From: Clostridia bacterium
GTDB taxonomy: Bacteria > Bacillota > Clostridia > Christensenellales > CAG-917
Direction of reading: 5' to 3'
Assembly (NCBI GenBank): GCA_028710495.1
Contig: JAQUST010000001.1
Location: forward strand, 93,933-154,341
DNA length: 60,409 nt
Below, piece by piece: positions 1 through 60,409 of the stretch. The notes below the pieces were generated by a model. It had not been told where the DNA came from, made no database searches, and worked only from the letters and a program-made list of their open reading frames with translations. The position numbers and the translations under genes are program-made. Positions within the stretch are counted from its first letter, which is position 1, and each line of letters begins with the position of its first letter.

Positions 1-3
1 TTA

Positions 4-1482
4 TCAGTCATTGAATAAGTAGTTTGACAAAAATTTCGCGTCACAAGTCGCATTTATTCCAAGTTTTCTAATAGTATCTTCATCAACATCTTTCAACATT
101 ACTGTTGAATGTGCTTCACACCCCTCAAGGTTTTTGATTTGATCAATTGCTTTTTTTGCTGCTTCATCCGTGCTTGCACATATTGACAAAGCAAGCAATG
201 CATCCTCCAAGCTCAATGCACTGTCACGGTCATGAAGAACATTCATTTTAAGTTCGCTTATCGGCGAAATAATTTCAGGCAAAATGAGATTTTCATGATG
301 CTTGATATTTGCAAGCTTTTTGACAGCATTAAATATGCAACTTGCTGGCGCACTCATTTTTTCACTTCGCTTTCCTGTCACTATTGAGCCATCCGGCAAC
401 TGAATTGCCATTGCATTGGCGTTACTTTTGTTAGCTTTGACATGAGATGGTAAATAGACTTCTCTGTCTTCAGGCTTGAGTGAGAGTTTGCTCATCAAAA
501 ATTCAAGTCGTTCTGTTGCCTTTTCATCCACAAGACCGTTTTTCAAATCGCAATATCCTCTCAAATATCTGCGAATAATTTCTTGTTTTGCCGCATTGCA
601 ACATACCTCATCATTTGTAATGCAATACCCCGCCATATTGACACCCATATCAGTTGGCGATTGATATATGATATTACCCAAAATTTTTGTCAAAATTGAT
701 TTCACTACAGGGAAAACCTCAATGTCACGATTGTAGTTTACCGCCATTTTCCCATATGCGTCAAAGTGGAAAGTGTCAACTTGGTTGACATCCTGAAGAT
801 CAGCCGTTGCTGCTTCGTATGCAAGATTGACTGGATGCAAAAGCGGAATATTCCAGATCGGAAAAGTTTCAAATTTTGCATAACTTGCTTTCACTCCACG
901 CTTATTCTCGTGATAAATCTGCGACAGACAGGTTGCAAGCTTTCCACTTCCAGGGCCCGGGGCTGATACGACAACAAGCGGTCTTGTGGTTTCAATATAA
1001 GGATTTGCGCCATAACCTTCATCAGAGACTATCGTGTTTACATCATATGGATAACCCTTTGTTTTGCGATGTACATAGACTTTCAGCCCGCGATTTTCGA
1101 GTTTTGCTTTATAGCTTATCGCTGCCTGCTGGTCTTCAAATAGTGTGATGACCACGCTATTTATTTTTATACCCAAAGCCGAGATATTGTCGATAAGTCT
1201 AGCGACCTCACTTCCATAGGTTATACCGAAATCTGCGCGAATTTTATTTCTTTCTATATCAGCTGCGCTGATACACATAATCAGTTCTGCTTTATCTTTG
1301 AGAGCTGTCAAAAGTTTTATTTTTGCCGACTTATCGAAACCCGGTAAAACTCTTGCTGCGTGCATATCATCAAATAATTTCCCGCCAAATTCAAGATACA
1401 ATTTTCCGAATTGTGAAATCCTATTGAGGATTTGCTCAGTTTGCATTTGAATATACTTATCACTATCAAAGCCTATTTCCAT
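4..1482 (-). CDS. DUF1846 (UPF0371) family protein
   Basis: A 492-residue soluble protein matching the DUF1846 family, which is common in Firmicutes and has no assigned reaction. Recognisable family stretches are the N-terminal GFDSDKYIQMQTEQI, the central VVSAPGPGSGKLATCLSQIYHE with a P-loop-like run, and the KFETFPIWNIPLLHPVNLAYEAATADL segment that follows in the same region. I chose the ATG at 1482 over one six codons upstream because a GGAGG lies four bases before it. The gene is complete and ends in TGA near the window edge. It is separated from the topoisomerase genes by about 290 bp, so it probably has its own promoter. The family call is firm; the function is unknown. Confidence 0.85.
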   Translation of the reverse strand: MEIGFDSDKYIQMQTEQILNRISQFGKLYLEFGGKLFDDMHAARVLPGFDKSAKIKLLTALKDKAELIMCISAADIERNKIRADFGITYGSEVARLIDNISALGIKINSVVITLFEDQQAAISYKAKLENRGLKVYVHRKTKGYPYDVNTIVSDEGYGANPYIETTRPLVVVSAPGPGSGKLATCLSQIYHENKRGVKASYAKFETFPIWNIPLLHPVNLAYEAATADLQDVNQVDTFHFDAYGKMAVNYNRDIEVFPVVKSILTKILGNIIYQSPTDMGVNMAGYCITNDEVCCNAAKQEIIRRYLRGYCDLKNGLVDEKATERLEFLMSKLSLKPEDREVYLPSHVKANKSNANAMAIQLPDGSIVTGKRSEKMSAPASCIFNAVKKLANIKHHENLILPEIISPISELKMNVLHDRDSALSLEDALLALSICASTDEAAKKAIDQIKNLEGCEAHSTVMLKDVDEDTIRKLGINATCDAKFLSNYLFND

Positions 1483-1658
1483 TTTCCCTCCGCCTCTCAT
1501 TTCTATTTTAGTGTTTACAAATCAAAAAAATCTGAGAGTCATTTATCCTTTGTTTATATTGATTTATTATTTATATTTTGATTTAGCATATTGTTTTTAT
1601 ATTTTGTTTGGCATAAAATCATATTTTTTTATTGATATAACATTTATTATTACAAAAG

Positions 1659-1713
1659 TTTGTCTCCGCAATATTCTATCAATTCAATATTTTGTCACCG
1701 CAATATTCTTTCA
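1659..1713. repeat. Two-copy 32-bp direct repeat upstream of the DUF1846 gene
   Basis: The motif TTTGTCNCCGCAATATTCT begins at 1659 and again at 1691, followed both times by NTCA. It lies between the 3' end of the topoisomerase A gene and the DUF1846 start. No function can be assigned. Confidence 0.6.
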
Positions 1714-1773
1714 GCACAATATTTTATTTTTATGTTTTATGCTTCTTAGTCTTTTTCTCAAACCTTTAAAAAA

Positions 1774-4191
1774 TTAGTTGCTTGTTTTCAAGGCAATTAC
1801 ATCAGTTATGCCACCTTTGATTATAGATTTACCTTTTGTTGTCCTTGTGTCTATGCGAATATCTTCAGTATTGACAATTTTGACTGTGTCTCCCGACACT
1901 ATCGCCAAATCATACGGCATTTTCACAATCGAAACAAAGAATACGTTGCTTCCGCCAAGTTCAACGATTTTCACTCCCTTGAGATAGCGGTTGCTGACAT
2001 CAAGCGACGGAATAATGACTCTCTTGGCTAGCCCTTTGTCGGTGATTATGACAACTTCGCCCTCATCATCGCTTAATCCTGCAAAAGCCACAAAATCATC
2101 ATCATTAAGTTTTATTCCCTTCACACCGCCCGCATTTCTTCCTTGAATCGGAACATCTGACACGCCGTAAATAAGCGACAAGCCGTTTTTGGTTATTGTC
2201 ATAATATTCTCTTTTTCAGATGCCGAAACAACATTGATGAGTTCATCGTCAGTCAATTTGATTGCAGTTGCAAATGAGCGTAGTTCCACATATTCGCTCC
2301 AATCTGTGCGTTTGACCATACCTTTTTTTGTTAGCAAAACAACTTCACCAATCGGCATTTGGTCAAAGAAAAACAGCTTGACAACCTTTTCTCCAACTTT
2401 AACTTCCGGATTCATTTGCCCAATGCTTATCGCTTTGTCACGCCACTTCTTTTCAGGCAATGCATCGACTGGCACTCTTACAATGTTGCCAAAATTTGTG
2501 AATGCAAACAAAAAACCTGAATTGTTGACGGTTAATGCCACGGCAGCAAGATTGTCCGCATTTTCAGTATCTTTTGAGCCTTGAGTAAAGCTCTTTGGCG
2601 ACATAAATTTCAACTGCCCTTGTGAGTTGAGTGTCAAAATACCTTCACGGTATGGAACACTTTCATCATTCGTTGGCAATGATATATTTTCTTCCTGCAC
2701 TCCCATAATGACAGATATTCTGCCAGACTTGTGTGCTTTTTTTATTTCCAAAATCTCGCTTCGGACAATTGAAAGTTGCTTGCGTTTTGAATTTAAGATT
2801 TCGGTGAGTTCAGCAATTTGCTTTTCGAGTGCGGCAAGTTCATCAGCAAGTTTGTCTATTTCAAGATGTGTTAATGCTTTCAAACGCATGTCAAGAATTG
2901 CTTGAGCCTGAACATCTGATAAACTAAACTTTTCTCGTAGCGATTGTTTTGCAATCGCAATTGTAGCTGATGTCTTTATAATTTTGATTACCGCATCAAT
3001 ATTTTTGATTGCAATCATCAAACCTTTCACTATTTCGCAACGGTCTTTTGCAATCTTCAAATCGTGAGCAGTTCTTTTTCTTATAATTTCTCGTTGATAC
3101 TCAACATAATATTTTAAAATTGCGACAAGCCCCAATTGTTCAGGCTTTCCGTTTGCAATCGCAACAATATTTATCGAGTAATTGACTTCTAGATTTGTTT
3201 TTTTGAATAAGAAACTGACAACTTTGTCCACATTGGTGTCTCGTTTAGTTTTTATGACCGCACGAATACCGTTCTTGTCACTCTCATCAATAATTTCGCA
3301 TATGCCTGACAAAATCTCCTTGTTTGCTTCTCGAAGGTCGGCAATCCTTGTCAAAAGTTCGGATTTTGAAACCTGATAAGGCAACTCCGTTATGACGATA
3401 TTCTTTTTATTGATGCCCTCTTCTTCGATATGCATACGGGAACGAATTTTTATTTTTCCTTTGCCCGTCGCATATATGCTCTCAATAGTGTCAACAGGAA
3501 TAATAACTGCACCCGTTGGAAAATCTGGACCTTTCACCAACTTCAAGAGTTCCTCGAGTTTGATATTTGGATTGTCAATCATCGCCACTACACCATCTAT
3601 CACCTCACCAAGGTTGTGTGGCGGAATCTTTGTTGCAAGACCAACTGCAATACCATCTGCGCCGTTTACAAGCAAATTCGGGAATCTCCCGGGCAACATC
3701 AACGGTTCTTGCAAACAGTCATCAAAATTTGGAACCCAATTTACGGTGTCCTTGTCTAGGTCGCGAAGCAATTCAAGCGCAAGCGTACTCATTCTGCATT
3801 CTGTATAACGCATAGCCGCCGCCGAATCTCCATCAATAGAACCGAAGTTTCCGTGACCGTCAATAAGCTTCATTCTCATAGAAAAGGTTTGAGCCATATG
3901 CACCATAGCACCATAAACAGAACTGTCACCGTGCGGATGATACTTTCCTAAACAATCTCCAACAATTCTTGCCGATTTCTTGTATGGCTTGTCGGGAGTA
4001 ATACCCATTTCGTGCATTGCATAAAGAATACGGCGCTGAACTGGTTTTAAGCCGTCTTCTACTCGCGGTATAGCTCTATCCAAAATGACGCTCTCCGAAT
4101 ACGGCATCATAGAGCTGTGCATAACATCTTCAAGCACTGCCTCAAGCATTATCGACTTATCATCTACTATCTTTGCTACTTTCTTTGCCAT
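1774..4191 (-). CDS. parC: Type IIA DNA topoisomerase subunit A, ParC (topoisomerase IV) type
   Basis: The DNA-cleaving subunit of a type IIA topoisomerase, 805 residues. The winged-helix/tower domain holds the catalytic tyrosine in [11 protein letters not shown] (Tyr129) and the quinolone-region motif [13 protein letters not shown]. The C-terminal third is a beta-propeller with a blade motif [12 protein letters not shown]. The canonical GyrA box QRRGGKG expected in the first blade is absent; that region reads [17 protein letters not shown]. Loss of the box argues for a decatenating topoisomerase IV rather than a supercoiling gyrase, although the N-terminal part is as GyrA-like as ParC-like. 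The acidic residue that helps bind quinolones (Asp87 in E. coli GyrA) is Gly94 here. The start ATG overlaps the parE stop by one base (TAATG), so translation is coupled. Confidence 0.8.
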
Positions 4192-6137
4192 TATTTCACC
4201 TCAAAGTCATCGACTTTGTTGAAGTCTGCATATTTGTATATATATTCCTTTCTAACTGAACTGTCATCGCCCATAAGCACTGATATTCTCTTGCCAGCCT
4301 CTGCCATATCCTCAATCGAAATCCTCGTGAGTGCACGGGTGTACGGGTTCATTGTTGTGTCCCAAAGCTGTTCGGGGTTCATTTCGCCCAAACCTTTGAA
4401 GCGCTGAAGAAGTGCAGTCTTACCCATTTCTTTTCTTCCGTCTTCCAATGCTTTCTCATCATAGCAATATTTGATTTCATCTTTCTTCTGCAAACGATAG
4501 AGAGGTGGCATACCCATATAAACATGCCCTTCAACAACAAGTTGTCGCATATGACGGAAAAAGAAAGTCAAAAGCAACGCACGAATATGCGCTCCATCTT
4601 GATCAGCATCAGCAAGAATGATAACTTTGTCATACCGCAGACTGCTCATATCAAAATCGTTGTCGATACCTGTTCCAAGAGCAGAGATAAGAGTGGACAA
4701 TTCCTCATTTGAAAGTATTCTTTCTAGAGTACTTTTCTCAACATTAAGCGGTTTCCCTTTAAGTGGTAAAATAGCTTGAAAAGTTCGGTCACGCGCCTGT
4801 TTTGCGCTGCCTCCTGCAGAATCTCCTTCGACAATAAACAATTCATTGAACTCAGCTTTTCTTCCTGTGCAACTTGCAAGCTTTCCAATAAGGTTCGCGT
4901 TGTTGAGACTATTCTTTTGTCTTGCTATATCTTTTGCGCGCTTTGCTGCTTCACGGGTCTTTGCAGCTCCTAACGCTTTTTGAATAATTTTGTCTGCTAT
5001 AGCTTTTTGTCCGCGCAATGAAAGCAGTTCGTCAAGCTTTTCAACAACCAAATTTTCGACTTTTTGTCTCGCTTCAGGATTGCCCAATTTAGCCTTTGTC
5101 TGCCCTTCAAACTGCACATTTTGCATTTTGATTGCGATAATTGCTACCATTCCCTCTTGAAAGTCTTCTTTGGTGAGTGTCGGGCATTTTGCTATATTGC
5201 TTTGCGCCCATTTATTGAACACCTTTGTGAAACCTGTTCGGAATCCAACTTCGTGTGTGCCACCTTCGCTTGTTGGTATGTTGTTGACATAAGAATACAA
5301 TTCTTCTGTGTAGGAGTCTATATATTGAATAGCAGCGGCAACTTCAAAGTTTTCATCTTTTGCTTCAATATACAACGGTTTATCAAACAACACATTCTTT
5401 CCTTCGTTGAGATACGAAACATAGTCCGCCAGCCCTCCGTCAAATTTGAATGTGTTTGACTGTCCACTACCGCCGGCAAGAGGTAGCCGCTTGTCATCAA
5501 TCTGTATGCAAATACCCTTGTTGAGATATGCAACCTCTCGCATGCGCTTTTCTATGATTCCATAGCGGAAAGCTTCCGTCTCGAATACTCGCGAATCGGG
5601 TTTGAATGTGACCATTGAACCTTGAGATTTGGTTTTTCCAACAACAGTCAGCGGCGTTTTTGCAATTCCGCTTTTAATTTTTCCATTGATTTCAGGGCTG
5701 TAAAATTCTTGACGGTATTTTATCCCTTCGCGCGCGACTTCAACTGTCAACCATTCGGAAAGGGCATTTGTGACTGAAGCACCGACTCCGTGCAATCCGC
5801 CTGAGTAGTTGTAGCTTTCGCTATCGAACTTTGCTCCTGCGTGAAGTTGCGTGAAAACGACTTCAACACCGCTAACCTTAAGCTTCGGGTGTTTGTCTAC
5901 AGGTATACCTCTGCCATTGTCAGTGACTCTTGCAACGCCGTCATCAAGAAGTTCAATAGTGACAGTGTCGCCAAAGCCGTTTGCGACTTCATCAACAGAG
6001 TTGTCAATAATTTCCCATAGAATATGATGCAGTCCCTTGTTTCCTGTAGTGCCAATGTACATTCCGGGGCGTTTGCGAACAGCATCCAACCCTTCGAGCA
6101 CCTGAATATCCTGCGCTAAATAACCTTTTTTCGCCAT
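4191..6137 (-). CDS. parE: Type IIA DNA topoisomerase subunit B, ParE (topoisomerase IV) type
   Basis: The ATPase subunit, 648 residues, the usual length for Gram-positive GyrB/ParE. A GHKL ATPase domain opens with [17 protein letters not shown] and contains [15 protein letters not shown] and [10 protein letters not shown]. The TOPRIM domain has [15 protein letters not shown] near residue 436 and the metal-binding DADQDGAH. The C-terminal [20 protein letters not shown] ties it to subunit A. The segment [19 protein letters not shown] resembles ParE more than GyrB. It is the first gene of a two-gene operon with a GAGGAG ribosome site. GyrB versus ParE cannot be settled without knowing whether a second pair exists in the genome. 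Confidence 0.8.
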
Positions 6138-6164
6138 ATGCTCCTCAAATTAAAACTAATAGTT

Positions 6165-6193
6165 ATTATAACATATATAGAGATAAATTAAAA
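6165..6193 (-). promoter_or_regulatory. Promoter of parE-parC (extended -10)
   Basis: Read on the minus strand, TGTTATAAT forms an extended -10 at 6165-6170 with a weak TTTTAA-like -35 about 17 bp upstream. The start site would lie roughly 20 bp before the parE ATG. Confidence 0.55.
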
Positions 6194-6226
6194 GAGGAAA
6201 AAGGGAAAATTTTACTTTTTTCACAA

Positions 6227-6263
6227 TATGTAGTGCAAAAATGATAAGAAACAAAACTACATA
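6227..6263. promoter_or_regulatory. Inverted repeat upstream of the parE promoter
   Basis: TATGTAGT (6227-6234) and ACTACATA (6256-6263) are perfect 8-bp arms separated by 21 bp, some 35 bp upstream of the -35 region. It could be an operator or chance in AT-rich DNA. Confidence 0.35.
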
Positions 6264-6346
6264 CAGTTTTTCAATATTCCAAATTTTTGAATTATATTTG
6301 CTGTGATTTGAATAACATTGAATTTATATTTTTGTTTTGTGAAAAT

Positions 6347-6376
6347 AAAAAGTGTCCGCAAATGCGAACACTTTTT
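6347..6376 (-). terminator. Rho-independent terminator after the hydrolase gene
   Basis: A 13-bp stem with one mismatch, AAAAAGTGTCCGC against GCGAACACTTTTT, loop of four, ending in T's on the minus strand. It lies about 65 bp beyond the hydrolase stop. The 60 bp between hold two imperfect copies of GAATAAAACTT. Confidence 0.75.
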
Positions 6377-6439
6377 AGAATAAAACTTATTAAGTTGTGA
6401 ATAAAACTTGTTGAAATAACTAGTAAAATTTTAATGTTA

Positions 6440-7351
6440 TTATTTGATAAATCTTTCAATAGCATCAAAGAAATCCTTGTATACTTCTTTGTTGTTTGTT
6501 TCATTCAATATTTCGTGGCGTGCGCCTTCGAAAAGCTTGATTGATACATCTTCAATACCAATCCCCTTGTACATTTCAAACAATTTTTTTACAAGTTTAC
6601 CCTTTCCGCCAACTGGATCTTGTTCACCGCTGAAAATTGCAATCGGCAACTTCTTCTCAATGGCTTCAAGATTTTGCGGAAGGTATGCTTTCTTTAATCC
6701 ACTTAAGAAATATTTTGAAAAGGCTATCGACATAATATAACCGCATTGTGGATCTAACACATACTTTTTAACTTGCTCTTTATCTCTTGACAACCAACCA
6801 AATTGTGGAGACTCCTTTTGGAATGGCTTATTGTATGCACCAAAGCTGAGTTTATCGATAAACTTACCTTTTTTCGCTCCGCCGCAAAGTTTGTATTGCA
6901 TTTTCGCAATTGATGCGCCAGTGTTCAAAAGCATACCTTTCATATATGCTGAACCCGAAAGCACTACGCCTGCAATATTTTGACTGTTGAGTTGTATGTA
7001 TCTTTGTGAGAGAAAACTTCCGTAGCTATGTCCTATAATAACCACTGGCAAATCGTAAGTCTTCTTCAAATGTTCCGTTATGGCTATTTCATCTTGCACT
7101 GTATCAAAATATATATCGCCCGCGTGATAACCGATGTTTTCTTCTTTTTCGGTGTTTCCATGAGCACGGTGATCATCTGCAAAAACTATATATCCTTTTT
7201 TGTTTAGAAACTGCGCGAAATCATCATAGCGGCGGGCGTGTTCTGCCATACCGTGAAGAATTTGCACAACGCCTTTTGGGGTGCGAACTTCGTCCCAAAG
7301 GTAGCACTGAATGATTGATTTGTCAAAGCTTTCAAACTTCACATATTTCAT
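6440..7351 (-). CDS. Alpha/beta hydrolase, lysophospholipase / monoacylglycerol lipase type
   Basis: A 303-residue serine hydrolase of the Hydrolase_4 (serine aminopeptidase S33-like) family that cleaves lipid esters such as lysophospholipids or monoglycerides. The oxyanion-hole motif is QILHGMAEHARRY, the nucleophile elbow GHSYGS has Ser109, the acid is in SGEQDPVG near residue 245, and the catalytic His is in EGARHEILNE near 284. No signal peptide is seen, so it is probably cytoplasmic. It has its own promoter and terminator and an AAGGAG ribosome site. The exact substrate cannot be read from the sequence. Confidence 0.85.
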   Translation of the reverse strand: MKYVKFESFDKSIIQCYLWDEVRTPKGVVQILHGMAEHARRYDDFAQFLNKKGYIVFADDHRAHGNTEKEENIGYHAGDIYFDTVQDEIAITEHLKKTYDLPVVIIGHSYGSFLSQRYIQLNSQNIAGVVLSGSAYMKGMLLNTGASIAKMQYKLCGGAKKGKFIDKLSFGAYNKPFQKESPQFGWLSRDKEQVKKYVLDPQCGYIMSIAFSKYFLSGLKKAYLPQNLEAIEKKLPIAIFSGEQDPVGGKGKLVKKLFEMYKGIGIEDVSIKLFEGARHEILNETNNKEVYKDFFDAIERFIK

Positions 7352-7408
7352 AATTTATCTCCTTACTTTAATTTTATTACAGACAAAATCTGAATTTACA
7401 ATGAAAAT

Positions 7409-7437
7409 ATTATAACTCAATCACAAGAGTATTGCAA
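7409..7437 (-). promoter_or_regulatory. Promoter of the hydrolase gene
   Basis: On the minus strand TTGCAA and TATAAT are separated by 17 bp, about 55 bp upstream of the start codon. Confidence 0.65.
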
Positions 7438-7573
7438 ACATTATTTTTTTTGAATCATACTATGAATATGTCGTTATGTTTTGTATTAATATTCTGCATT
7501 GAATATTCATTATACAAATTCTGAATAGCAAAACATAATGATTAAGCGCTATGCAATCTGCGACTAGATGCTT

Positions 7574-7601
7574 TTGCACATGTCACATATTTGCTTAGAA
7601 T
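7574..7601 (+). promoter_or_regulatory. Likely promoter of murG
   Basis: TTGCAC (7574-7579) and TAGAAT (7596-7601) are separated by 16 bp, giving a leader of about 40 nt before the murG start. The divergent region 7352-7648 also carries the hydrolase promoter. Confidence 0.5.
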
Positions 7602-7648
7602 ATGCAGACACAAAGGATTATATTCAAAACATATTATAAGGATTTGCG

Positions 7649-8677
7649 ATGAAAACTATTGTATTGACAGGAGGAGGAACAGGTGGACATATTTATCCGT
7701 CGCTTGCTCTTCTCCCAAAACTTAAACAGCATTTTGAGAACATTTTTTTTATTGGCGGAACTGGAATTGAGCGTGATATTGTTGAGCGCGCAGGACTGCC
7801 TTTCTATGAAGTTCCAACAGTAAAATTTGACCGCTCACTTTCGCTTTCAAATTTCAAAATACCTTGCAAACTTCACAGAGCTGTCGAACTTGCAAAAGTC
7901 ATACTCAAAGAAATTAAGCCTGATATCGTGTTTTCAAAAGGTGGATATGCTTCTCTTCCCACAGTGATTGCAGCAAGAAAACTTAATATTGAAGTGGTAT
8001 GCCACGAAAGTGACGCGACTTTGGGACTTGCAAACAAAGTGGCAAAATTGTACGGGGCTACTGTTTCAACTGCTCTGTTTCAAACTGCAACGCAAAACAA
8101 AAATTTTGTGTACACGGGAATGCCATTGCGAGAGGAACTGTTTTCAATATCGCCTTCAGTTGCAAAATCAAAAATCAATAGCGCAGATAAGCCCGTTTTG
8201 CTTGTTCTTGGCGGTTCGAGTGGCGCAGTTTTTTTGAATAAAGTAGTTTATTCTGCTTTAGACGAACTCACAAAAAAATATTTTGTGGTGCATATCTCGG
8301 GTAAAAACGGAGATTTTTCAGTATCCTCTGAAAACTACCTGCAAATTGAATACTCAAATCAAATCAAAATTTATTACGCTGCTGCCGACTATGTTTTGTC
8401 ACGAGCTGGAGCAACCGCAGTGGCTGAGCTTTCCGCCCTTAATAAACGCACTATTTTAGTACCTCTCCCCAAAGGGAATTCGCGCGGAGACCAACTCGCA
8501 AATGCGGAGTTTGCTCGTGGACTTGGAGCAAAAGTTATTTTTCAACACGATTTTAGCGCTGATGTTTTAGTTGATGCCCTAAACTCCTTGAACGATGCTC
8601 CGCCAATGCGCTCAATCGGGAAAGATGCAAACACAGCTATTGTCAATCTGCTTATTGAAAAATCCAATCATGCTTGA
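7649..8677 (+). CDS. murG: UDP-GlcNAc:undecaprenyl-PP-MurNAc-pentapeptide GlcNAc transferase MurG
   Basis: A GT28-family glycosyltransferase that converts lipid I to lipid II on the inner face of the membrane, the last cytoplasmic step of peptidoglycan synthesis. The N-terminal glycine-rich motif TGGGTGGHIYPSLAL binds the lipid substrate side, and KGGYASLPTVIAA follows. The C-terminal nucleotide-sugar half has VLLVLGGSSGA and SRAGATAVAELSAL. At 342 residues it is slightly short for the family. It stands apart from a typical dcw cluster and starts after an AAGGA site. Family identification is firm. Confidence 0.95.
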   Translation: MKTIVLTGGGTGGHIYPSLALLPKLKQHFENIFFIGGTGIERDIVERAGLPFYEVPTVKFDRSLSLSNFKIPCKLHRAVELAKVILKEIKPDIVFSKGGYASLPTVIAARKLNIEVVCHESDATLGLANKVAKLYGATVSTALFQTATQNKNFVYTGMPLREELFSISPSVAKSKINSADKPVLLVLGGSSGAVFLNKVVYSALDELTKKYFVVHISGKNGDFSVSSENYLQIEYSNQIKIYYAAADYVLSRAGATAVAELSALNKRTILVPLPKGNSRGDQLANAEFARGLGAKVIFQHDFSADVLVDALNSLNDAPPMRSIGKDANTAIVNLLIEKSNHA

Positions 8678-8990
8678 TAGCTATATTTTTTTATAAATCT
8701 TTACTATGTATTGACTTTCAAAATAATTTTTCAATTATTGCTATTCGGGCACTTTAACTATTTTTTCTATACCTATTTTTATACAAATTATTCGTGAGAA
8801 ATATTCATATCGTGTTAAAAAGAAAATCCTGCCCAAGAATTTACATATATTATATTATTTGAAAGTGAATTAGGGCGAAAAACAATGCTTAATTGTCTTT
8901 TTATTCATTTTTACACTACTTTTGCGGGTACTCCAAAAAATGCTATTTCAGATGTTATGATAATTCCCTAGCGTAATGCTAAGGGGGAAT
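8678..8990. other. Intergenic region murG to exported protein
   Basis: About 310 bp of AT-rich DNA. No clear terminator, RNA gene or small gene is visible. The only supported element is AAGGGGG at 8981-8987, which is probably the ribosome site for the ATG at 8991. Confidence 0.5.
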
Positions 8991-10391
8991 ATGAACGGAC
9001 AAAAATCGGCGGCAAAATGGCTTGCTATTATTTTACTTGTTTCAATCAGCATCTTTTCTTACGCAATGTATGACAGTTTCTTTGTTAGCGATGGAGGTCA
9101 AGTTCAAGGCGAAGTGCCAAATCCTGATGATGAACTGACTCCTATAGAAACTCCGACAGACCCAACTCCAATTGATGACACTACACTGCCCGAAATTGAA
9201 TATTCAATTTTACCTCGCGATGCAACAACAATTGACACCACAACTGTTCAGCATACAGGTGGAAGCAGTGAAGAGATTTTGCTTGCCTCGCATTTTCTTG
9301 GCAATCAAACTTTTGTTATTGTGAAAACCGCTTCAAATTCATTTGATTTTAAGGCGGAAAACCACCTTGCTCTTGCATTCTTTGACGAAAATTCATTAAG
9401 AAGTACGCTTGTTTTTTCAGAGATAAACGAGCAATATCTTGACAGTAAACTGACAAGTGGCGGGTTGGTTATACTGACAAGCACACAAGAAGGTGTGTGC
9501 AAGCTTAGACAATTTTCAAGCACTCTTTTGCCAAAGGGTGAAACAATTCTCAACACCAACGGAAAGACTTTGCTTGATGCTAGTCTTTATTTAGACAATT
9601 CCGGACTACTACTTTTTGCAGTGACAGACACTCAGTTATTGTGCAAATCAGTTTCGACTGTTTTAGTGGCAACTGACCATTGCCCTGCCTACAACATATC
9701 AAATGCCGATATAGTTTCAGTTCAAAAAGTTAATAGCTCTTTTGTTCTTGCGCTAAATTCATCAACAGAAAGTTCATACGATATTGCAATTGTTTCAATG
9801 AGCGATGGAAACGGATTTGAGCTTGAAAAAACCATCGACGAGCAGACCGCAATTTCTCTCAATATGGCTGTTGAAAATCAAACTCCGTATTTTCTGCTAA
9901 CTTCAAAATCAGGCTCATCAATTTGTTTACAAAAACTTAGTGTTACTTTTCAAATTTTGTATTCTCTTCTTATCGAAAATACCGATTCAGCATTAGTTTC
10001 CCAAGCCGACAACGGCTATATTGCAGTGACAGAAAACTCGGTTTATTACCTATGCAGACATCTTGACACATTCTACAAACAAAATCTCTATGAAAACGAA
10101 ATCGGAAGTCAAAATGAGTTTGACAGCGTGAAGACTTTGCTGGATTTTGATGGAAAAAAATACACTATTCTTTATTCATCCACTACTCACCGTGCAAGCC
10201 TCGTTAAAATTGAAAACTTCAACATTTCATTGTTATTTTCGTTTGGAGCAGAAGCTTCATCCATTTCAATGTTTGCATCAACTTCTTCAATAAGATTGAC
10301 TTTCACAACTGCTCTGCGTGACGGAATATTCGCAGAAAACTTTGGAGGAAAAGATGTTTACTATGTTGCAATCGACTTGACTGCCAAATAA
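8991..10391 (+). CDS. Unrecognised exported, membrane-anchored protein
   Basis: I do not recognise this 466-residue protein. It begins with a short basic stretch and one membrane segment (about residues 8-27, AAKWLAIILLVSISIFSYAM). A Pro/Thr/Asp-rich linker to about residue 60 follows, then a long globular part rich in Ser, Thr and beta-branched residues, with no cysteine lipobox. The layout suggests one N-terminal anchor and an extracellular, mostly beta domain, possibly a propeller because of repeated segments of the type 'YFLLTSKSGSSICLQKL'. I start at 8991 rather than an ATG at 8976 because AAGGGGG lies between them. It sits between murG and a small membrane protein plus lgt, so a cell-surface role is likely but unproven. 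Confidence 0.7.
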   Translation: MNGQKSAAKWLAIILLVSISIFSYAMYDSFFVSDGGQVQGEVPNPDDELTPIETPTDPTPIDDTTLPEIEYSILPRDATTIDTTTVQHTGGSSEEILLASHFLGNQTFVIVKTASNSFDFKAENHLALAFFDENSLRSTLVFSEINEQYLDSKLTSGGLVILTSTQEGVCKLRQFSSTLLPKGETILNTNGKTLLDASLYLDNSGLLLFAVTDTQLLCKSVSTVLVATDHCPAYNISNADIVSVQKVNSSFVLALNSSTESSYDIAIVSMSDGNGFELEKTIDEQTAISLNMAVENQTPYFLLTSKSGSSICLQKLSVTFQILYSLLIENTDSALVSQADNGYIAVTENSVYYLCRHLDTFYKQNLYENEIGSQNEFDSVKTLLDFDGKKYTILYSSTTHRASLVKIENFNISLLFSFGAEASSISMFASTSSIRLTFTTALRDGIFAENFGGKDVYYVAIDLTAK

Positions 10392-10419
10392 AACCTAAAG
10401 ACTTAATAATAAACCAACA

Positions 10420-10515
10420 TTGACCCATTTTTCAAACATTAACTGAGGTATACAATATTGACGCATTTTTCAAACACCTACTGCATTTGCCAATAATGAC
10501 CGCATTTTTGTTTTC
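10420..10515. repeat. 38-bp tandem repeat, three copies
   Basis: Units start at 10420, 10458 and 10496 with the core TTGACNCATTTTTCAAACA; the third copy is diverged (ATGACCGCATTTTTG). It follows the exported-protein gene and lies within the 365-bp gap 10392-10756. That gap also holds a terminator and a promoter. Confidence 0.65.
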
Positions 10516-10640
10516 ACAAAAGCATTATTTTTTAGAAGTACTCGAAGAAATAACTAATTGAGTTCAAACTAATTGCTCTCAATGAATCAGATTATGAAAT
10601 ATAATTTTCAGTTATAATTTATTGCAAGAAGATTTTTATC

Positions 10641-10678
10641 AAACGGAATTAAGTAAATGCGTTACTTAGTTCCGTTTT
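10641..10678 (+). terminator. Strong terminator hairpin (bidirectional type)
   Basis: A 16-bp stem with one G:T wobble: AAACGGAATTAAGTAA pairs with TTACTTAGTTCCGTTT around the loop ATGCG and runs into TTTT. It ends transcription from the exported-protein gene before the next promoter. Confidence 0.8.
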
Positions 10679-10700
10679 CATATATGGTTTTAAGTAATAA

Positions 10701-10729
10701 TTGACACTACTATTGAATAATGCTAAAAT
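10701..10729 (+). promoter_or_regulatory. Promoter of the small membrane protein-lgt operon
   Basis: TTGACA (10701-10706), a 17-bp spacer ending in TGC, then TAAAAT (10724-10729): a near-consensus sigma-A promoter with an extended -10, giving a leader of about 20 nt. Confidence 0.8.
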
Positions 10730-10756
10730 ACAAGTATAAACTTCTAGGAGAAATAA

Positions 10757-11206
10757 ATGGACAATTCATTCAAACCGCAAGGAGAATTTCAACCTGACGG
10801 GGAATTCAAGCCTCAAGGCGAATTCAATGCGCCTGAACAACCAAGGCAATTTGTTGATATAGAGCCTGCAAAAGCTATCAAACTTCCCTATGCGAAAAGC
10901 TCAAAACTTGCATTGCTTTCAACTGTCAAAGGCATAGCCACATTTATTATTGGAGCGATTTTGCTTTCACCTTCGATTATTAGTTCAGCGCAATCAACCA
11001 TAGGTTCAGTTGCAATGCTCTACCTTACCTTTGCTTTTTTTGTTTTAAGCGCAATCTGTTGTGTTTTCGCTATTTTTGCAAGCATAAAAGGAGTTCAAGC
11101 AAAATATACAATGGCAATATGGTCGATGGCACTCAGCTGCGTGATATTGTTGCCAACAATAATTTTGGCAGTGCTGTGCGGGCAAGGCGGAAGCTTTTTG
11201 ATTTAG
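10757..11206 (+). CDS. Small membrane protein with N-terminal GEF repeats
   Basis: A 149-residue protein of unknown function. The first 24 residues hold three copies of a six-residue unit, F-K/Q-P-Q/D-G-E, matching an 18-bp DNA repeat. About four hydrophobic segments follow, of which residues 54-76, 84-112 and 120-142 are the clearest. The acidic, proline-containing N-terminus would face the cytoplasm or the wall. It has a consensus promoter and an AGGAG site. It ends 58 bp before lgt and is probably co-transcribed with it, suggesting an envelope role. The family is not recognised; DUF4190-like small proteins are a loose resemblance only. Confidence 0.75.
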   Translation: MDNSFKPQGEFQPDGEFKPQGEFNAPEQPRQFVDIEPAKAIKLPYAKSSKLALLSTVKGIATFIIGAILLSPSIISSAQSTIGSVAMLYLTFAFFVLSAICCVFAIFASIKGVQAKYTMAIWSMALSCVILLPTIILAVLCGQGGSFLI

Positions 11207-11264
11207 ATCAAACTCATTTTGTTAAAATACATATTCGATAAATGCAAAGTATAAAGAGGCAATA

Positions 11265-12125
11265 TTGTACCCTTACTTCGTCGGAACATCAATTTCACTT
11301 TATGCCACAATGATGGCACTTGGAGCGGCAATCGGAATTTTGGTTGCCGTTTTACGAATTCCTAAAACAAAAAAAACTATTCCCGGTTTGCAACTTGCGG
11401 AGAATTTCAACGGCTTGACAAAGCTTAATGTTTTGCTCTGTTCGCTCTATGCACTCGCATTCGGTTTGCTTGGTGCAAAATTGTTTAATATAATAGGAAA
11501 TATTAAAAATGTTATTGATGGCTTAATTTCGTTTTATGAACTGTTCTCGTCGGGGTTTATGTTTTACGGCGGATTGTTTGGCGGAGCGATTGGCATTCTT
11601 TTCTACTGCAAACTTTTTAAAATAAAAATACGCTATATGTTCGATGCGATTTCAATAGGTCTACCATTGGGACAATGCTTTGGAAGGATAGGTTGCTTTT
11701 TAGCCGGTTGCTGCTATGGAGTTCCAACTGACAGCGTTATCGGAGTGGTTTTCAAAAATCCTGCAAACCTTGCAACTCCGATTGGAATTCCACTTGTTCC
11801 TGTTCAACTTATTGAAAGCGCACTTTGTTTTGGTATATTTGTATTTCTGATTATTTATGGCGCAAAGAAAAATTCATATGGGAATTTCGCACGAAAAGGT
11901 GGCTCGCTTTTTGCACTCTACTGCATTTTGTATGCAACTGGCAGATTTATTATCGAATTCTGGCGCGGAGACAGTGTTCGAGGCTTTGTCGGAGTGCTGT
12001 CCTGGTCTCAGTTTATAGGAATAATTATTTTTATTGTTCTTGGTGCTGTATACTTGTGGATTTATATTTATAAAAAGAAAAATATTAAAATTGACTTTGT
12101 TGACAAAAATTTTCTAGAAAACTAA
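11265..12125 (+). CDS. lgt: Prolipoprotein diacylglyceryl transferase Lgt
   Basis: An integral membrane enzyme that moves diacylglycerol from phosphatidylglycerol onto the lipobox cysteine of prolipoproteins, the first step of lipoprotein maturation. It has 286 residues with about seven membrane segments and the signature GQCFGRIGCFLAGCCYG, a variant of the Lgt signature seen in Clostridia. Further family segments are FYGGLFGGAIGI and the C-terminal RFIIEFWRGD. The start is a TTG at 11265 supported by AAGAGG five bases upstream. It serves lipoproteins such as the leucine-rich one at 37-38 kb. Confidence 0.9.
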   Translation: MYPYFVGTSISLYATMMALGAAIGILVAVLRIPKTKKTIPGLQLAENFNGLTKLNVLLCSLYALAFGLLGAKLFNIIGNIKNVIDGLISFYELFSSGFMFYGGLFGGAIGILFYCKLFKIKIRYMFDAISIGLPLGQCFGRIGCFLAGCCYGVPTDSVIGVVFKNPANLATPIGIPLVPVQLIESALCFGIFVFLIIYGAKKNSYGNFARKGGSLFALYCILYATGRFIIEFWRGDSVRGFVGVLSWSQFIGIIIFIVLGAVYLWIYIYKKKNIKIDFVDKNFLEN

Positions 12126-12242
12126 ACATACAAACTCTATCTTAACAATTAGACAACTTAATTAACAAAATTTTAAAAGTTAACTTAGTATTGAAAAATT
12201 AATTATGCAACTCAATAAACAAAATTTGTTTCGCATCATAAA

Positions 12243-12270
12243 AAAAGCCACTCCGTTTGGAGTGGCTTTT
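12243..12270. terminator. Bidirectional terminator between lgt and pnp
   Basis: A perfect 12-bp stem, AAAAGCCACTCC / GGAGTGGCTTTT, loop GTTT, with A and T runs on either side. It serves the convergent genes lgt (plus) and pnp (minus). Confidence 0.9.
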
Positions 12271-12288
12271 AATTTAGAAATGGTTTTA

Positions 12289-14397
12289 CTACTTTATAAC
12301 TTTTTCAAGACGCAAATCAACTCTGCCTTTCTCGTCAATCTTGATAACTTTGACAACAACTGCATCGCCGACATTGACAACATCTGTGACTTTCTCAACT
12401 CTATCGCGTGAAAGCTTTGAAATGTGAATCATTCCATCTTTGCCTGGTGCGAGATTGACTGAAGCTCCAAATTGTCCTTTGTCATTTTCCATAATCTTTA
12501 CGATTGTTCCGTTGAATTCGTCACCGACTTCAACATCACGGATTATGTTTTCAATGATAGCACGGGCTTTTGCAATTCTTTCTGAATCATTGGATGCAAT
12601 AAAAATTGTTCCTTCGTCATTGATGTCAATCTTGACACCGGTATCTTCAATAATCTTGTTGATGGTCTTTCCACCGCTACCGATAACCTCGCGGATTTTG
12701 TCTGGATTGATAGCAAACGAAACAATCTTTGGAGCAAATGTGCTTAATTCTGCTCTTGGAGCTGGAAGCACTTCTGCCATTTTGCCAAGGATATGGAGTC
12801 TGCCAAGTCTTGCTTGTTCAAGTGCAGTTTTGAGAATTTCCTCATTTATGCCTTTGATTTTGATGTCCATTTGGATTGCGGTGATGCCGTCTTTTGTTCC
12901 GGCAACCTTGAAGTCCATATCGCCCAAGAAGTCTTCAAGACCTTGAATGTCTGAAAGAACTGCAACTTTGTCGAGAGTCTCATCTTTGATAAGACCCATA
13001 GCAATACCTGCAACAGGTGCTTTGATTGGTACGCCTGCATCCATAAGTGAAAGTGTTGACCCACAAACTGATGCTTGTGATGTTGAACCGTTCGATGACA
13101 AAATGTCACTCACTGTGCGAATAGCATATGGGAATTCTGCTTCTGACGGGAGAACTGGCTCAAGTGAACGCTCTGCCAATGCACCGTGTCCGATTTCACG
13201 ACGACCCGGGGAACGGAGTGGCTTTGCTTCGCCAACTGAATAACCTGGGAAATTGTATTGATGCATATATCTCTTGTAATAGTCATCATCAAGACCTTCC
13301 AACTTTTGAACTTCGCTGATTGTGCCAAGTGTGCAAGTTGTGAGAGCCTGTGTTTGACCTCTTGTGAAGATAGCTGAACCGTGAACGCGTGGAAGAATTC
13401 CTGCTTCACACCATATTGGGCGGATTTCGGTTGTCTTTCTGCCGTCTGGGCGAACACCACTGTTGATGATGTGTGCACGGACTTTTTCTTTCTTCATATA
13501 GTAAAGGCTGTCCATGATAAATTTGTTTTTCTTGTCAATATCGCAAAATTCATCTGCAAAGTGAGCAAGCACATCTGCATTCATTGCATCTTCACGGACT
13601 TCACGCTCATTGCGGTCGAATGTTTCCAAAACATAATCCATCTTCTTGTCAGCATATGCACGAACAGCTTCTTTGATTTCAGTTGGGATGACTTCCAAAA
13701 CTGGAGTTTGCTTTTCTTTGCCAACTTCTGCAGCTATGCTTTCGATAAATGCAACTATTCTCTTGATTTCTTCGTGTCCAAACATGATTGCGCCCAACAT
13801 TTCTTTTTCTGAAATAATGTTTGCACCTGCTTCAACCATCATTATTGCATCTTTTGTTCCAGCAAGATTCAAGCTGAGGTTGCTCTTTGCACGTTGGTCT
13901 GTGTCTGGGTTGATAACATATTCGCCGTCAACCAATCCAACAACAACTGAACCTGTCGGTCCGGCAAATGGTATATCAGAAATTGAAAGTGCGATTGAGC
14001 TACCTATCATAGCATAAACTTCCGGTGGTATGTTTTGATCGACTGACAAAGTTGTAGCTACGATTGAAACATCATTATATAATCCCTTTGGGAAAAGTGG
14101 GCGAAGCGGACGGTCAATAAGACGAGATGTCAAAATTGCCTTGTCCGATGCTCTACCCTCACGCTTTTTGAAGCCGCCTGGGATTTTGCCTATTGAATAC
14201 ATTTTTTCTTCAAAGTCAACGCCAAGTGGAAAATAATCCATTCCTTCTCTTGCTGTCTTTGACATTGTTGCATTGACCAAAACTACTGTGTCACCACAAC
14301 GCACGATGCATGAGCCATTAGCTTGACCGCAATATGCACCTGTTTCGACGGTAACTTCTTTACCACCAATGATTGATTTGAAAATTTTTCTTTCCAT
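12289..14397 (-). CDS. pnp: Polyribonucleotide nucleotidyltransferase (PNPase)
   Basis: A phosphorolytic 3'-to-5' exoribonuclease that degrades mRNA in the cytoplasm as a trimer. The 702 residues show the expected order: two RNase PH-type domains separated by a helical domain, then KH (IREVIGSGGKTINKIIEDTG) and S1 (GDEFNGTIVKIMENDKGQFGASV). Active-site-region motifs include GRREIGHGALAERSL, SNGSTSQASVCG and DIQGLEDFLGDMDFKVAGT. It lies downstream of rpsO in the common rpsO-pnp order. The 140-bp gap holds the rpsO terminator and a second palindrome, CGACTTAAGTCG at 14452-14463. PNPase messages are often self-controlled through a 5' hairpin. Confidence 0.97.
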   Translation of the reverse strand: MERKIFKSIIGGKEVTVETGAYCGQANGSCIVRCGDTVVLVNATMSKTAREGMDYFPLGVDFEEKMYSIGKIPGGFKKREGRASDKAILTSRLIDRPLRPLFPKGLYNDVSIVATTLSVDQNIPPEVYAMIGSSIALSISDIPFAGPTGSVVVGLVDGEYVINPDTDQRAKSNLSLNLAGTKDAIMMVEAGANIISEKEMLGAIMFGHEEIKRIVAFIESIAAEVGKEKQTPVLEVIPTEIKEAVRAYADKKMDYVLETFDRNEREVREDAMNADVLAHFADEFCDIDKKNKFIMDSLYYMKKEKVRAHIINSGVRPDGRKTTEIRPIWCEAGILPRVHGSAIFTRGQTQALTTCTLGTISEVQKLEGLDDDYYKRYMHQYNFPGYSVGEAKPLRSPGRREIGHGALAERSLEPVLPSEAEFPYAIRTVSDILSSNGSTSQASVCGSTLSLMDAGVPIKAPVAGIAMGLIKDETLDKVAVLSDIQGLEDFLGDMDFKVAGTKDGITAIQMDIKIKGINEEILKTALEQARLGRLHILGKMAEVLPAPRAELSTFAPKIVSFAINPDKIREVIGSGGKTINKIIEDTGVKIDINDEGTIFIASNDSERIAKARAIIENIIRDVEVGDEFNGTIVKIMENDKGQFGASVNLAPGKDGMIHISKLSRDRVEKVTDVVNVGDAVVVKVIKIDEKGRVDLRLEKVIK

Positions 14398-14500
14398 TCT
14401 TACTCCTTGTTTCTGGTTATTCCATCATAACCTGTTATTTTTTTATCGCACCGACTTAAGTCGATACAAAATTTTTTTTATAGTTTAGACTAACTAATAA

Positions 14501-14522
14501 AAGAGGAGCATATGCTCCTCTT
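14501..14522 (-). terminator. Terminator after rpsO
   Basis: A perfect 22-bp palindrome with the half-site AAGAGGAGCAT, followed on the minus strand by TTTTATTAG. It lies 14 bp past the rpsO stop and limits read-through into pnp. Confidence 0.8.
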
Positions 14523-14536
14523 CTAAGAAAACCAAT

Positions 14537-14800
14537 TTAGCGTCTCAATCCGAGTTCAGCAACAAGAACACGATAGCGTTCAATGTCTGTGTCTTTGAGA
14601 TAACCAAGCAAATTCTTGCGTTGACCAACCATCATAAGAAGTCCGCGTCTTGAATGGTGATCTTTCTTGTGTATCTTAAGATGCTCTGTGAGCTCCTCGA
14701 TGCGTTTTGTGAGTAGTGCGATTTGCACTTCTGGTGAACCTGTGTCGCCCTCTGAACGAGCGAACTTTGTGATGATTTCAGTCTTTAATGTTTTATCCAT
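14537..14800 (-). CDS. rpsO: 30S ribosomal protein S15
   Basis: The primary 16S rRNA-binding protein S15, 87 residues, full length. Diagnostic stretches are [33 protein letters not shown] and [16 protein letters not shown]. It has a GGAGG ribosome site eight bases before the ATG and its own promoter. The leader of about 80 nt contains a small hairpin (AAAACT/AGTTTT). S15 represses its own translation in several bacteria, so the leader may be regulatory, but I see no specific known motif. Confidence 0.97.
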
Positions 14801-14889
14801 TTTTTTTGCCTCCTCTTTGGATAATTAATTCGCTTCAAACAAAGTAAAAACTTGGAGTTTTGTCAAAACCTTGTAAGAAGTACTTGTAT

Positions 14890-14918
14890 ATATTATCACA
14901 CATAAATTTAGTTGTAAA
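14890..14918 (-). promoter_or_regulatory. Promoter of rpsO
   Basis: On the minus strand TTTACA (14913-14918), 17-bp spacer, TAATAT (14890-14895) preceded by TGA as an extended -10. The rest of the gap 14919-15174 is AT-rich with no further element that I can support. Confidence 0.65.
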
Positions 14919-15174
14919 CCAAAACAGAACAATATAGTATCAATTATGCGTTATTTTTGTCTTTTTATACGACTGTTTATGCGATAGTAAAATTATTATT
15001 TTTCAATACAAAACGTAAATATCAACTATTAGTTATAGAAAACAACAGATTGAAAATACACCAAACAAAATACAGCAAACTTAATTTATTTATAAAAGGT
15101 AAAGGAAGCAATATGTAGTATTAAGCCTGAATTGTCAAATAATTGAAATAAGTAAATTTTTTTTATTCTAAATT

Positions 15175-16581
15175 TTATTTTTCTTTTTTCCAAAAATTCA
15201 AATTCTTTTCCTTCATTTCTTCGAACCTACTCACATAATCAGCTGGTTCTTTGCAATGGGCAAACCGTTCTATTAAGTTGATTTCACGTGTATATTTTTT
15301 TGCGATTGCTCCCGCACCCATAGCTAAAATCGACGTATCTTCTTCCATAATATCAATATTGTAAAGACACTCTTTTCCAACTTTTGCAAATCCCACATTT
15401 TCAAGGTTGCCTGTTGTATATTTTTGGCGATACATATAGTAAGGCATAAAGCCTTTTTCAATTAGTTTTTCTTGCGCATAGTCAACCATTTCTTTTGCAG
15501 TCTCAATATCGGTATCACGATATCCCGCGACTTTGAGTTCAGATCCGCGTTTAAGATATAGAGTATGTACAGTTATGTTTTCGGGATTAAGCTTGATTGC
15601 AGTGTCAAGAGAAAACTTGAAATCTTCGAGCGTTTCATTTGGCAACATAGCAATCAAATCCATATTGACATCGAATTTGCGCCTTACAAGTTTGAACGCT
15701 TTGAATATGTCTTCAACGGTGTGATGCCTCCCGATAATCTTCAAAGTTTTATCGTGAAATGATTGAGGGTTGACAGAAACCCGTGTTACCTTCGCTTTTT
15801 TTAGCACGCTAACCACTCGGCGATTTATTGTATCTGGTCGACCAGCCTCAACAGTGAATTCCCGTTGCCCAAAATCACATTCATTAAGAAGTAGTTTTAG
15901 TAAATCAATAGGCAGTGACGTTGGAGTTCCCCCACCAATATAAACTGAGCGAATTTTCATCAACTTGAACTTTATCAGCTCTTTTTGAGACTTAATCTCC
16001 CGAATTAGGCATTCTATGTACGGTTTCAGAATTTGCTTTTGTTTATCAATGGATACAGAAACAAAGGAGCAATATGCACATCTTGATGGACAAAACGGAA
16101 TATTTATAAACACATCATATTCATCATTAGTATTTCTAAGTGGAGACTGCACTAAGATGATTTTTTCAACCAACTGGGCTTTTTTTTCACTGACAGAAAA
16201 ATCATTTCTGAACATCTCCCCTGCTTTTTCACCAAGTTCTACATACAGTTTTGTTGGTCGTACTCCAGTTAGACAACCATATGGCAAATTGGTTTGCGAA
16301 AGATATGAAAGCGTACGGTAAAGTGCAATCTTCATATAGCGTTTCTCAAGTCTTTTTCGCTCGAGCAAATCACAATCCTCAGGAATTTCAAACCACCAGC
16401 ATTTTTTGAAATTTTCAAATACATCTGAAGTCATTTCAATCCGAATTTCTTTTTCTTTGAGTTGGCTTTCCATTTTCAAAAAATTGCCCTCACCCAAAAC
16501 AATACAAGGAAAAAAACCTTGCACCAGTTCAGCAAGGTCATTGTCATATTGTGGGGTGTTGTGTGAAAAACTGAGTACCAT
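15175..16581 (-). CDS. hemZ: Radical SAM coproporphyrinogen III oxidase-like protein HemZ
   Basis: A 468-residue member of the HemN/HemZ radical SAM family, which oxidatively decarboxylates coproporphyrinogen III without oxygen. The iron-sulfur motif is CPSRCAYC (C-x3-C-x2-C) near residue 175 and the SAM-binding region has YIGGGTPTSL. An N-terminal domain with CLTGVRPTK precedes the barrel and is typical of HemZ in Clostridia. I start at the ATG at 16581, not the TTG five codons earlier, because AAAGGA lies just before it. The gene follows the hydrolase in the conserved relA-hydrolase-hemZ order. No other haem gene is present, so its substrate here remains inferred. Confidence 0.85.
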   Translation of the reverse strand: MVLSFSHNTPQYDNDLAELVQGFFPCIVLGEGNFLKMESQLKEKEIRIEMTSDVFENFKKCWWFEIPEDCDLLERKRLEKRYMKIALYRTLSYLSQTNLPYGCLTGVRPTKLYVELGEKAGEMFRNDFSVSEKKAQLVEKIILVQSPLRNTNDEYDVFINIPFCPSRCAYCSFVSVSIDKQKQILKPYIECLIREIKSQKELIKFKLMKIRSVYIGGGTPTSLPIDLLKLLLNECDFGQREFTVEAGRPDTINRRVVSVLKKAKVTRVSVNPQSFHDKTLKIIGRHHTVEDIFKAFKLVRRKFDVNMDLIAMLPNETLEDFKFSLDTAIKLNPENITVHTLYLKRGSELKVAGYRDTDIETAKEMVDYAQEKLIEKGFMPYYMYRQKYTTGNLENVGFAKVGKECLYNIDIMEEDTSILAMGAGAIAKKYTREINLIERFAHCKEPADYVSRFEEMKEKNLNFWKKEK

Positions 16582-16681
16582 TTTATCCTTTAGCAATCTT
16601 TCACACTCTCACCTTATTCGCAGTTTTTACTCATTGAACTAATTGCAAAACATTGCTTTGTCACTAAAAAAAAGTAGCGAC

Positions 16682-17293
16682 CTAATTAAATATAATTTCA
16701 TTGTGTTTTTTCTCAAATTCCAAACTTGTTGATTCGCCGTGTCCTGTATACATAATGTAATCACCTGTCAACATAAACAACTTGTTCAAAATTGAATTTT
16801 TTATTTCTATTTGACTTCCATCATAAAAATCTGTTCGACCATAAGACATATAAAAGACAGTGTCACCGCAAAATATGTTTTTCTCAACGATATAACATAC
16901 ACTGCCGGATGAGTGTCCAGGAGTCCAAATAACTTCTACATTTAATCCAGCAACATTTATCGTTTCTTCACCTGACAATGCTATGTCCGCTATCACTTTG
17001 TTTTGCGTAACATTCATCGTGAAGGCCCCGCCCTTGAAAGTCGTTAGCTTGCTAATGTCGTTATGATGACAAAATACCAACGCTCCTTGCTGTTGAAAAA
17101 ACAAAGCGGCATTTGTGTGGTCAAAATGACCGTGTGTAAGCAAAACTGCTTCAACATTGACACCGAGTTCGTTCACCTTTTCTTTGATTTTTACGTAATC
17201 CCCTCCGGGATCAACAACAAAAGCTCTCGTGCCGTTTGTCACGATATATGTGTTGGTTTGAAGTTGAGTTGTTACAACATTATATACATTCAT
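16682..17293 (-). CDS. Metallo-beta-lactamase-fold hydrolase (glyoxalase II-like)
   Basis: A 203-residue metal-dependent hydrolase. The zinc motif THGHFDHTNA (HxHxDH) is near residues 54-59, followed by TPGHSSGSVCY, CGDTVFY and the final GHGES. The family includes glyoxalase II and other thioester hydrolases; the substrate of this clostridial group, usually encoded beside relA, is not established. No Shine-Dalgarno site precedes the ATG, and a good promoter places the transcript start at or next to it, so the mRNA is probably leaderless. Confidence 0.85.
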   Translation of the reverse strand: MNVYNVVTTQLQTNTYIVTNGTRAFVVDPGGDYVKIKEKVNELGVNVEAVLLTHGHFDHTNAALFFQQQGALVFCHHNDISKLTTFKGGAFTMNVTQNKVIADIALSGEETINVAGLNVEVIWTPGHSSGSVCYIVEKNIFCGDTVFYMSYGRTDFYDGSQIEIKNSILNKLFMLTGDYIMYTGHGESTSLEFEKKHNEIIFN

Positions 17294-17299
17294 TTATTC

Positions 17300-17328
17300 A
17301 CTATACCATACATCCAAAATACAATCAA
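17300..17328 (-). promoter_or_regulatory. Promoter giving a leaderless hydrolase mRNA
   Basis: On the minus strand TTGATT (17323-17328), 17-bp spacer, TATAGT (17300-17305) preceded by TGG as an extended -10. Only six bases separate the -10 from the ATG. Confidence 0.7.
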
Positions 17329-17428
17329 CCTGTCTTTTGATAGTATTACCAAACAACTAATTTCTTTATTTTTGATAAAATCTGAAGTCCAGTTGTTTAT
17401 ATTTTTATCTTATTTCTTTTTGCTTATC

Positions 17429-17464
17429 TCTTTATCTTTATCTTTATCTTTATCTTTATCTTTA
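17429..17464. repeat. Hexanucleotide microsatellite (TCTTTA)6
   Basis: Six perfect copies of TCTTTA with looser ATCTTT copies on both sides, between the relA stop and the hydrolase promoter. The number of copies could vary by slippage. Confidence 0.9.
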
Positions 17465-17510
17465 TAATTATTATTATCTTTCATCTTTATCTGCTTTGCT
17501 TTGCATTGCT

Positions 17511-19679
17511 TTATCTTTTTATGCTTATAACACCATGCAGATTGCGGATTCTTTTCACTATATCATCCAACTGGTCGGCGGTTTTAATTTCGATTGAAGC
17601 TTCAATAATTGCCGTATTGTCTGCTTTGTCCACTTTCACATTTGCACCGAGAATTTGAATATTGTTGTTTGCGATGACTGTCGTAATTTCTGCAAGCAAA
17701 CCATTTTTATTTTCACAAAATATTTTGAGAGTTGCAGCGTAGCTTTCCGAAATAAGTCTGTCCCATTTCGCCTCAATAAGCCTTTCAGGCTCCATTCCTT
17801 TGACATTGGGACAATCTGCACGGTGAACAGATACACCCCTGCCACGCGACACATATCCCACAATTTCATCGCCTGGCACAGGCGAACAACAATGCGACAA
17901 ACGAACGGAAAAATCAGAAAATCCCCTGATAAGAATTCCGCCTTTGGCTTTCTTGCTTGACTTTTGTTTTTGTTCCTCGTTTTGTTCAATTTGTTTGAGT
18001 TCTGCATAAGCGGCGTCATCACTGAGCACTCTGCTTTTGAATAGGTCGATAAGTTTGAACAAAACCTGATTTGTTGTGAGTCCGCCGTAACCGACAGCAG
18101 CATACAAATCTTCAGTTGAGGTGAAAGAATGTCTTGTCATAAAGCTATTGACAGCATTCGGGGTTGAAAACAATTCCGACAAAGTATAGCCGCGCCTTTT
18201 TGCTTCATGCTCAAGCATATCCTTGCCACGCTTGATGTTTTCTTCCTTCATTTCTTTTTTGAAATATGAACGGATTTTGGAGCGCGCTGAAGCTGTGTGC
18301 GTATAATTCAGCCAGTCCCGCGAAGGACCTTTTGAACCGTTGGAAGTCATTATTTCAACAATGTCTCCCGTCACAAGTTTTGTGCTTAGCGGAACTATTT
18401 TCTTATTTATTTTTGCTCCAACGCATTTATTTCCAATTGCAGAGTGGATTTTGTAGGCAAGGTCGATTGTTGTTGACCCGATAGGTAAATCATAAACATC
18501 GCCTTTTGGAGTGAAAACAAAGACTTCGTCATCGAATACGCTTATTTTGACAGCAGCCATAAACTCTTTTGCGTTGACAACATCCTTTTCAGCATCCATA
18601 ACTTCACGCAACCAGCGCACTTTGCTATCGAGCATAGTCTCTTTTACAGTCTTGCCTTCTTTATATTTCCAATGAGCAGCAATACCGTATTCAGCAATTT
18701 TGTGCATTTCAATTGTTCGTATTTGGATTTCAAAAGTTTCATTGAACTGCGTCATAACTGTCGTATGAAGCGACTGATAATTGTTGGCTTTCGGCATCGC
18801 AATATAGTCTTTCATTCTGCCCGGAATTGGTTTCCACATAGTGTGAACTTCTCCAAGCAAAGTGTAGCAATCTTTGACATCTTTGACAATAATTCGGACA
18901 GCAAGCAAGTCATAAATCTGGTCAATCTCGATGCCTAACTGCCTCATTTTTTTGAAAATAGAATAAAAATGCTTAGGTCTTCCGTTTACTTCGCCTTCAA
19001 TTCCTAATTCTTCTAGTTTTTCACGGATTTCTTCACATATAGTATCCAAAAATAGTTGGCGTTCTGCGCCCTTGCTTGCGACATAATTTGATATATATTT
19101 GTATTCTTTGGGATAGATATATTGCATCGCTAAATCTTCAAGCTCACACTTGAAGAAAGAAATTCCAAGTCTGCCGGCAAGAGGCGCGTAAATTTCAAGA
19201 GTTTCTTGCGCTGTGTATTGTTGTTTTTCTACAGGTTGAAAACCAAGAGAGCGCATATTGTGCAAACGGTCAGCAAGCTTTATAATTATGACACGCATAT
19301 CTTTTGCCATAGCAAAAAACATCTTGCGGAAGTTCTCCGCCTGCGCGTCTTCGCGACTTAAAAACTTCAATTTGTCAAGCTTTGTCACACCTTCGACAAC
19401 TTCCAATATTTCATGACCAAACTCCGCTTCAATCATTTCTGGAGTGACAACTGTATCTTCCAAAACATCGTGTAAGAATGCTGCCGTTGCAGTCACTGCA
19501 TCAAATCCAAAATCAGTCAAAATTTCGACAACGGCACAAGGATGAGTAAAATAATCCTCACCTGAATTACGCTTTTGACCCTCGTGTGCTTTTTTTGCAA
19601 AATCATATGCTTTTAGCACCATCTCGGAGTTTTCAGCGTAAGCTGCTTTAAGTTTTTCAATCAATAATTCGTTTTCCAT
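17511..19679 (-). CDS. relA: RelA/SpoT bifunctional (p)ppGpp synthetase/hydrolase
   Basis: The long RSH enzyme of the stringent response, 722 residues. Domains in order: HD hydrolase (HDVLEDT near residue 70 and KLADRLHNMR), synthetase (YKEYKYIS..., GRPKHFYSIFKKM, YDLLAVRIIV, NYQSLHTTV), TGS (VFVFTPKGDVYDLPIGSTTIDLAY), zinc-finger/helical region (RLSHCCSPVPGDEIVGY) and C-terminal ACT. The HD catalytic residues look intact, so both activities are expected. It lies six bases after recJ, in a recJ-relA operon. The gene usually between them in Firmicutes, apt, is absent. Confidence 0.95.
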   Translation of the reverse strand: MENELLIEKLKAAYAENSEMVLKAYDFAKKAHEGQKRNSGEDYFTHPCAVVEILTDFGFDAVTATAAFLHDVLEDTVVTPEMIEAEFGHEILEVVEGVTKLDKLKFLSREDAQAENFRKMFFAMAKDMRVIIIKLADRLHNMRSLGFQPVEKQQYTAQETLEIYAPLAGRLGISFFKCELEDLAMQYIYPKEYKYISNYVASKGAERQLFLDTICEEIREKLEELGIEGEVNGRPKHFYSIFKKMRQLGIEIDQIYDLLAVRIIVKDVKDCYTLLGEVHTMWKPIPGRMKDYIAMPKANNYQSLHTTVMTQFNETFEIQIRTIEMHKIAEYGIAAHWKYKEGKTVKETMLDSKVRWLREVMDAEKDVVNAKEFMAAVKISVFDDEVFVFTPKGDVYDLPIGSTTIDLAYKIHSAIGNKCVGAKINKKIVPLSTKLVTGDIVEIMTSNGSKGPSRDWLNYTHTASARSKIRSYFKKEMKEENIKRGKDMLEHEAKRRGYTLSELFSTPNAVNSFMTRHSFTSTEDLYAAVGYGGLTTNQVLFKLIDLFKSRVLSDDAAYAELKQIEQNEEQKQKSSKKAKGGILIRGFSDFSVRLSHCCSPVPGDEIVGYVSRGRGVSVHRADCPNVKGMEPERLIEAKWDRLISESYAATLKIFCENKNGLLAEITTVIANNNIQILGANVKVDKADNTAIIEASIEIKTADQLDDIVKRIRNLHGVISIKR

Positions 19680-19685
19680 ATTACT

Positions 19686-22292
19686 TTAATTTTTCATATT
19701 TCTGTATGTAACAGATTTAATAAGTTCAGTTTTGTTGTTTGACACTTCAATAATACCCCGTTCATTGGTTGAAATCAAGTGAAGCTCCGAAAAAATCTGA
19801 AGTGATAATGCAAGTTCGTATTGCGTTATCTTCATTTTTTGTTTCATTGCTTTTATCATTTTATCAAGATTTTGCGCTCGCATTCTTTTTTCGGACATTT
19901 CACGCAATTCAACAAATACCTGCCTGAGGAGTTCATCCTCCACTGGTGTAAAACTTACAACAGGAGAATTTTTCAATACTTCAACATTTCCGTTTAACGC
20001 AATAAAATCATTGTAACCTTTGCAAGATGAAGTCTCAATCAACACAACTTTGTTGAAAAATCTAAAATCAAAATTTTGAGAAGGACAAAGAATAATTTTG
20101 TTTTCTGGATTTGCATTCGGAAATAATCCAACTGCAACTGGCAACTCTTTAGCTATGGACTTCAAGCGTTCAAGTCCTTCTAAAGTGTAACACACCAACA
20201 AAGTTCCAATAGGCTTTTCAAGATAATTTTTTAATTTGAAAATATCTATCTCCGTCATTCTTTCTCTTTGTTCTTTGTTTCCGAATTCATCTATTTTTTC
20301 ATTACAAAAATTATTACCACATTGTTCAGCATTATTTATCTCAGCATTTTCACATACTCTTGAATTGTCATCATTTGAGGAAACATCACTTTTGTGCTCA
20401 ATGTTATTACAAACCCTATTTTCAAATTCACCGTTTATATTATCGCTGTATGTATTATTATTGGTTTTATTATTGACTGAATTATTATTGACTGCATTAT
20501 AGCATGGATTATAACCATCTGTATGATTATTGCTTACTTGATTATTAGTGGCTGAATTATTGCTATTTCCCAAGTCACCATTTCTATTGACTCTTTCGTG
20601 CGATAGTTGATGAATTGAACTCAAAATCAAATCCTCATCACTCAAATTTTCAACTTCTTTGACATAAATTCCGCGCATAATAATTTGCGCATATTCGTTG
20701 TTTTGAAAAATATTACGGCTTAATAAAACTTCAAATTCAGAATTGCATTTAGCTGACAATATTTGTTCATATTTTCCAAAGCCAATAATCTCCAAACCAT
20801 GCATTGCGCATTTTATATGATTTGTGACGCCTATCCTTTCAAAGTTTAGAGCATTTGACACTAATTTGAAAGAAGGCTTTGAGTTCCCAAAACCTGTCGG
20901 CTCAAGTCGCTCCAGTTCCTTTGCAAACAAAATCAATTCTGATTTCAAATCAATCTCAATGTCATAAGATACTGTTTTTTCAAAAATACTTTTTTCACGG
21001 CTCTTGTTCAAAAACTCGTTTATTCCGTTCTTAAACTCTTCGAATTTATATTTTTTAATGCTGAGACCTGCAGCTTGCGCGTGTCCTCCAAATCCAATAA
21101 ATAACGACGAAAATTTCGACAATGTTTCAAAAATATTGACTTCATTGATACTTCTGGCAGAACCTTTCATCAATCCGTCTTTAAGCGCAAACAAAATTGC
21201 TGGACGATTGAAATCTTCCACAAGTCTTGACGCTGCTATTCCAAGAACGCCTGCCTCCCAACTTTCATCATACAAGGTAATAATGCTACATTCGGAAAAA
21301 TCAACGCTGCTTAGTTTTTCTTTGGCTTTTTTCACAACCTCTTCACATGTCTGCTGTCTTAAAATATTGTCTTTGTTTAAGTCTTGAGTCAAGCCGTCTA
21401 GCACAAAATAATCATCAGATAAAAATAAACCCACTGCTTTCATTGCACTGTCCATACGCCCTGCCGCATTGATACGCGGTGCAAGCTTGTACATAATTTC
21501 GTATGAATTGCATGTCTTTGCGCCAAGCAGCATCTCTACACCTTTGCGCATTTTTTTGTTGAGCTGTTTTATACCGTGATATGCAATTATTCGATTTTCA
21601 TCAGTGAGTGGAACTATATCTGCTATCGTAGCAATCGCAGCAATATCAAGATATTTTTTTATTTCATCTCTAGATGACAAAGCCTCGACAAGTTTTAATG
21701 CAACTCCCGCACCGCAAAACTCATAGAATCCTTTGCGTGAGACTTTCGGGTTGACTATAACACAGTCAGGCAAAGCCTCCTGAGGCTCGTGGTGGTCGGT
21801 CACTATGACATCCACTCCATTCTCTTTCAGAAACGCTACTTCTGCAACAGCGGTCACACCGCAATCGACAGTGATTAGCAAATCAGGCTTGTCAGCTTGG
21901 AGTATCGGAATTAGTGTGTCACGGCTCATTCCGTATCCATCACTATTTCTGTTTGGAATAAAATATGTTGCGTTTGCATTTTGTGAACGGAAATATAACA
22001 TTAAAATTGATATTGCACATATTCCGTCACAATCATAGTCCCCATAAACTAAAATACGTTCGTTTGCGCTTATCGCATTTTTAATTCTTTCAATCGCAAT
22101 ACTCATATTGTCGATGTCAAAAGGCGATGACATATTCGAAATGGACGGTTCAAGAAAGTTCTCTATTTTTTCTTTTGTATTTATTCCGCGCAAATTCAAT
22201 ATTTTGAGGAAATCAAGGCTGAGCCCACATTCATTTACGAGGCTCTCATCAACTACTTTTTCACTTGTTTTTTGCCTAAATATCTCTTTCAT
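19686..22292 (-). CDS. recJ: Single-stranded-DNA exonuclease RecJ with Asn-rich insertion
   Basis: A 5'-to-3' single-strand exonuclease for recombination and mismatch repair, 868 residues. The DHH domain has VYGDYDCDGICAI and VTDHHEP, the DHHA1 domain FGGHAQAAGLSI, and an OB-type domain follows. Between about residues 568 and 675 lies a low-complexity stretch rich in Asn, Ser and Asp with several ATTATT-based codon runs. The C-terminal domain (from about 690) resembles that of Firmicutes RecJ. The insertion sits at a domain junction, so the catalytic core should be unaffected. Confidence 0.92.
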   Translation of the reverse strand: MKEIFRQKTSEKVVDESLVNECGLSLDFLKILNLRGINTKEKIENFLEPSISNMSSPFDIDNMSIAIERIKNAISANERILVYGDYDCDGICAISILMLYFRSQNANATYFIPNRNSDGYGMSRDTLIPILQADKPDLLITVDCGVTAVAEVAFLKENGVDVIVTDHHEPQEALPDCVIVNPKVSRKGFYEFCGAGVALKLVEALSSRDEIKKYLDIAAIATIADIVPLTDENRIIAYHGIKQLNKKMRKGVEMLLGAKTCNSYEIMYKLAPRINAAGRMDSAMKAVGLFLSDDYFVLDGLTQDLNKDNILRQQTCEEVVKKAKEKLSSVDFSECSIITLYDESWEAGVLGIAASRLVEDFNRPAILFALKDGLMKGSARSINEVNIFETLSKFSSLFIGFGGHAQAAGLSIKKYKFEEFKNGINEFLNKSREKSIFEKTVSYDIEIDLKSELILFAKELERLEPTGFGNSKPSFKLVSNALNFERIGVTNHIKCAMHGLEIIGFGKYEQILSAKCNSEFEVLLSRNIFQNNEYAQIIMRGIYVKEVENLSDEDLILSSIHQLSHERVNRNGDLGNSNNSATNNQVSNNHTDGYNPCYNAVNNNSVNNKTNNNTYSDNINGEFENRVCNNIEHKSDVSSNDDNSRVCENAEINNAEQCGNNFCNEKIDEFGNKEQRERMTEIDIFKLKNYLEKPIGTLLVCYTLEGLERLKSIAKELPVAVGLFPNANPENKIILCPSQNFDFRFFNKVVLIETSSCKGYNDFIALNGNVEVLKNSPVVSFTPVEDELLRQVFVELREMSEKRMRAQNLDKMIKAMKQKMKITQYELALSLQIFSELHLISTNERGIIEVSNNKTELIKSVTYRNMKN

Positions 22293-22353
22293 ATTTTTAT
22301 AATTCTGCCATATTGTACAAATTAATATCAGCTAAGTATACAAAACATTAGAA

Positions 22354-22382
22354 AAAACCTCTTGACGGTATCAAGAGGTTTT
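22354..22382 (-). terminator. Terminator of secD-secF
   Basis: A perfect 12-bp stem, AAAACCTCTTGA / TCAAGAGGTTTT, loop of five, with six T's following on the minus strand, directly after the secF stop. Confidence 0.9.
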
Positions 22383-22389
22383 CTTTGTT

Positions 22390-23562
22390 TTACTTTTTGT
22401 TCTTGAAAGTTGTGTTTCTCTTAGTATACTTATAAGTTGAATTGGCTTTAGGCTTTTTGACTGGCTTTTCTTCAACCATTTCATCTTCCACAATGTTTCC
22501 TGTTTCATCCAATGTTTCGTATGTTACGGCATTCTTACCTGCAAGTCGTTTTGCACGCATACCTTCTGCGACATAACTGAGTTGGCTCCAGATTGGCGTA
22601 GCAATAAATATTGATGAATAGAAACCGACGAACAAACCGATTATGATTGGGACTGTAAATTCTCTGATTGATGCGCCACCAAAAATTGCAAGCAATGCAA
22701 CAGTAATCAAAGTAGTAAACGTGGTGTAAACCTGACGTGTCAAAGTGTCTTTGATTGCCTTGTCGCCAATGGATTCATATGATATTACTTTGTTACCTTT
22801 GAAGGGCTTGATTAGTTCACGGCTGCGGTCAAACACGATAATAGTGTTGTTGATAGCATAAGCAATAATCGTTATGGTTGCAGCGACAAAGCTTGAATTG
22901 ATTTGAACTCTGCAAATAACTGTTAATGCAAACATTATGATTACATCGTGGAACATTGTCAAAATTGCAGCGACACCGCTAACGGCTTCAAATCTGAAAA
23001 TAATATAAATCAAAATCAAAATTGTTGAAATAAGAAGTGCCAAAACTGCTTTTTTAATAAGCTCGGTGCTTGCTGTTTGTCCAATTGATTCTGCCATAAT
23101 AAAGTCTGCAGCTTCTGCACGGGTAGGATAAAGTGCTTTTAGTGCCGCTTGAATATCACTGTTTAACGTTGCAATTTCTGTATCGTCCTTGCTGATATTT
23201 TTGTAACGGAATGTGATTGTGGAATTCTCTCTCACGCTTGCCTCGGAAGACTGAACATAAGAGACCTTCACTCCAAAACTTTCGATTTCGTCAGTTACTG
23301 TTTTGACATTTAATGAGTAGTTTTCATTTGAAGTGAATGACTCATCACCAAATTTAACAGAAATCAGTGTTCCGCCTTCAAAGTCGATACCGATGTTTAG
23401 CCCTTCAGTAATGCTTCCTGAAGTTCCGCCTACGATAGATACGACTATGACTGCAACTAGTATAATTATGATTGGAACCATAATCCAAAGTTTCATTTTG
23501 TTGCATATTTTGAAATTCGAAATTTTGCTGTTGATACCGCTAAGGAAGTTATTATTTTTCAT
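22390..23562 (-). CDS. secF: Protein translocase subunit SecF
   Basis: A membrane partner of SecD that uses the proton gradient to pull proteins through SecYEG. The 390 residues show one N-terminal membrane segment, a periplasm-side domain beginning IGIDFEGGTLISVKF (the SecF D/G motif) and five further segments, including YIIFRFEAVSGVAAILTMFHD and NNTIIVFDRSREL. The Lys-rich C-terminal tail of about 50 residues is an extension. Its ATG follows the secD stop by one base, with the AGGTAA ribosome site inside the secD end. Confidence 0.95.
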   Translation of the reverse strand: MKNNNFLSGINSKISNFKICNKMKLWIMVPIIIILVAVIVVSIVGGTSGSITEGLNIGIDFEGGTLISVKFGDESFTSNENYSLNVKTVTDEIESFGVKVSYVQSSEASVRENSTITFRYKNISKDDTEIATLNSDIQAALKALYPTRAEAADFIMAESIGQTASTELIKKAVLALLISTILILIYIIFRFEAVSGVAAILTMFHDVIIMFALTVICRVQINSSFVAATITIIAYAINNTIIVFDRSRELIKPFKGNKVISYESIGDKAIKDTLTRQVYTTFTTLITVALLAIFGGASIREFTVPIIIGLFVGFYSSIFIATPIWSQLSYVAEGMRAKRLAGKNAVTYETLDETGNIVEDEMVEEKPVKKPKANSTYKYTKRNTTFKNKK

Positions 23563-23563
23563 A

Positions 23564-24847
23564 TTACTTTACCTCCCCGCGCTTCAAATTGTAAAGCTTT
23601 GGATTGCTTGAGTTGAATGACAAGAAACAATTCATCAATATTCTTGTTACAACCAAAGCTGTGAACATAGAAATCAAAATGCTTATAAACAGAACAATCG
23701 CAAATCCTGAAATTGCGGCTGAACCGACCACCCACAAAATGACTGCGCCGATGATAGTTGTTATGTTGCCATCGATGACAGCAGCAAGACCACGCTTATA
23801 TCCAGCCATTACTGAAGATTTGATTGGTTTGTTTGTGGTTTTGAATTCATCTTTAATACGTTCGAAAATGACGACATTAGCGTCAACTGCCATACCTATG
23901 CCGAGCAAAATACCCGCTATGCCTGGCAATGTCAATTGCACCCATGGCAACACTGCGCAGAACCAAAGCAAAAGCACAATATAGATTGCAAGCGCGATAT
24001 CTGCGGCAACGCCGAGCATTCTGTATGCAAACACCATAAAAATAAATATGATGCAGATGCCGATAATGCCTGCGATAAGCGCCATATTGATTGCATTTTC
24101 ACCGAGTGTTGCAGAAACCGTTCTGCTTTCAATCAAATCCAACTCAACTGCGAAAGTACCACTTTGGATACTTGTTGCTAGTGCGTATGCATCATCATAA
24201 GTATAGTTTCCGCTTATAAGTGCTGAACCGCCGGTTATTGCTTCGTTGATAGTAATTCCACTTGATTGCGCTTCCTGAAGTTCACCGCCTACGAAAATAT
24301 ACAATTTTTCGTTGACATGATTTGCAGTGTAAGTTGCAAATATTTCAGAACCAACGCTATTGAATGACAAACCAACAGCATAGTATGAACTATTGCTTTG
24401 GTCGACCGTGACATATGCATTGGAAATATGATCCTTGCCAACAATAATTGTTGTTGCGTCATCACCTGAACCGTCTTTGATTTCAAGACTTTGTGGTCGT
24501 CCGATAAGCTCAAATATACGCTCTGGGTCATCCACGTCAGGGACTTCAACTCTTATTTTCTGGTCAGAGTAGGATACGATTGCTTCTGTGTAGCCTTTTG
24601 AGACAAGTAAGGCTTGCAAAGTGTTTACAGTACCGTTTGCTCTGCCTTCCAAATTTTCCAATCCGTCATCTTCGACATTAAAAACTGCCGAAATACCGCC
24701 GGAAAGGTCAAGTCCCAATTTAATTGTCTTTGCATAACCTGTGTAATCATAAAGACCGATAGGGAATTCAACAAGCGCGAAAACCGACATCAAAATGATT
24801 ATCACCGAAACCAAAGACAAAATCACAATAGATTTTTTCTTGTTCAC
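23564..24847 (-). CDS. secD: Protein translocase subunit SecD
   Basis: The first subunit of the SecDF export motor, 427 residues. It has an N-terminal membrane segment, the SecD motif LGLDLSGGISAVF, a large outer domain and a C-terminal block of five segments with GIGMAVDANVVIFERIKDE. It is shorter than proteobacterial SecD, as usual in Clostridia, where SecD and SecF are separate. The start codon is GTG at 24847, after AGGAGG six bases upstream. A consensus promoter lies just before it. Confidence 0.95.
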   Translation of the reverse strand: MNKKKSIVILSLVSVIIILMSVFALVEFPIGLYDYTGYAKTIKLGLDLSGGISAVFNVEDDGLENLEGRANGTVNTLQALLVSKGYTEAIVSYSDQKIRVEVPDVDDPERIFELIGRPQSLEIKDGSGDDATTIIVGKDHISNAYVTVDQSNSSYYAVGLSFNSVGSEIFATYTANHVNEKLYIFVGGELQEAQSSGITINEAITGGSALISGNYTYDDAYALATSIQSGTFAVELDLIESRTVSATLGENAINMALIAGIIGICIIFIFMVFAYRMLGVAADIALAIYIVLLLWFCAVLPWVQLTLPGIAGILLGIGMAVDANVVIFERIKDEFKTTNKPIKSSVMAGYKRGLAAVIDGNITTIIGAVILWVVGSAAISGFAIVLFISILISMFTALVVTRILMNCFLSFNSSNPKLYNLKRGEVK

Positions 24848-24876
24848 GAAGGACCTCCTAAGTTCAAAACATAATT

Positions 24877-24905
24877 ATTATACATAGTAGGAGTAATTTA
24901 GTCAA
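24877..24905 (-). promoter_or_regulatory. Promoter of secD-secF
   Basis: On the minus strand TTGACT (24900-24905), 17-bp spacer, TATAAT (24877-24882). The leader would be about 25 nt. Confidence 0.85.
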
Positions 24906-25196
24906 TGAAAAACTAAAAAATACTGCTCAAATAAAGCTGATATATTAATAAAAAATAACAATATAGTACAATTAACACAAAAAAGGTAAATAAATCTTTT
25001 ATTATTAAGCTAAAAAATTCAAGTTTTTATAACATAGACATATAGTGTTTATTATTTAGTGAATTCGCTTTTTGCATATTTATACGAAATATAATATTTC
25101 AGTTTTTTCCCAAAAAATTTAATTAGACTTTGGGAAATAAGACACTCGACACGATATGCATTTTTGTTTTATAAGATAACTCAAAAAAAATACAAT
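24906..25196. other. Gap between secD promoter and degV terminator
   Basis: About 290 bp of very AT-rich DNA without a visible gene, hairpin or repeat. Together with its flanks the gene-free region is 24848-25342. Confidence 0.5.
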
Positions 25197-25218
25197 AGCC
25201 TTGCATAAATGCAAGGCT
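25197..25218 (-). terminator. Terminator downstream of degV
   Basis: A perfect 9-bp stem AGCCTTGCA / TGCAAGGCT, loop of four; after seven bases the minus strand continues with eight T's. It lies beyond the repeat array that follows degV. Confidence 0.8.
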
Positions 25219-25255
25219 AAAATTTTCTTATAAAAACGCTCAGTTCTTTTTGATA

Positions 25256-25352
25256 TAAGATTTATCCAAACTCAATGCTTTTGATTAAGATTGAACGAAA
25301 TTTAATGCTTTTAGTTTAGATTTATCTATCTTATAGTTTTGACTAAGATTGC
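25256..25352. repeat. About 30-bp degenerate repeat overlapping the degV stop
   Basis: Related units begin near 25256, 25286, 25317 and 25344 (TAAGATT core). The last is the degV end itself; its minus-strand CAATCTTAGTCAAAA recurs as CAATCTTAATCAAAA in the unit at 25286. Confidence 0.6.
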
Positions 25353-26203
25353 AACTTTTGAGTAAAATATGCAATTCCTACAGCTCCTGGTCCAACGTGG
25401 ACACCAATGACAGGTCCTATTGGCACGATTGAAATCAATTTTCCTGTTATTTGTTTTAGTACATCCGCTATTTTTTTTGCTTGCTCTTCACAGTTGATAT
25501 GATGTACTACTGCTCCTCCGAAACCATATTTTTCTATATCTTTAGTAAAAATATCAATGATAGTTGTTATTGCTTTTTTTAATGAAATAACTTTGTTTGC
25601 TATTATAACTTGTCCGTTTTCCACAGTCAAAATTGGTATTATTTTGAAAATATTACCAAGCAAAGCGCTAGCTTTGCCAATACGACCGCCCTTTTCTAAA
25701 TATTTCAATGAAGCAGGAGCAAAAATAAATTTCCCTTTACTTATAGTATCCTTTGCACATACGACAACTTCATCAAGATTTTTTCCATCGAAAGCCGCTC
25801 TTGCAGCCTCTAATACTGCAAATCCAAGTTCCATACTATTCGAATTAGACTCGAGAATCTCAATTTCTGCATCTGGGTATTCTTCCAAAACCATGTTTTT
25901 TACGAGTTGTGAAGTTTGAAAAGTGCCACTCATTTTTGATGATAAAAAAATTGCAACAACTTTGTTGCCTTCTTTTATCGCACCAATAAATAAATCAAGA
26001 AGCTCTTGGACAGATGGTTGTGATGAAGTCGGAATTATGTTCTCTCTCTCAATTCTCTCATAAAATTCTTCGTTCATTATATCCAATTCTCTTAAACTTT
26101 CTTTGCCGAAAATTACATTTAGCGATGCTACCTTAATATCATATTTGGCTATTAAGCTTTTTGGAAGACCAGCCGTGCTATCTGTTATAATTTTTATTCC
26201 CAC
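25343..26203 (-). CDS. DegV family fatty-acid-binding protein
   Basis: A 286-residue DegV-fold protein. Family members bind fatty acids and in Gram-positives can act as FakB, presenting fatty acid to the kinase FakA. Characteristic segments are IITDSTAGLPKSL, TSQPSVQELLDLF, SSKMSGTFQTSQ, LKYLEKGGRIGKA and the final GPVIGVHVGPGAVGIAYF. The start is a GTG with GAGGG upstream. There is no fakA gene nearby. It is a single-gene unit placed between the secDF and scf clusters. Confidence 0.9.
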   Translation of the reverse strand: MGIKIITDSTAGLPKSLIAKYDIKVASLNVIFGKESLRELDIMNEEFYERIERENIIPTSSQPSVQELLDLFIGAIKEGNKVVAIFLSSKMSGTFQTSQLVKNMVLEEYPDAEIEILESNSNSMELGFAVLEAARAAFDGKNLDEVVVCAKDTISKGKFIFAPASLKYLEKGGRIGKASALLGNIFKIIPILTVENGQVIIANKVISLKKAITTIIDIFTKDIEKYGFGGAVVHHINCEEQAKKIADVLKQITGKLISIVPIGPVIGVHVGPGAVGIAYFTQKLQS

Positions 26204-26409
26204 AATTTTCCCTCAAAAAATATATTTTTATCAACAACACAAATTATATCTTATTCTGCAAGCTATCAATCAAAAACTAATTATCTTTTTATAGATTATA
26301 TCCTCTAATTTTTCTTGGCTAACAGCAAATTAACGCATTTTATTATATTTTATGTCTTTTTTAAGCTTAAAATTTGTACTACAAAAATAATAAAACATTA
26401 AATTATTTA

Positions 26410-27765
26410 TCAAACATTATTATTTTCTTCCTCTGCATAAATTTCTAAAGAACATAAAAAGCGTTTTCTCATCATTTCACAAGAAAGCTTGTAAGATTTA
26501 TTCATATCCCCTGCAAAATGCAAAGAATTTGCCTTGCAGCCGCCTGAGCAATAATATTTTGCAATGCAGTCTTTGCAATCCTCTTTTGAATAAATATTGT
26601 TTGAGAAAAATTTCTTTTGAATTTCCGAGTTGAATTCCCCTGTCAAAACATTGCCCATATAATAATCTTTGTCAGATACAAATTGATGACAAGGATAAAT
26701 ATCTCCGACTGGTGTCACAGCAACATATTCGCTTCCCGCGCCACAGCCTCTCAATCTTTTTGTAATACATGGACCGTGCTTCAAATCAAGCATAAAGTGA
26801 AAATAATTGAACCATTTATCACCCTTTCTGCGCTCAACATACTCTTTTGAAAGTTTGTCATATTCGGCAAAAACCTGCTCGAGGTCACTAGTTTTTATAG
26901 CAAGCGCGTCGCTTTCTTCCAAAACTACAGGTTCTATTGAAATTTGGTCAAAACCGGCATCGTTTAAGTAAAGTGCATCAGTGCAAAAATCAAGATTTTT
27001 CGCAGTGAACGTACCACGGATATAATACCGCTTGTCACCACGGATTTTGCGAAATTCCTGTGCATTTTTCAGGGCAATAGCTTGTGAACCCTTGCCATTT
27101 GCAGAAACTCGGAGAGCATCATGGACTTCTTGCCTGCCATCAACACTTATGACCACATTGTCCATATTTTCATTTAGCCATTTGCGGTTTTTTTCGTTCA
27201 ACAATACACCGTTTGTTGTCATTGTAAATCCAATGTGTTTGCCTGCTTTTTCAACTTCACCAAAGCCATACTCAACTATTTGTTTGACAACTGCCATATT
27301 CATAAGCGGTTCGCCACCAAAGAAATCAACTTCAAGATTTTTTCGGACTCCGCTCATTTTTATGAGCATATCAATGGCACTTTTCCCAACTTCAAAGGTC
27401 ATATAATCTTTTGCTGTGTTGTAAGTACCTGCGTGCGCAAAACAGTATGGACAGCGCAAATTGCAATCGTGGCAGATGTGTAAGCACATTGCTTTGATTT
27501 CACCTGTGTACGGGATTTCATAAATAATTGCTTCAGAATTGAGCAATCCTTCATTTTCCATTTCCACAATTTCCGACTCAATTTCGGCTATCAAATCACT
27601 ATTTAGTTTTTCATACAATTGATTTTCGTTGTCCGACAGGCTTTCGTAGCGTTTTTTTGCAACCAAAAAAGTGGCGGAATCCACACTATGCAGACTGCCA
27701 CTTTCAACGTCATACAAAAAATATCTTTCGCTTCCCGAAAGGTTTGATATAAATGCTTTAACCAT
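26410..27765 (-). CDS. scfB: SCIFF-peptide radical SAM maturase (thioether-forming)
   Basis: A 451-residue radical SAM/SPASM enzyme matching the maturase of the six-cysteine SCIFF peptide. The SAM-cluster motif is CNLRCPYC near residue 98 (C-x3-C-x2-C). An N-terminal peptide-binding region precedes it, and the SPASM region carries CGAGSEYVAVTPVGDIYPC and CKDCIAKYYCSGGCKANS for two auxiliary iron-sulfur clusters. Such enzymes join cysteine sulfur to the alpha-carbon of another residue. It follows the SCIFF peptide by 31 bp in one transcript; a hairpin overlaps its GAGGAA ribosome site. Confidence 0.93.
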   Translation of the reverse strand: MVKAFISNLSGSERYFLYDVESGSLHSVDSATFLVAKKRYESLSDNENQLYEKLNSDLIAEIESEIVEMENEGLLNSEAIIYEIPYTGEIKAMCLHICHDCNLRCPYCFAHAGTYNTAKDYMTFEVGKSAIDMLIKMSGVRKNLEVDFFGGEPLMNMAVVKQIVEYGFGEVEKAGKHIGFTMTTNGVLLNEKNRKWLNENMDNVVISVDGRQEVHDALRVSANGKGSQAIALKNAQEFRKIRGDKRYYIRGTFTAKNLDFCTDALYLNDAGFDQISIEPVVLEESDALAIKTSDLEQVFAEYDKLSKEYVERRKGDKWFNYFHFMLDLKHGPCITKRLRGCGAGSEYVAVTPVGDIYPCHQFVSDKDYYMGNVLTGEFNSEIQKKFFSNNIYSKEDCKDCIAKYYCSGGCKANSLHFAGDMNKSYKLSCEMMRKRFLCSLEIYAEEENNNV

Positions 27766-27771
27766 ATTTAA

Positions 27772-27788
27772 TTCCTCGATTTGAGGAA
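27772..27788 (-). promoter_or_regulatory. Hairpin covering the scfB ribosome-binding site
   Basis: On the minus strand TTCCTC and GAGGAA pair around a five-base loop; GAGGAA is the scfB ribosome site. Folding would lower maturase translation relative to the peptide gene. Confidence 0.55.
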
Positions 27789-27796
27789 AATTTCAA

Positions 27797-27973
27797 CTAC
27801 TTATTGCTTTCTTTTTCGTTATTGAAAATTTTCTCGTCGCGTGACGCACAAGTTTGATTGCCCACAGTACAACTTGTTTTGCAGGCTGATTGACAGCTGG
27901 ATTGGCACTCACCGCATCCGATTTTTCCGTCTTTTCTTATTGAGCATTTTGAAATTGTTTGAATGTGTTTCAT
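27797..27973 (-). CDS. scfA: SCIFF ribosomal peptide precursor (six cysteines in forty-five)
   Basis: A 58-residue precursor with the diagnostic core CGECQSSCQSACKTSC followed by TVGNQTC, giving the six SCIFF cysteines. It begins MKHIQTIS, as in the family. There is one extra cysteine at residue 10, and a charged tail of about 15 residues beyond the last cysteine, longer than usual. I start at the ATG at 27973 because GGAG lies seven bases upstream; an in-frame TTG four codons earlier overlaps that site. The maturase follows directly. SCIFF peptides are nearly universal in Clostridia, and their role is unknown. Confidence 0.95.
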   Translation of the reverse strand: MKHIQTISKCSIRKDGKIGCGECQSSCQSACKTSCTVGNQTCASRDEKIFNNEKESNK

Positions 27974-28007
27974 ATAGATCTCCAATTTTCTTCAAAACTT
28001 TTTCTTT

Positions 28008-28036
28008 ATTATATCGCATATTTTGCCTATTCGCAA
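28008..28036 (-). promoter_or_regulatory. Promoter of scfA-scfB
   Basis: On the minus strand TTGCGA (28031-28036), 17-bp spacer, TATAAT (28008-28013), leader about 30 nt. Confidence 0.75.
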
Positions 28037-28170
28037 GTCATTAAGATGCGATTATGCAAAAATTTCCCTATTTCTAGAGAAATTTATTTTGCAAAGTCTA
28101 CTGCTTTGATTTGATTATTATTTTGAATTATTTATACATTATGATTTGTTAATATAGTTTCAACTTTATG

Positions 28171-28250
28171 ATTAAGCAGTTTTGTTATTCAGTTTTTGCT
28201 ACATAAATTTATTAATCAAGTTTTGTTACACAGTTTTTAGTTTGCAAGTT
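28171..28250. repeat. 40-bp duplication at the TIGR04086 gene end
   Basis: Units at 28171 and 28211 share GTTTTGTTANNCAGTTTTT. The second contains the stop codon of the membrane-protein gene, so the first is a copy of the gene end plus downstream DNA. Confidence 0.6.
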
Positions 28251-28632
28251 TTGGTTTTCTGACATTCACTGCAATGATACCTGCAATAATTCCTGCAACC
28301 GTCAAACACACAAGGTCTATCCAGGAAAATGATGCATTTTGAAATCCGCCGTCTAATCCTGCAAACATTAAAAACGATAACACTGAATAAAGCGCACCAC
28401 CTATTCCGCCATTTACTGCACCCATTGGCTTTCTGCCGACCCCAAAAATTGCACCTACCAAAACTGATAGTATCTTGATAACATAATTTAATGGGACAAT
28501 CACCGATGAACCCAAAGAAGCCCACCTTGCAACAAGCGCAAGCAACAAAATAAGCACCAAGGACAACAATAGAGCAAAGAGCACCATTTTTATAACCGCA
28601 AAAGCGCACGTTTTGAATTTTTCGTTTCTCAT
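28237..28632 (-). CDS. TIGR04086 family membrane protein
   Basis: A 131-residue protein with four predicted membrane segments (roughly residues 9-35, 44-62, 69-92 and 101-122). It matches the clostridial family TIGR04086, encoded between the scf genes and yajC in many Clostridia. Its function is not known. The start at 28632 is chosen for the GAGAGG site five bases upstream; the frame stays open for 29 more codons without another supported start. Its upstream region carries a long inverted repeat and three DnaA boxes. Confidence 0.85.
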   Translation of the reverse strand: MRNEKFKTCAFAVIKMVLFALLLSLVLILLLALVARWASLGSSVIVPLNYVIKILSVLVGAIFGVGRKPMGAVNGGIGGALYSVLSFLMFAGLDGGFQNASFSWIDLVCLTVAGIIAGIIAVNVRKPKLAN

Positions 28633-28722
28633 ACACACCTCTCGCAGAATGATATGCTTAATGATTACGAAAAATTCATTTTTTGTAAAATAAACACTAA
28701 TTTTGTAATGTAAAAGCAAATT

Positions 28723-28780
28723 GTTGACAACTGAAATTTTGATTATACTTTATATGATAAGGCTTATATCAGTTGTCAAC
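28723..28780. promoter_or_regulatory. Promoter region flanked by a 12-bp inverted repeat
   Basis: GTTGACAACTGA (28723-28734) and TCAGTTGTCAAC (28769-28780) are perfect arms 34 bp apart. Each arm contains TTGACA in its own orientation. On the minus strand the right arm would be the -35 of the TIGR04086 promoter, with CATATAAA about 17-19 bp on. The arms could be an operator for an unknown regulator. Confidence 0.5.
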
Positions 28781-28783
28781 ATA

Positions 28784-28815
28784 TTATCCACCGTTTATCC
28801 ACAGAGTTATACACA
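28784..28815 (+). promoter_or_regulatory. Cluster of three DnaA boxes
   Basis: TTATCCACC (28784-28792), TTATCCACA (28795-28803, perfect consensus) and TTATACACA (28807-28815) lie in one orientation with 11- and 12-bp steps, about one helical turn. They sit just upstream of the TIGR04086 promoter. The rest of the gap 28633-29045 is AT-rich and includes a two-copy 25-bp repeat near 28923. Confidence 0.75.
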
Positions 28816-28997
28816 CATATCTATTTAATAATTTCACTAGGCTCTTAATTTTCCATAATTTCTTAGTTGTTTTTGATTTCTAGTTCATGCGCATATTTTA
28901 TTGATTATAGTGTTTATTCATCGATTGTTTTTGAAGACATTATTAAGAATTGTTTTGGAGAGATTATTAAGCTAAAATAGGATTTTATGTCAATAAA

Positions 28998-29021
28998 AAA
29001 AGCACATATAAATGTGCTTTT
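28998..29021 (-). terminator. Terminator after yajC
   Basis: A 10-bp stem AAAAGCACAT / ATGTGCTTTT with seven T's on the minus strand, 25 bp past the yajC stop. Confidence 0.85.
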
Positions 29022-29045
29022 CTAATTTTATATTATCAATTAAAT

Positions 29046-29474
29046 TTATGACAACTTGTCGTCTTTCTTTGTTGTCGCTTTCTTTTTTGCAGAAGTTGTC
29101 TCTTCAAAAACTGAATCATTTTCTTTCTTATTTTCTTTTTCTTCTTCAATTTCAATAGGTTGAACTTCATTTGAAACTGGTTCAATTGGCTTGATAGCAT
29201 CAAGAATTACACCAACACCGTTCTTTTCTATTGTCATCAATGTCGGATTTTCTTCGGTTCCAACATTCAAAATAATTGTGTTTTCTGCTGAATTGATTGC
29301 GACAATTTTTCCAACTAATCTGCCAATTGTCATAAGTTTTGTACCAACCTGAAGATTGGTCATCATTTCTTGTTGTTGCTTTTGGCGTTTTTTTTGTGGA
29401 ATAATTGTCATAACTATCATTGCTACCAAAAAGACACCGAGTATTACGATAACCCAAATATTACTACCTGTCAT
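29046..29474 (-). CDS. yajC: Preprotein translocase accessory subunit YajC
   Basis: A small single-span membrane protein associated with SecDF. It has 142 residues: one N-terminal membrane segment (about 7-25, VIVILGVFLVAMIVMTIIP), then QKKRQKQQQEMMTNLQVG and the family domain with GKIVAINSAENTIIL. The last 45 residues form a Glu- and Lys-rich tail that is longer than usual. It lies between tgt and the TIGR04086 gene, the common order in Clostridia, and ends in its own terminator. Confidence 0.9.
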   Translation of the reverse strand: MTGSNIWVIVILGVFLVAMIVMTIIPQKKRQKQQQEMMTNLQVGTKLMTIGRLVGKIVAINSAENTIILNVGTEENPTLMTIEKNGVGVILDAIKPIEPVSNEVQPIEIEEEKENKKENDSVFEETTSAKKKATTKKDDKLS

Positions 29475-29705
29475 GTTATTCTCCTTAACTGAAGATTTAG
29501 ATTAAACTTGATTGTTCTTCTTCAATGAAACAATTTTATACTAAATATACTTATTAAGCAAGCAATTTTTTCCAAATTCTTCTATATAAAACTAAATTTC
29601 ATCTAGTTTTCACATTCACTATTATGTTCAAATAATATGTTTTTAACATTTTGTTTCAGAAAAACATAAGAAAATGAATGATTTACTTTTTGACACAAAA
29701 GAATA

Positions 29706-30815
<1,110 letters not shown>

Positions 30816-30827
30816 TTATCCTCTAAT

Positions 30828-30842
30828 CCACATTTTTCGTGG
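30828..30842 (-). promoter_or_regulatory. Small hairpin before the tgt ribosome site
   Basis: On the minus strand CCAC and GTGG pair around GAAAAAT, a few bases upstream of AGAGGA. The rdgB leader at 55615 has the same layout. It does not match the preQ1 riboswitch as I know it. Confidence 0.35.
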
Positions 30843-30900
30843 AATAATAATTTTCTTATTTATCTATCTAAAAACATCTTGCGTAAAATAATAATTATTA

Positions 30901-30928
30901 TCTGTCTATCTGTCTATCTGTCTATCTA
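30901..30928. repeat. Octanucleotide microsatellite (TCTGTCTA)3
   Basis: Three perfect copies of TCTGTCTA plus TCTA between queA and tgt. The rest of the gap 30813-31169 is AT-rich without a visible gene or terminator. Confidence 0.85.
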
Positions 30929-31169
30929 AAAACTATGTCATTTCTTATCTTTCACAAAGTTATAATATACTTATTTATCAACCTAAAACTTGTGTGCAAT
31001 ATAATATGTTCGCTTATTAAGTCGCATTTTGCGTGTAGCTATAATTGGTTATATATCTATCAAAAGCCACATTTCAAATTGATTCAACTAAATTTCAAAA
31101 ACTCAAAAGCAAAATAACAGAATTAACAAGCTAATCGATTGAAATTGCAGTCAAAAATTGATACATTTA

Positions 31170-32192
31170 CTAATAAAAGAAACAGCTGTCACCAAAAGAG
31201 AAAAAGCGATATTTTTCTTCAACTGCGGTTTTATAGATTTCAAGAGTTTTCTCTTGTCCGACAAGCGCTGACACAAGCATAATCAAAGTGGATTCAGGCA
31301 AGTGAAAGTTTGTTATGAGTGCGTCCACAGCTTTGAATTTGTATCCTGGGTAAATAAAAATACTGGTTTCGCCTCGAGTTGCCTTGACATATCCACTTTC
31401 ATCAGCAACACTTTCAAGTGTGCGAACTGAGGTTGTGCCAACTGCCACTATTCTTCTGCCCTCATCTATTGCCCGATTGATTTTTTCCGCATTTTCGCTG
31501 TCTATTTCATATTCTTCCGTGTGCATTTCGTGTTTCAAAATATCATCACATTTCACCGGACGGAAAGTACCAAGACCAATATGCAAAAGAACATTTGCAA
31601 ATTCTATGCCTCTAGCCTTCAAACTTTCAATCAATTCATTTGTAAAATGTAACCCGGCTGTTGGTGCGGCTGCAGAGCCTTCAACTTTTGAATATACTGT
31701 CTGATATCTTTCTTTGTCTTCAAGCTTTTCAGTTATATATGGCGGAAGCGGAACATTTCCCACTCGTGAAAGTATGTCCTCAAACACCCCTTCAAATTCA
31801 AAATTCACGAAACGAATTCCATTTTCTCCAATTCCTGCAACCACGGCAGATAGCTCGTCTGATATTATAATTCTTGTGCCAACTTTCGCACGCCGACCCG
31901 GACGCATAATAGTTTCCCACTTTGTGTAATCAAGGCGTTTTAGAAGTAAGATTTCAAAAACTGTTTCACCTTCTTCTTTTCTGCCAAACAATCGTGCAGG
32001 GATAACCCGTGTATTATTGATAACAAGCAAATCATTGTCTTTCAAAAAATCACCGATATTGTGAAAATGAGTGTGAGTTATTTTGTCTGTTTCACGGTCA
32101 TATGCAAGCAAGCGTGAAGAATCCCGTGGTTCTACGGGATGCTGTGCAATAAGTTCTTTTGGTAGGTCGTAGTAAAAATCAGATGTTTTCAA
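31170..32192 (-). CDS. queA: S-adenosylmethionine:tRNA ribosyltransferase-isomerase QueA
   Basis: Transfers and isomerises the ribosyl group of SAM onto preQ1-modified tRNA, making epoxyqueuosine. The 340 residues match the family from end to end: SDFYYDLPKELIAQHPVEPRDSSRLL at the N-terminus is directly followed by the expected barrel, with NNTRVIPARLFG, EGSAAAPTAGLHFT, HIGLGTFRPV and NFHLPESTLIMLVSA. The start is a TTG at 32192. Its only possible ribosome site, AGGA, is 23 bases away with a small GC stem between. Confidence 0.95.
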   Translation of the reverse strand: MKTSDFYYDLPKELIAQHPVEPRDSSRLLAYDRETDKITHTHFHNIGDFLKDNDLLVINNTRVIPARLFGRKEEGETVFEILLLKRLDYTKWETIMRPGRRAKVGTRIIISDELSAVVAGIGENGIRFVNFEFEGVFEDILSRVGNVPLPPYITEKLEDKERYQTVYSKVEGSAAAPTAGLHFTNELIESLKARGIEFANVLLHIGLGTFRPVKCDDILKHEMHTEEYEIDSENAEKINRAIDEGRRIVAVGTTSVRTLESVADESGYVKATRGETSIFIYPGYKFKAVDALITNFHLPESTLIMLVSALVGQEKTLEIYKTAVEEKYRFFSFGDSCFFY

Positions 32193-32202
32193 TTTTGTAT
32201 AT

Positions 32203-32219
32203 CGGCATAAAGCCGTCCT
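32203..32219 (-). promoter_or_regulatory. Stem between a ribosome site and the queA TTG start
   Basis: On the minus strand AGGA (32216-32219) is followed by CGGC-TTTAT-GCCG (32203-32215) and ten bases before TTG. Folding the stem brings AGGA to about ten bases from the start. Confidence 0.4.
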
Positions 32220-32469
32220 AAGTAGTTTTTTTATGTGCGACGTATACTATTCAGCAAATTGTTGGTTGATTTTTCCTATGCAACCTCATTTTCTGCCGTT
32301 CACTTGATGTCAATTTGTTGATAGACTTCGTATATTCATCTTTGTATGTTTTACAAAAGTCTGTCGTATATTTGTTTTTTTGTTTTTGTTTTCAGTTGCT
32401 TGTTTTACTGTAGTCAGTTGTTCGCCTTTATTTGCAGGAGTCAAATAATTGTCTATTATCTTTTGTCGC

Positions 32470-33519
32470 TCAGCTTTCTTCACCTGTCAGTGATTTCAGT
32501 TCTTCGCTTTTGTCTGCGGAAAATTTGATTCCCAGATGTTCATACGCGCCCTTTAGACACACGCGCCCACGCGGAGTGCGAGCAATAAAACCAAGTTGCA
32601 TAAGGTATGGCTCAACAATATCTTCTATCGTGCTTTGCTCTTCATTGGTTGCTGCCGCAAGAGTATCTAAGCCCACAGGTCCACCGTTGAATTTATTGAT
32701 TATTGTTTCAACTATTGTGCGATCAACCAAATCAAGTCCAAGCTTGTCAACTTCCATAAGTTTGAGAGCTTTTTTTGTTATCTTGCTGTCTATAGTTTGC
32801 AAATTCTCGTAATCTGCAAAATCACGAACTCTGCGGAGCAAACGGTTTGCAATTCTTGGCGTGCCACGACTGCGTTTTGAAAGTTCATCAGCCGCTTCAC
32901 TGTCAATGCTTATATTGAGAAGACCTGCTGAACGCGTTATGATTTGTTTCAGCTCTGATGGCGTATAGGTTTCAAGCCTCAAAATCACGCCAAATCTGTC
33001 TCGCAACGGACTTGACAACATTCCTGCTCTTGTTGTTGCTCCAATCAAAGTGAATTGAGGAAGCGACAGACGCACACTTCTTGCAGACGGTCCTTTCCCA
33101 AACATAAAGTCTATTGCATAGTCTTCCATTGCGGGATAAAGAACTTCTTCAATATTGCGGTTTAAGCGGTGAATTTCATCAATAAACAATATATCGCCTT
33201 TTTCTAAGTTGCTGAGAATTGAAGCAAGGTCAGCAGCTTTTTCTATTGCAGGACCAGAAGTGACATGAATTTGAGCGCCTAATTCACTTGATATGATATG
33301 AGCAAGTGTTGTCTTGCCAAGTCCCGGAGGACCGTAAAGCAAAACATGGTCAAGAGCGTCACCACGCTTTTTTGCCGCATTGATATAGACCAAAAGATTG
33401 GACTTGATTTTGTCTTGTCCTATATATTCATCCATAGTCTTTGGCCGAAGGGTGTTTTCTGCTTCATCCTCGCGATTTGCAAGACTACTTACTATTCTAG
33501 CTTCATCGATATTGTCCAT
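32470..33519 (-). CDS. ruvB: Holliday junction branch-migration helicase RuvB
   Basis: The AAA+ motor that drives Holliday junctions with RuvA. The 349 residues include Walker [13 protein letters not shown], Walker [12 protein letters not shown], sensor 1 [10 protein letters not shown] and the winged-helix end [10 protein letters not shown]. The ATG is preceded by GGAAATAAT. The leader is an array of about 66-bp repeats that copies this start region. It lies with ruvA and ruvC but separated from them by unusually long repeat-bearing gaps. Confidence 0.97.
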
Positions 33520-33680
33520 ATTATTTCCTTTGTCGGGTTTCTACAATAATTCTACATTCCTTCAAATACGAGAGAAAGTCATCAATATTGTTTCCTTTGT
33601 CGGATTACACAATATTTACTAAATCCTTCATACACGAGAGAAGTAGTCCATATTATTTCCATTGTCGGATTACTACATAG
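33514..33680. repeat. About 66-bp tandem repeat derived from the ruvB start
   Basis: TTTCCTTTGTCGG recurs at 33524, 33591 and (one change) 33656. The 15 bases over the ruvB start, GTCCATATTATTTCC at 33514-33528, are repeated exactly at 33646-33660. The middle unit contains CAATATTGATGA on the minus strand, nearly ruvB codons 3-5. The rest of the gap to 33864 is AT-rich with no gene. Confidence 0.75.
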
Positions 33681-33864
33681 TAAAACTATTCCTTATTACT
33701 ACATTTCACTCAATATATATCTAAATCCTTCTTTATTATAACATAAAGCATTTGTATCAATATCTTACATCATTTCGCGTTCAAAAAAAATAATTCATCT
33801 GATTCAATATTTTTCTTCATTTGGAGCTCAAAAAAAATAAAATACTCGTATTTCGTTTATAATT

Positions 33865-34455
33865 TCACATATTGCGAAGAGCGTAGGAAATAAGCTGTTC
33901 GACACCACTCACTTTTTCGCTTGCGGATTTTATTGCTTTCACCGCTTCTGCTTTTGTTACTCCAAGTGATACAAGTGCAAAAACTGCATCTGATATTTCA
34001 TTTGCCACCGCCGAATCAACTCCGCTTGCTAGCAAAGCGTCTCCGCCACATTCGTTTTTGTAGAGTTCACGAAGTTCCAAAATTATGCGTTCCGCCGTTT
34101 TCTTGCCAAGTCCCTTTATTTTGCACAAAGTGGCAACATCCCCAGTTGCAATCGCAACTGCCAATGTGTTTATATCATACCCCGAAAGCACCTGCATCGC
34201 TAGTTTTGGACCTACTCCGCTTATTGAAATAAGATTTTCAAAGAACTGCTTTTCTTCAAGAGTCGCAAATCCAAACAACGCAAGAATGTCCTCTTTGACA
34301 TGCAAATAAGTATGAAGTTGAATTGTAGCTCCAATTGTTCCTACTTTTGCAATAGTCATATCACTGACAGTCAAAAGATAGCCAATTCCGTTGTTTTCCA
34401 AAATAATTTGTCCAGCTCGTGCGCTTGCGACTTTCCCAGATATAAATGCGTACAT
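33865..34455 (-). CDS. ruvA: Holliday junction DNA-binding protein RuvA
   Basis: Binds four-way junctions as a tetramer and loads RuvB. The 196 residues show an N-terminal OB domain (MYAFISGKVASARAG), the helix-hairpin-helix pair (ISGVGPKLAMQVLSG and IKGLGKKTAERIILELR) and a small C-terminal domain that contacts RuvB (SLGVTKAEAVKAI). An AAAGGAGA ribosome site precedes the ATG. Its upstream gap is a 37-bp repeat array. Confidence 0.96.
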   Translation of the reverse strand: MYAFISGKVASARAGQIILENNGIGYLLTVSDMTIAKVGTIGATIQLHTYLHVKEDILALFGFATLEEKQFFENLISISGVGPKLAMQVLSGYDINTLAVAIATGDVATLCKIKGLGKKTAERIILELRELYKNECGGDALLASGVDSAVANEISDAVFALVSLGVTKAEAVKAIKSASEKVSGVEQLISYALRNM

Positions 34456-34466
34456 AACTCTCCTTT

Positions 34467-34685
34467 GAGCAGTTCTAGTGTCATTTTTCTTGCTTCACTC
34501 ATTTAATCAGCTCAATTTCTCTATTGTTTATTATTTGATTTAAGCAGTTCAATTAACTTTTCCTTGCTTCTCTGAATTAAGCTTTCAATTTCACTATATC
34601 TTGCATCTTTGTTTTAAGAAGTTCAATTTCACTATATCTTGCTTCTCTGATTTAAGCAGTTCTAGTGTCGTTTTTCAATTAGTAA
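34467..34685. repeat. 37-38 bp tandem array between ruvA and ruvC
   Basis: Six degenerate units start near 34468, 34506, 34543, 34580, 34617 and 34655; several open with AGCAGTTCAATTTCACTA-like sequence and close with GATTTA. The array fills nearly the whole gap upstream of the ruvA ribosome site. Confidence 0.75.
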
Positions 34686-34729
34686 AAAGATAATAAAATA
34701 GTATTTGAAATTCTACGACTTATCTTTTA

Positions 34730-35227
34730 TTACTTCACTCTGAATTCAGTGCTGAGCCTGCCCGTTTGTCCGTGACACAATGCAACTGCAAGAGCATCGG
34801 CGGCATCATCGGGTTTTGGCTTTTCCTTAAGCTTCAACAAAATTTGCACCATTGTTTGCATTTGCCTTTTGTCAGCTGCACCGCTTCCTGTTATTGCCTG
34901 TTTGATTTGATTTGGTGTATATTCAAAAACTTCAGAACCTACTTTTTTTACGGCAGTCAAAAGTATAACACCTCTAGCCTCAGCAACTGCAATACCTGTT
35001 GTGATATTTTTGCTAAAAAACAATTCCTCGATAGCAACCTGGTCAGGCTTGAACATATCAATGAGTTTTTCAACTCCTTCTTCAATCATAAATAATCGTG
35101 CGGGCAAGGATTTATCTTTTGGAGTTGTGACCACACCACAATCAATGGCGACAGGTTTGCCTCTCTCCATTTCGATTATACCGTAGCCCATCGTTGCAAG
35201 ACCGGGGTCAATTCCTAAAATCCGCAC
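34730..35227 (-). CDS. ruvC: Holliday junction resolvase RuvC
   Basis: The endonuclease that cuts Holliday junctions symmetrically. The 165 residues carry the acidic catalytic set: Asp7 in GIDPGLATMGYG, Glu in AIEELFFSKN near residue 68, and the C-terminal aspartates in KPDDAADALAVALCH. It is the first gene of the ruvC-ruvA-ruvB run. No good Shine-Dalgarno match is seen beyond a GAAGGTG-like stretch. Confidence 0.95.
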   Translation of the reverse strand: MRILGIDPGLATMGYGIIEMERGKPVAIDCGVVTTPKDKSLPARLFMIEEGVEKLIDMFKPDQVAIEELFFSKNITTGIAVAEARGVILLTAVKKVGSEVFEYTPNQIKQAITGSGAADKRQMQTMVQILLKLKEKPKPDDAADALAVALCHGQTGRLSTEFRVK

Positions 35228-35385
35228 TTTTTCACCTTCTCAGTTGTATTCAAATATATTTTGTAACTCTATATTTATTTTCAAATTCACATTTCCTGTA
35301 AATTATCAATTTTAAGCAAATACACAAATGACATGCCGCACAGTCGACAATTGTTTTTCAATTTGACAATTTCAGATTCGATTTT

Positions 35386-36438
35386 TTATTTCAATATCGA
35401 GCCTTCACTTGTTTTATCAAACAAAAACAACTTGTCTGATTTTGGCGCAATTTTGACAGTTCCATCTAGTTTTTTATTGCTTATCATTTTCCATCCGTTT
35501 GAAAAATGTAAAATATAGTCACCATTAGAAAGTCCCAAACAAAGCTCGACTTCACATTCAACACCGTTCTCACAAAGTTCAAAATCCTCCCCGTGTACGC
35601 CAAATAAAACAGGTCTACCGACATATTGCTTTGATATCAATCTATTTTCAAGTTTTGGAATAGCAATTTGCAGTTCGCCAATTTGTAAACACAAAATATC
35701 ATCTTCTTTGACTAAAATACCATCATCAAAACTAAAATTTTCATCTAGCTGCTCCAAAGCCCAAATACTTTCAGGGTGGTTGTAAATCTCACTTGAAGTT
35801 GCTACCTGCTTAAACTCACCTTTGTACAAAGCAACAATTCGGTCTGAGATACTGCTTGCTTCATCAGCTAAAGTTGTCGAAAAAATAACGGTTTTGTTTG
35901 AATTTTTAAGGAATGATGAAAGTTCAATCCAAAGGGCTTTGCGCTCATTATAGTCAAGTCCATCACCGATGTCATCAATCAATATAACTTTGGATTCTCT
36001 CAATAACAGTCTTGCAAGAGAAACTCTTTTTTTGTCCGCAAGCGTGAGCTGAGATGGTCGAAATGAAAGAAGTGAAGTTATGTCCAAATCATCGGCTACA
36101 CGCAATATTTTTTCTGCAATTTCTTGCTTTTCCACATTGCGGATTTTAAGTGAATAAGCTAGATTGTCAAAAACATTCCACCGCTTAAAAAGCGCGCCAT
36201 CATCAAAAAGCATAATCACATCATCAGATTTTAGCAGTTTTTTTTCTCCGTCAAAGAGGACTTCACCTTCCGATATACTTTCAACACCTGCTATTATTTT
36301 AAGAAGTGTGGTTTTGCCTGCTCCCTCGCATCCTAGCAATGCAATAATCTCTCCGCTGGCAACTGACAAATCCACGGAGGTCAAGACCTTCGCTCCATAT
36401 AGATACTGTTTTGTAACGCCTCGAAGTTCTATCTTCAT
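35386..36438 (-). CDS. MalK/UgpC-like ABC ATPase with degenerate catalytic motifs
   Basis: A 350-residue protein with the MalK layout: nucleotide-binding domain to about residue 235, then a TOBE-type regulatory domain (VLFGVHGEDFEL resembles the MalK GIRPED segment). Walker A is intact (GCEGAGKTTL). The Q-loop Gln is Asp (LFDDGALF), the LSGGQ signature is LTLADKKR, the Walker B catalytic Glu is Asp (VILIDDIGDGLD) and the switch His is Thr (FSTTLADEAS). It may bind but hardly hydrolyse ATP. No permease or binding-protein gene is near. It follows the HD nucleotidase directly; I prefer the ATG at 36438 to an adjoining TTG. Confidence 0.75.
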   Translation of the reverse strand: MKIELRGVTKQYLYGAKVLTSVDLSVASGEIIALLGCEGAGKTTLLKIIAGVESISEGEVLFDGEKKLLKSDDVIMLFDDGALFKRWNVFDNLAYSLKIRNVEKQEIAEKILRVADDLDITSLLSFRPSQLTLADKKRVSLARLLLRESKVILIDDIGDGLDYNERKALWIELSSFLKNSNKTVIFSTTLADEASSISDRIVALYKGEFKQVATSSEIYNHPESIWALEQLDENFSFDDGILVKEDDILCLQIGELQIAIPKLENRLISKQYVGRPVLFGVHGEDFELCENGVECEVELCLGLSNGDYILHFSNGWKMISNKKLDGTVKIAPKSDKLFLFDKTSEGSILK

Positions 36439-36444
36439 TTGCAA

Positions 36445-37020
36445 TCAGTTCAAAAAATCAAGAGGCTTTCCAAATCCGACAAGGAAATTGTTCAAAAAAT
36501 AGTTCAGTTCCTCGCAATTTAGCGCTTCAAGTTTTTCTTTTGTTGTGTCGGTTGCCACATCAAATTCGTGATTTCCGCTGGATTTTTCTTCAACACATTT
36601 CAGGTATGCAGCAAGTTTGTCAGCGATTTTGACAAGTTTATATTCATAACTGTTGCGGTCAGGATTCAAAAACCCGTCATAAATTTGTTCCATATCTTCG
36701 GGTAGCATTGTGAGCAGTTTTTTTGATATCTCATCCTCAATTTCGTGATATGCAGAAGTGATTTTTGGATTGAAATATTTAATCGGCGTTGGCAAATCTC
36801 CGCTTATTACCTCGCTTGTGTCGTGATACAACGCAATCGTTGCAACGCGGTCTATATTGACACTTCCACCGAATTTGTTGTTTTTTATGACAGCAAGCGC
36901 CTGTGCTAAAATAGCAACATCCGCAGAATGCTCCATAAGTGTTTCTTTGTGGGTTGAACGCATAAGACTCCAGCGTTCAATAAGTTTCATACGCGATAAT
37001 AGTGCAAAAAAATTGTGCAT
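36445..37020 (-). CDS. YfbR-type HD-domain 5'-deoxynucleotidase
   Basis: A 191-residue HD phosphohydrolase resembling E. coli YfbR, which dephosphorylates deoxynucleoside 5'-monophosphates. The pattern is clear: HNFFALLSRMKLIERWSLMR at the start, HSADVAILAQAL with the first metal His, LYHDTSEVISGDLPTPIKY with the HD pair, and KIADKLAAYLKCVEE. A GAGGTG ribosome site precedes the ATG. The stop TGA is immediately followed by the MalK-like gene, so the two are one unit. Confidence 0.88.
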   Translation of the reverse strand: MHNFFALLSRMKLIERWSLMRSTHKETLMEHSADVAILAQALAVIKNNKFGGSVNIDRVATIALYHDTSEVISGDLPTPIKYFNPKITSAYHEIEDEISKKLLTMLPEDMEQIYDGFLNPDRNSYEYKLVKIADKLAAYLKCVEEKSSGNHEFDVATDTTKEKLEALNCEELNYFLNNFLVGFGKPLDFLN

Positions 37021-37090
37021 ATTTCACCTCAGTTTTTTATTATATCTCATTCGGTCTTATTTTACAAGTATAAATGCTTCTGAGTGTACA

Positions 37091-37119
37091 AAAAAAGCGC
37101 CCCTTCGGGACGCTTTTTT
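37091..37119 (-). terminator. Terminator after the leucine-rich lipoprotein gene
   Basis: A 13-bp stem with one mismatch, AAAAAAGCGCCCC against GGGACGCTTTTTT, loop TTC, followed by T's on the minus strand. It stops the protease-lipoprotein transcript before yfbR. Confidence 0.85.
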
Positions 37120-37131
37120 CATAACTATAAA

Positions 37132-38307
37132 TTAAATATAATCATGCTCATCTCGTTTTTCATACGAAGACCAGTAAGTATTTTCTCCTACAATAATTTT
37201 CGTATAATCAGAAGCTATAACTCCGATTTCTTCACTTGAACCACAGTTTCCGAATTTTGAAGCTGTAGAAGGTAAATGCAATTCTTTAAGTTTTTCGCAA
37301 CCTGAGAATGCATACAATTGTATTTCTGTCAATCCTTCCGGCAATATGATTTCCGTCAATGACTTACATAATCCAAAAGCTCCTTCTTCAATTATTCGCA
37401 TATACGAGCCAAAACTGATGTTCTTGAGATTTTCACATAATAAAAATGCATTATTACGAATTCGATAAATTTTATTCCCTTCGAAAACGACCGTTTCCAA
37501 AGAGGAGCACTTGTAAAACATAAAAGGTTCAATCTCCGTATAGTCTTCCGCAAAAGTAATTTTTTCCAAAACCGCATTTTCTCTGAATGGTCTCGAATTT
37601 CTTCGACTATACATGATATCCATGAATTTTTGTTGGTCGCTCCTGTCCGCATATTCTTCTTCGCTCATGCTAAATGGATTATAACCCGAGCTTTTTGAAT
37701 TCGCAAGAATTTCTTGCGCCGACGGCAAATAAACTTCTGCTATTTTATTAAACGCACCATCTCCCACAGTATAACACTTTGCGAAATCAAAATTTTGCAA
37801 CTTCTCACAATCTCTGAATGCTCCAGCCCCTACGGAACCGAAAAACACGAAATCGACTTCCTCAAGATTTTTGCAACCGCCAAACATTCCGGAGGCTACA
37901 TTCGCCATGGCGGGGAAAACGACTTTTTTCAAATTTTCGCATTTCTTAAAAGCTTCTAGACAGTCCTTCAGATTGTCCATCAATCGCGGATTCGAATTGA
38001 AAGTTAGGCTTACTATTTCGCTATTATAAAACGCTCTCATTTCAATGTCAACAACGCTTTCAGGTATGACCAAATCCACCGCACCAGTCGAGTTGACGAA
38101 ATCTTCGAATTTGAGTACTTGTATATTTTCTGGGAAAGTGTATGTTGTCAAATCTACACCAATGTTATCGATGTCTAAATATTCTTCACAAATAATATCA
38201 TCGATAATTGTTGTTTCTTCCTTCTTATCGCACGCACAAAAAATAACCAAGAATGTCAGAAGCGTCAATAAACATAATAAAAATATTGTTGTGTTATTCT
38301 TTTTCAT
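37132..38307 (-). CDS. BspA-type leucine-rich repeat surface lipoprotein
   Basis: A 391-residue secreted protein. The signal sequence (MKKNNTTIFLLCLLTLLTFL) ends in a lipobox-like FCAC with mature Cys near residue 26. The rest is a run of BspA-like LRR_5 repeats with the pattern AF-x-x-C-x-x-L-x-x-[IV]-x-[FL], for example EAFKKCENLKKVVFP, AFRDCEKLQNFDF and AFGLCKSLTEIILP. Such proteins mediate binding to host or microbial surfaces. The ATG at 38307 has GGGGGAG upstream. It follows the metalloprotease by 13 bp, so the two are one operon. Confidence 0.85.
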   Translation of the reverse strand: MKKNNTTIFLLCLLTLLTFLVIFCACDKKEETTIIDDIICEEYLDIDNIGVDLTTYTFPENIQVLKFEDFVNSTGAVDLVIPESVVDIEMRAFYNSEIVSLTFNSNPRLMDNLKDCLEAFKKCENLKKVVFPAMANVASGMFGGCKNLEEVDFVFFGSVGAGAFRDCEKLQNFDFAKCYTVGDGAFNKIAEVYLPSAQEILANSKSSGYNPFSMSEEEYADRSDQQKFMDIMYSRRNSRPFRENAVLEKITFAEDYTEIEPFMFYKCSSLETVVFEGNKIYRIRNNAFLLCENLKNISFGSYMRIIEEGAFGLCKSLTEIILPEGLTEIQLYAFSGCEKLKELHLPSTASKFGNCGSSEEIGVIASDYTKIIVGENTYWSSYEKRDEHDYI

Positions 38308-38320
38308 ATATATCTCCCCC

Positions 38321-39565
38321 TTATTCAATTATTTCATTACAAACATAATTACACTTATTACATTTCATTTTATCTCCATATGGTAATAATTTATGCTTTT
38401 GCATAATTGAATAACCACAACCACAATATAATAAATGATATGTATTATTATTTGGAATTATATTATACAGAAGGTTGTGGTCTAAGGTTACTACATATCC
38501 ACACGAATAAGTAAAAGTATGATTATATGAATTATATGATACATCATTTTTTACGCATCCACATTCACCAAAATAAAAACATTCCGAACATTCTAAATAA
38601 TGAATGCCTGAAATTACTATATTTTGATTATTATGTGATTCTGTTTTCATGTCATAACAATTCCAGCAAGCTTCATAATGAATTGTATTATCATAAAAAC
38701 CAAGCGAGCGATAATCATGTACGCAGTTACTTGGATCCCCTTTTTCAACCAGTCCAGATATATCAGATGTGATAACTGTGTTGTTTTTAGAAAAATTAAT
38801 TTTATTAAATGTATCATAATATGAAGGATGCGGTTCATAAAATCGAATATCTTCTTGATACATTATATCTTTAATTAAAGCCAAACCTTGCAGCTCATAA
38901 ACTGTAGGAGAATTTAAAAAGTCATACTCTCGATAATAGCCCATTAATGTATTACTGTGATGAGCGTCATTAACTTCATCCAAATCGCCTAAGCCTAAAG
39001 CATGGCCTAATTCATGACCGAATGTTGAATTAGAACTATTTAGCAAATGTATTGTTATTCTACTACCTATTGTATGCATTCTTTGTTCTAAAGGTAGTGA
39101 ATAATCCACAAAAAGTTCACATAAACCAGCATAAGTAAAGCTATTACTAGTAGTAAAATCGACTTTAATATCAGCTGAATTATAATCAGCAATTTCTTCC
39201 AAACAACACAGACTATTATATATATACAATTTCATATTATAATTTGTTACGGCGTCTAGAAATATATATTCATATGCTTTTATTATAATAGGATTAAAAT
39301 CAACAATGCCATCATTATTTTCATCAATTAAATAATTCTGTGGATTAAATGCAAAGGTTAGATTGTTATCAATACTATGATAATATAATAAATCATAATA
39401 GTTGCATTGATCACATTGTTGATCATCAGGAATATTCACATGATTATTCATCCATTTGTATTTATAGTCAAATGAATTAGTTTCATGAGCATATGCAACA
39501 AAAACATCAGATAAAGCTATGCACCAAATAGCAAAAAAAACAAAAATCAAAATAATTTTTTTCAA
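38321..39565 (-). CDS. Secreted zinc metalloprotease (metzincin type) with Cys-rich C-terminus
   Basis: A 414-residue protein with a signal peptide cleaved after about AYA at residue 26. The zinc site is HELGHALGLGD (His184, Glu185, His188, Gly191), with Asp194 where most metzincins have the third His, as in the HExxHxxGxxD class. A Met-turn-like TLMGYY follows near 208. Residues 280-412 carry repeated C-x-C or C-x2-C knuckles (CWNC, CSEC, CGC, CGCG, CNKC) spaced by histidines, probably metal-binding or disulfide modules. The start is TTG after AAAGGG. The gene is much more AT-rich than its neighbours, suggesting transfer. No close family is recognised. Confidence 0.75.
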   Translation of the reverse strand: MKKIILIFVFFAIWCIALSDVFVAYAHETNSFDYKYKWMNNHVNIPDDQQCDQCNYYDLLYYHSIDNNLTFAFNPQNYLIDENNDGIVDFNPIIIKAYEYIFLDAVTNYNMKLYIYNSLCCLEEIADYNSADIKVDFTTSNSFTYAGLCELFVDYSLPLEQRMHTIGSRITIHLLNSSNSTFGHELGHALGLGDLDEVNDAHHSNTLMGYYREYDFLNSPTVYELQGLALIKDIMYQEDIRFYEPHPSYYDTFNKINFSKNNTVITSDISGLVEKGDPSNCVHDYRSLGFYDNTIHYEACWNCYDMKTESHNNQNIVISGIHYLECSECFYFGECGCVKNDVSYNSYNHTFTYSCGYVVTLDHNLLYNIIPNNNTYHLLYCGCGYSIMQKHKLLPYGDKMKCNKCNYVCNEIIE

Positions 39566-39760
39566 AGTTTTTTCCCTTTAAATTTTATTATAATTTTGTA
39601 TGTATTAACTTTTTTAAAAATTAACTGTAAATTTAATTTAAAATAAATTTTTAAATTTGTCAATAGTGATTTTGTTAGTTTATATATATTATTGTAAATA
39701 AATTGAAAAATTGACAACTCCATAATTTCTTAAACTAAAAGTTATTTTCTATAAGCAATT

Positions 39761-39790
39761 AAAATAGGCGCACATGCGTGCGCCTATTTT
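39761..39790 (-). terminator. Terminator after pgi
   Basis: A perfect 13-bp stem AAAATAGGCGCAC / GTGCGCCTATTTT, loop ATGC, 60 bp past the pgi stop. The remaining gap 39566-39850 is AT-rich with nothing else visible. Confidence 0.85.
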
Positions 39791-39850
39791 AATTATTCAA
39801 TTAGATTTTCACCAACCGCAATTTTGTAATTTTTTTATCAATTTCCAAAA

Positions 39851-41248
39851 CTAGATTATGTATTTATCGGATTTTGCAGGAGCAGAGTCCAATTCTTCTT
39901 TTTTCTTTTCATATCCATTGCGGTTGAAAAGTGCGTAAGTTGCATTTTTGCCTTCTTCAACACCCGGTTGATTGAATGTATCAATATTGAGCATTGCACC
40001 GCAATATGCGGTCTGCAACTGAAAGAACATAAGTAGTTGCCCAAAAGTGAAAGCATTGACTTCGGGAAGCATAATTGTGTTGTTCATATGCTTTGAGTGA
40101 GTAAGAGCATATTCTGTTGCAACACGCTCTGTATTGATAAGCTCGCTCATTGTGTGTCCACAAAGGAAGTTGACATCTGGAAATTCTTCTGCACCTTCAG
40201 GTATTTCAACATCACCACGGAATTTTTCGACTCCGATGATTGTCAAAACTTTATCGAAAGGTCCTTCGGTGTATAGTTGAACTTGTGAGTGCTGATCAGT
40301 GACACCAAGTGCTTTGACAGGAGTTTGACCAACGTTGACTGTCTTTTTGTCAAGAGTGACTGCCTTTCCAAGACTTTCGCCCCATAGTTGGCAATACCAG
40401 TCCGCAACATACTTCAAACTGTCGGCATAAGGCATCATAACCGAAATATTCTTGCCTCTCTTCATTGCCATAAATTGCAAAAGCGCTGCCATCAATGCCA
40501 TATTCTCAAAAGGATTTGCACTCTCGCACTTCTTGTCCATATATTCTGCACCTTTGAGCATTGCTTCAATATCAATACCCAAAACTGCCGCAGGGAACAA
40601 TCCAACAGGGCACATTTCTGAGAAACGACCACCAACACTGTCAGGAATAAAGAAAGTTTTGAAGCCCTCTGCTTTTGCAAGCTTAATAAGATTTCCTTTT
40701 TCAGCTGAAGTTGTCGCAACAATGTTTTTAGAATATTTGTCGCCAAGTTTTTCTTTCAATATTTTTGTGATTATAAGATATTGGCTCATAGTTTCCGAAG
40801 TAGCGCCGCTCTTTGTTATGACATTAAACATTGTCTTCTTGACATCAACAACATCAAGGAGAGCAAGCATTCTTTCAGGATCAACATTGTCCTCAACAAA
40901 AAACTTTACACCGCGTTTTTTTGCAGGCAAGTCATTATAGCGCAAATGACATAGTGCTTGAAATGCTGCTGTTGGACCAAGTGCAGAACCGCCAATGCCC
41001 AGCACTACAAAATTATCAAAATTTGAGCGCACGTAATCAGCCGTGTCAATCATATCAGCAACAACATCTGCCTGATTGTAGGGAAGCTCACTCCAACCCA
41101 TCATACCAGTTCCGCGATTTGCTTTGAAAAAATCAAAGGCAGCTTTTGAAGTGTCACCTAAAGCAAATATTTCATCATCTGTGAAACCTTCACTTCCGAT
41201 AAATTTTGCCATCATATTGTTGAAGTCAAATTTAATGTTCTGTCCCAT
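39851..41248 (-). CDS. pgi: Glucose-6-phosphate isomerase
   Basis: Interconverts glucose-6-phosphate and fructose-6-phosphate in glycolysis. The 465-residue protein has two SIS-type sugar-binding domains with GIGGSALGPTAAFQAL, TKSGATSETMSQYLII, the active-site region VGGRFSEMCPVGLFPAA and DQHSQVQLYTEG. A perfect AGGAGG precedes the ATG. It stands as a single transcription unit with its own terminator. Confidence 0.95.
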   Translation of the reverse strand: MGQNIKFDFNNMMAKFIGSEGFTDDEIFALGDTSKAAFDFFKANRGTGMMGWSELPYNQADVVADMIDTADYVRSNFDNFVVLGIGGSALGPTAAFQALCHLRYNDLPAKKRGVKFFVEDNVDPERMLALLDVVDVKKTMFNVITKSGATSETMSQYLIITKILKEKLGDKYSKNIVATTSAEKGNLIKLAKAEGFKTFFIPDSVGGRFSEMCPVGLFPAAVLGIDIEAMLKGAEYMDKKCESANPFENMALMAALLQFMAMKRGKNISVMMPYADSLKYVADWYCQLWGESLGKAVTLDKKTVNVGQTPVKALGVTDQHSQVQLYTEGPFDKVLTIIGVEKFRGDVEIPEGAEEFPDVNFLCGHTMSELINTERVATEYALTHSKHMNNTIMLPEVNAFTFGQLLMFFQLQTAYCGAMLNIDTFNQPGVEEGKNATYALFNRNGYEKKKEELDSAPAKSDKYII

Positions 41249-41364
41249 TTGAATCCTCCTGAAATTTGCAATACCGATATATTAACACACAACGCACAAT
41301 TTGGCGAGTAATTTTTTGTACATTTGAGCAAATATATGCTTTTAAGAAATAAGCTAAAAAATGA

Positions 41365-41391
41365 AAAAATCACCATATATTGATGATTTTT
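41365..41391 (-). terminator. Possible terminator beyond the 24-bp array
   Basis: AAAAATCA and TGATTTTT pair around an 11-base loop; the minus strand continues in T's. It would end transcripts that cross the repeat array from the TIM-barrel gene. Confidence 0.45.
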
Positions 41392-41471
41392 ATGCAAAAA
41401 ACATTGGTTTCGAGAAAATATCAAAGTCTAACTGTGTGAAAATCGGTTTGACATTACCATTTTTTTGTAAT

Positions 41472-41792
41472 TGTAATTCGATTTATTTTATATCGTTGCA
41501 ATTCGGTTTACTTCGTTTTTGAGTTCAATTTGTTTTACAGCTTTGCATCCAGTTTATTTCACAGTTTGCAATTGAAATTTCTTTATAGCCTTATAACCCA
41601 ATTTCTTTACAGCTTGTCAGTTCAATTTGTTTTACAGCTTTGCAATTCGAATTTCTCTGTAGCCTTATAACCCAATTTCTTTACATTTTGTCAATGCAAT
41701 TTGTTTTACAGCTTTACAGTTCAGCTTTCTTTACATCCTTTCAATCCAATTTCCTTAGAGCTTGTGAGTCAAATTTGTTTTACAGCTTTGCC
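41472..41792. repeat. 24-25 bp minisatellite, about 13 degenerate copies
   Basis: Units follow the pattern CAATTTGTTTTACAGCTTTG, with near-exact copies at 41526, 41623, 41697 and 41770 and diverged units between (73-74 bp higher-order spacing). The last copy contains the TIM-barrel gene's final codons and stop. The array fills most of the gene-free region 41249-41779. Confidence 0.85.
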
Positions 41793-42565
41793 ATAATATT
41801 TGAAACATAGTCAACACCTTGTCGCAAATGGTTTATGTCGCGATAATCTTTTGAGTATTGTTCAATCAAAACCGCATCGTCAAATCCACTGTCACGCAAT
41901 GTTTTCAAAAATGTGTCAAAATCAAATATGCCCTCTCCTATTAAACAAGTGTTTCCGCTTTTATCATAATCCGAAATATGAACAGTTTTAAGTCTATTGC
42001 CCATAACTTTCAAATACTCACGCCAATCGACGCCCGACTGCATAGCCTGTTTGATATCCAAACATGCTTTTATGTTCGGAGAATAAGGCAAAAGCTCTTC
42101 AAAAAATTGAGGCGAGTTAAAGTGCGCCCAATGCACATTCTCAAAACATAAATCCACGCCGAAGCTGTTTGCTATTTGCCATAAGTCTTCCGTGCGTTTG
42201 CCCACCCACTCCATATTCATTTTTGATTTTTTTTTCAAACGCGCTTGACCGTGGAAAGTGTAATTTGTAGCGCCCATAATTTTTGCGCATTCAAGAACTT
42301 TTTTGAAATACATTTCACCATCTATACGCGTGCGGTTTGCCAAATTGTATAATTGCGGTTCAAAAGCAAGATTGTAGGCATGTACTGAATGAACTTCAAT
42401 ATCTCCTCTTTTGTCATTGAGATACCAGGCAAATTTTTCATCATACTCCGAAAATGTGGTGAGAAAAATCTCACATATATCTATGCCGAGTTCTCTCATC
42501 AAATCAAATGTATCCTCCGTGTCTGCGCGAAGGAAAAATGTTGCGCTGCTTATTCCTAATTTCAT
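41780..42565 (-). CDS. Sugar phosphate isomerase/epimerase family protein (xylose isomerase-like TIM barrel)
   Basis: A 261-residue AP-endonuclease-2-type TIM barrel. Metal-binding positions are suggested by VHSVHAYN, TFHGQARL, LCFENVHWAHF (Glu), ACLDIKQA (Asp), KTVHISDYD and GEGIFDFDTF with the late Glu in VLIEQYS. Members isomerise or epimerise sugars and inositols; the substrate here cannot be told. No ribosome site is evident, and the region just upstream is a GC-rich 88-bp repeat. Its stop codon lies inside a second, unrelated array. Confidence 0.82.
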   Translation of the reverse strand: MKLGISSATFFLRADTEDTFDLMRELGIDICEIFLTTFSEYDEKFAWYLNDKRGDIEVHSVHAYNLAFEPQLYNLANRTRIDGEMYFKKVLECAKIMGATNYTFHGQARLKKKSKMNMEWVGKRTEDLWQIANSFGVDLCFENVHWAHFNSPQFFEELLPYSPNIKACLDIKQAMQSGVDWREYLKVMGNRLKTVHISDYDKSGNTCLIGEGIFDFDTFLKTLRDSGFDDAVLIEQYSKDYRDINHLRQGVDYVSNIMAKL

Positions 42566-42578
42566 AATGTTTTTTGAG

Positions 42579-42860
42579 TTTGCATATGTTGCTTTTTCTG
42601 TGTTTTGCGCCTTTTATGCGTTTATGTGGGCGTTGGGTTTGTCGCGTCGCTTCTGTTGGCGGTGCGTTGGTGCACGTTGCTTTTTCTGTGTTTTGCGACT
42701 TATATTGCTTTTATGCGGGCGTTGGGTTTATCGCGTCGCTTTTGCCAGACGGTGTTTGCATATGTTGCTTTTTCTGTGTTTTGCGCCTTATATTGCGTTT
42801 ATGTGGGCGTTGGGTTTGTCGCGTCGCTTCTGTTGGCGATGTTTATGTGTGTTGCTTTTG
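42579..42860. repeat. 88-bp tandem repeat, three copies plus a partial
   Basis: Units begin at 42588, 42676 and 42764 with GTTGCTTTTTCTGTGTTTTG; a degenerate fourth starts at 42851. The plus strand is T/G-rich, about half G+C, much higher than the surroundings, and free of stop codons in all three frames. It lies between the hibernation-factor terminator and the TIM-barrel start and fills most of the gap 42566-42946. Confidence 0.9.
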
Positions 42861-42905
42861 CCTTACATTTGCGCCGTGCGTCGCGTTTTGCCGTTTTTAT
42901 AAAGA

Positions 42906-42928
42906 CGCAACCGCTGTTTGCGGTTGCG
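42906..42928 (-). terminator. Hairpin terminator after the hibernation factor gene
   Basis: A perfect 9-bp stem CGCAACCGC / GCGGTTGCG with a five-base loop, followed on the minus strand by TCTTTAT. The T-run is weak, so read-through is possible. Confidence 0.65.
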
Positions 42929-42946
42929 AGATGATTTCAATATGGT

Positions 42947-43333
42947 CTAAAACTCAGGTTTTGGCGGTTCAAAATCTTCCACCACTTCTTCTTTATCTTC
43001 ACGGTCAGCAGCTTCAATCTTTGGATACTCGTTGTGCTTCCCTTTTTTTTTGCCTACCCAAACAGATTTCTTTTTTCCCATTTGCGTTTCAATTCTTGGA
43101 ATAACAACATCCAAATTTTTGTACGGATTTTCGCTTTCAGCTTCCGCGCGAAGTGTGTTAGACCCAAATGTGACAACAAGTTCTGTTTTGTAGCTATTGC
43201 TTGCGAGCGTGACTGTAAATTTTGCTACAGCATCGCCATCAAAGTATTTCTTTAGCTTTCGACACTTTTTGTCTGACATTTTTTTGAGCTGTTCGCTGAA
43301 TGTATAATCCTTGCCAAAGTATTCAATTTTCAT
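42947..43333 (-). CDS. Ribosome hibernation promoting factor, short form (HPF/RaiA family)
   Basis: A 128-residue S30AE-domain protein that binds the 30S decoding centre and stabilises idle ribosomes. The fold is seen as MKIEYFGKDYTFSEQLKKM, a beta strand with KFTVTLASNSYKTELVVTFG and ENPYKNLDVVIPRIETQ. The dimerising C-terminal domain of the usual Firmicutes long form is missing. Instead there is a basic patch (GKKKSVWVGKKKGK) and a 30-residue acidic tail. It has AAGGAGG upstream and its own promoter. Confidence 0.85.
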   Translation of the reverse strand: MKIEYFGKDYTFSEQLKKMSDKKCRKLKKYFDGDAVAKFTVTLASNSYKTELVVTFGSNTLRAEAESENPYKNLDVVIPRIETQMGKKKSVWVGKKKGKHNEYPKIEAADREDKEEVVEDFEPPKPEF

Positions 43334-43364
43334 ATGCTAGCCTCCTTAACAAGTCCTTTTCTAT

Positions 43365-43393
43365 ATTATACTAAAGTTACGTAATCTTTTCAA
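43365..43393 (-). promoter_or_regulatory. Promoter of the hibernation factor gene
   Basis: On the minus strand TTGAAA (43388-43393), 17-bp spacer, TATAAT (43365-43370). Confidence 0.8.
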
Positions 43394-43505
43394 TAGACAA
43401 TTTGAAAATTCAGAATATTTTATTATATTTTTTTTATTATACAAAACCAAATTTTTGCAGTTTTGTGTTATACAAAAGTATATACTTCGGAAATTAGCAT
43501 TAAAC

Positions 43506-43632
43506 AAAAGCTAAAAGCTTTTAGTTAGAATTAATTAAAAGCTAAGTACATTGCAGTTATTATAAATAAAGCGAAGTGCTTTTCAGTTAGAATTAAATAT
43601 ATGCTAAGTGTTTTGCATGTTTGTATTTTATG
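43506..43632. repeat. 31-bp tandem repeat downstream of clpC, four copies
   Basis: Units near 43509, 43540, 43570 and 43602 share GCTAAGTGNTTTNCAGTTAG-like sequence. It fills part of the gap 43334-43710 between the clpC stop and the hibernation-factor promoter; no terminator is visible there. Confidence 0.7.
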
Positions 43633-43710
43633 AAAACTTAGTTCTTAAAAATTTTTGATGTTTTGCAAGCTTTTATTGTATCAAGAGCTTTGCCTCAAAA
43701 GTATTTTTCA

Positions 43711-46350
43711 TCATGCTTTCACAAAAGTAAATTCCTTGTCCACTACATCCACTTTAACGCTATCACCTATAGCAATCTCACTGGACAAGATTTTTTCTGA
43801 AAGTTTGTCCTCAATAAGTCTTTGAATTGTTCTGCGAAGCGGTCTTGCACCATATTCATCACTGAATCCTTCTAAGACCACAAAGTCCTTTGCTGCTTGA
43901 GTAAGTTCAAGTTCAATCCCCTGCTCGTGCAAATGCTTTTTGAGTGAGGTGAACATAATTTCGGAGATTTTCGCAATATCTTCTCTGTCGAGTCTCTTGA
44001 ATGTCACTATATCATCAACACGGTTCAAAAATTCAGGCTTCATAATTTCTTTGAGAGCTGAAGTCTGCACTTCTTTTTGCGCTTCCGTATCGCTCACCGT
44101 TTCGGCTGATGCGTTGAACCCGATTTTATGCGCGGTTTTTGCTTCTGCCGCTCCTGCGTTTGAAGTCATAATTATGATAGTGTTTTTGAAGTTTATTGTT
44201 CTGCCGTGACTATCAGTCAATCTTCCGTCATCCAAGATTTGAAGCAACATATTGAAAACTTCAGGATGCGCCTTTTCAATTTCGTCGAACAAAACAACCG
44301 AATATGGCTTGCGCCTGACTTTTTCGGTAAGTTGACCGCCTTCATCAAATCCCACATAACCCGGAGCTGAGCCTATAAGTTTTGAAACATTTTCCTTTTG
44401 CATATATTCGGACATGTCAAGCCTTATCATAAGGTTTTCGTCACCAAACATAGCTTCCGCAAGCGCTTTTGAAAGTTCAGTCTTGCCAACACCTGTAGGC
44501 CCTAAGAAAATGAATGAACCGATTGGCTTTGTCGGGTCTTTAAGTCCTGCCCTCGCACGCTTGATTGCGCGTGATACAGCAGAAACTGCCTCATCTTGTC
44601 CAATTACGCGTTTATGCAAGGTCTCTTCAAGACTGAGAAGCTTTTCGCTTTCGGTTTCAGTAATTTTTTTGACCGGGACACCGGTCCAGTTTGCAACTAT
44701 TTCTGCAATCTCTTCTTCACCGACAACAAGTTTTGTATTCTGACATTTTGTTTTCCAATCGGCTTCTTGGTGTTCCTTTTGCTCAACCAACTTATCGCGT
44801 TCGCTCTTAAGTTTTTCCGCTATATTGTATTGCTCGTGGCGAACGGCCTCATTCAATTCAAGTTCTGTTTTTTTGATTTTGTCATCAACCTCGCGAATTT
44901 CCTGTGGTGTTGTGAATGAGAAAATTTTCTTGCGTGACGCCGCCTCATCAACCAAATCAATTGCCTTGTCCGGCAAAAAACGGTCTGTTATATATCTGTC
45001 GGACAAAATAGCCGCCGCCGAAAGAGCTTCTTCCGTTATTTCAACTTTATGGTGTTGCTCATATTGTTTTTTGAGTCCTCTCAAAATATCAATGGTTTCT
45101 GACACACTTGGTTGTTCAACAATAATCGGCTGAAAACGGCGTTCAAGTGCGCTGTCCTTTTCTATATGCTTGCGGTATTCATCTATAGTGGTTGCGCCAA
45201 TAGTCTGCATTTCACCTCGAGCAAGCATTGGCTTCAATATGTTTGCAGCATCCAAAGCTCCTTCTGTGCTTCCTCCTGCGCTTACTATTGTGTGGATTTC
45301 ATCAATAAACAATATAATGTTTCCGCTGTTCTTTACAATGTTCAAAGCATTTTTGAATCTTTCTTCAAACTCGCCACGATATTTTGTACCCGCAACTATA
45401 CTTGCCATATCCAGTGAGAATATAATTTTTCCAATCAAAAGCTCTGGCACTTTGCCTGCAACTATAGATTGCGCTAGTCCCTCAACTACTGCTGATTTGC
45501 CTACACCCGGTTCGCCGATAAGCACAGGGTTATTCTTTGTTCTGCGACAAAGCACCTGTATTATTCTTTCTATCTCTTTTCCTCTGCCAATAACAGGGTC
45601 AAGCTTTCCCTCGCGCGCTCTTGCGGTCATATCGACACCGAACTTTTCAAGCTCACCAAGTTTTGATTTTGTATTGGAAGATTTTTGAACTCCAAACGGA
45701 TTTTCAACTTCTCTGCCGTCGTCCTTGAAACTGAACGATGCTTTTGAAGCGGGATTTGTTTGGTTGTCTCCTGTCTGTGAGGTATTTGACATAATAGAGG
45801 CAATTTGCGAAGCTGCGTTATCATTTGATTCATCTTCATCAAGTATAGAATCAAATGCTTTGCCCAGCATCCCCAAAAGCGAATTAAACTCGGATTGAAC
45901 TTCATTTGCTTCCCCACTGTTTGCAGATTTGCCAAGATTGGTTTTCACAACTTTAAAACCTTCATACAGTTCTTCACGCAATCTCTCGCAATCAATTCCA
46001 CATCCTGCAATAATTGTGTACGCCATACTTGAGCGGTCTGACAGTATTGCAAACAGCAAATGCTCTGAGCCGGCAGGAACACGAAGCTTTGAGGCAAGCT
46101 CCAGGGCATAATCACGCATACGAGCAGCTCTTTGCGAAATGCTCACACGATTTGTAAATCCTTTCAATTCAAAAACTTGCAATACCATTTCTGCATTTAC
46201 GCCAAGACTTTCAAGCAACTTTTGAGCTATACACCCTTCAGTAGCAAGCAAACCGTACAACAAATGCTCGGAGAAAATGACTCCCCCGGTTCTTGCGGCA
46301 AGAGTTATAGCATTTTTTTGCGCGTTTTCAAAATTTTCAGTTATTTTCAT
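43711..46350 (-). CDS. clpC: ATP-dependent Clp protease ATP-binding subunit ClpC
   Basis: An AAA+ unfoldase that feeds ClpP and recognises phospho-arginine-tagged proteins. The 879 residues contain the double Clp-N repeat (1-150), a linker, AAA-1 with GEPGVGKSAVVEGLA, a short middle domain with the UVR-type EKLKSERDKLVEQKEH, and AAA-2 with GPTGVGKTELSKALAE. The C-terminus is VDVVDKEFTFVKA. It is the last gene of mcsA-mcsB-clpC. An 18-bp palindrome sits right before its AGGT ribosome site. The usual repressor gene ctsR is not in the cluster. Confidence 0.95.
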   Translation of the reverse strand: MKITENFENAQKNAITLAARTGGVIFSEHLLYGLLATEGCIAQKLLESLGVNAEMVLQVFELKGFTNRVSISQRAARMRDYALELASKLRVPAGSEHLLFAILSDRSSMAYTIIAGCGIDCERLREELYEGFKVVKTNLGKSANSGEANEVQSEFNSLLGMLGKAFDSILDEDESNDNAASQIASIMSNTSQTGDNQTNPASKASFSFKDDGREVENPFGVQKSSNTKSKLGELEKFGVDMTARAREGKLDPVIGRGKEIERIIQVLCRRTKNNPVLIGEPGVGKSAVVEGLAQSIVAGKVPELLIGKIIFSLDMASIVAGTKYRGEFEERFKNALNIVKNSGNIILFIDEIHTIVSAGGSTEGALDAANILKPMLARGEMQTIGATTIDEYRKHIEKDSALERRFQPIIVEQPSVSETIDILRGLKKQYEQHHKVEITEEALSAAAILSDRYITDRFLPDKAIDLVDEAASRKKIFSFTTPQEIREVDDKIKKTELELNEAVRHEQYNIAEKLKSERDKLVEQKEHQEADWKTKCQNTKLVVGEEEIAEIVANWTGVPVKKITETESEKLLSLEETLHKRVIGQDEAVSAVSRAIKRARAGLKDPTKPIGSFIFLGPTGVGKTELSKALAEAMFGDENLMIRLDMSEYMQKENVSKLIGSAPGYVGFDEGGQLTEKVRRKPYSVVLFDEIEKAHPEVFNMLLQILDDGRLTDSHGRTINFKNTIIIMTSNAGAAEAKTAHKIGFNASAETVSDTEAQKEVQTSALKEIMKPEFLNRVDDIVTFKRLDREDIAKISEIMFTSLKKHLHEQGIELELTQAAKDFVVLEGFSDEYGARPLRRTIQRLIEDKLSEKILSSEIAIGDSVKVDVVDKEFTFVKA

Positions 46351-46363
46351 ATTGACCTCATCG

Positions 46364-46381
46364 TGTCACAAACTTGTGACA
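46364..46381. promoter_or_regulatory. Perfect 18-bp palindrome before clpC
   Basis: TGTCACAA and TTGTGACA are exact inverted arms with a two-base centre, 13 bp upstream of the clpC ATG. It is not a CIRCE element or a CtsR direct repeat. It may be an operator or an mRNA hairpin. Confidence 0.6.
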
Positions 46382-46399
46382 TATCGCATTTTTATTGCG

Positions 46400-46500
46400 T
46401 TTATGTTGTCATAGCGACTAATTTTTTTCTGCCATATTGTTTTTTTGCTGTCAAACGACTAATTTTTCTGTCATATTCCGTTTATGTTGTCAAAGCAACT
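46400..46500. repeat. About 40-bp repeat in the mcsB-clpC gap, three copies
   Basis: On the minus strand TTTGACAACATAAACG, TTTGACAGCAAAAAAA and TATGACAACATAAACG recur with 39- and 42-bp steps, two of them followed by AAAATTAGTCG. Confidence 0.65.
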
Positions 46501-46532
46501 TTTTTCTTCCAAGTTGCCACAGCTTCTTAGTT

Positions 46533-47555
46533 TCATTTTGTTAGTAATTCCCTTGCCAGTTTTGCTCTTGCAAAGTCAAGTTGTTCAGTATTGACCGCTC
46601 CCGTAAGCGAGCTAAGCACTGCAGAACCTGACAATATCAAAAGTTTGTCTATTGATTTCAATTCAATTTGCGGTAAGATATTCAATATTATACCCAGCTT
46701 GACTTCAGCGACAAGTTCCAAAAATTCTTTGCTGTCAAGAAGTATAGCATTTGTTAGTATTCCGAAAGAACGGTGTAATTTATCACTAAATTTGTATCCG
46801 CTTGCCAAGAGTTTTTTTCTCTCTGCTTCTTCAAGGAGACATATGTCATTTGTTGCAGTCTTAACAAAACCAATGATTTCCGCTTCGGATTGCCCAAGTG
46901 TTGCTGTGTTTGAAAGCTGAAACATACAGCCAAGTGATGCACTGCCTTCACCGTAAACTCCACGGAGTGTTAAACCGTTTCGCTTTACAACTTCTCCGAC
47001 TTTCCCCTCAAGCAGTCCTGACATTTTGAGTGCAGGCAAAAATAACATAGTTGATGCTCTCATCCCTGTTCCTACATTAGTCGGGCAAGCAGTCAAAAAA
47101 CCGAACTGCTTGTCAAACGCTATCGGCAATGCGGAACAAATCTTGTCATCTATTTCGTTTATTCTGCGATAAGCTCTGTCTAGTTCAAACCCCTGCACGA
47201 TACATTGTGCCCTTATATGGTCTTCTTCATTTAGCATTATAGAAATCTCGTTTTTCTTTTCTAGAAGAACAGCACCTGTCGCGGAATTTTTGACAAGCGC
47301 AGGACTTATAAGATGCTGAGCAACAAGAGCAAGCTTCTTTTCATTTTGTAGTTTGGACATAAAAATGAAGTCGTAATCAAAAAGACCCCGAACACAATTT
47401 TCCACTCTTTGCATAACAGAAAAAAGCGCCTCAGAGCGACCGGTATATGCGTTAGGGAAATTCAGTCCCAAAACATTTCTGGCAAGTCTTATTCTCGATG
47501 ATATAACGGTGTCGCTTATACTCATAAATCTGTTTGTATTCCCTTTGCCTTGCAT
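46533..47555 (-). CDS. mcsB: Protein arginine kinase McsB
   Basis: Phosphorylates arginine residues of misfolded proteins and marks them for ClpC-ClpP. The 340 residues have the phosphagen-kinase fold with SSRIRLARNVLGLNFP, NEEDHIRAQCIVQGF, FLTACPTNVGTGMRAS and GEGSASLGCMFQLSN. The start at 47555 is taken from length; a second ATG ten codons in is possible, and neither has a clear ribosome site. It lies 216 bp after mcsA, with a repeat-bearing gap between. Confidence 0.93.
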   Translation of the reverse strand: MQGKGNTNRFMSISDTVISSRIRLARNVLGLNFPNAYTGRSEALFSVMQRVENCVRGLFDYDFIFMSKLQNEKKLALVAQHLISPALVKNSATGAVLLEKKNEISIMLNEEDHIRAQCIVQGFELDRAYRRINEIDDKICSALPIAFDKQFGFLTACPTNVGTGMRASTMLFLPALKMSGLLEGKVGEVVKRNGLTLRGVYGEGSASLGCMFQLSNTATLGQSEAEIIGFVKTATNDICLLEEAERKKLLASGYKFSDKLHRSFGILTNAILLDSKEFLELVAEVKLGIILNILPQIELKSIDKLLILSGSAVLSSLTGAVNTEQLDFARAKLARELLTK

Positions 47556-47586
47556 ATTATTGCCAAAATTTGGTCTGCTTGCTCAG

Positions 47587-47740
47587 CAGTTTTAACTTTC
47601 AGTCGTTTTGGTTTGCCCAACCGTTCTAGCTTTAGCCGTTTTAACCTTCAGGCATTTTGATTGGTCGTCATCTCGACTTCTCGGGGGTTCTAATTGCTCA
47701 GAGGTTCTAAAATTCAACCGTTTCAACTTTCAGCTGTTTT
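47587..47740. repeat. Dispersed 20-bp repeat in the mcsA-mcsB gap
   Basis: A motif of the form GTTTTAACTTTCAG followed by TTTT five to six bases on occurs at 47588, 47638 and 47719 with one or two changes. It accounts for much of the gap. Confidence 0.5.
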
Positions 47741-47771
47741 CAAGCGAATATTATTTTGCATATGTTTCCGC

Positions 47772-48095
47772 CTAGTTGTGTGGAATTTTTCCCTTATGCT
47801 GAGTCGCGTGTTGCACGCTTGCTATTGCACGGGAAGCTAGTTCACGCATTTGGGTATAGCACTCAGGGCAACCAAACAAAAAAGAACTTTTGAAATCATC
47901 CATCGAGCATCCGCAACAATCGCAAATCTTTCCCCTGTTTTCTTCAAGTTCTAGCATTGCTTCAAGCGGGTCTACGCCTGAGGTCGTGAGTTTCTTATAG
48001 CACTCAGGGCAGAAAAAGAATTCAGCACTAAAAGTGTTTGAAAACTTTTTATATTCTAAAGTTCCTTCTTTTTGTCCGCAATAATCGCATTTCAT
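47772..48095 (-). CDS. mcsA: McsA, zinc-finger activator of McsB (short form)
   Basis: A 107-residue protein with paired zinc fingers: CDYCGQKEG...CPECYKKL and CDCCGCSMDDF...CPECYTQM, the McsA pattern. McsA activates the arginine kinase McsB. The C-terminal UVR helix pair of Bacillus McsA (about 185 residues) is absent. The start is the ATG at 48095 (MKCDYCGQ); there is no ribosome site, and an extended -10 places the transcript start at or next to the ATG. It heads mcsA-mcsB-clpC. Confidence 0.85.
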   Translation of the reverse strand: MKCDYCGQKEGTLEYKKFSNTFSAEFFFCPECYKKLTTSGVDPLEAMLELEENRGKICDCCGCSMDDFKSSFLFGCPECYTQMRELASRAIASVQHATQHKGKIPHN

Positions 48096-48102
48096 AGCTA
48101 TT

Positions 48103-48130
48103 ATTATAGCATAATAAAAAAAAACCACAA
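48103..48130 (-). promoter_or_regulatory. Extended -10 promoter giving a leaderless mcsA mRNA
   Basis: On the minus strand TGCTATAAT ends seven bases before the ATG; the -35 region TTGTGG is 16 bp upstream and lies inside the galU terminator. Confidence 0.65.
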
Positions 48131-48147
48131 TACGAAATTGTGGTTTT
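48121..48147 (-). terminator. Terminator of galU
   Basis: A perfect 10-bp stem AAAACCACAA / TTGTGGTTTT, loop of seven, followed by nine T's on the minus strand. It doubles as the upstream part of the mcsA promoter. Confidence 0.9.
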
Positions 48148-48173
48148 CTAAATCAAATTGTAAATTTATTCCA

Positions 48174-49331
48174 TTATTTTATTTCATCAACTTTTATCTT
48201 CTTGAGATAATTCGCAAAGCCGTCGTGAAGTGCGGGGTCACGCAGACCAAATTCAACTTGCGCTTCCAAAAAGCCTTGTCTGTCGCCGATATCATATCTG
48301 CGTCCTTCAAATTCATAGGCACAAACTCCACCTTTTTTTGCTTGTATTGTCATTGCATCAGTAAGAAAAATTTCATTTCCCTTGCCTTTTGGTGTGTGCT
48401 CCAAGATTTTGAAAATATCAGGCGTTAGCAAAAATCTTCCAAGACTTGTGAGTCTTGACGGCAATTCAACTGAAGCATCAGGTTTCTCCAAAATACCTGT
48501 GACCTCTGAATATCTTCCTTCTTGTTTCCCGGGAATAACAACACCATATTTGCGAATATCTTCGCCCATAATCTTTTGAACGCCCAAAATTGATTTCCCA
48601 GTCTGTTTGTACGCCTCAACAAGCTGTGCTGAAACAGGACGCTGTGAAGGTGTTGTGTACATAACATCATCACCAAACAAAACTAGAAACGGGTCATCGC
48701 CTACAAATGTTTTGGCATAATGAACAGCCCAACCACTTCCTCTCATTTCCTTTTGGCGAATATAAGTGATGTTTGCCATTTTGCTGATTTTTTGCACCAT
48801 TTTGAGATATTCCGCTTTCTTTGCAGAGCGAAGTTCGTTTTCAAGTTCTACTGATTTATCAAAATGATTTTCAATAGAGCTTTTCCCACGACCTAAAATA
48901 ATGAGAATATCAGTAATTCCGCTATCAACGCATTCCTGCACAATGTGCTGGATTGAAGGAATGTTGACAATTGGAAGCATTTCTTTGGGGAGCGCTTTTG
49001 TTGCAGGTAAAAAACGAGTGCCAAATCCCGCAGCAGGAATAACCGCTTTTGTAACTGATTTGGTAATAGGAAAGGAATCTCCATCTTCATCATTGCGTTT
49101 TTTTGAGTGTCTATGTTCTCTTTTTAACTTCTTGATATCAGTTTTTGAGCCTTTCAAAAAATCTTTTACTACTTTTGGTTTTTCATTTTTTCCGCTATCA
49201 TTGCCATCAATATTCTCTTGCTCAAAATCTTCATTTATCTTTTCGATTGATTGGTTTTGGTTTCCCGCATCCAATTTGCTGTCATCGTCCAAAGCTCCGC
49301 ATATCGGAACCACAGTTTCCATATCAGCCAT
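48174..49331 (-). CDS. galU: UTP-glucose-1-phosphate uridylyltransferase GalU with N-terminal extension
   Basis: Makes UDP-glucose from UTP and glucose-1-phosphate for surface glycans. The catalytic domain starts at about residue 93 with KAVIPAAGFGTRFLPATKA and continues with KEMLPIVNIPSIQHIV, FGDDVMYT, GILEKPD and the final RYDIGDRQGFLEAQVEFGL. The first 92 residues are a hydrophilic, Lys/Asp/Glu-rich extension not present in ordinary GalU. No better internal start with a ribosome site is seen. A strong AGGAGG lies 39 bases upstream with a hairpin between. GalE follows the same pathway and is encoded upstream. Confidence 0.9.
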   Translation of the reverse strand: MADMETVVPICGALDDDSKLDAGNQNQSIEKINEDFEQENIDGNDSGKNEKPKVVKDFLKGSKTDIKKLKREHRHSKKRNDEDGDSFPITKSVTKAVIPAAGFGTRFLPATKALPKEMLPIVNIPSIQHIVQECVDSGITDILIILGRGKSSIENHFDKSVELENELRSAKKAEYLKMVQKISKMANITYIRQKEMRGSGWAVHYAKTFVGDDPFLVLFGDDVMYTTPSQRPVSAQLVEAYKQTGKSILGVQKIMGEDIRKYGVVIPGKQEGRYSEVTGILEKPDASVELPSRLTSLGRFLLTPDIFKILEHTPKGKGNEIFLTDAMTIQAKKGGVCAYEFEGRRYDIGDRQGFLEAQVEFGLRDPALHDGFANYLKKIKVDEIK

Positions 49332-49340
49332 TTTTGCATA

Positions 49341-49440
49341 ACACCCAACAAAAACAAACGGGTGTCAATACCTCCTAGTTTTTTCAAAAGTCGATTGTTC
49401 AACTTTTGCTTGGTAACAAATGTTTGAAAACATCATTACC
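49341..49440 (-). promoter_or_regulatory. Structured galU leader
   Basis: Minus-strand order: a hairpin with GGTAA/TTACC and ATGTTT/AAACAT arms (49412-49440), a second hairpin AAAAGTTG/CGACTTTT (49386-49407), the ribosome site AGGAGG (49371-49376), then ACACCC/GGGTGT (49341-49346 with 49360-49365) before the start at 49331. The rest of the gap to 49772 is AT-rich with nothing else supported. Confidence 0.5.
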
Positions 49441-49772
49441 ATTTTTTTGTACTCTTAGCAAAATATCATATATTAATATTTAAGTCAATCAAAATTCAAT
49501 TTTTGTAAACTGACCCATTGCCTTCAATGATGAATACACTGATAACAAATAGGAATTCACAAATAATATTTTTTTGTTAAAATAAAATAAGCTTTATAAA
49601 AAAACACTTTTACTAAACTGAACTTTTTGATAAACTCGCATTTCAGAAAATTCTTATTTAAGATTATTCCAAGTGTTATATTTTATAAAAAACTCAACAT
49701 ACTTAGTGCAAAACTGTCTTCTTTTTTATATAATCAGAAGTCAAAGAAAAGAAAATCTAGTATTATTCTATC

Positions 49773-50756
49773 TCAACTCTTATAGCCGTTGGGATGACCT
49801 TGATGCCATTTCCAAGCTGAAGAAACTATCTTTTCAAGACTGTCGTAGCGCGGCTTCCATCCAAGTTCACTCTTTATTTTTTCACTTGAAGCCACCAAAA
49901 CCGCAGGGTCACCTGCTCGGCGCGGAGCAATTTCGGACTTGACAGGACGACCTACAACCTTCTCAATTGTGGTCACCACTTGTTTGACTGAAAAGCCGTT
50001 TCCATTGCCAAGATTGTACGCTGTTGACGGTGCGCCTGCTCGCAAACTTTCAAGTGCTTTAATGTGTGCATCAGCAAGGTCGGTAATGTGAATATAATCG
50101 CGAACGCATGTTCCGTCATCAGTAGGATAATCTTCGCCGAATATACCAAGCTTATCGCGTTTTCCGTTCAAGACCTGCATAATGATAGGCACGAGATGGC
50201 TTTCTGGATTGTGGTCCTCTCCGATGTCGCCGACTTCGTGCGCGCCTGCCGCATTGAAATAGCGCAACGCAACATACTTCAATCCGTAAGCTATATCAAA
50301 ATCTGCCATAAACTGTTCCATCATAAGTTTTGTCATTCCGTAAACGCTGGTCGGATTTTGCGGCGACTTCTCCGAAATCAAATCCGCGCCGGTATTGCCG
50401 TAAGTTGCGGCAGAGGATGAGAAAACAAGATACTTGACATTTTCTGCAACCATTGCTTCCAAAAGGCAAAGGGTTCCCGATACATTGTTTTTATAATATT
50501 TGAGCGGATTGACCATACTTTCTCCGACAAGAGAAAATGCGGCAAAGTGAATGACAGCATCAACCTCATACTTACGGAAAGTTTCACGGAGCAGTTCGAC
50601 ATCAAACAAATCTCCTTTGACAAAATTCGCATCTCCAATTGCTTCAATATGACCTGTTGACAAATTGTCATAAACGACAACTTCTTGTCCACGGTCTCTT
50701 AATTCTCTGACTGTATGCGAGCCGATATATCCCGCGCCCCCAGTAACTAAAATCAT
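49773..50756 (-). CDS. galE: UDP-glucose 4-epimerase GalE
   Basis: Interconverts UDP-glucose and UDP-galactose with bound NAD. The 327-residue short-chain dehydrogenase-type protein has the NAD motif GGAGYIGSHTVRELRDRG, the SSAATYG segment with the catalytic Ser/Thr, YGMTKLMMEQF with the Tyr-x3-Lys pair, and YFNAAGAHEVGDIGEDHNPE. The GAGGTG ribosome site is typical. With GalU it supplies UDP-galactose for cell-surface polymers. Confidence 0.96.
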   Translation of the reverse strand: MILVTGGAGYIGSHTVRELRDRGQEVVVYDNLSTGHIEAIGDANFVKGDLFDVELLRETFRKYEVDAVIHFAAFSLVGESMVNPLKYYKNNVSGTLCLLEAMVAENVKYLVFSSSAATYGNTGADLISEKSPQNPTSVYGMTKLMMEQFMADFDIAYGLKYVALRYFNAAGAHEVGDIGEDHNPESHLVPIIMQVLNGKRDKLGIFGEDYPTDDGTCVRDYIHITDLADAHIKALESLRAGAPSTAYNLGNGNGFSVKQVVTTIEKVVGRPVKSEIAPRRAGDPAVLVASSEKIKSELGWKPRYDSLEKIVSSAWKWHQGHPNGYKS

Positions 50757-50857
50757 ATTTTCACCTCAAAATGTAGTATTCATATTTTGATTTAATTAAT
50801 GTCTAAATCAATAAAGTACAATTTATTACGCTTTCGACCATTATAAACCCTTTAGTA

Positions 50858-50887
50858 TTGATTTGCAAGTCTAAATTATGCTATAAT
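50858..50887 (+). promoter_or_regulatory. Promoter of dinB
   Basis: TTGATT (50858-50863), 18-bp spacer ending TGC, TATAAT (50882-50887): extended -10. I see no GAAC-N4-GTTC LexA box around it. Confidence 0.75.
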
Positions 50888-50911
50888 ACTATGAAGATAT
50901 GATGGAGGAAA

Positions 50912-52135
50912 ATGGACAAAGTTATTCTGCATTGCGACCTAAACAACTTTTATGCATCAGTTGAAGAAATTTTGCACCCTGAACTTCGGGGGCATCCTTT
51001 TGCCGTGTGTGGCGACCCCAAAAGACGACATGGAATTGTTTTGGCTAAAAATCAGCTTGCAAAAAAAATGAATGTAAAAACAGGTGACACTCTTTGGGAA
51101 GCAAAAGCGAAATGTCCAGGTATGTTGTTTGTTGCGCCCACATTCGAAACCTATGTGAAGTATTCAAACATAGTGTTTTCAATATATACCGAATTCACTG
51201 ACCGTGTGGAAAGTTTTGGAATGGATGAGTGTTGGCTGGATGTCACAAGTTCAAATCAGCTTTTTGGTTCGGGAAAGGAAATTGCGGACAAAATAAGGCA
51301 AACAGTAAAAGACCGCACAGGACTCACCATTTCTGTTGGCGTATCGTTCACAAAAGTCTTGGCGAAGCTCGGTAGCGATATGAAAAAACCTGACGCTACT
51401 ACGGTTCTGTCTCGCAACTGCTTTAGAGAAAAATGTTATCATCTTCCCGTTTCAGACATTATTATGGTTGGAAGAAGAACGGCGGCACGCCTGGATATGC
51501 TCCGTATCAACACTATTGGCGACCTCGCAAATGCAAATGTAAAAATGCTGGAGAACAACTTCGGTATTGTTGGCAAACATTTATGGAATTCCGCAAACGG
51601 TATTGAAACTGAAGAAGTTCAGCAGTATCAATATAAGCGCGTACCAAAATCCATAAGCAATGGTACAACACCACCGCGAGATATGAAAAATGAAAGCGAT
51701 GCAAGAGTCGTTATTTATGCATTATCTGAAATGGTTGCTATGCGCCTTCGAAAACATAATATGGTGGCAAACGGTGTTTCGCTTGGAATAAGATACACGA
51801 CTTTGAACAGCATATCTCGACAAACGACAATTTTGGCGACATCAAACGCAGAAGACATCGCAAAAGTCGCTATAACTCTGCTAAATTCAATGCATAGCTT
51901 TGATGAGCCTCTACGCTCACTCACGGTTGGAACATTCAAACTCGAAGACAACTCTCTAAGACAAGGAAGCTTTTTTGACAATGTTGATGAACGAAAAGAA
52001 AATCTCGATAAAAGCATTGATAAAATTAGACAAAAATATGGCTATCATTCAATTAAGCGCGGGATTACTATGCAAACTGATTTATTGAAAACCGATTTGC
52101 ATGAAGAAGATGAGTTTCAGCCTTTCAAGCGTTGA
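50912..52135 (+). CDS. dinB: Y-family DNA polymerase IV
   Basis: A translesion polymerase of 407 residues. The catalytic palm shows LHCDLNNFYASVEE (first Asp), the KRRHGIVLAKN nucleotide-contact region, and SFGMDECWLDVT (second acidic pair). The little-finger region carries GNGTTPPRDM-like sequence, here SISNGTTPPRDMKN. The start follows GGAGG by four bases. It is transcribed divergently from galE. Confidence 0.93.
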   Translation: MDKVILHCDLNNFYASVEEILHPELRGHPFAVCGDPKRRHGIVLAKNQLAKKMNVKTGDTLWEAKAKCPGMLFVAPTFETYVKYSNIVFSIYTEFTDRVESFGMDECWLDVTSSNQLFGSGKEIADKIRQTVKDRTGLTISVGVSFTKVLAKLGSDMKKPDATTVLSRNCFREKCYHLPVSDIIMVGRRTAARLDMLRINTIGDLANANVKMLENNFGIVGKHLWNSANGIETEEVQQYQYKRVPKSISNGTTPPRDMKNESDARVVIYALSEMVAMRLRKHNMVANGVSLGIRYTTLNSISRQTTILATSNAEDIAKVAITLLNSMHSFDEPLRSLTVGTFKLEDNSLRQGSFFDNVDERKENLDKSIDKIRQKYGYHSIKRGITMQTDLLKTDLHEEDEFQPFKR

Positions 52136-52501
52136 TAATGTCATTCCACTATAAAATCAAGCAACGACTATTCTTTTTTATCAACTATTTGCAAATTACT
52201 TTCGCCCAATTTATTGATTATTACACACTTAGTATAAGCTTTATTCAAATCCAGTTTGCGGATTAATTCCGATTAATTCATTAATTAGTAAATTATACTA
52301 TAAGCAACTATCTATCTAATTTGTAGTTTCATATTTTTTTGTTTGTAGCTTAAAATTATTATAGGTAAATTTTTTGATAAATTCTGTTTCTCATATAATT
52401 TATAGATATTGTTTATAGAAACTAATTGGTTTTTTAATTTTGTTTTTTTGAAAATCTTATAATGAATTATACAGCTTTTGGCGACTAGTGTTTTGTTTTA
52501 C
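52136..52501. other. Gap between dinB and the SIS-domain gene
   Basis: About 365 bp of AT-rich DNA. A short direct repeat GATTAATTC occurs twice near 52260-52278. No terminator with a convincing T-run, gene or RNA is visible. Confidence 0.5.
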
Positions 52502-52531
52502 TAGACATCTAAACATTTTTTAGTGTATACT
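52502..52531 (+). promoter_or_regulatory. Promoter of the SIS-domain gene
   Basis: TAGACA (52502-52507), 18-bp spacer ending GTG, TATACT (52526-52531), with a leader of about 25 nt and an AAGAGGA ribosome site. Confidence 0.65.
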
Positions 52532-52564
52532 TAAAGACAATATACATACTATAAGAGGAATAAA

Positions 52565-53608
52565 ATGACACTTATGCAACAAGAAATACTGCAAACAACG
52601 GCAGTGCTTTCTTTATCACAAAACAAGAACTATAATGAACTTAAAGCAATCAGCGAAAAAGTTCAAAAGTGCGGTATAACAAACATCATTGTTGCCGCAC
52701 GCGGCAGTTCATTGAATGCCGGTTTTATTTTGAAAAACCTGATTGAAACAAGTATGCCAAATTTGAGTGTAGGATTTGAACTCCCCTCACTTGCAACCTT
52801 ATATAAAGTCAAACGTGATTTTTCGAAAACTTTGTACGTTATTGTTTCTCAAAGCGGAGCATCAACAGATACAATAAATATGCTGAATGAGTCCATACAA
52901 AACGGCGCAACAACAGTTGCCGTCACAAATGACTGCCAAAGCGTATGCGCCAAAACTGCCGATTTTCACATTGACCTTTGCGCAGGAGAAGAAAAAGCAG
53001 TTGCCGCAACAAAAACCTTTACAAGCGAAGTTTTTGCGATGATACTTTTAGCCCGTTCAATAAACGGAACGCTTGAAAACTTAAAAATGGACAAACTTAT
53101 TTTAGGTGTAGAAGAAATACTGTCCGACTCTTTACCCAAAATACCAAATGACCTTTTGAAAGCATATGGTGTTATGGCACTCTCACGTGGAAACACAGAA
53201 TGCGTGGCAAAAGAATGCGGACTGAAACTTATGGAATGCTGCTACAAATTTGTGTATGCAGGCACAACAAATGAGTTTCATCACGGTCCAAAGGCTTTGC
53301 TCAATGCAGGTCAACCGGTCATTCTTATTGCACCAAGCGGAAGCAAAGGCAAAGTTTCTAATAAGGAAAATTATATAAAAACTGCACAATTTTTACGCGA
53401 GCTTGACACCTTTATCATTGCAATAACCGATATTGATGAAATATCAAAGCTTGCGAATCTTACGCTTTCACTGCCTGCTCAAGAAGATGATGCAGAAGCT
53501 ATATTTGCAACTTTGCGTGTTCAACAACTTGTTCTTTCTCTGTCACTCGCTTTGGGTCTAAACCCGGATGCACCAAGAAATTTGAAGAAAGTTACAATAA
53601 CAAAATAA
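52565..53608 (+). CDS. SIS-domain sugar-phosphate isomerase/deaminase-like protein
   Basis: A 347-residue protein with two SIS domains, resembling the isomerase half of GlmS and the AgaS/FrlB-type sugar enzymes, but without the glutaminase half. Motifs are MQQEILQTTAVL, AARGSSLNAG, VSQSGASTDTINML, EKAVAATKTFTSEV and NEFHHGPKALLNAG, the last containing the active-site Glu/His region of the GlmS family. It probably acts on an amino sugar phosphate; the substrate is unknown. No sugar transporter is nearby. It has its own promoter. Confidence 0.85.
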   Translation: MTLMQQEILQTTAVLSLSQNKNYNELKAISEKVQKCGITNIIVAARGSSLNAGFILKNLIETSMPNLSVGFELPSLATLYKVKRDFSKTLYVIVSQSGASTDTINMLNESIQNGATTVAVTNDCQSVCAKTADFHIDLCAGEEKAVAATKTFTSEVFAMILLARSINGTLENLKMDKLILGVEEILSDSLPKIPNDLLKAYGVMALSRGNTECVAKECGLKLMECCYKFVYAGTTNEFHHGPKALLNAGQPVILIAPSGSKGKVSNKENYIKTAQFLRELDTFIIAITDIDEISKLANLTLSLPAQEDDAEAIFATLRVQQLVLSLSLALGLNPDAPRNLKKVTITK

Positions 53609-53696
53609 ACTTGTAGAAAGCACAATTCTATGCACTAGCATCAATGCTTTTCTAAAACGAATTGAATTTGTTTTCGAAACGAAATAAGGAACATTT

Positions 53697-55403
53697 ATGG
53701 CACAAGCAATATTAATCGCAGTACTAGAACTTTTAGCAGGACTTGGCGTTTTTTTGACTGCAATGAAACTTTTGACAAATAATGTTGAATCACTGGCAGG
53801 CGACAAAATAAAAGGTATGTTTGCTAAGATTTCGAAAAGCAAGTTTGTAGGAGTCGGTATCGGAACTGCGACCACGGCTATAGTTCAAAGTTCAAGTGCA
53901 GTCACTGTTATGGTTATTGGTTTTGTAAATGCCGGCATAATGTCACTCACGCAAGCAACAACGATAATTTACGGAGCAAATATTGGTACTACAATAACCG
54001 CTCAACTTGTAGCACTCGGAATGCTCGGAACCGGTTCTATATCTATGAACGCAATTTTCGGCGCATTTGCCGGACTTGGCGCGTTTATTCTCATCTTCGC
54101 TCAAAATGACAAGCTAAAAAGAATAGGCGGATTGACTGCGGGCTTTGGTATGCTTTTTGTTGGACTTTCTCTTATGTCTAGTTCAATGAGCGCACTAGCA
54201 CAATCGCCACAGCTTTCAATGTTTCTTTCAACTTTAAGCAATCCGCTACTTTTGCTTTTCGCCGGTGTTTTGGTGACAGCAGTATTGCAAAGCTCGTCAG
54301 CGATGACTGGTCTTGTTCTGACAATGGTGTTCGGCGGTTTGCTAACACTCAATCAAGGTATTTATCTGACTTTTGGTAGCAACATAGGAACTTGCGTGAC
54401 TGCGCTGATAGCTTGTATCGGCAGCAATACAAACGCAAAGCGCACGGCACTAATCCATATGCTATTCAATGTTATTGGAGTCGTGTTGTTTATGTTGATT
54501 GGCTTATTCCTAAAACTTGGCGGTTTATCATTTGCATCCTTGTTGGAAACTATGTTCCCGAATGTTGTGACAACGCAACTTGCTATGATGCACACAATTT
54601 TCAATGTTGTTTCCGTTCTAATTATGCTTCCATTTACTAATTTACTTGTCAAAATAACTAAAAAAATAATGCCAGAAAAACAAATCTCTGATGCCGAAGA
54701 AAAACCTCGCTTGAACTATATAAACGATATTTATCTTGTCACTCCGCCTATAGCTATAGCTCAAATAAAAAATGAAGTTTTGTATATGTCAGATGTTGCA
54801 ATGAAAAACTTCAACCGCTCAATAGATGCCATTGTCAAGCTAGACTTCACCGAAAAAAAGAAGTTTGAAAAGGATGAGGAATTGCTCAACTTTATGAACC
54901 GCGAAATTATCAAATTTTTGGTAAAGTTGTCAAAACGCGAAAACAGCACACTTGATGCTGAATTTATAGGGACAATTTATCACGCTATCTCTGATCTTGA
55001 ACGAATTGGTGATTATGCAGAAAATATTTTTGAATACGCAGAAAAACTTTTTAAGGAACAAAGTTTCTTTTCAGAAGATGCCCTTCAAGAAATTTACGAA
55101 CTTCGAACTCTCATTAATAATTTATATAACGCAACTATGGCGATTTTCAAAGAAACCGACCTCAAATATTTGGAAGAAGCGCGCGAATATGAAAATAAAA
55201 TTGATATACTGGCCGAGAAGATGGGTGAGAACCATGTACGTCGGCTTGAAGAAGACTTATGCACTCCCGACACCGGGGCGCTATATCTTTCACTTGCTTC
55301 AAACTCAGAGCGTGTTGCCGACCATATCTTGAATATTGCCGAAGGCGTAAAATCCTATGCTAAAAAGCCGAAAACATCAGCCAACCCACAAATATCAAAG
55401 TAG
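53697..55403 (+). CDS. Na+/phosphate cotransporter family protein with PhoU-like domain
   Basis: A 568-residue NptA/PF02690-type transporter. Two inverted repeats of the Na/Pi domain occupy residues 1-310, each with the QSSSA signature (IVQSSSAVTVMVIGF and VLQSSSAMTGLVLTM). A cytoplasmic PhoU-like helical domain (about 345-560, with DLERIGDYAENI and SNSERVADHILNIAEG) closes the protein. It imports phosphate with sodium. No pst or phoR genes are nearby. The 88-bp gap after the SIS gene suggests possible co-transcription. Confidence 0.92.
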   Translation: MAQAILIAVLELLAGLGVFLTAMKLLTNNVESLAGDKIKGMFAKISKSKFVGVGIGTATTAIVQSSSAVTVMVIGFVNAGIMSLTQATTIIYGANIGTTITAQLVALGMLGTGSISMNAIFGAFAGLGAFILIFAQNDKLKRIGGLTAGFGMLFVGLSLMSSSMSALAQSPQLSMFLSTLSNPLLLLFAGVLVTAVLQSSSAMTGLVLTMVFGGLLTLNQGIYLTFGSNIGTCVTALIACIGSNTNAKRTALIHMLFNVIGVVLFMLIGLFLKLGGLSFASLLETMFPNVVTTQLAMMHTIFNVVSVLIMLPFTNLLVKITKKIMPEKQISDAEEKPRLNYINDIYLVTPPIAIAQIKNEVLYMSDVAMKNFNRSIDAIVKLDFTEKKKFEKDEELLNFMNREIIKFLVKLSKRENSTLDAEFIGTIYHAISDLERIGDYAENIFEYAEKLFKEQSFFSEDALQEIYELRTLINNLYNATMAIFKETDLKYLEEAREYENKIDILAEKMGENHVRRLEEDLCTPDTGALYLSLASNSERVADHILNIAEGVKSYAKKPKTSANPQISK

Positions 55404-55614
55404 GGCTGATTTGAAAGTACTTCAAAATTGTTTTGATTCTGAAATGATAAAAAAAGTTTAGTTTAATGATGAAGATAATATATTTTTTGATTTATTGCTA
55501 ATAGCTAAACGAAAAACATTTCAAAAATAGTACTAAACAACTTAAAAAATAACGCCAAACAGACCATTTATAGTAAAATAGATTATAAATTATAATAAAT
55601 TAAATGCAACAAAA

Positions 55615-55629
55615 CCATGTTTTTCGTGG
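55615..55629 (+). promoter_or_regulatory. Leader hairpin before the rdgB ribosome site
   Basis: CCATG and CGTGG (one wobble) pair around TTTTT, five bases before AAAGGA. A TATAAT at 55591-55596 would start the transcript just upstream. Confidence 0.4.
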
Positions 55630-55644
55630 CTAAAAGGATAAATT

Positions 55645-56220
55645 ATGAAACTTGTACTAGCGACCACCAACAAAAATAAACTTAGAGAAATTAAATCAGT
55701 TTTAGGTAATAAATTCGATGATGTAATGACATTTAAGGATTTGAATTTGGACATCGAAATCGAAGAAACGGGCACTACTTTTATTGAAAATGCAATGTTA
55801 AAAGCAAGTGAAATATGTAAAATCACAGGGCTTCCCGCTTTAGCTGATGACAGTGGTTTATCAGTCGATGTTTTGAACGGAGCTCCTGGAGTTTATTCTG
55901 CCAGATATGCAGGACTCGAACATAATGATGAAAACAACAACGAGAAACTTCTCGAGGTTTTGAAAAATGAGAGCAATAGAGCTGCACATTTTACTTCCGC
56001 AGTTGTCCTGTGTTTTCCCGATGGTTCTTCACTTTCTGCCGAGGCTTATGCCGAAGGCGAAATATTGAGAGAAACGCGTGGAGCAAACGGTTTCGGCTAT
56101 GACCCCCTTTTCTTCTCTCACGAACTTGGCAAAACATTTGCCGAAGCAACTGCTGAAGAAAAAAATGCTATATCTCACCGCGCAAGAGCAATACAAAAAC
56201 TTGTTGCTCAATTAAACTAA
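55645..56220 (+). CDS. rdgB: Non-canonical purine NTP pyrophosphatase RdgB/HAM1
   Basis: Hydrolyses ITP, dITP and XTP to monophosphates, cleaning the nucleotide pool. The 191-residue protein has the family N-terminus KLVLATTNKNKLREI, ETGTTFIENAMLKA, LADDSGLSVDVLNGAPGVYSAR with the catalytic acidic residues, and the base-binding GANGFGYDPLFF and SHRARAIQKL. Its stop overlaps the next start by one base (TAATG), so the two genes are coupled, a frequent pairing in bacteria. Confidence 0.95.
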   Translation: MKLVLATTNKNKLREIKSVLGNKFDDVMTFKDLNLDIEIEETGTTFIENAMLKASEICKITGLPALADDSGLSVDVLNGAPGVYSARYAGLEHNDENNNEKLLEVLKNESNRAAHFTSAVVLCFPDGSSLSAEAYAEGEILRETRGANGFGYDPLFFSHELGKTFAEATAEEKNAISHRARAIQKLVAQLN

Positions 56221-56684
56221 TGAAATCTATTATAGCATTTTCAGACAGCCACAATAATCCTCTGCCCTCCTACTTTGAGCAAATACTTGATGAAGCTGAT
56301 TATATTTTCTTTTTAGGCGATGGATTGCAAGGACTATCAAAATATTTTGTTAAAGACAATTTTTATGCAGTAAAAGGAAATTGTGACTATATGCCTTTTG
56401 ATGACGAAATTGAAATAACGGTTGAGGGCGTAAATATTTTACTTACGCACGGCAATCGTTATTCAGTTAGAAATAGCAACTTAGATTTGCTTTATCGTGC
56501 AAAAGAAATAGGTGCGGATTGCGTTTTATACGGACACACGCATATCGCTTTGATTGAAAAAGAAGAAGGCGTGCTACTTATCAATCCAGGTTCAATTTCA
56601 TCACCGAGAATCGACCTGCCCTCATACGCATATATCACCGTAATCAATAAAAAGGTGCTTTGCAAAATTGTTCATATTGGCTAA
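56220..56684 (+). CDS. YfcE/MJ0936 family metallophosphoesterase
   Basis: A 154-residue calcineurin-like phosphodiesterase. Metal motifs in order are FSDSHNN (D-x-H), FFLGDG (GD-x), VKGNCDY (GN-x-D), LTHGNRY (H) and YGHTHIA (GH-x-H), all intact. Members cleave phosphodiesters; the natural substrate is uncertain. It is coupled to rdgB. Confidence 0.92.
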   Translation: MKSIIAFSDSHNNPLPSYFEQILDEADYIFFLGDGLQGLSKYFVKDNFYAVKGNCDYMPFDDEIEITVEGVNILLTHGNRYSVRNSNLDLLYRAKEIGADCVLYGHTHIALIEKEEGVLLINPGSISSPRIDLPSYAYITVINKKVLCKIVHIG

Positions 56685-56714
56685 TACTTTATTAGTTATT
56701 TTTGAATTGCTCTC

Positions 56715-56900
56715 AATTTACTTTCTTACTTTTTGAATTTATCTGTTGCTTTCCGAATTAGTCTGTTACCTTCCGTATTTATTTGTTTCTATTTAATTTT
56801 TCAACGTAAATTACTAAACTTTTGTTTTAATTCCAGAATTTTCTTTGTTGTATACTGAATTTTTCTTTGTGTAAGATATAATTTTTAGCTTTGCGTGTTA
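56715..56900. repeat. 20-21 bp degenerate repeats downstream of the acetyltransferase gene
   Basis: One set has units at 56715, 56735, 56755 and 56775 (GAATTTATCTGTTGCTTTCC type). A second has units at 56836, 56857 and 56879 (GAATTTTTCTTTGT type). Together they fill the space between the convergent phosphoesterase and acetyltransferase genes. Confidence 0.6.
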
Positions 56901-56912
56901 ATCTTTTATTAA

Positions 56913-58100
56913 TTAGCTCTCATCTTCTTCAGATCTTTCTATCTCTACACCTCTTTCATTTTCCTCGATTTCGATAATCTCATTTTTTTCCTCTTCATGC
57001 GGGGCAATAGGACTATCTTCATCATTTATATCATCATTTATACCATCGTTTTTTTCGTTTTCTTCTCTTTCTTTATCTTCATCTGCTCGTACTATATCTT
57101 CTTCTTTTTCTTTACCTTCTACTACTTCAATTATACCTTGCTGAGAATTTTCTGTCAAAAAATCTTTTTCAATATTTTTCTCATCTGAATTATAATAATT
57201 CATGTTCGAATCATCTGAATTTTCGATTGTTTCTTTCTCTGAATGGTCGTTCAAAGTCAAATTCTCTTCTCTTGTATCACTTATATTTTCTTTCAAATTT
57301 TCATTTTCAGTGGCAATATCAACACTTTTTGCTTCAATTGGTCTAACAACTGATTTGGCTCTCTGTACTATTTTTGCTTCTCCTATCTCTGTTTGTGGCA
57401 AAACAAACTGCGTGATTTCTTCTTCAATCACGCTAGCCTCCAAAATTTCAGGTTGCTGTTGGTTGACGGCGGGATAGGCGAAATTATTGTTATTACACAA
57501 ATTTTTTACATTTTGCTTAGTATTATATCTATTTTTATCTTCAGCTGTGATAGCCCTGAGAATTCTGCACGGGTTGCCCGCGGCAATAACTCCTGAAGGT
57601 ATGCTTTTTGTGACCACACTTCCTGCACCTATAACAGTATTATCGCCTATGACCACATTCGGCAAAACAACAACATTTCCTCCAATCCAAACATTGTTTC
57701 CAACAATAATAGGATAAGCATATTCTAGTCCTGCATTTCTTTGAGCAACATCAAGAGGATGCCCTGCAGTGTAGAATGCACAATTTGGCGCAATGAAAAC
57801 ATTGTCTCCAAATCTAACTTTCGCAGCATCAAGTATGACTAAATTATGATTAGCGTAAAAATTTTCGCCAATTTCAATATTATAGCCATAATCGCACCAA
57901 AAATTTGATTCAATGATGAAATTACGCTTCGTTTTCGCAAACAATTTTCGTATTATTTTTTCTCTGCTTTTTTTATCGCTGGGTGCTGTGAAATTATATT
58001 TGAAACAAATATCCTTGCACGCACGCAGTTCAGCTTGCATTCGCTTATCGCTATTAGCAAAATACAATAATCCTCTGGCACATTTTTCTTTTTCTTTCAT
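56913..58100 (-). CDS. Maltose/galactoside O-acetyltransferase-like protein with long acidic tail
   Basis: The first 190 residues are a left-handed beta-helix acetyltransferase of the Maa/LacA type: N-terminal maltose-acetyltransferase cap (ACKDICFKYNF), hexapeptide repeats, the catalytic His in FYTAGHPLDVAQR, and GNNVWIGGNVVVLPNVVIGD followed by AAGNPCRILR. Beyond that come about 200 residues of a disordered-looking, strongly acidic Glu/Asn/Asp-rich tail ending in EEDES. The ATG at 58100 is chosen for AAAGGA upstream. Acetyl acceptor and tail function are unknown. The tail is encoded by low-complexity DNA. Confidence 0.82.
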   Translation of the reverse strand: MKEKEKCARGLLYFANSDKRMQAELRACKDICFKYNFTAPSDKKSREKIIRKLFAKTKRNFIIESNFWCDYGYNIEIGENFYANHNLVILDAAKVRFGDNVFIAPNCAFYTAGHPLDVAQRNAGLEYAYPIIVGNNVWIGGNVVVLPNVVIGDNTVIGAGSVVTKSIPSGVIAAGNPCRILRAITAEDKNRYNTKQNVKNLCNNNNFAYPAVNQQQPEILEASVIEEEITQFVLPQTEIGEAKIVQRAKSVVRPIEAKSVDIATENENLKENISDTREENLTLNDHSEKETIENSDDSNMNYYNSDEKNIEKDFLTENSQQGIIEVVEGKEKEEDIVRADEDKEREENEKNDGINDDINDEDSPIAPHEEEKNEIIEIEENERGVEIERSEEDES

Positions 58101-58363
58101 AATTCCTTTTCCCAAGCTTAATAAAAATATTATATACTTAATATATATATTAGTCAAAACAAACTTTTTTTGCTAGTTTGCAAGACAAGTATATCTTCAA
58201 TATTTTACTCAAAAAATATATTATGATAAAAAATAGTTTTGTAAAAATACTGGTGCTTTGGAATGAATAACTTAATTCATTTCGCTATATTTTTTTTGGT
58301 TTTATATTGGGAAACTTGCAAGTTTATCTAAATCTAGCTATATTTTAGCAATTTAACATACAA

Positions 58364-58389
58364 AAAAAGACTGCAAATGCAGTCTTTTT
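58364..58389 (-). terminator. Terminator after desulfoferrodoxin gene
   Basis: AAAAAGACTGC pairs with GCAGTCTTTTT around AAAT, just past the dfx stop, with further T's on the minus strand. Confidence 0.9.
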
Positions 58390-58407
58390 ATAGTTCGTTT
58401 TCTTAAA

Positions 58408-58782
58408 TTATGCTTTCCACAAACTATGAATATTGCAATATTCATATGCCGCAACAACTTCATCAAGGTCACTCATCATAAACTCTGCGACAGGAGCTTG
58501 TCCCGGAAAAAGTTCTTTTCTTTGGCATCCTTCTTTTGTTTGAAGAGCAATCCACTGAATGTAATGGGCATCAATCATAGGATGTTCTATTGAACCGACT
58601 TTGACCATAACCTTTTTGCCATCAATCGTCACAACCGGGACATGCTTTTCGAGTGACGCATCAGTTGTACCTGGAATAATTTCTTCCATTTTTTTGCCAC
58701 AGCAAACAATTGGGACTCCTGAGTTCTTTACATATTCAACAATATTCCCACAAATTGAACAACGATAATATTTCTGTTCCAT
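58408..58782 (-). CDS. dfx: Desulfoferrodoxin (superoxide reductase, class with two iron centres)
   Basis: Reduces superoxide to hydrogen peroxide with electrons from rubredoxin. The 124 residues carry the desulforedoxin-like centre I (CSICG and VCCGKK) and the catalytic centre II ligands: His in EKHVPV with the adjoining Glu-Lys, His in EHPM and HYIQW, and Cys/His in EYCNIHSLW. GGAGGG precedes the ATG. It is last in the run rubredoxin-fprA-dfx. Confidence 0.95.
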   Translation of the reverse strand: MEQKYYRCSICGNIVEYVKNSGVPIVCCGKKMEEIIPGTTDASLEKHVPVVTIDGKKVMVKVGSIEHPMIDAHYIQWIALQTKEGCQRKELFPGQAPVAEFMMSDLDEVVAAYEYCNIHSLWKA

Positions 58783-58839
58783 GAAACTCCCTCCATATAT
58801 TTTTATTTTTAATATAAATTGCTACGATTGAATATACAA

Positions 58840-60048
58840 TTATTTACTATCATAGCTTTCAACGATTGCTTTTGCAAGGTCTTTTAATTCACCAAGTTGA
58901 TTTTCTTTCAAAGACGATTTTATTGTAACTGCATTTTCAATCACGGTCATATTTTTCATTTCAGAAATGATATCTTTGATTAGCTTGCCTGACATAGGCG
59001 CCCACGAGCCATTTTGAATTATAGCAACAGTCCTATTTTGCAAATTGTGAGCTTTTAGGTCAAGTAGAAAAGTTTCCATATTGCTGAATATACCTGCATT
59101 GTAAGTGGTTGAAGCAATAACTATATGACTACAACGGAAGGCTTCAGAAACCAAATTTGAAACATGAGTCGACGACACATCGTACATCGCAATTTTTTTC
59201 ACTCCCGCTTCAGCAAGAAGTGTAGCAAAAATATTTGCAGTATTTTCTGTATTGCCATAAACCGAACCGTAAACAATCAAAACCGCATCATCTTCAGGCG
59301 TGTAACTTCCCCATTTTTGATGTTTCTCAATTATATAATCAAGATTTGTGCGCCATATTGGACCGTGCAACGGGCATATCATATTGATATCAAGTGCAGC
59401 AGCCTTTTTCAAAAGTGAGACAACCTGCGCGCCATATTTGCCAACAATGTTTGTGTAGTATCTTCTTGCATCATCGAGCCAGTCGCGGTCAAAGTCTATT
59501 TCATCTGCAAACATATTGCCATTTAATGCGCCAAATGTGCCAAAAGCATCAGCTGAAAACAATATTTTTGAGGTGGCATCATATGTGACCATAACTTCCG
59601 GCCAATGAACCATAGGCGCCATAACAAATGACAAGTTATGCTTGCCAGTGCAAAGCGTATCGCCCTCTTTCACAAGTATCATTCTGCTGTCAATGTCGAA
59701 TTCAAAAAATTGTTTCAACATCGCTGAAGTCTTGCTGTTGCCAACGATTTTTACATTTGGATAACGCGAAATCAAATCTCCGATACTGGCACAATGATCC
59801 GGTTCCATATGGTTTATTATCAAATAATCAAGTGGCTCGCCATTCAAAATATGCTCAATATTTTCGAAAAACTGCCTGCTGACAGCATAATCAACCGTAT
59901 CAAGCAAAACCGTTTTCTCATCCATAAGTAAAAATGAGTTGTATGAAATTCCACTTGGAATTGGGTAAAGGTTTTCAAACAATGCAAGACGACGGTCATT
60001 GCCTCCGACCCAATATAATTCATTTGTTATTTGTCTTGTGCAATACAT
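58840..60048 (-). CDS. fprA: A-type flavoprotein / flavodiiron oxygen reductase
   Basis: Reduces oxygen (and possibly nitric oxide) to water using electrons from rubredoxin. The 402 residues contain a metallo-beta-lactamase-like diiron domain with HMEPDHCAS (H-x-E-x-D-H), MVHWPEVM, the later Asp in FSADAFG, and PLHGPIW. A flavodoxin domain follows from about residue 255 (VYGSVYGNTENTA, TTYNAGIF, NGSWAP). A CGGAG ribosome site precedes the ATG. The gene lies between rubredoxin and desulfoferrodoxin. Confidence 0.95.
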   Translation of the reverse strand: MYCTRQITNELYWVGGNDRRLALFENLYPIPSGISYNSFLLMDEKTVLLDTVDYAVSRQFFENIEHILNGEPLDYLIINHMEPDHCASIGDLISRYPNVKIVGNSKTSAMLKQFFEFDIDSRMILVKEGDTLCTGKHNLSFVMAPMVHWPEVMVTYDATSKILFSADAFGTFGALNGNMFADEIDFDRDWLDDARRYYTNIVGKYGAQVVSLLKKAAALDINMICPLHGPIWRTNLDYIIEKHQKWGSYTPEDDAVLIVYGSVYGNTENTANIFATLLAEAGVKKIAMYDVSSTHVSNLVSEAFRCSHIVIASTTYNAGIFSNMETFLLDLKAHNLQNRTVAIIQNGSWAPMSGKLIKDIISEMKNMTVIENAVTIKSSLKENQLGELKDLAKAIVESYDSK

Positions 60049-60206
60049 CTTAAACTCCGATAATTTTTATGTTTAATTTACATAATTGCTCAGCTAAATT
60101 TTCTTAGCCATAATTTCAAATAATGCTAACAAAACAAATTAAATCGACAAATTTGTGCCAACATTCTCAAAATCAAATATATTTTTATTAAAATTTTTTG
60201 ACAGTT

Positions 60207-60365
60207 TTATTCTTCCGAAAAGTTCTCTTTTCCAACACCGCAAATTGGGCAAACCCAATCCTCTGGAAGGTCTTCAAATGCTGTGCCTGCTGCTACTCCG
60301 TTGTCAGGGTCACCAACAGCTGGGTCATATTCATATCCACATATATCACATATATATTTTTTCAT
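60207..60365 (-). CDS. Rubredoxin
   Basis: A 52-residue iron electron carrier. The two metal-binding loops are [12 protein letters not shown] and [10 protein letters not shown], giving the Cys4 site. The start follows GGAGG by seven bases. It donates electrons to the flavodiiron protein and the superoxide reductase encoded downstream. The gene is complete; its promoter lies at or beyond the window edge. Confidence 0.95.
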
Positions 60366-60409
60366 TGTTTATCCTCCGTTAATTTGTTTTTATTATTCAA
60401 GTTTATTTG

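Follow-up and report, generated by a model that had tools for sequence, protein, structure and literature searches.

A row of three DnaA boxes in a single orientation occupies part of the intergenic stretch that separates yajC from the TIGR04086/DUF3792 membrane protein gene, within the 60,409-nucleotide stretch of Clostridia DNA analysed here (the window). We consider it probably an ordinary DnaA-box cluster outside the origin, of the kind found in B. subtilis, with putative DnaA binding beside the TIGR04086 promoter. To our knowledge, non-origin DnaA clusters in Firmicutes have been known mainly from B. subtilis. Such clusters show how free DnaA and gene control are linked to the timing of replication; the window site would add a lineage-specific example.

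Sequence and surroundings of the box row

The boxes TTATCCACC (28784–28792), TTATCCACA (28795–28803) and TTATACACA (28807–28815) are all read on the + strand; the first has one mismatch to the consensus TTATNCACA, while the second and third match it perfectly. Their starts are 11 and 12 bp apart, and the spacers between them are unequal (GT, then GAG). A preliminary description of this DNA had reported three same-orientation boxes, and we found its sequence, coordinates, orientation and spacing to be accurate. It had overlooked a weak DnaA-box-like element, TTGTCAACA (28773–28781, +), which stands in register 11 bp before the first box, as well as the inverted repeat surrounding it, the left arm of which carries a mirror-image copy of TTGTCAACA (28722–28730, −). 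Both copies may function as weak boxes. The dnaA–dnaN spacer of the same genome also has TTGTCAACA, ahead of GCCC and an A+T stretch, which is at most a hint that this sequence works as a box in this genome.

The row is intergenic, in a gap of about 410 bp. On one side lie TIGR04086 (28237–28632, −), which is the candidate regulated gene, scfA for the six-cysteine SCIFF peptide GCGECQSSCQSACKTSC (27797–27973, −, start codon approximate) and scfB for the SCIFF radical SAM maturase TIGR03974 (26410–27765, −). On the other, the upstream neighbour yajC (29046–29474, −) is separated from the box region by a terminator-like stem-loop with a symmetric stem (28998–29021, scored on the + strand). As previously described, the flanking genes run in the same direction, with yajC, TIGR04086, scfA, scfB, degV and secD all on the − strand, and the boxes sit just upstream of TIGR04086. 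Between degV and secD, positions 25184–25266 (−) gave sub-threshold Rfam matches to isrJ (36.5 of 37 bits) and HIV_FE, most likely reflecting a low-complexity stem.

Rarity of the tandem arrangement

Single matches to TTATNCACM occur in the window at chance level (5 found, 5.15 expected). Their tandem arrangement is beyond chance: neither a tandem pair nor a triple appeared in 150 windows simulated with an order-2 Markov model. Across its own 1.57-Mb genome, the tandem sites are the window row and one pair at C21:35257, with no other triple, and triples were present in 5 of 391 Clostridia genomes, the row's own genome counted. As a control we used the box pattern read backwards, which had no match in the own genome or in any of the 391. 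A scan with an approximate box matrix, drawn from general knowledge, placed the window row as the top cluster of its 228-kb contig (55.1, followed by 32.9; the best of six Markov-simulated contigs reached 41.1). We also sought a second copy of the 355-bp gap sequence across the own genome and found none, which ruled out a repeat or mobile element as the source of the gap. The other tandem pair of this genome, TTATACACACATTATACACA (1501–1520 of locus L001, G000:C21:35257), lies 12 bp ahead of a galactokinase-like gene.

Comparison with known DnaA-box clusters

The DnaA protein of this genome aligns over 447 residues with 8btg, a full B. subtilis-type structure, and its box-reading motif FGGRDHTTIIHA is intact, giving a canonical DNA-binding domain. 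The B. subtilis clusters (Okumura et al. 2012, reviewed in PMC5295017) comprise several near-consensus boxes, lie outside the origin and are mostly intergenic, as is the row described here, and the two have the consensus TTATNCACA in common. The row likewise packs three near-consensus boxes, the minimum for such a cluster, into a short stretch. Unlike the B. subtilis clusters, it has three strong boxes only and is not conserved in the relatives compared, all from outside the genus; its binding of DnaA and its effect on initiation are putative. Removal of six non-origin clusters from B. subtilis leads to early initiation, which is partially relieved by restoring one of them (PMC5295017). The eight regions that DnaA occupies in vivo in that species have the highest box content (PMC4447404). 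The datA and DARS sites of E. coli are also non-coding DnaA-box loci distant from oriC; they depend on IHF or Fis and on a fixed arrangement of boxes.

Most economically, DnaA would bind the three strong boxes of the yajC–TIGR04086 gap cooperatively, and probably the fourth, weak one too. Binding would exert local control, by repression or activation, on a promoter reading into TIGR04086; at promoters, DnaA works as an activator or a repressor (PMC8203912). A small share of free DnaA might also be soaked up away from oriC, as in the B. subtilis clusters. The earlier proposal survives in part: the row is real, lies outside the origin and is placed where it could act on the TIGR04086 promoter, which makes a titration or control site its most plausible role; a conserved link of replication to this gene is not supported.

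Inverted repeat and candidate promoter

Next to the boxes is an inverted repeat with 16-nt arms, 94% complementary and 28 nt apart: TGTTGACAACTGAAAT on the left (28722–28737) and ATATCAGTTGTCAACA on the right (28766–28781), the latter containing the weak box at 28773. The right arm also holds a −35-like TTGACA (28774–28779, −) that could belong to the TIGR04086 promoter. Downstream of it on the − strand are TATAAA at 28754–28749, across a long spacer of 19 nt, and TATAAT at 28747–28742; a full-consensus −10 at normal distance is absent. The TTGACA counts as a candidate −35 only, because a promoter scan with spacers of 16–18 does not list it. If it is the −35 of a TIGR04086 promoter, the boxes would start 5 bp upstream of it. 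The site would then resemble the DnaA-regulated promoters of dnaA, sda and nrdAB (PMC8203912), with boxes beside a −35 hexamer upstream of a gene. Set against these, the window TTGACA is followed by a spacer outside the range of the scan, the pairing of boxes and gene is not conserved, TIGR04086 has no known replication link, and the promoter is a candidate predicted from the DNA sequence.

The repeat might instead be the putative operator of another TIGR04086 regulator, with the boxes taking part in joint control or being secondary. In favour of this, the repeat is almost perfect, its 16-nt arms enclose the candidate promoter and each contain GTTGWCAAC, and its hairpin potential is strong: on each strand it folds more stably than 199 of 200 shuffled sequences (z about −3.3). 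However, the exact arm is absent elsewhere in the genome, where a search returned seven sites with one mismatch, hence no visible regulon, and no Rfam family reached the gathering cut-off in a search of the box region. We therefore regard control by another protein as unlikely. An RNA element was rejected on the same Rfam result, the inverted repeat accounting for the hairpin.

Conservation at TIGR04086 loci

TIGR04086 was present in 48 of 60 genomes. The preliminary description had suggested a DnaA-regulated promoter linking replication to this conserved gene and proposed comparing the same gap in relatives. That comparison, in which all relatives came from outside the genus, revealed no box cluster at any of 30 TIGR04086 loci, so that a conserved link between boxes and gene is not supported and a conserved TIGR04086 control site was rejected. 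None of the 136 blocks of 650 bp at these loci reached the cluster threshold, the best scoring 17.8 against 40.6 for the window. Gene order differs as well: in many same-family relatives TIGR04086 opposes yajC and secD or scfB, whereas here they are co-directional, and the yajC–TIGR04086 gap is thus partly a lineage-specific junction. Examples of TIGR04086 inverted relative to yajC/scfB are loci L010 and L012. Judged against relatives from outside the genus, the array at this position is lineage-specific. Other lineage-specific tandem pairs in relatives, with neighbouring genes named by eye, lie ahead of a SigG-like sigma-factor gene (L093, G004:C2:145411) and between GAPDH-like and argG-like genes (L095, G008:C20:61963).

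Absence of the row from the same place in relatives, together with units of near-equal length, would also fit an evolutionary accident, in which local tandem duplication of an 11–12-mer produced the boxes with neither DnaA binding nor a selected function. Yet at the positions that matter the units agree exactly with the DnaA consensus, and the spacers differ, one of them (GAG) recurring in relatives, in the conserved pairs linked to an amidase gene that are described below. An accidental origin of the row therefore seems rather improbable to us.

A conserved box cluster upstream of an amidase gene

Tandem box pairs were detected in 23 relatives, in 20 of which the pair lies directly upstream of an Amidase_3 gene. 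The best NCBIfam match of this amidase is CwlD, below cut-off in the own genome. Within 650 bp before the amidase domain, the cluster was found at 20 of 30 loci, against 2 of 90 other blocks, and it spans many families of the order (L048–L054, L057–L063, L065, L067, L071 and L073); the genome of the window row carries a weaker form of it (L137, G000:C4, 13796–13851). Most of these clusters are mirror-symmetric: successive boxes start at intervals of 12, 23 and 12 bp. The inverted pair at spacing 23 is unspecific to the amidase, occurring in 55 of 157 Clostridia genomes and beside dnaA in 9 of 30 loci inspected. In family f1, a PRC-barrel gene lies on the other side of the cluster, usually with radC and gltX close by. 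A limited literature search found no paper tying DnaA boxes to this amidase.

The diverging genes suggested that the amidase-linked cluster might be the family's oriC. This was rejected, since the skew shows no turn at the cluster in G027, G007, G014 and G019. On the contigs of these four genomes the cluster outscores any dnaA box cluster. Its distance to dnaA is 53–111 kb in G027, G007, G006 and G019, and about 4 kb in G033.

Like the window row, the amidase-linked cluster has tandem boxes, often with a GAG spacer (TTATCCACMGAGTTATCCACA). It differs in its mirror symmetry (12-23-12), in its conservation and in standing ahead of a cwlD-like amidase gene, whereas the window array is unidirectional and in another place; because the geometry differs, we rejected the window row as a relocated copy. 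Of the two, the amidase-linked cluster holds more interest, and it would provide a concrete place to ask whether DnaA couples replication initiation to cell-wall cleavage. One could imagine a small, order-wide DnaA envelope regulon, in which an ancestral mirror-symmetric cluster controls the cwlD-like amidase and, its boxes being weaker here, a new strong array before TIGR04086, a gene neighbouring those for SCIFF and Sec, took over part of the control. We hold this to be very doubtful.

Position relative to the origin

The GC skew, computed on stretches of a fragmented assembly, stays below zero throughout the 228-kb contig (29 of 29 bins), with no turn at the row. The neighbours of the row are yajC and TIGR04086 rather than dnaA, dnaN or rpmH; in agreement with the earlier statement that none of these three is present, dnaA is on another contig (C7:2504–3847). 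The dnaA–dnaN spacer there forms a separate cluster of six box-like sites, with weaker boxes than those of the window row, and the skew is positive beyond it. Among same-family relatives, the minimum of cumulative skew lies no more than a few kb from dnaA in five (G027, G007, G014, G004 and G019), while G006 was uninformative. Within the limits of the fragmented assembly, skew and dnaA position thus place the row outside oriC, contradicting the alternative that it is simply the origin. We rejected that assignment on these grounds.

A chromosomal or ectopic second origin at the row is highly improbable: the consensus boxes in an A+T-rich gap and the weaker boxes at dnaA would suit it, but the contig has no skew turn, the flanking genes are co-directional, the skew of relatives turns at dnaA, and a regular-expression search found no GC cluster with DnaA-trio at the row, a weak argument as the same search found none at dnaA loci or known-type spacers.

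Among the dnaA loci inspected (L117–L134), many family members have nearly no consensus boxes within 1.5 kb of dnaA despite a skew turn, and some have dnaN and dnaA in convergent orientation. An inverted pair of TTGTGCACA, spaced by 50 bp, recurs 1–2 kb from dnaA in G027 and G007.
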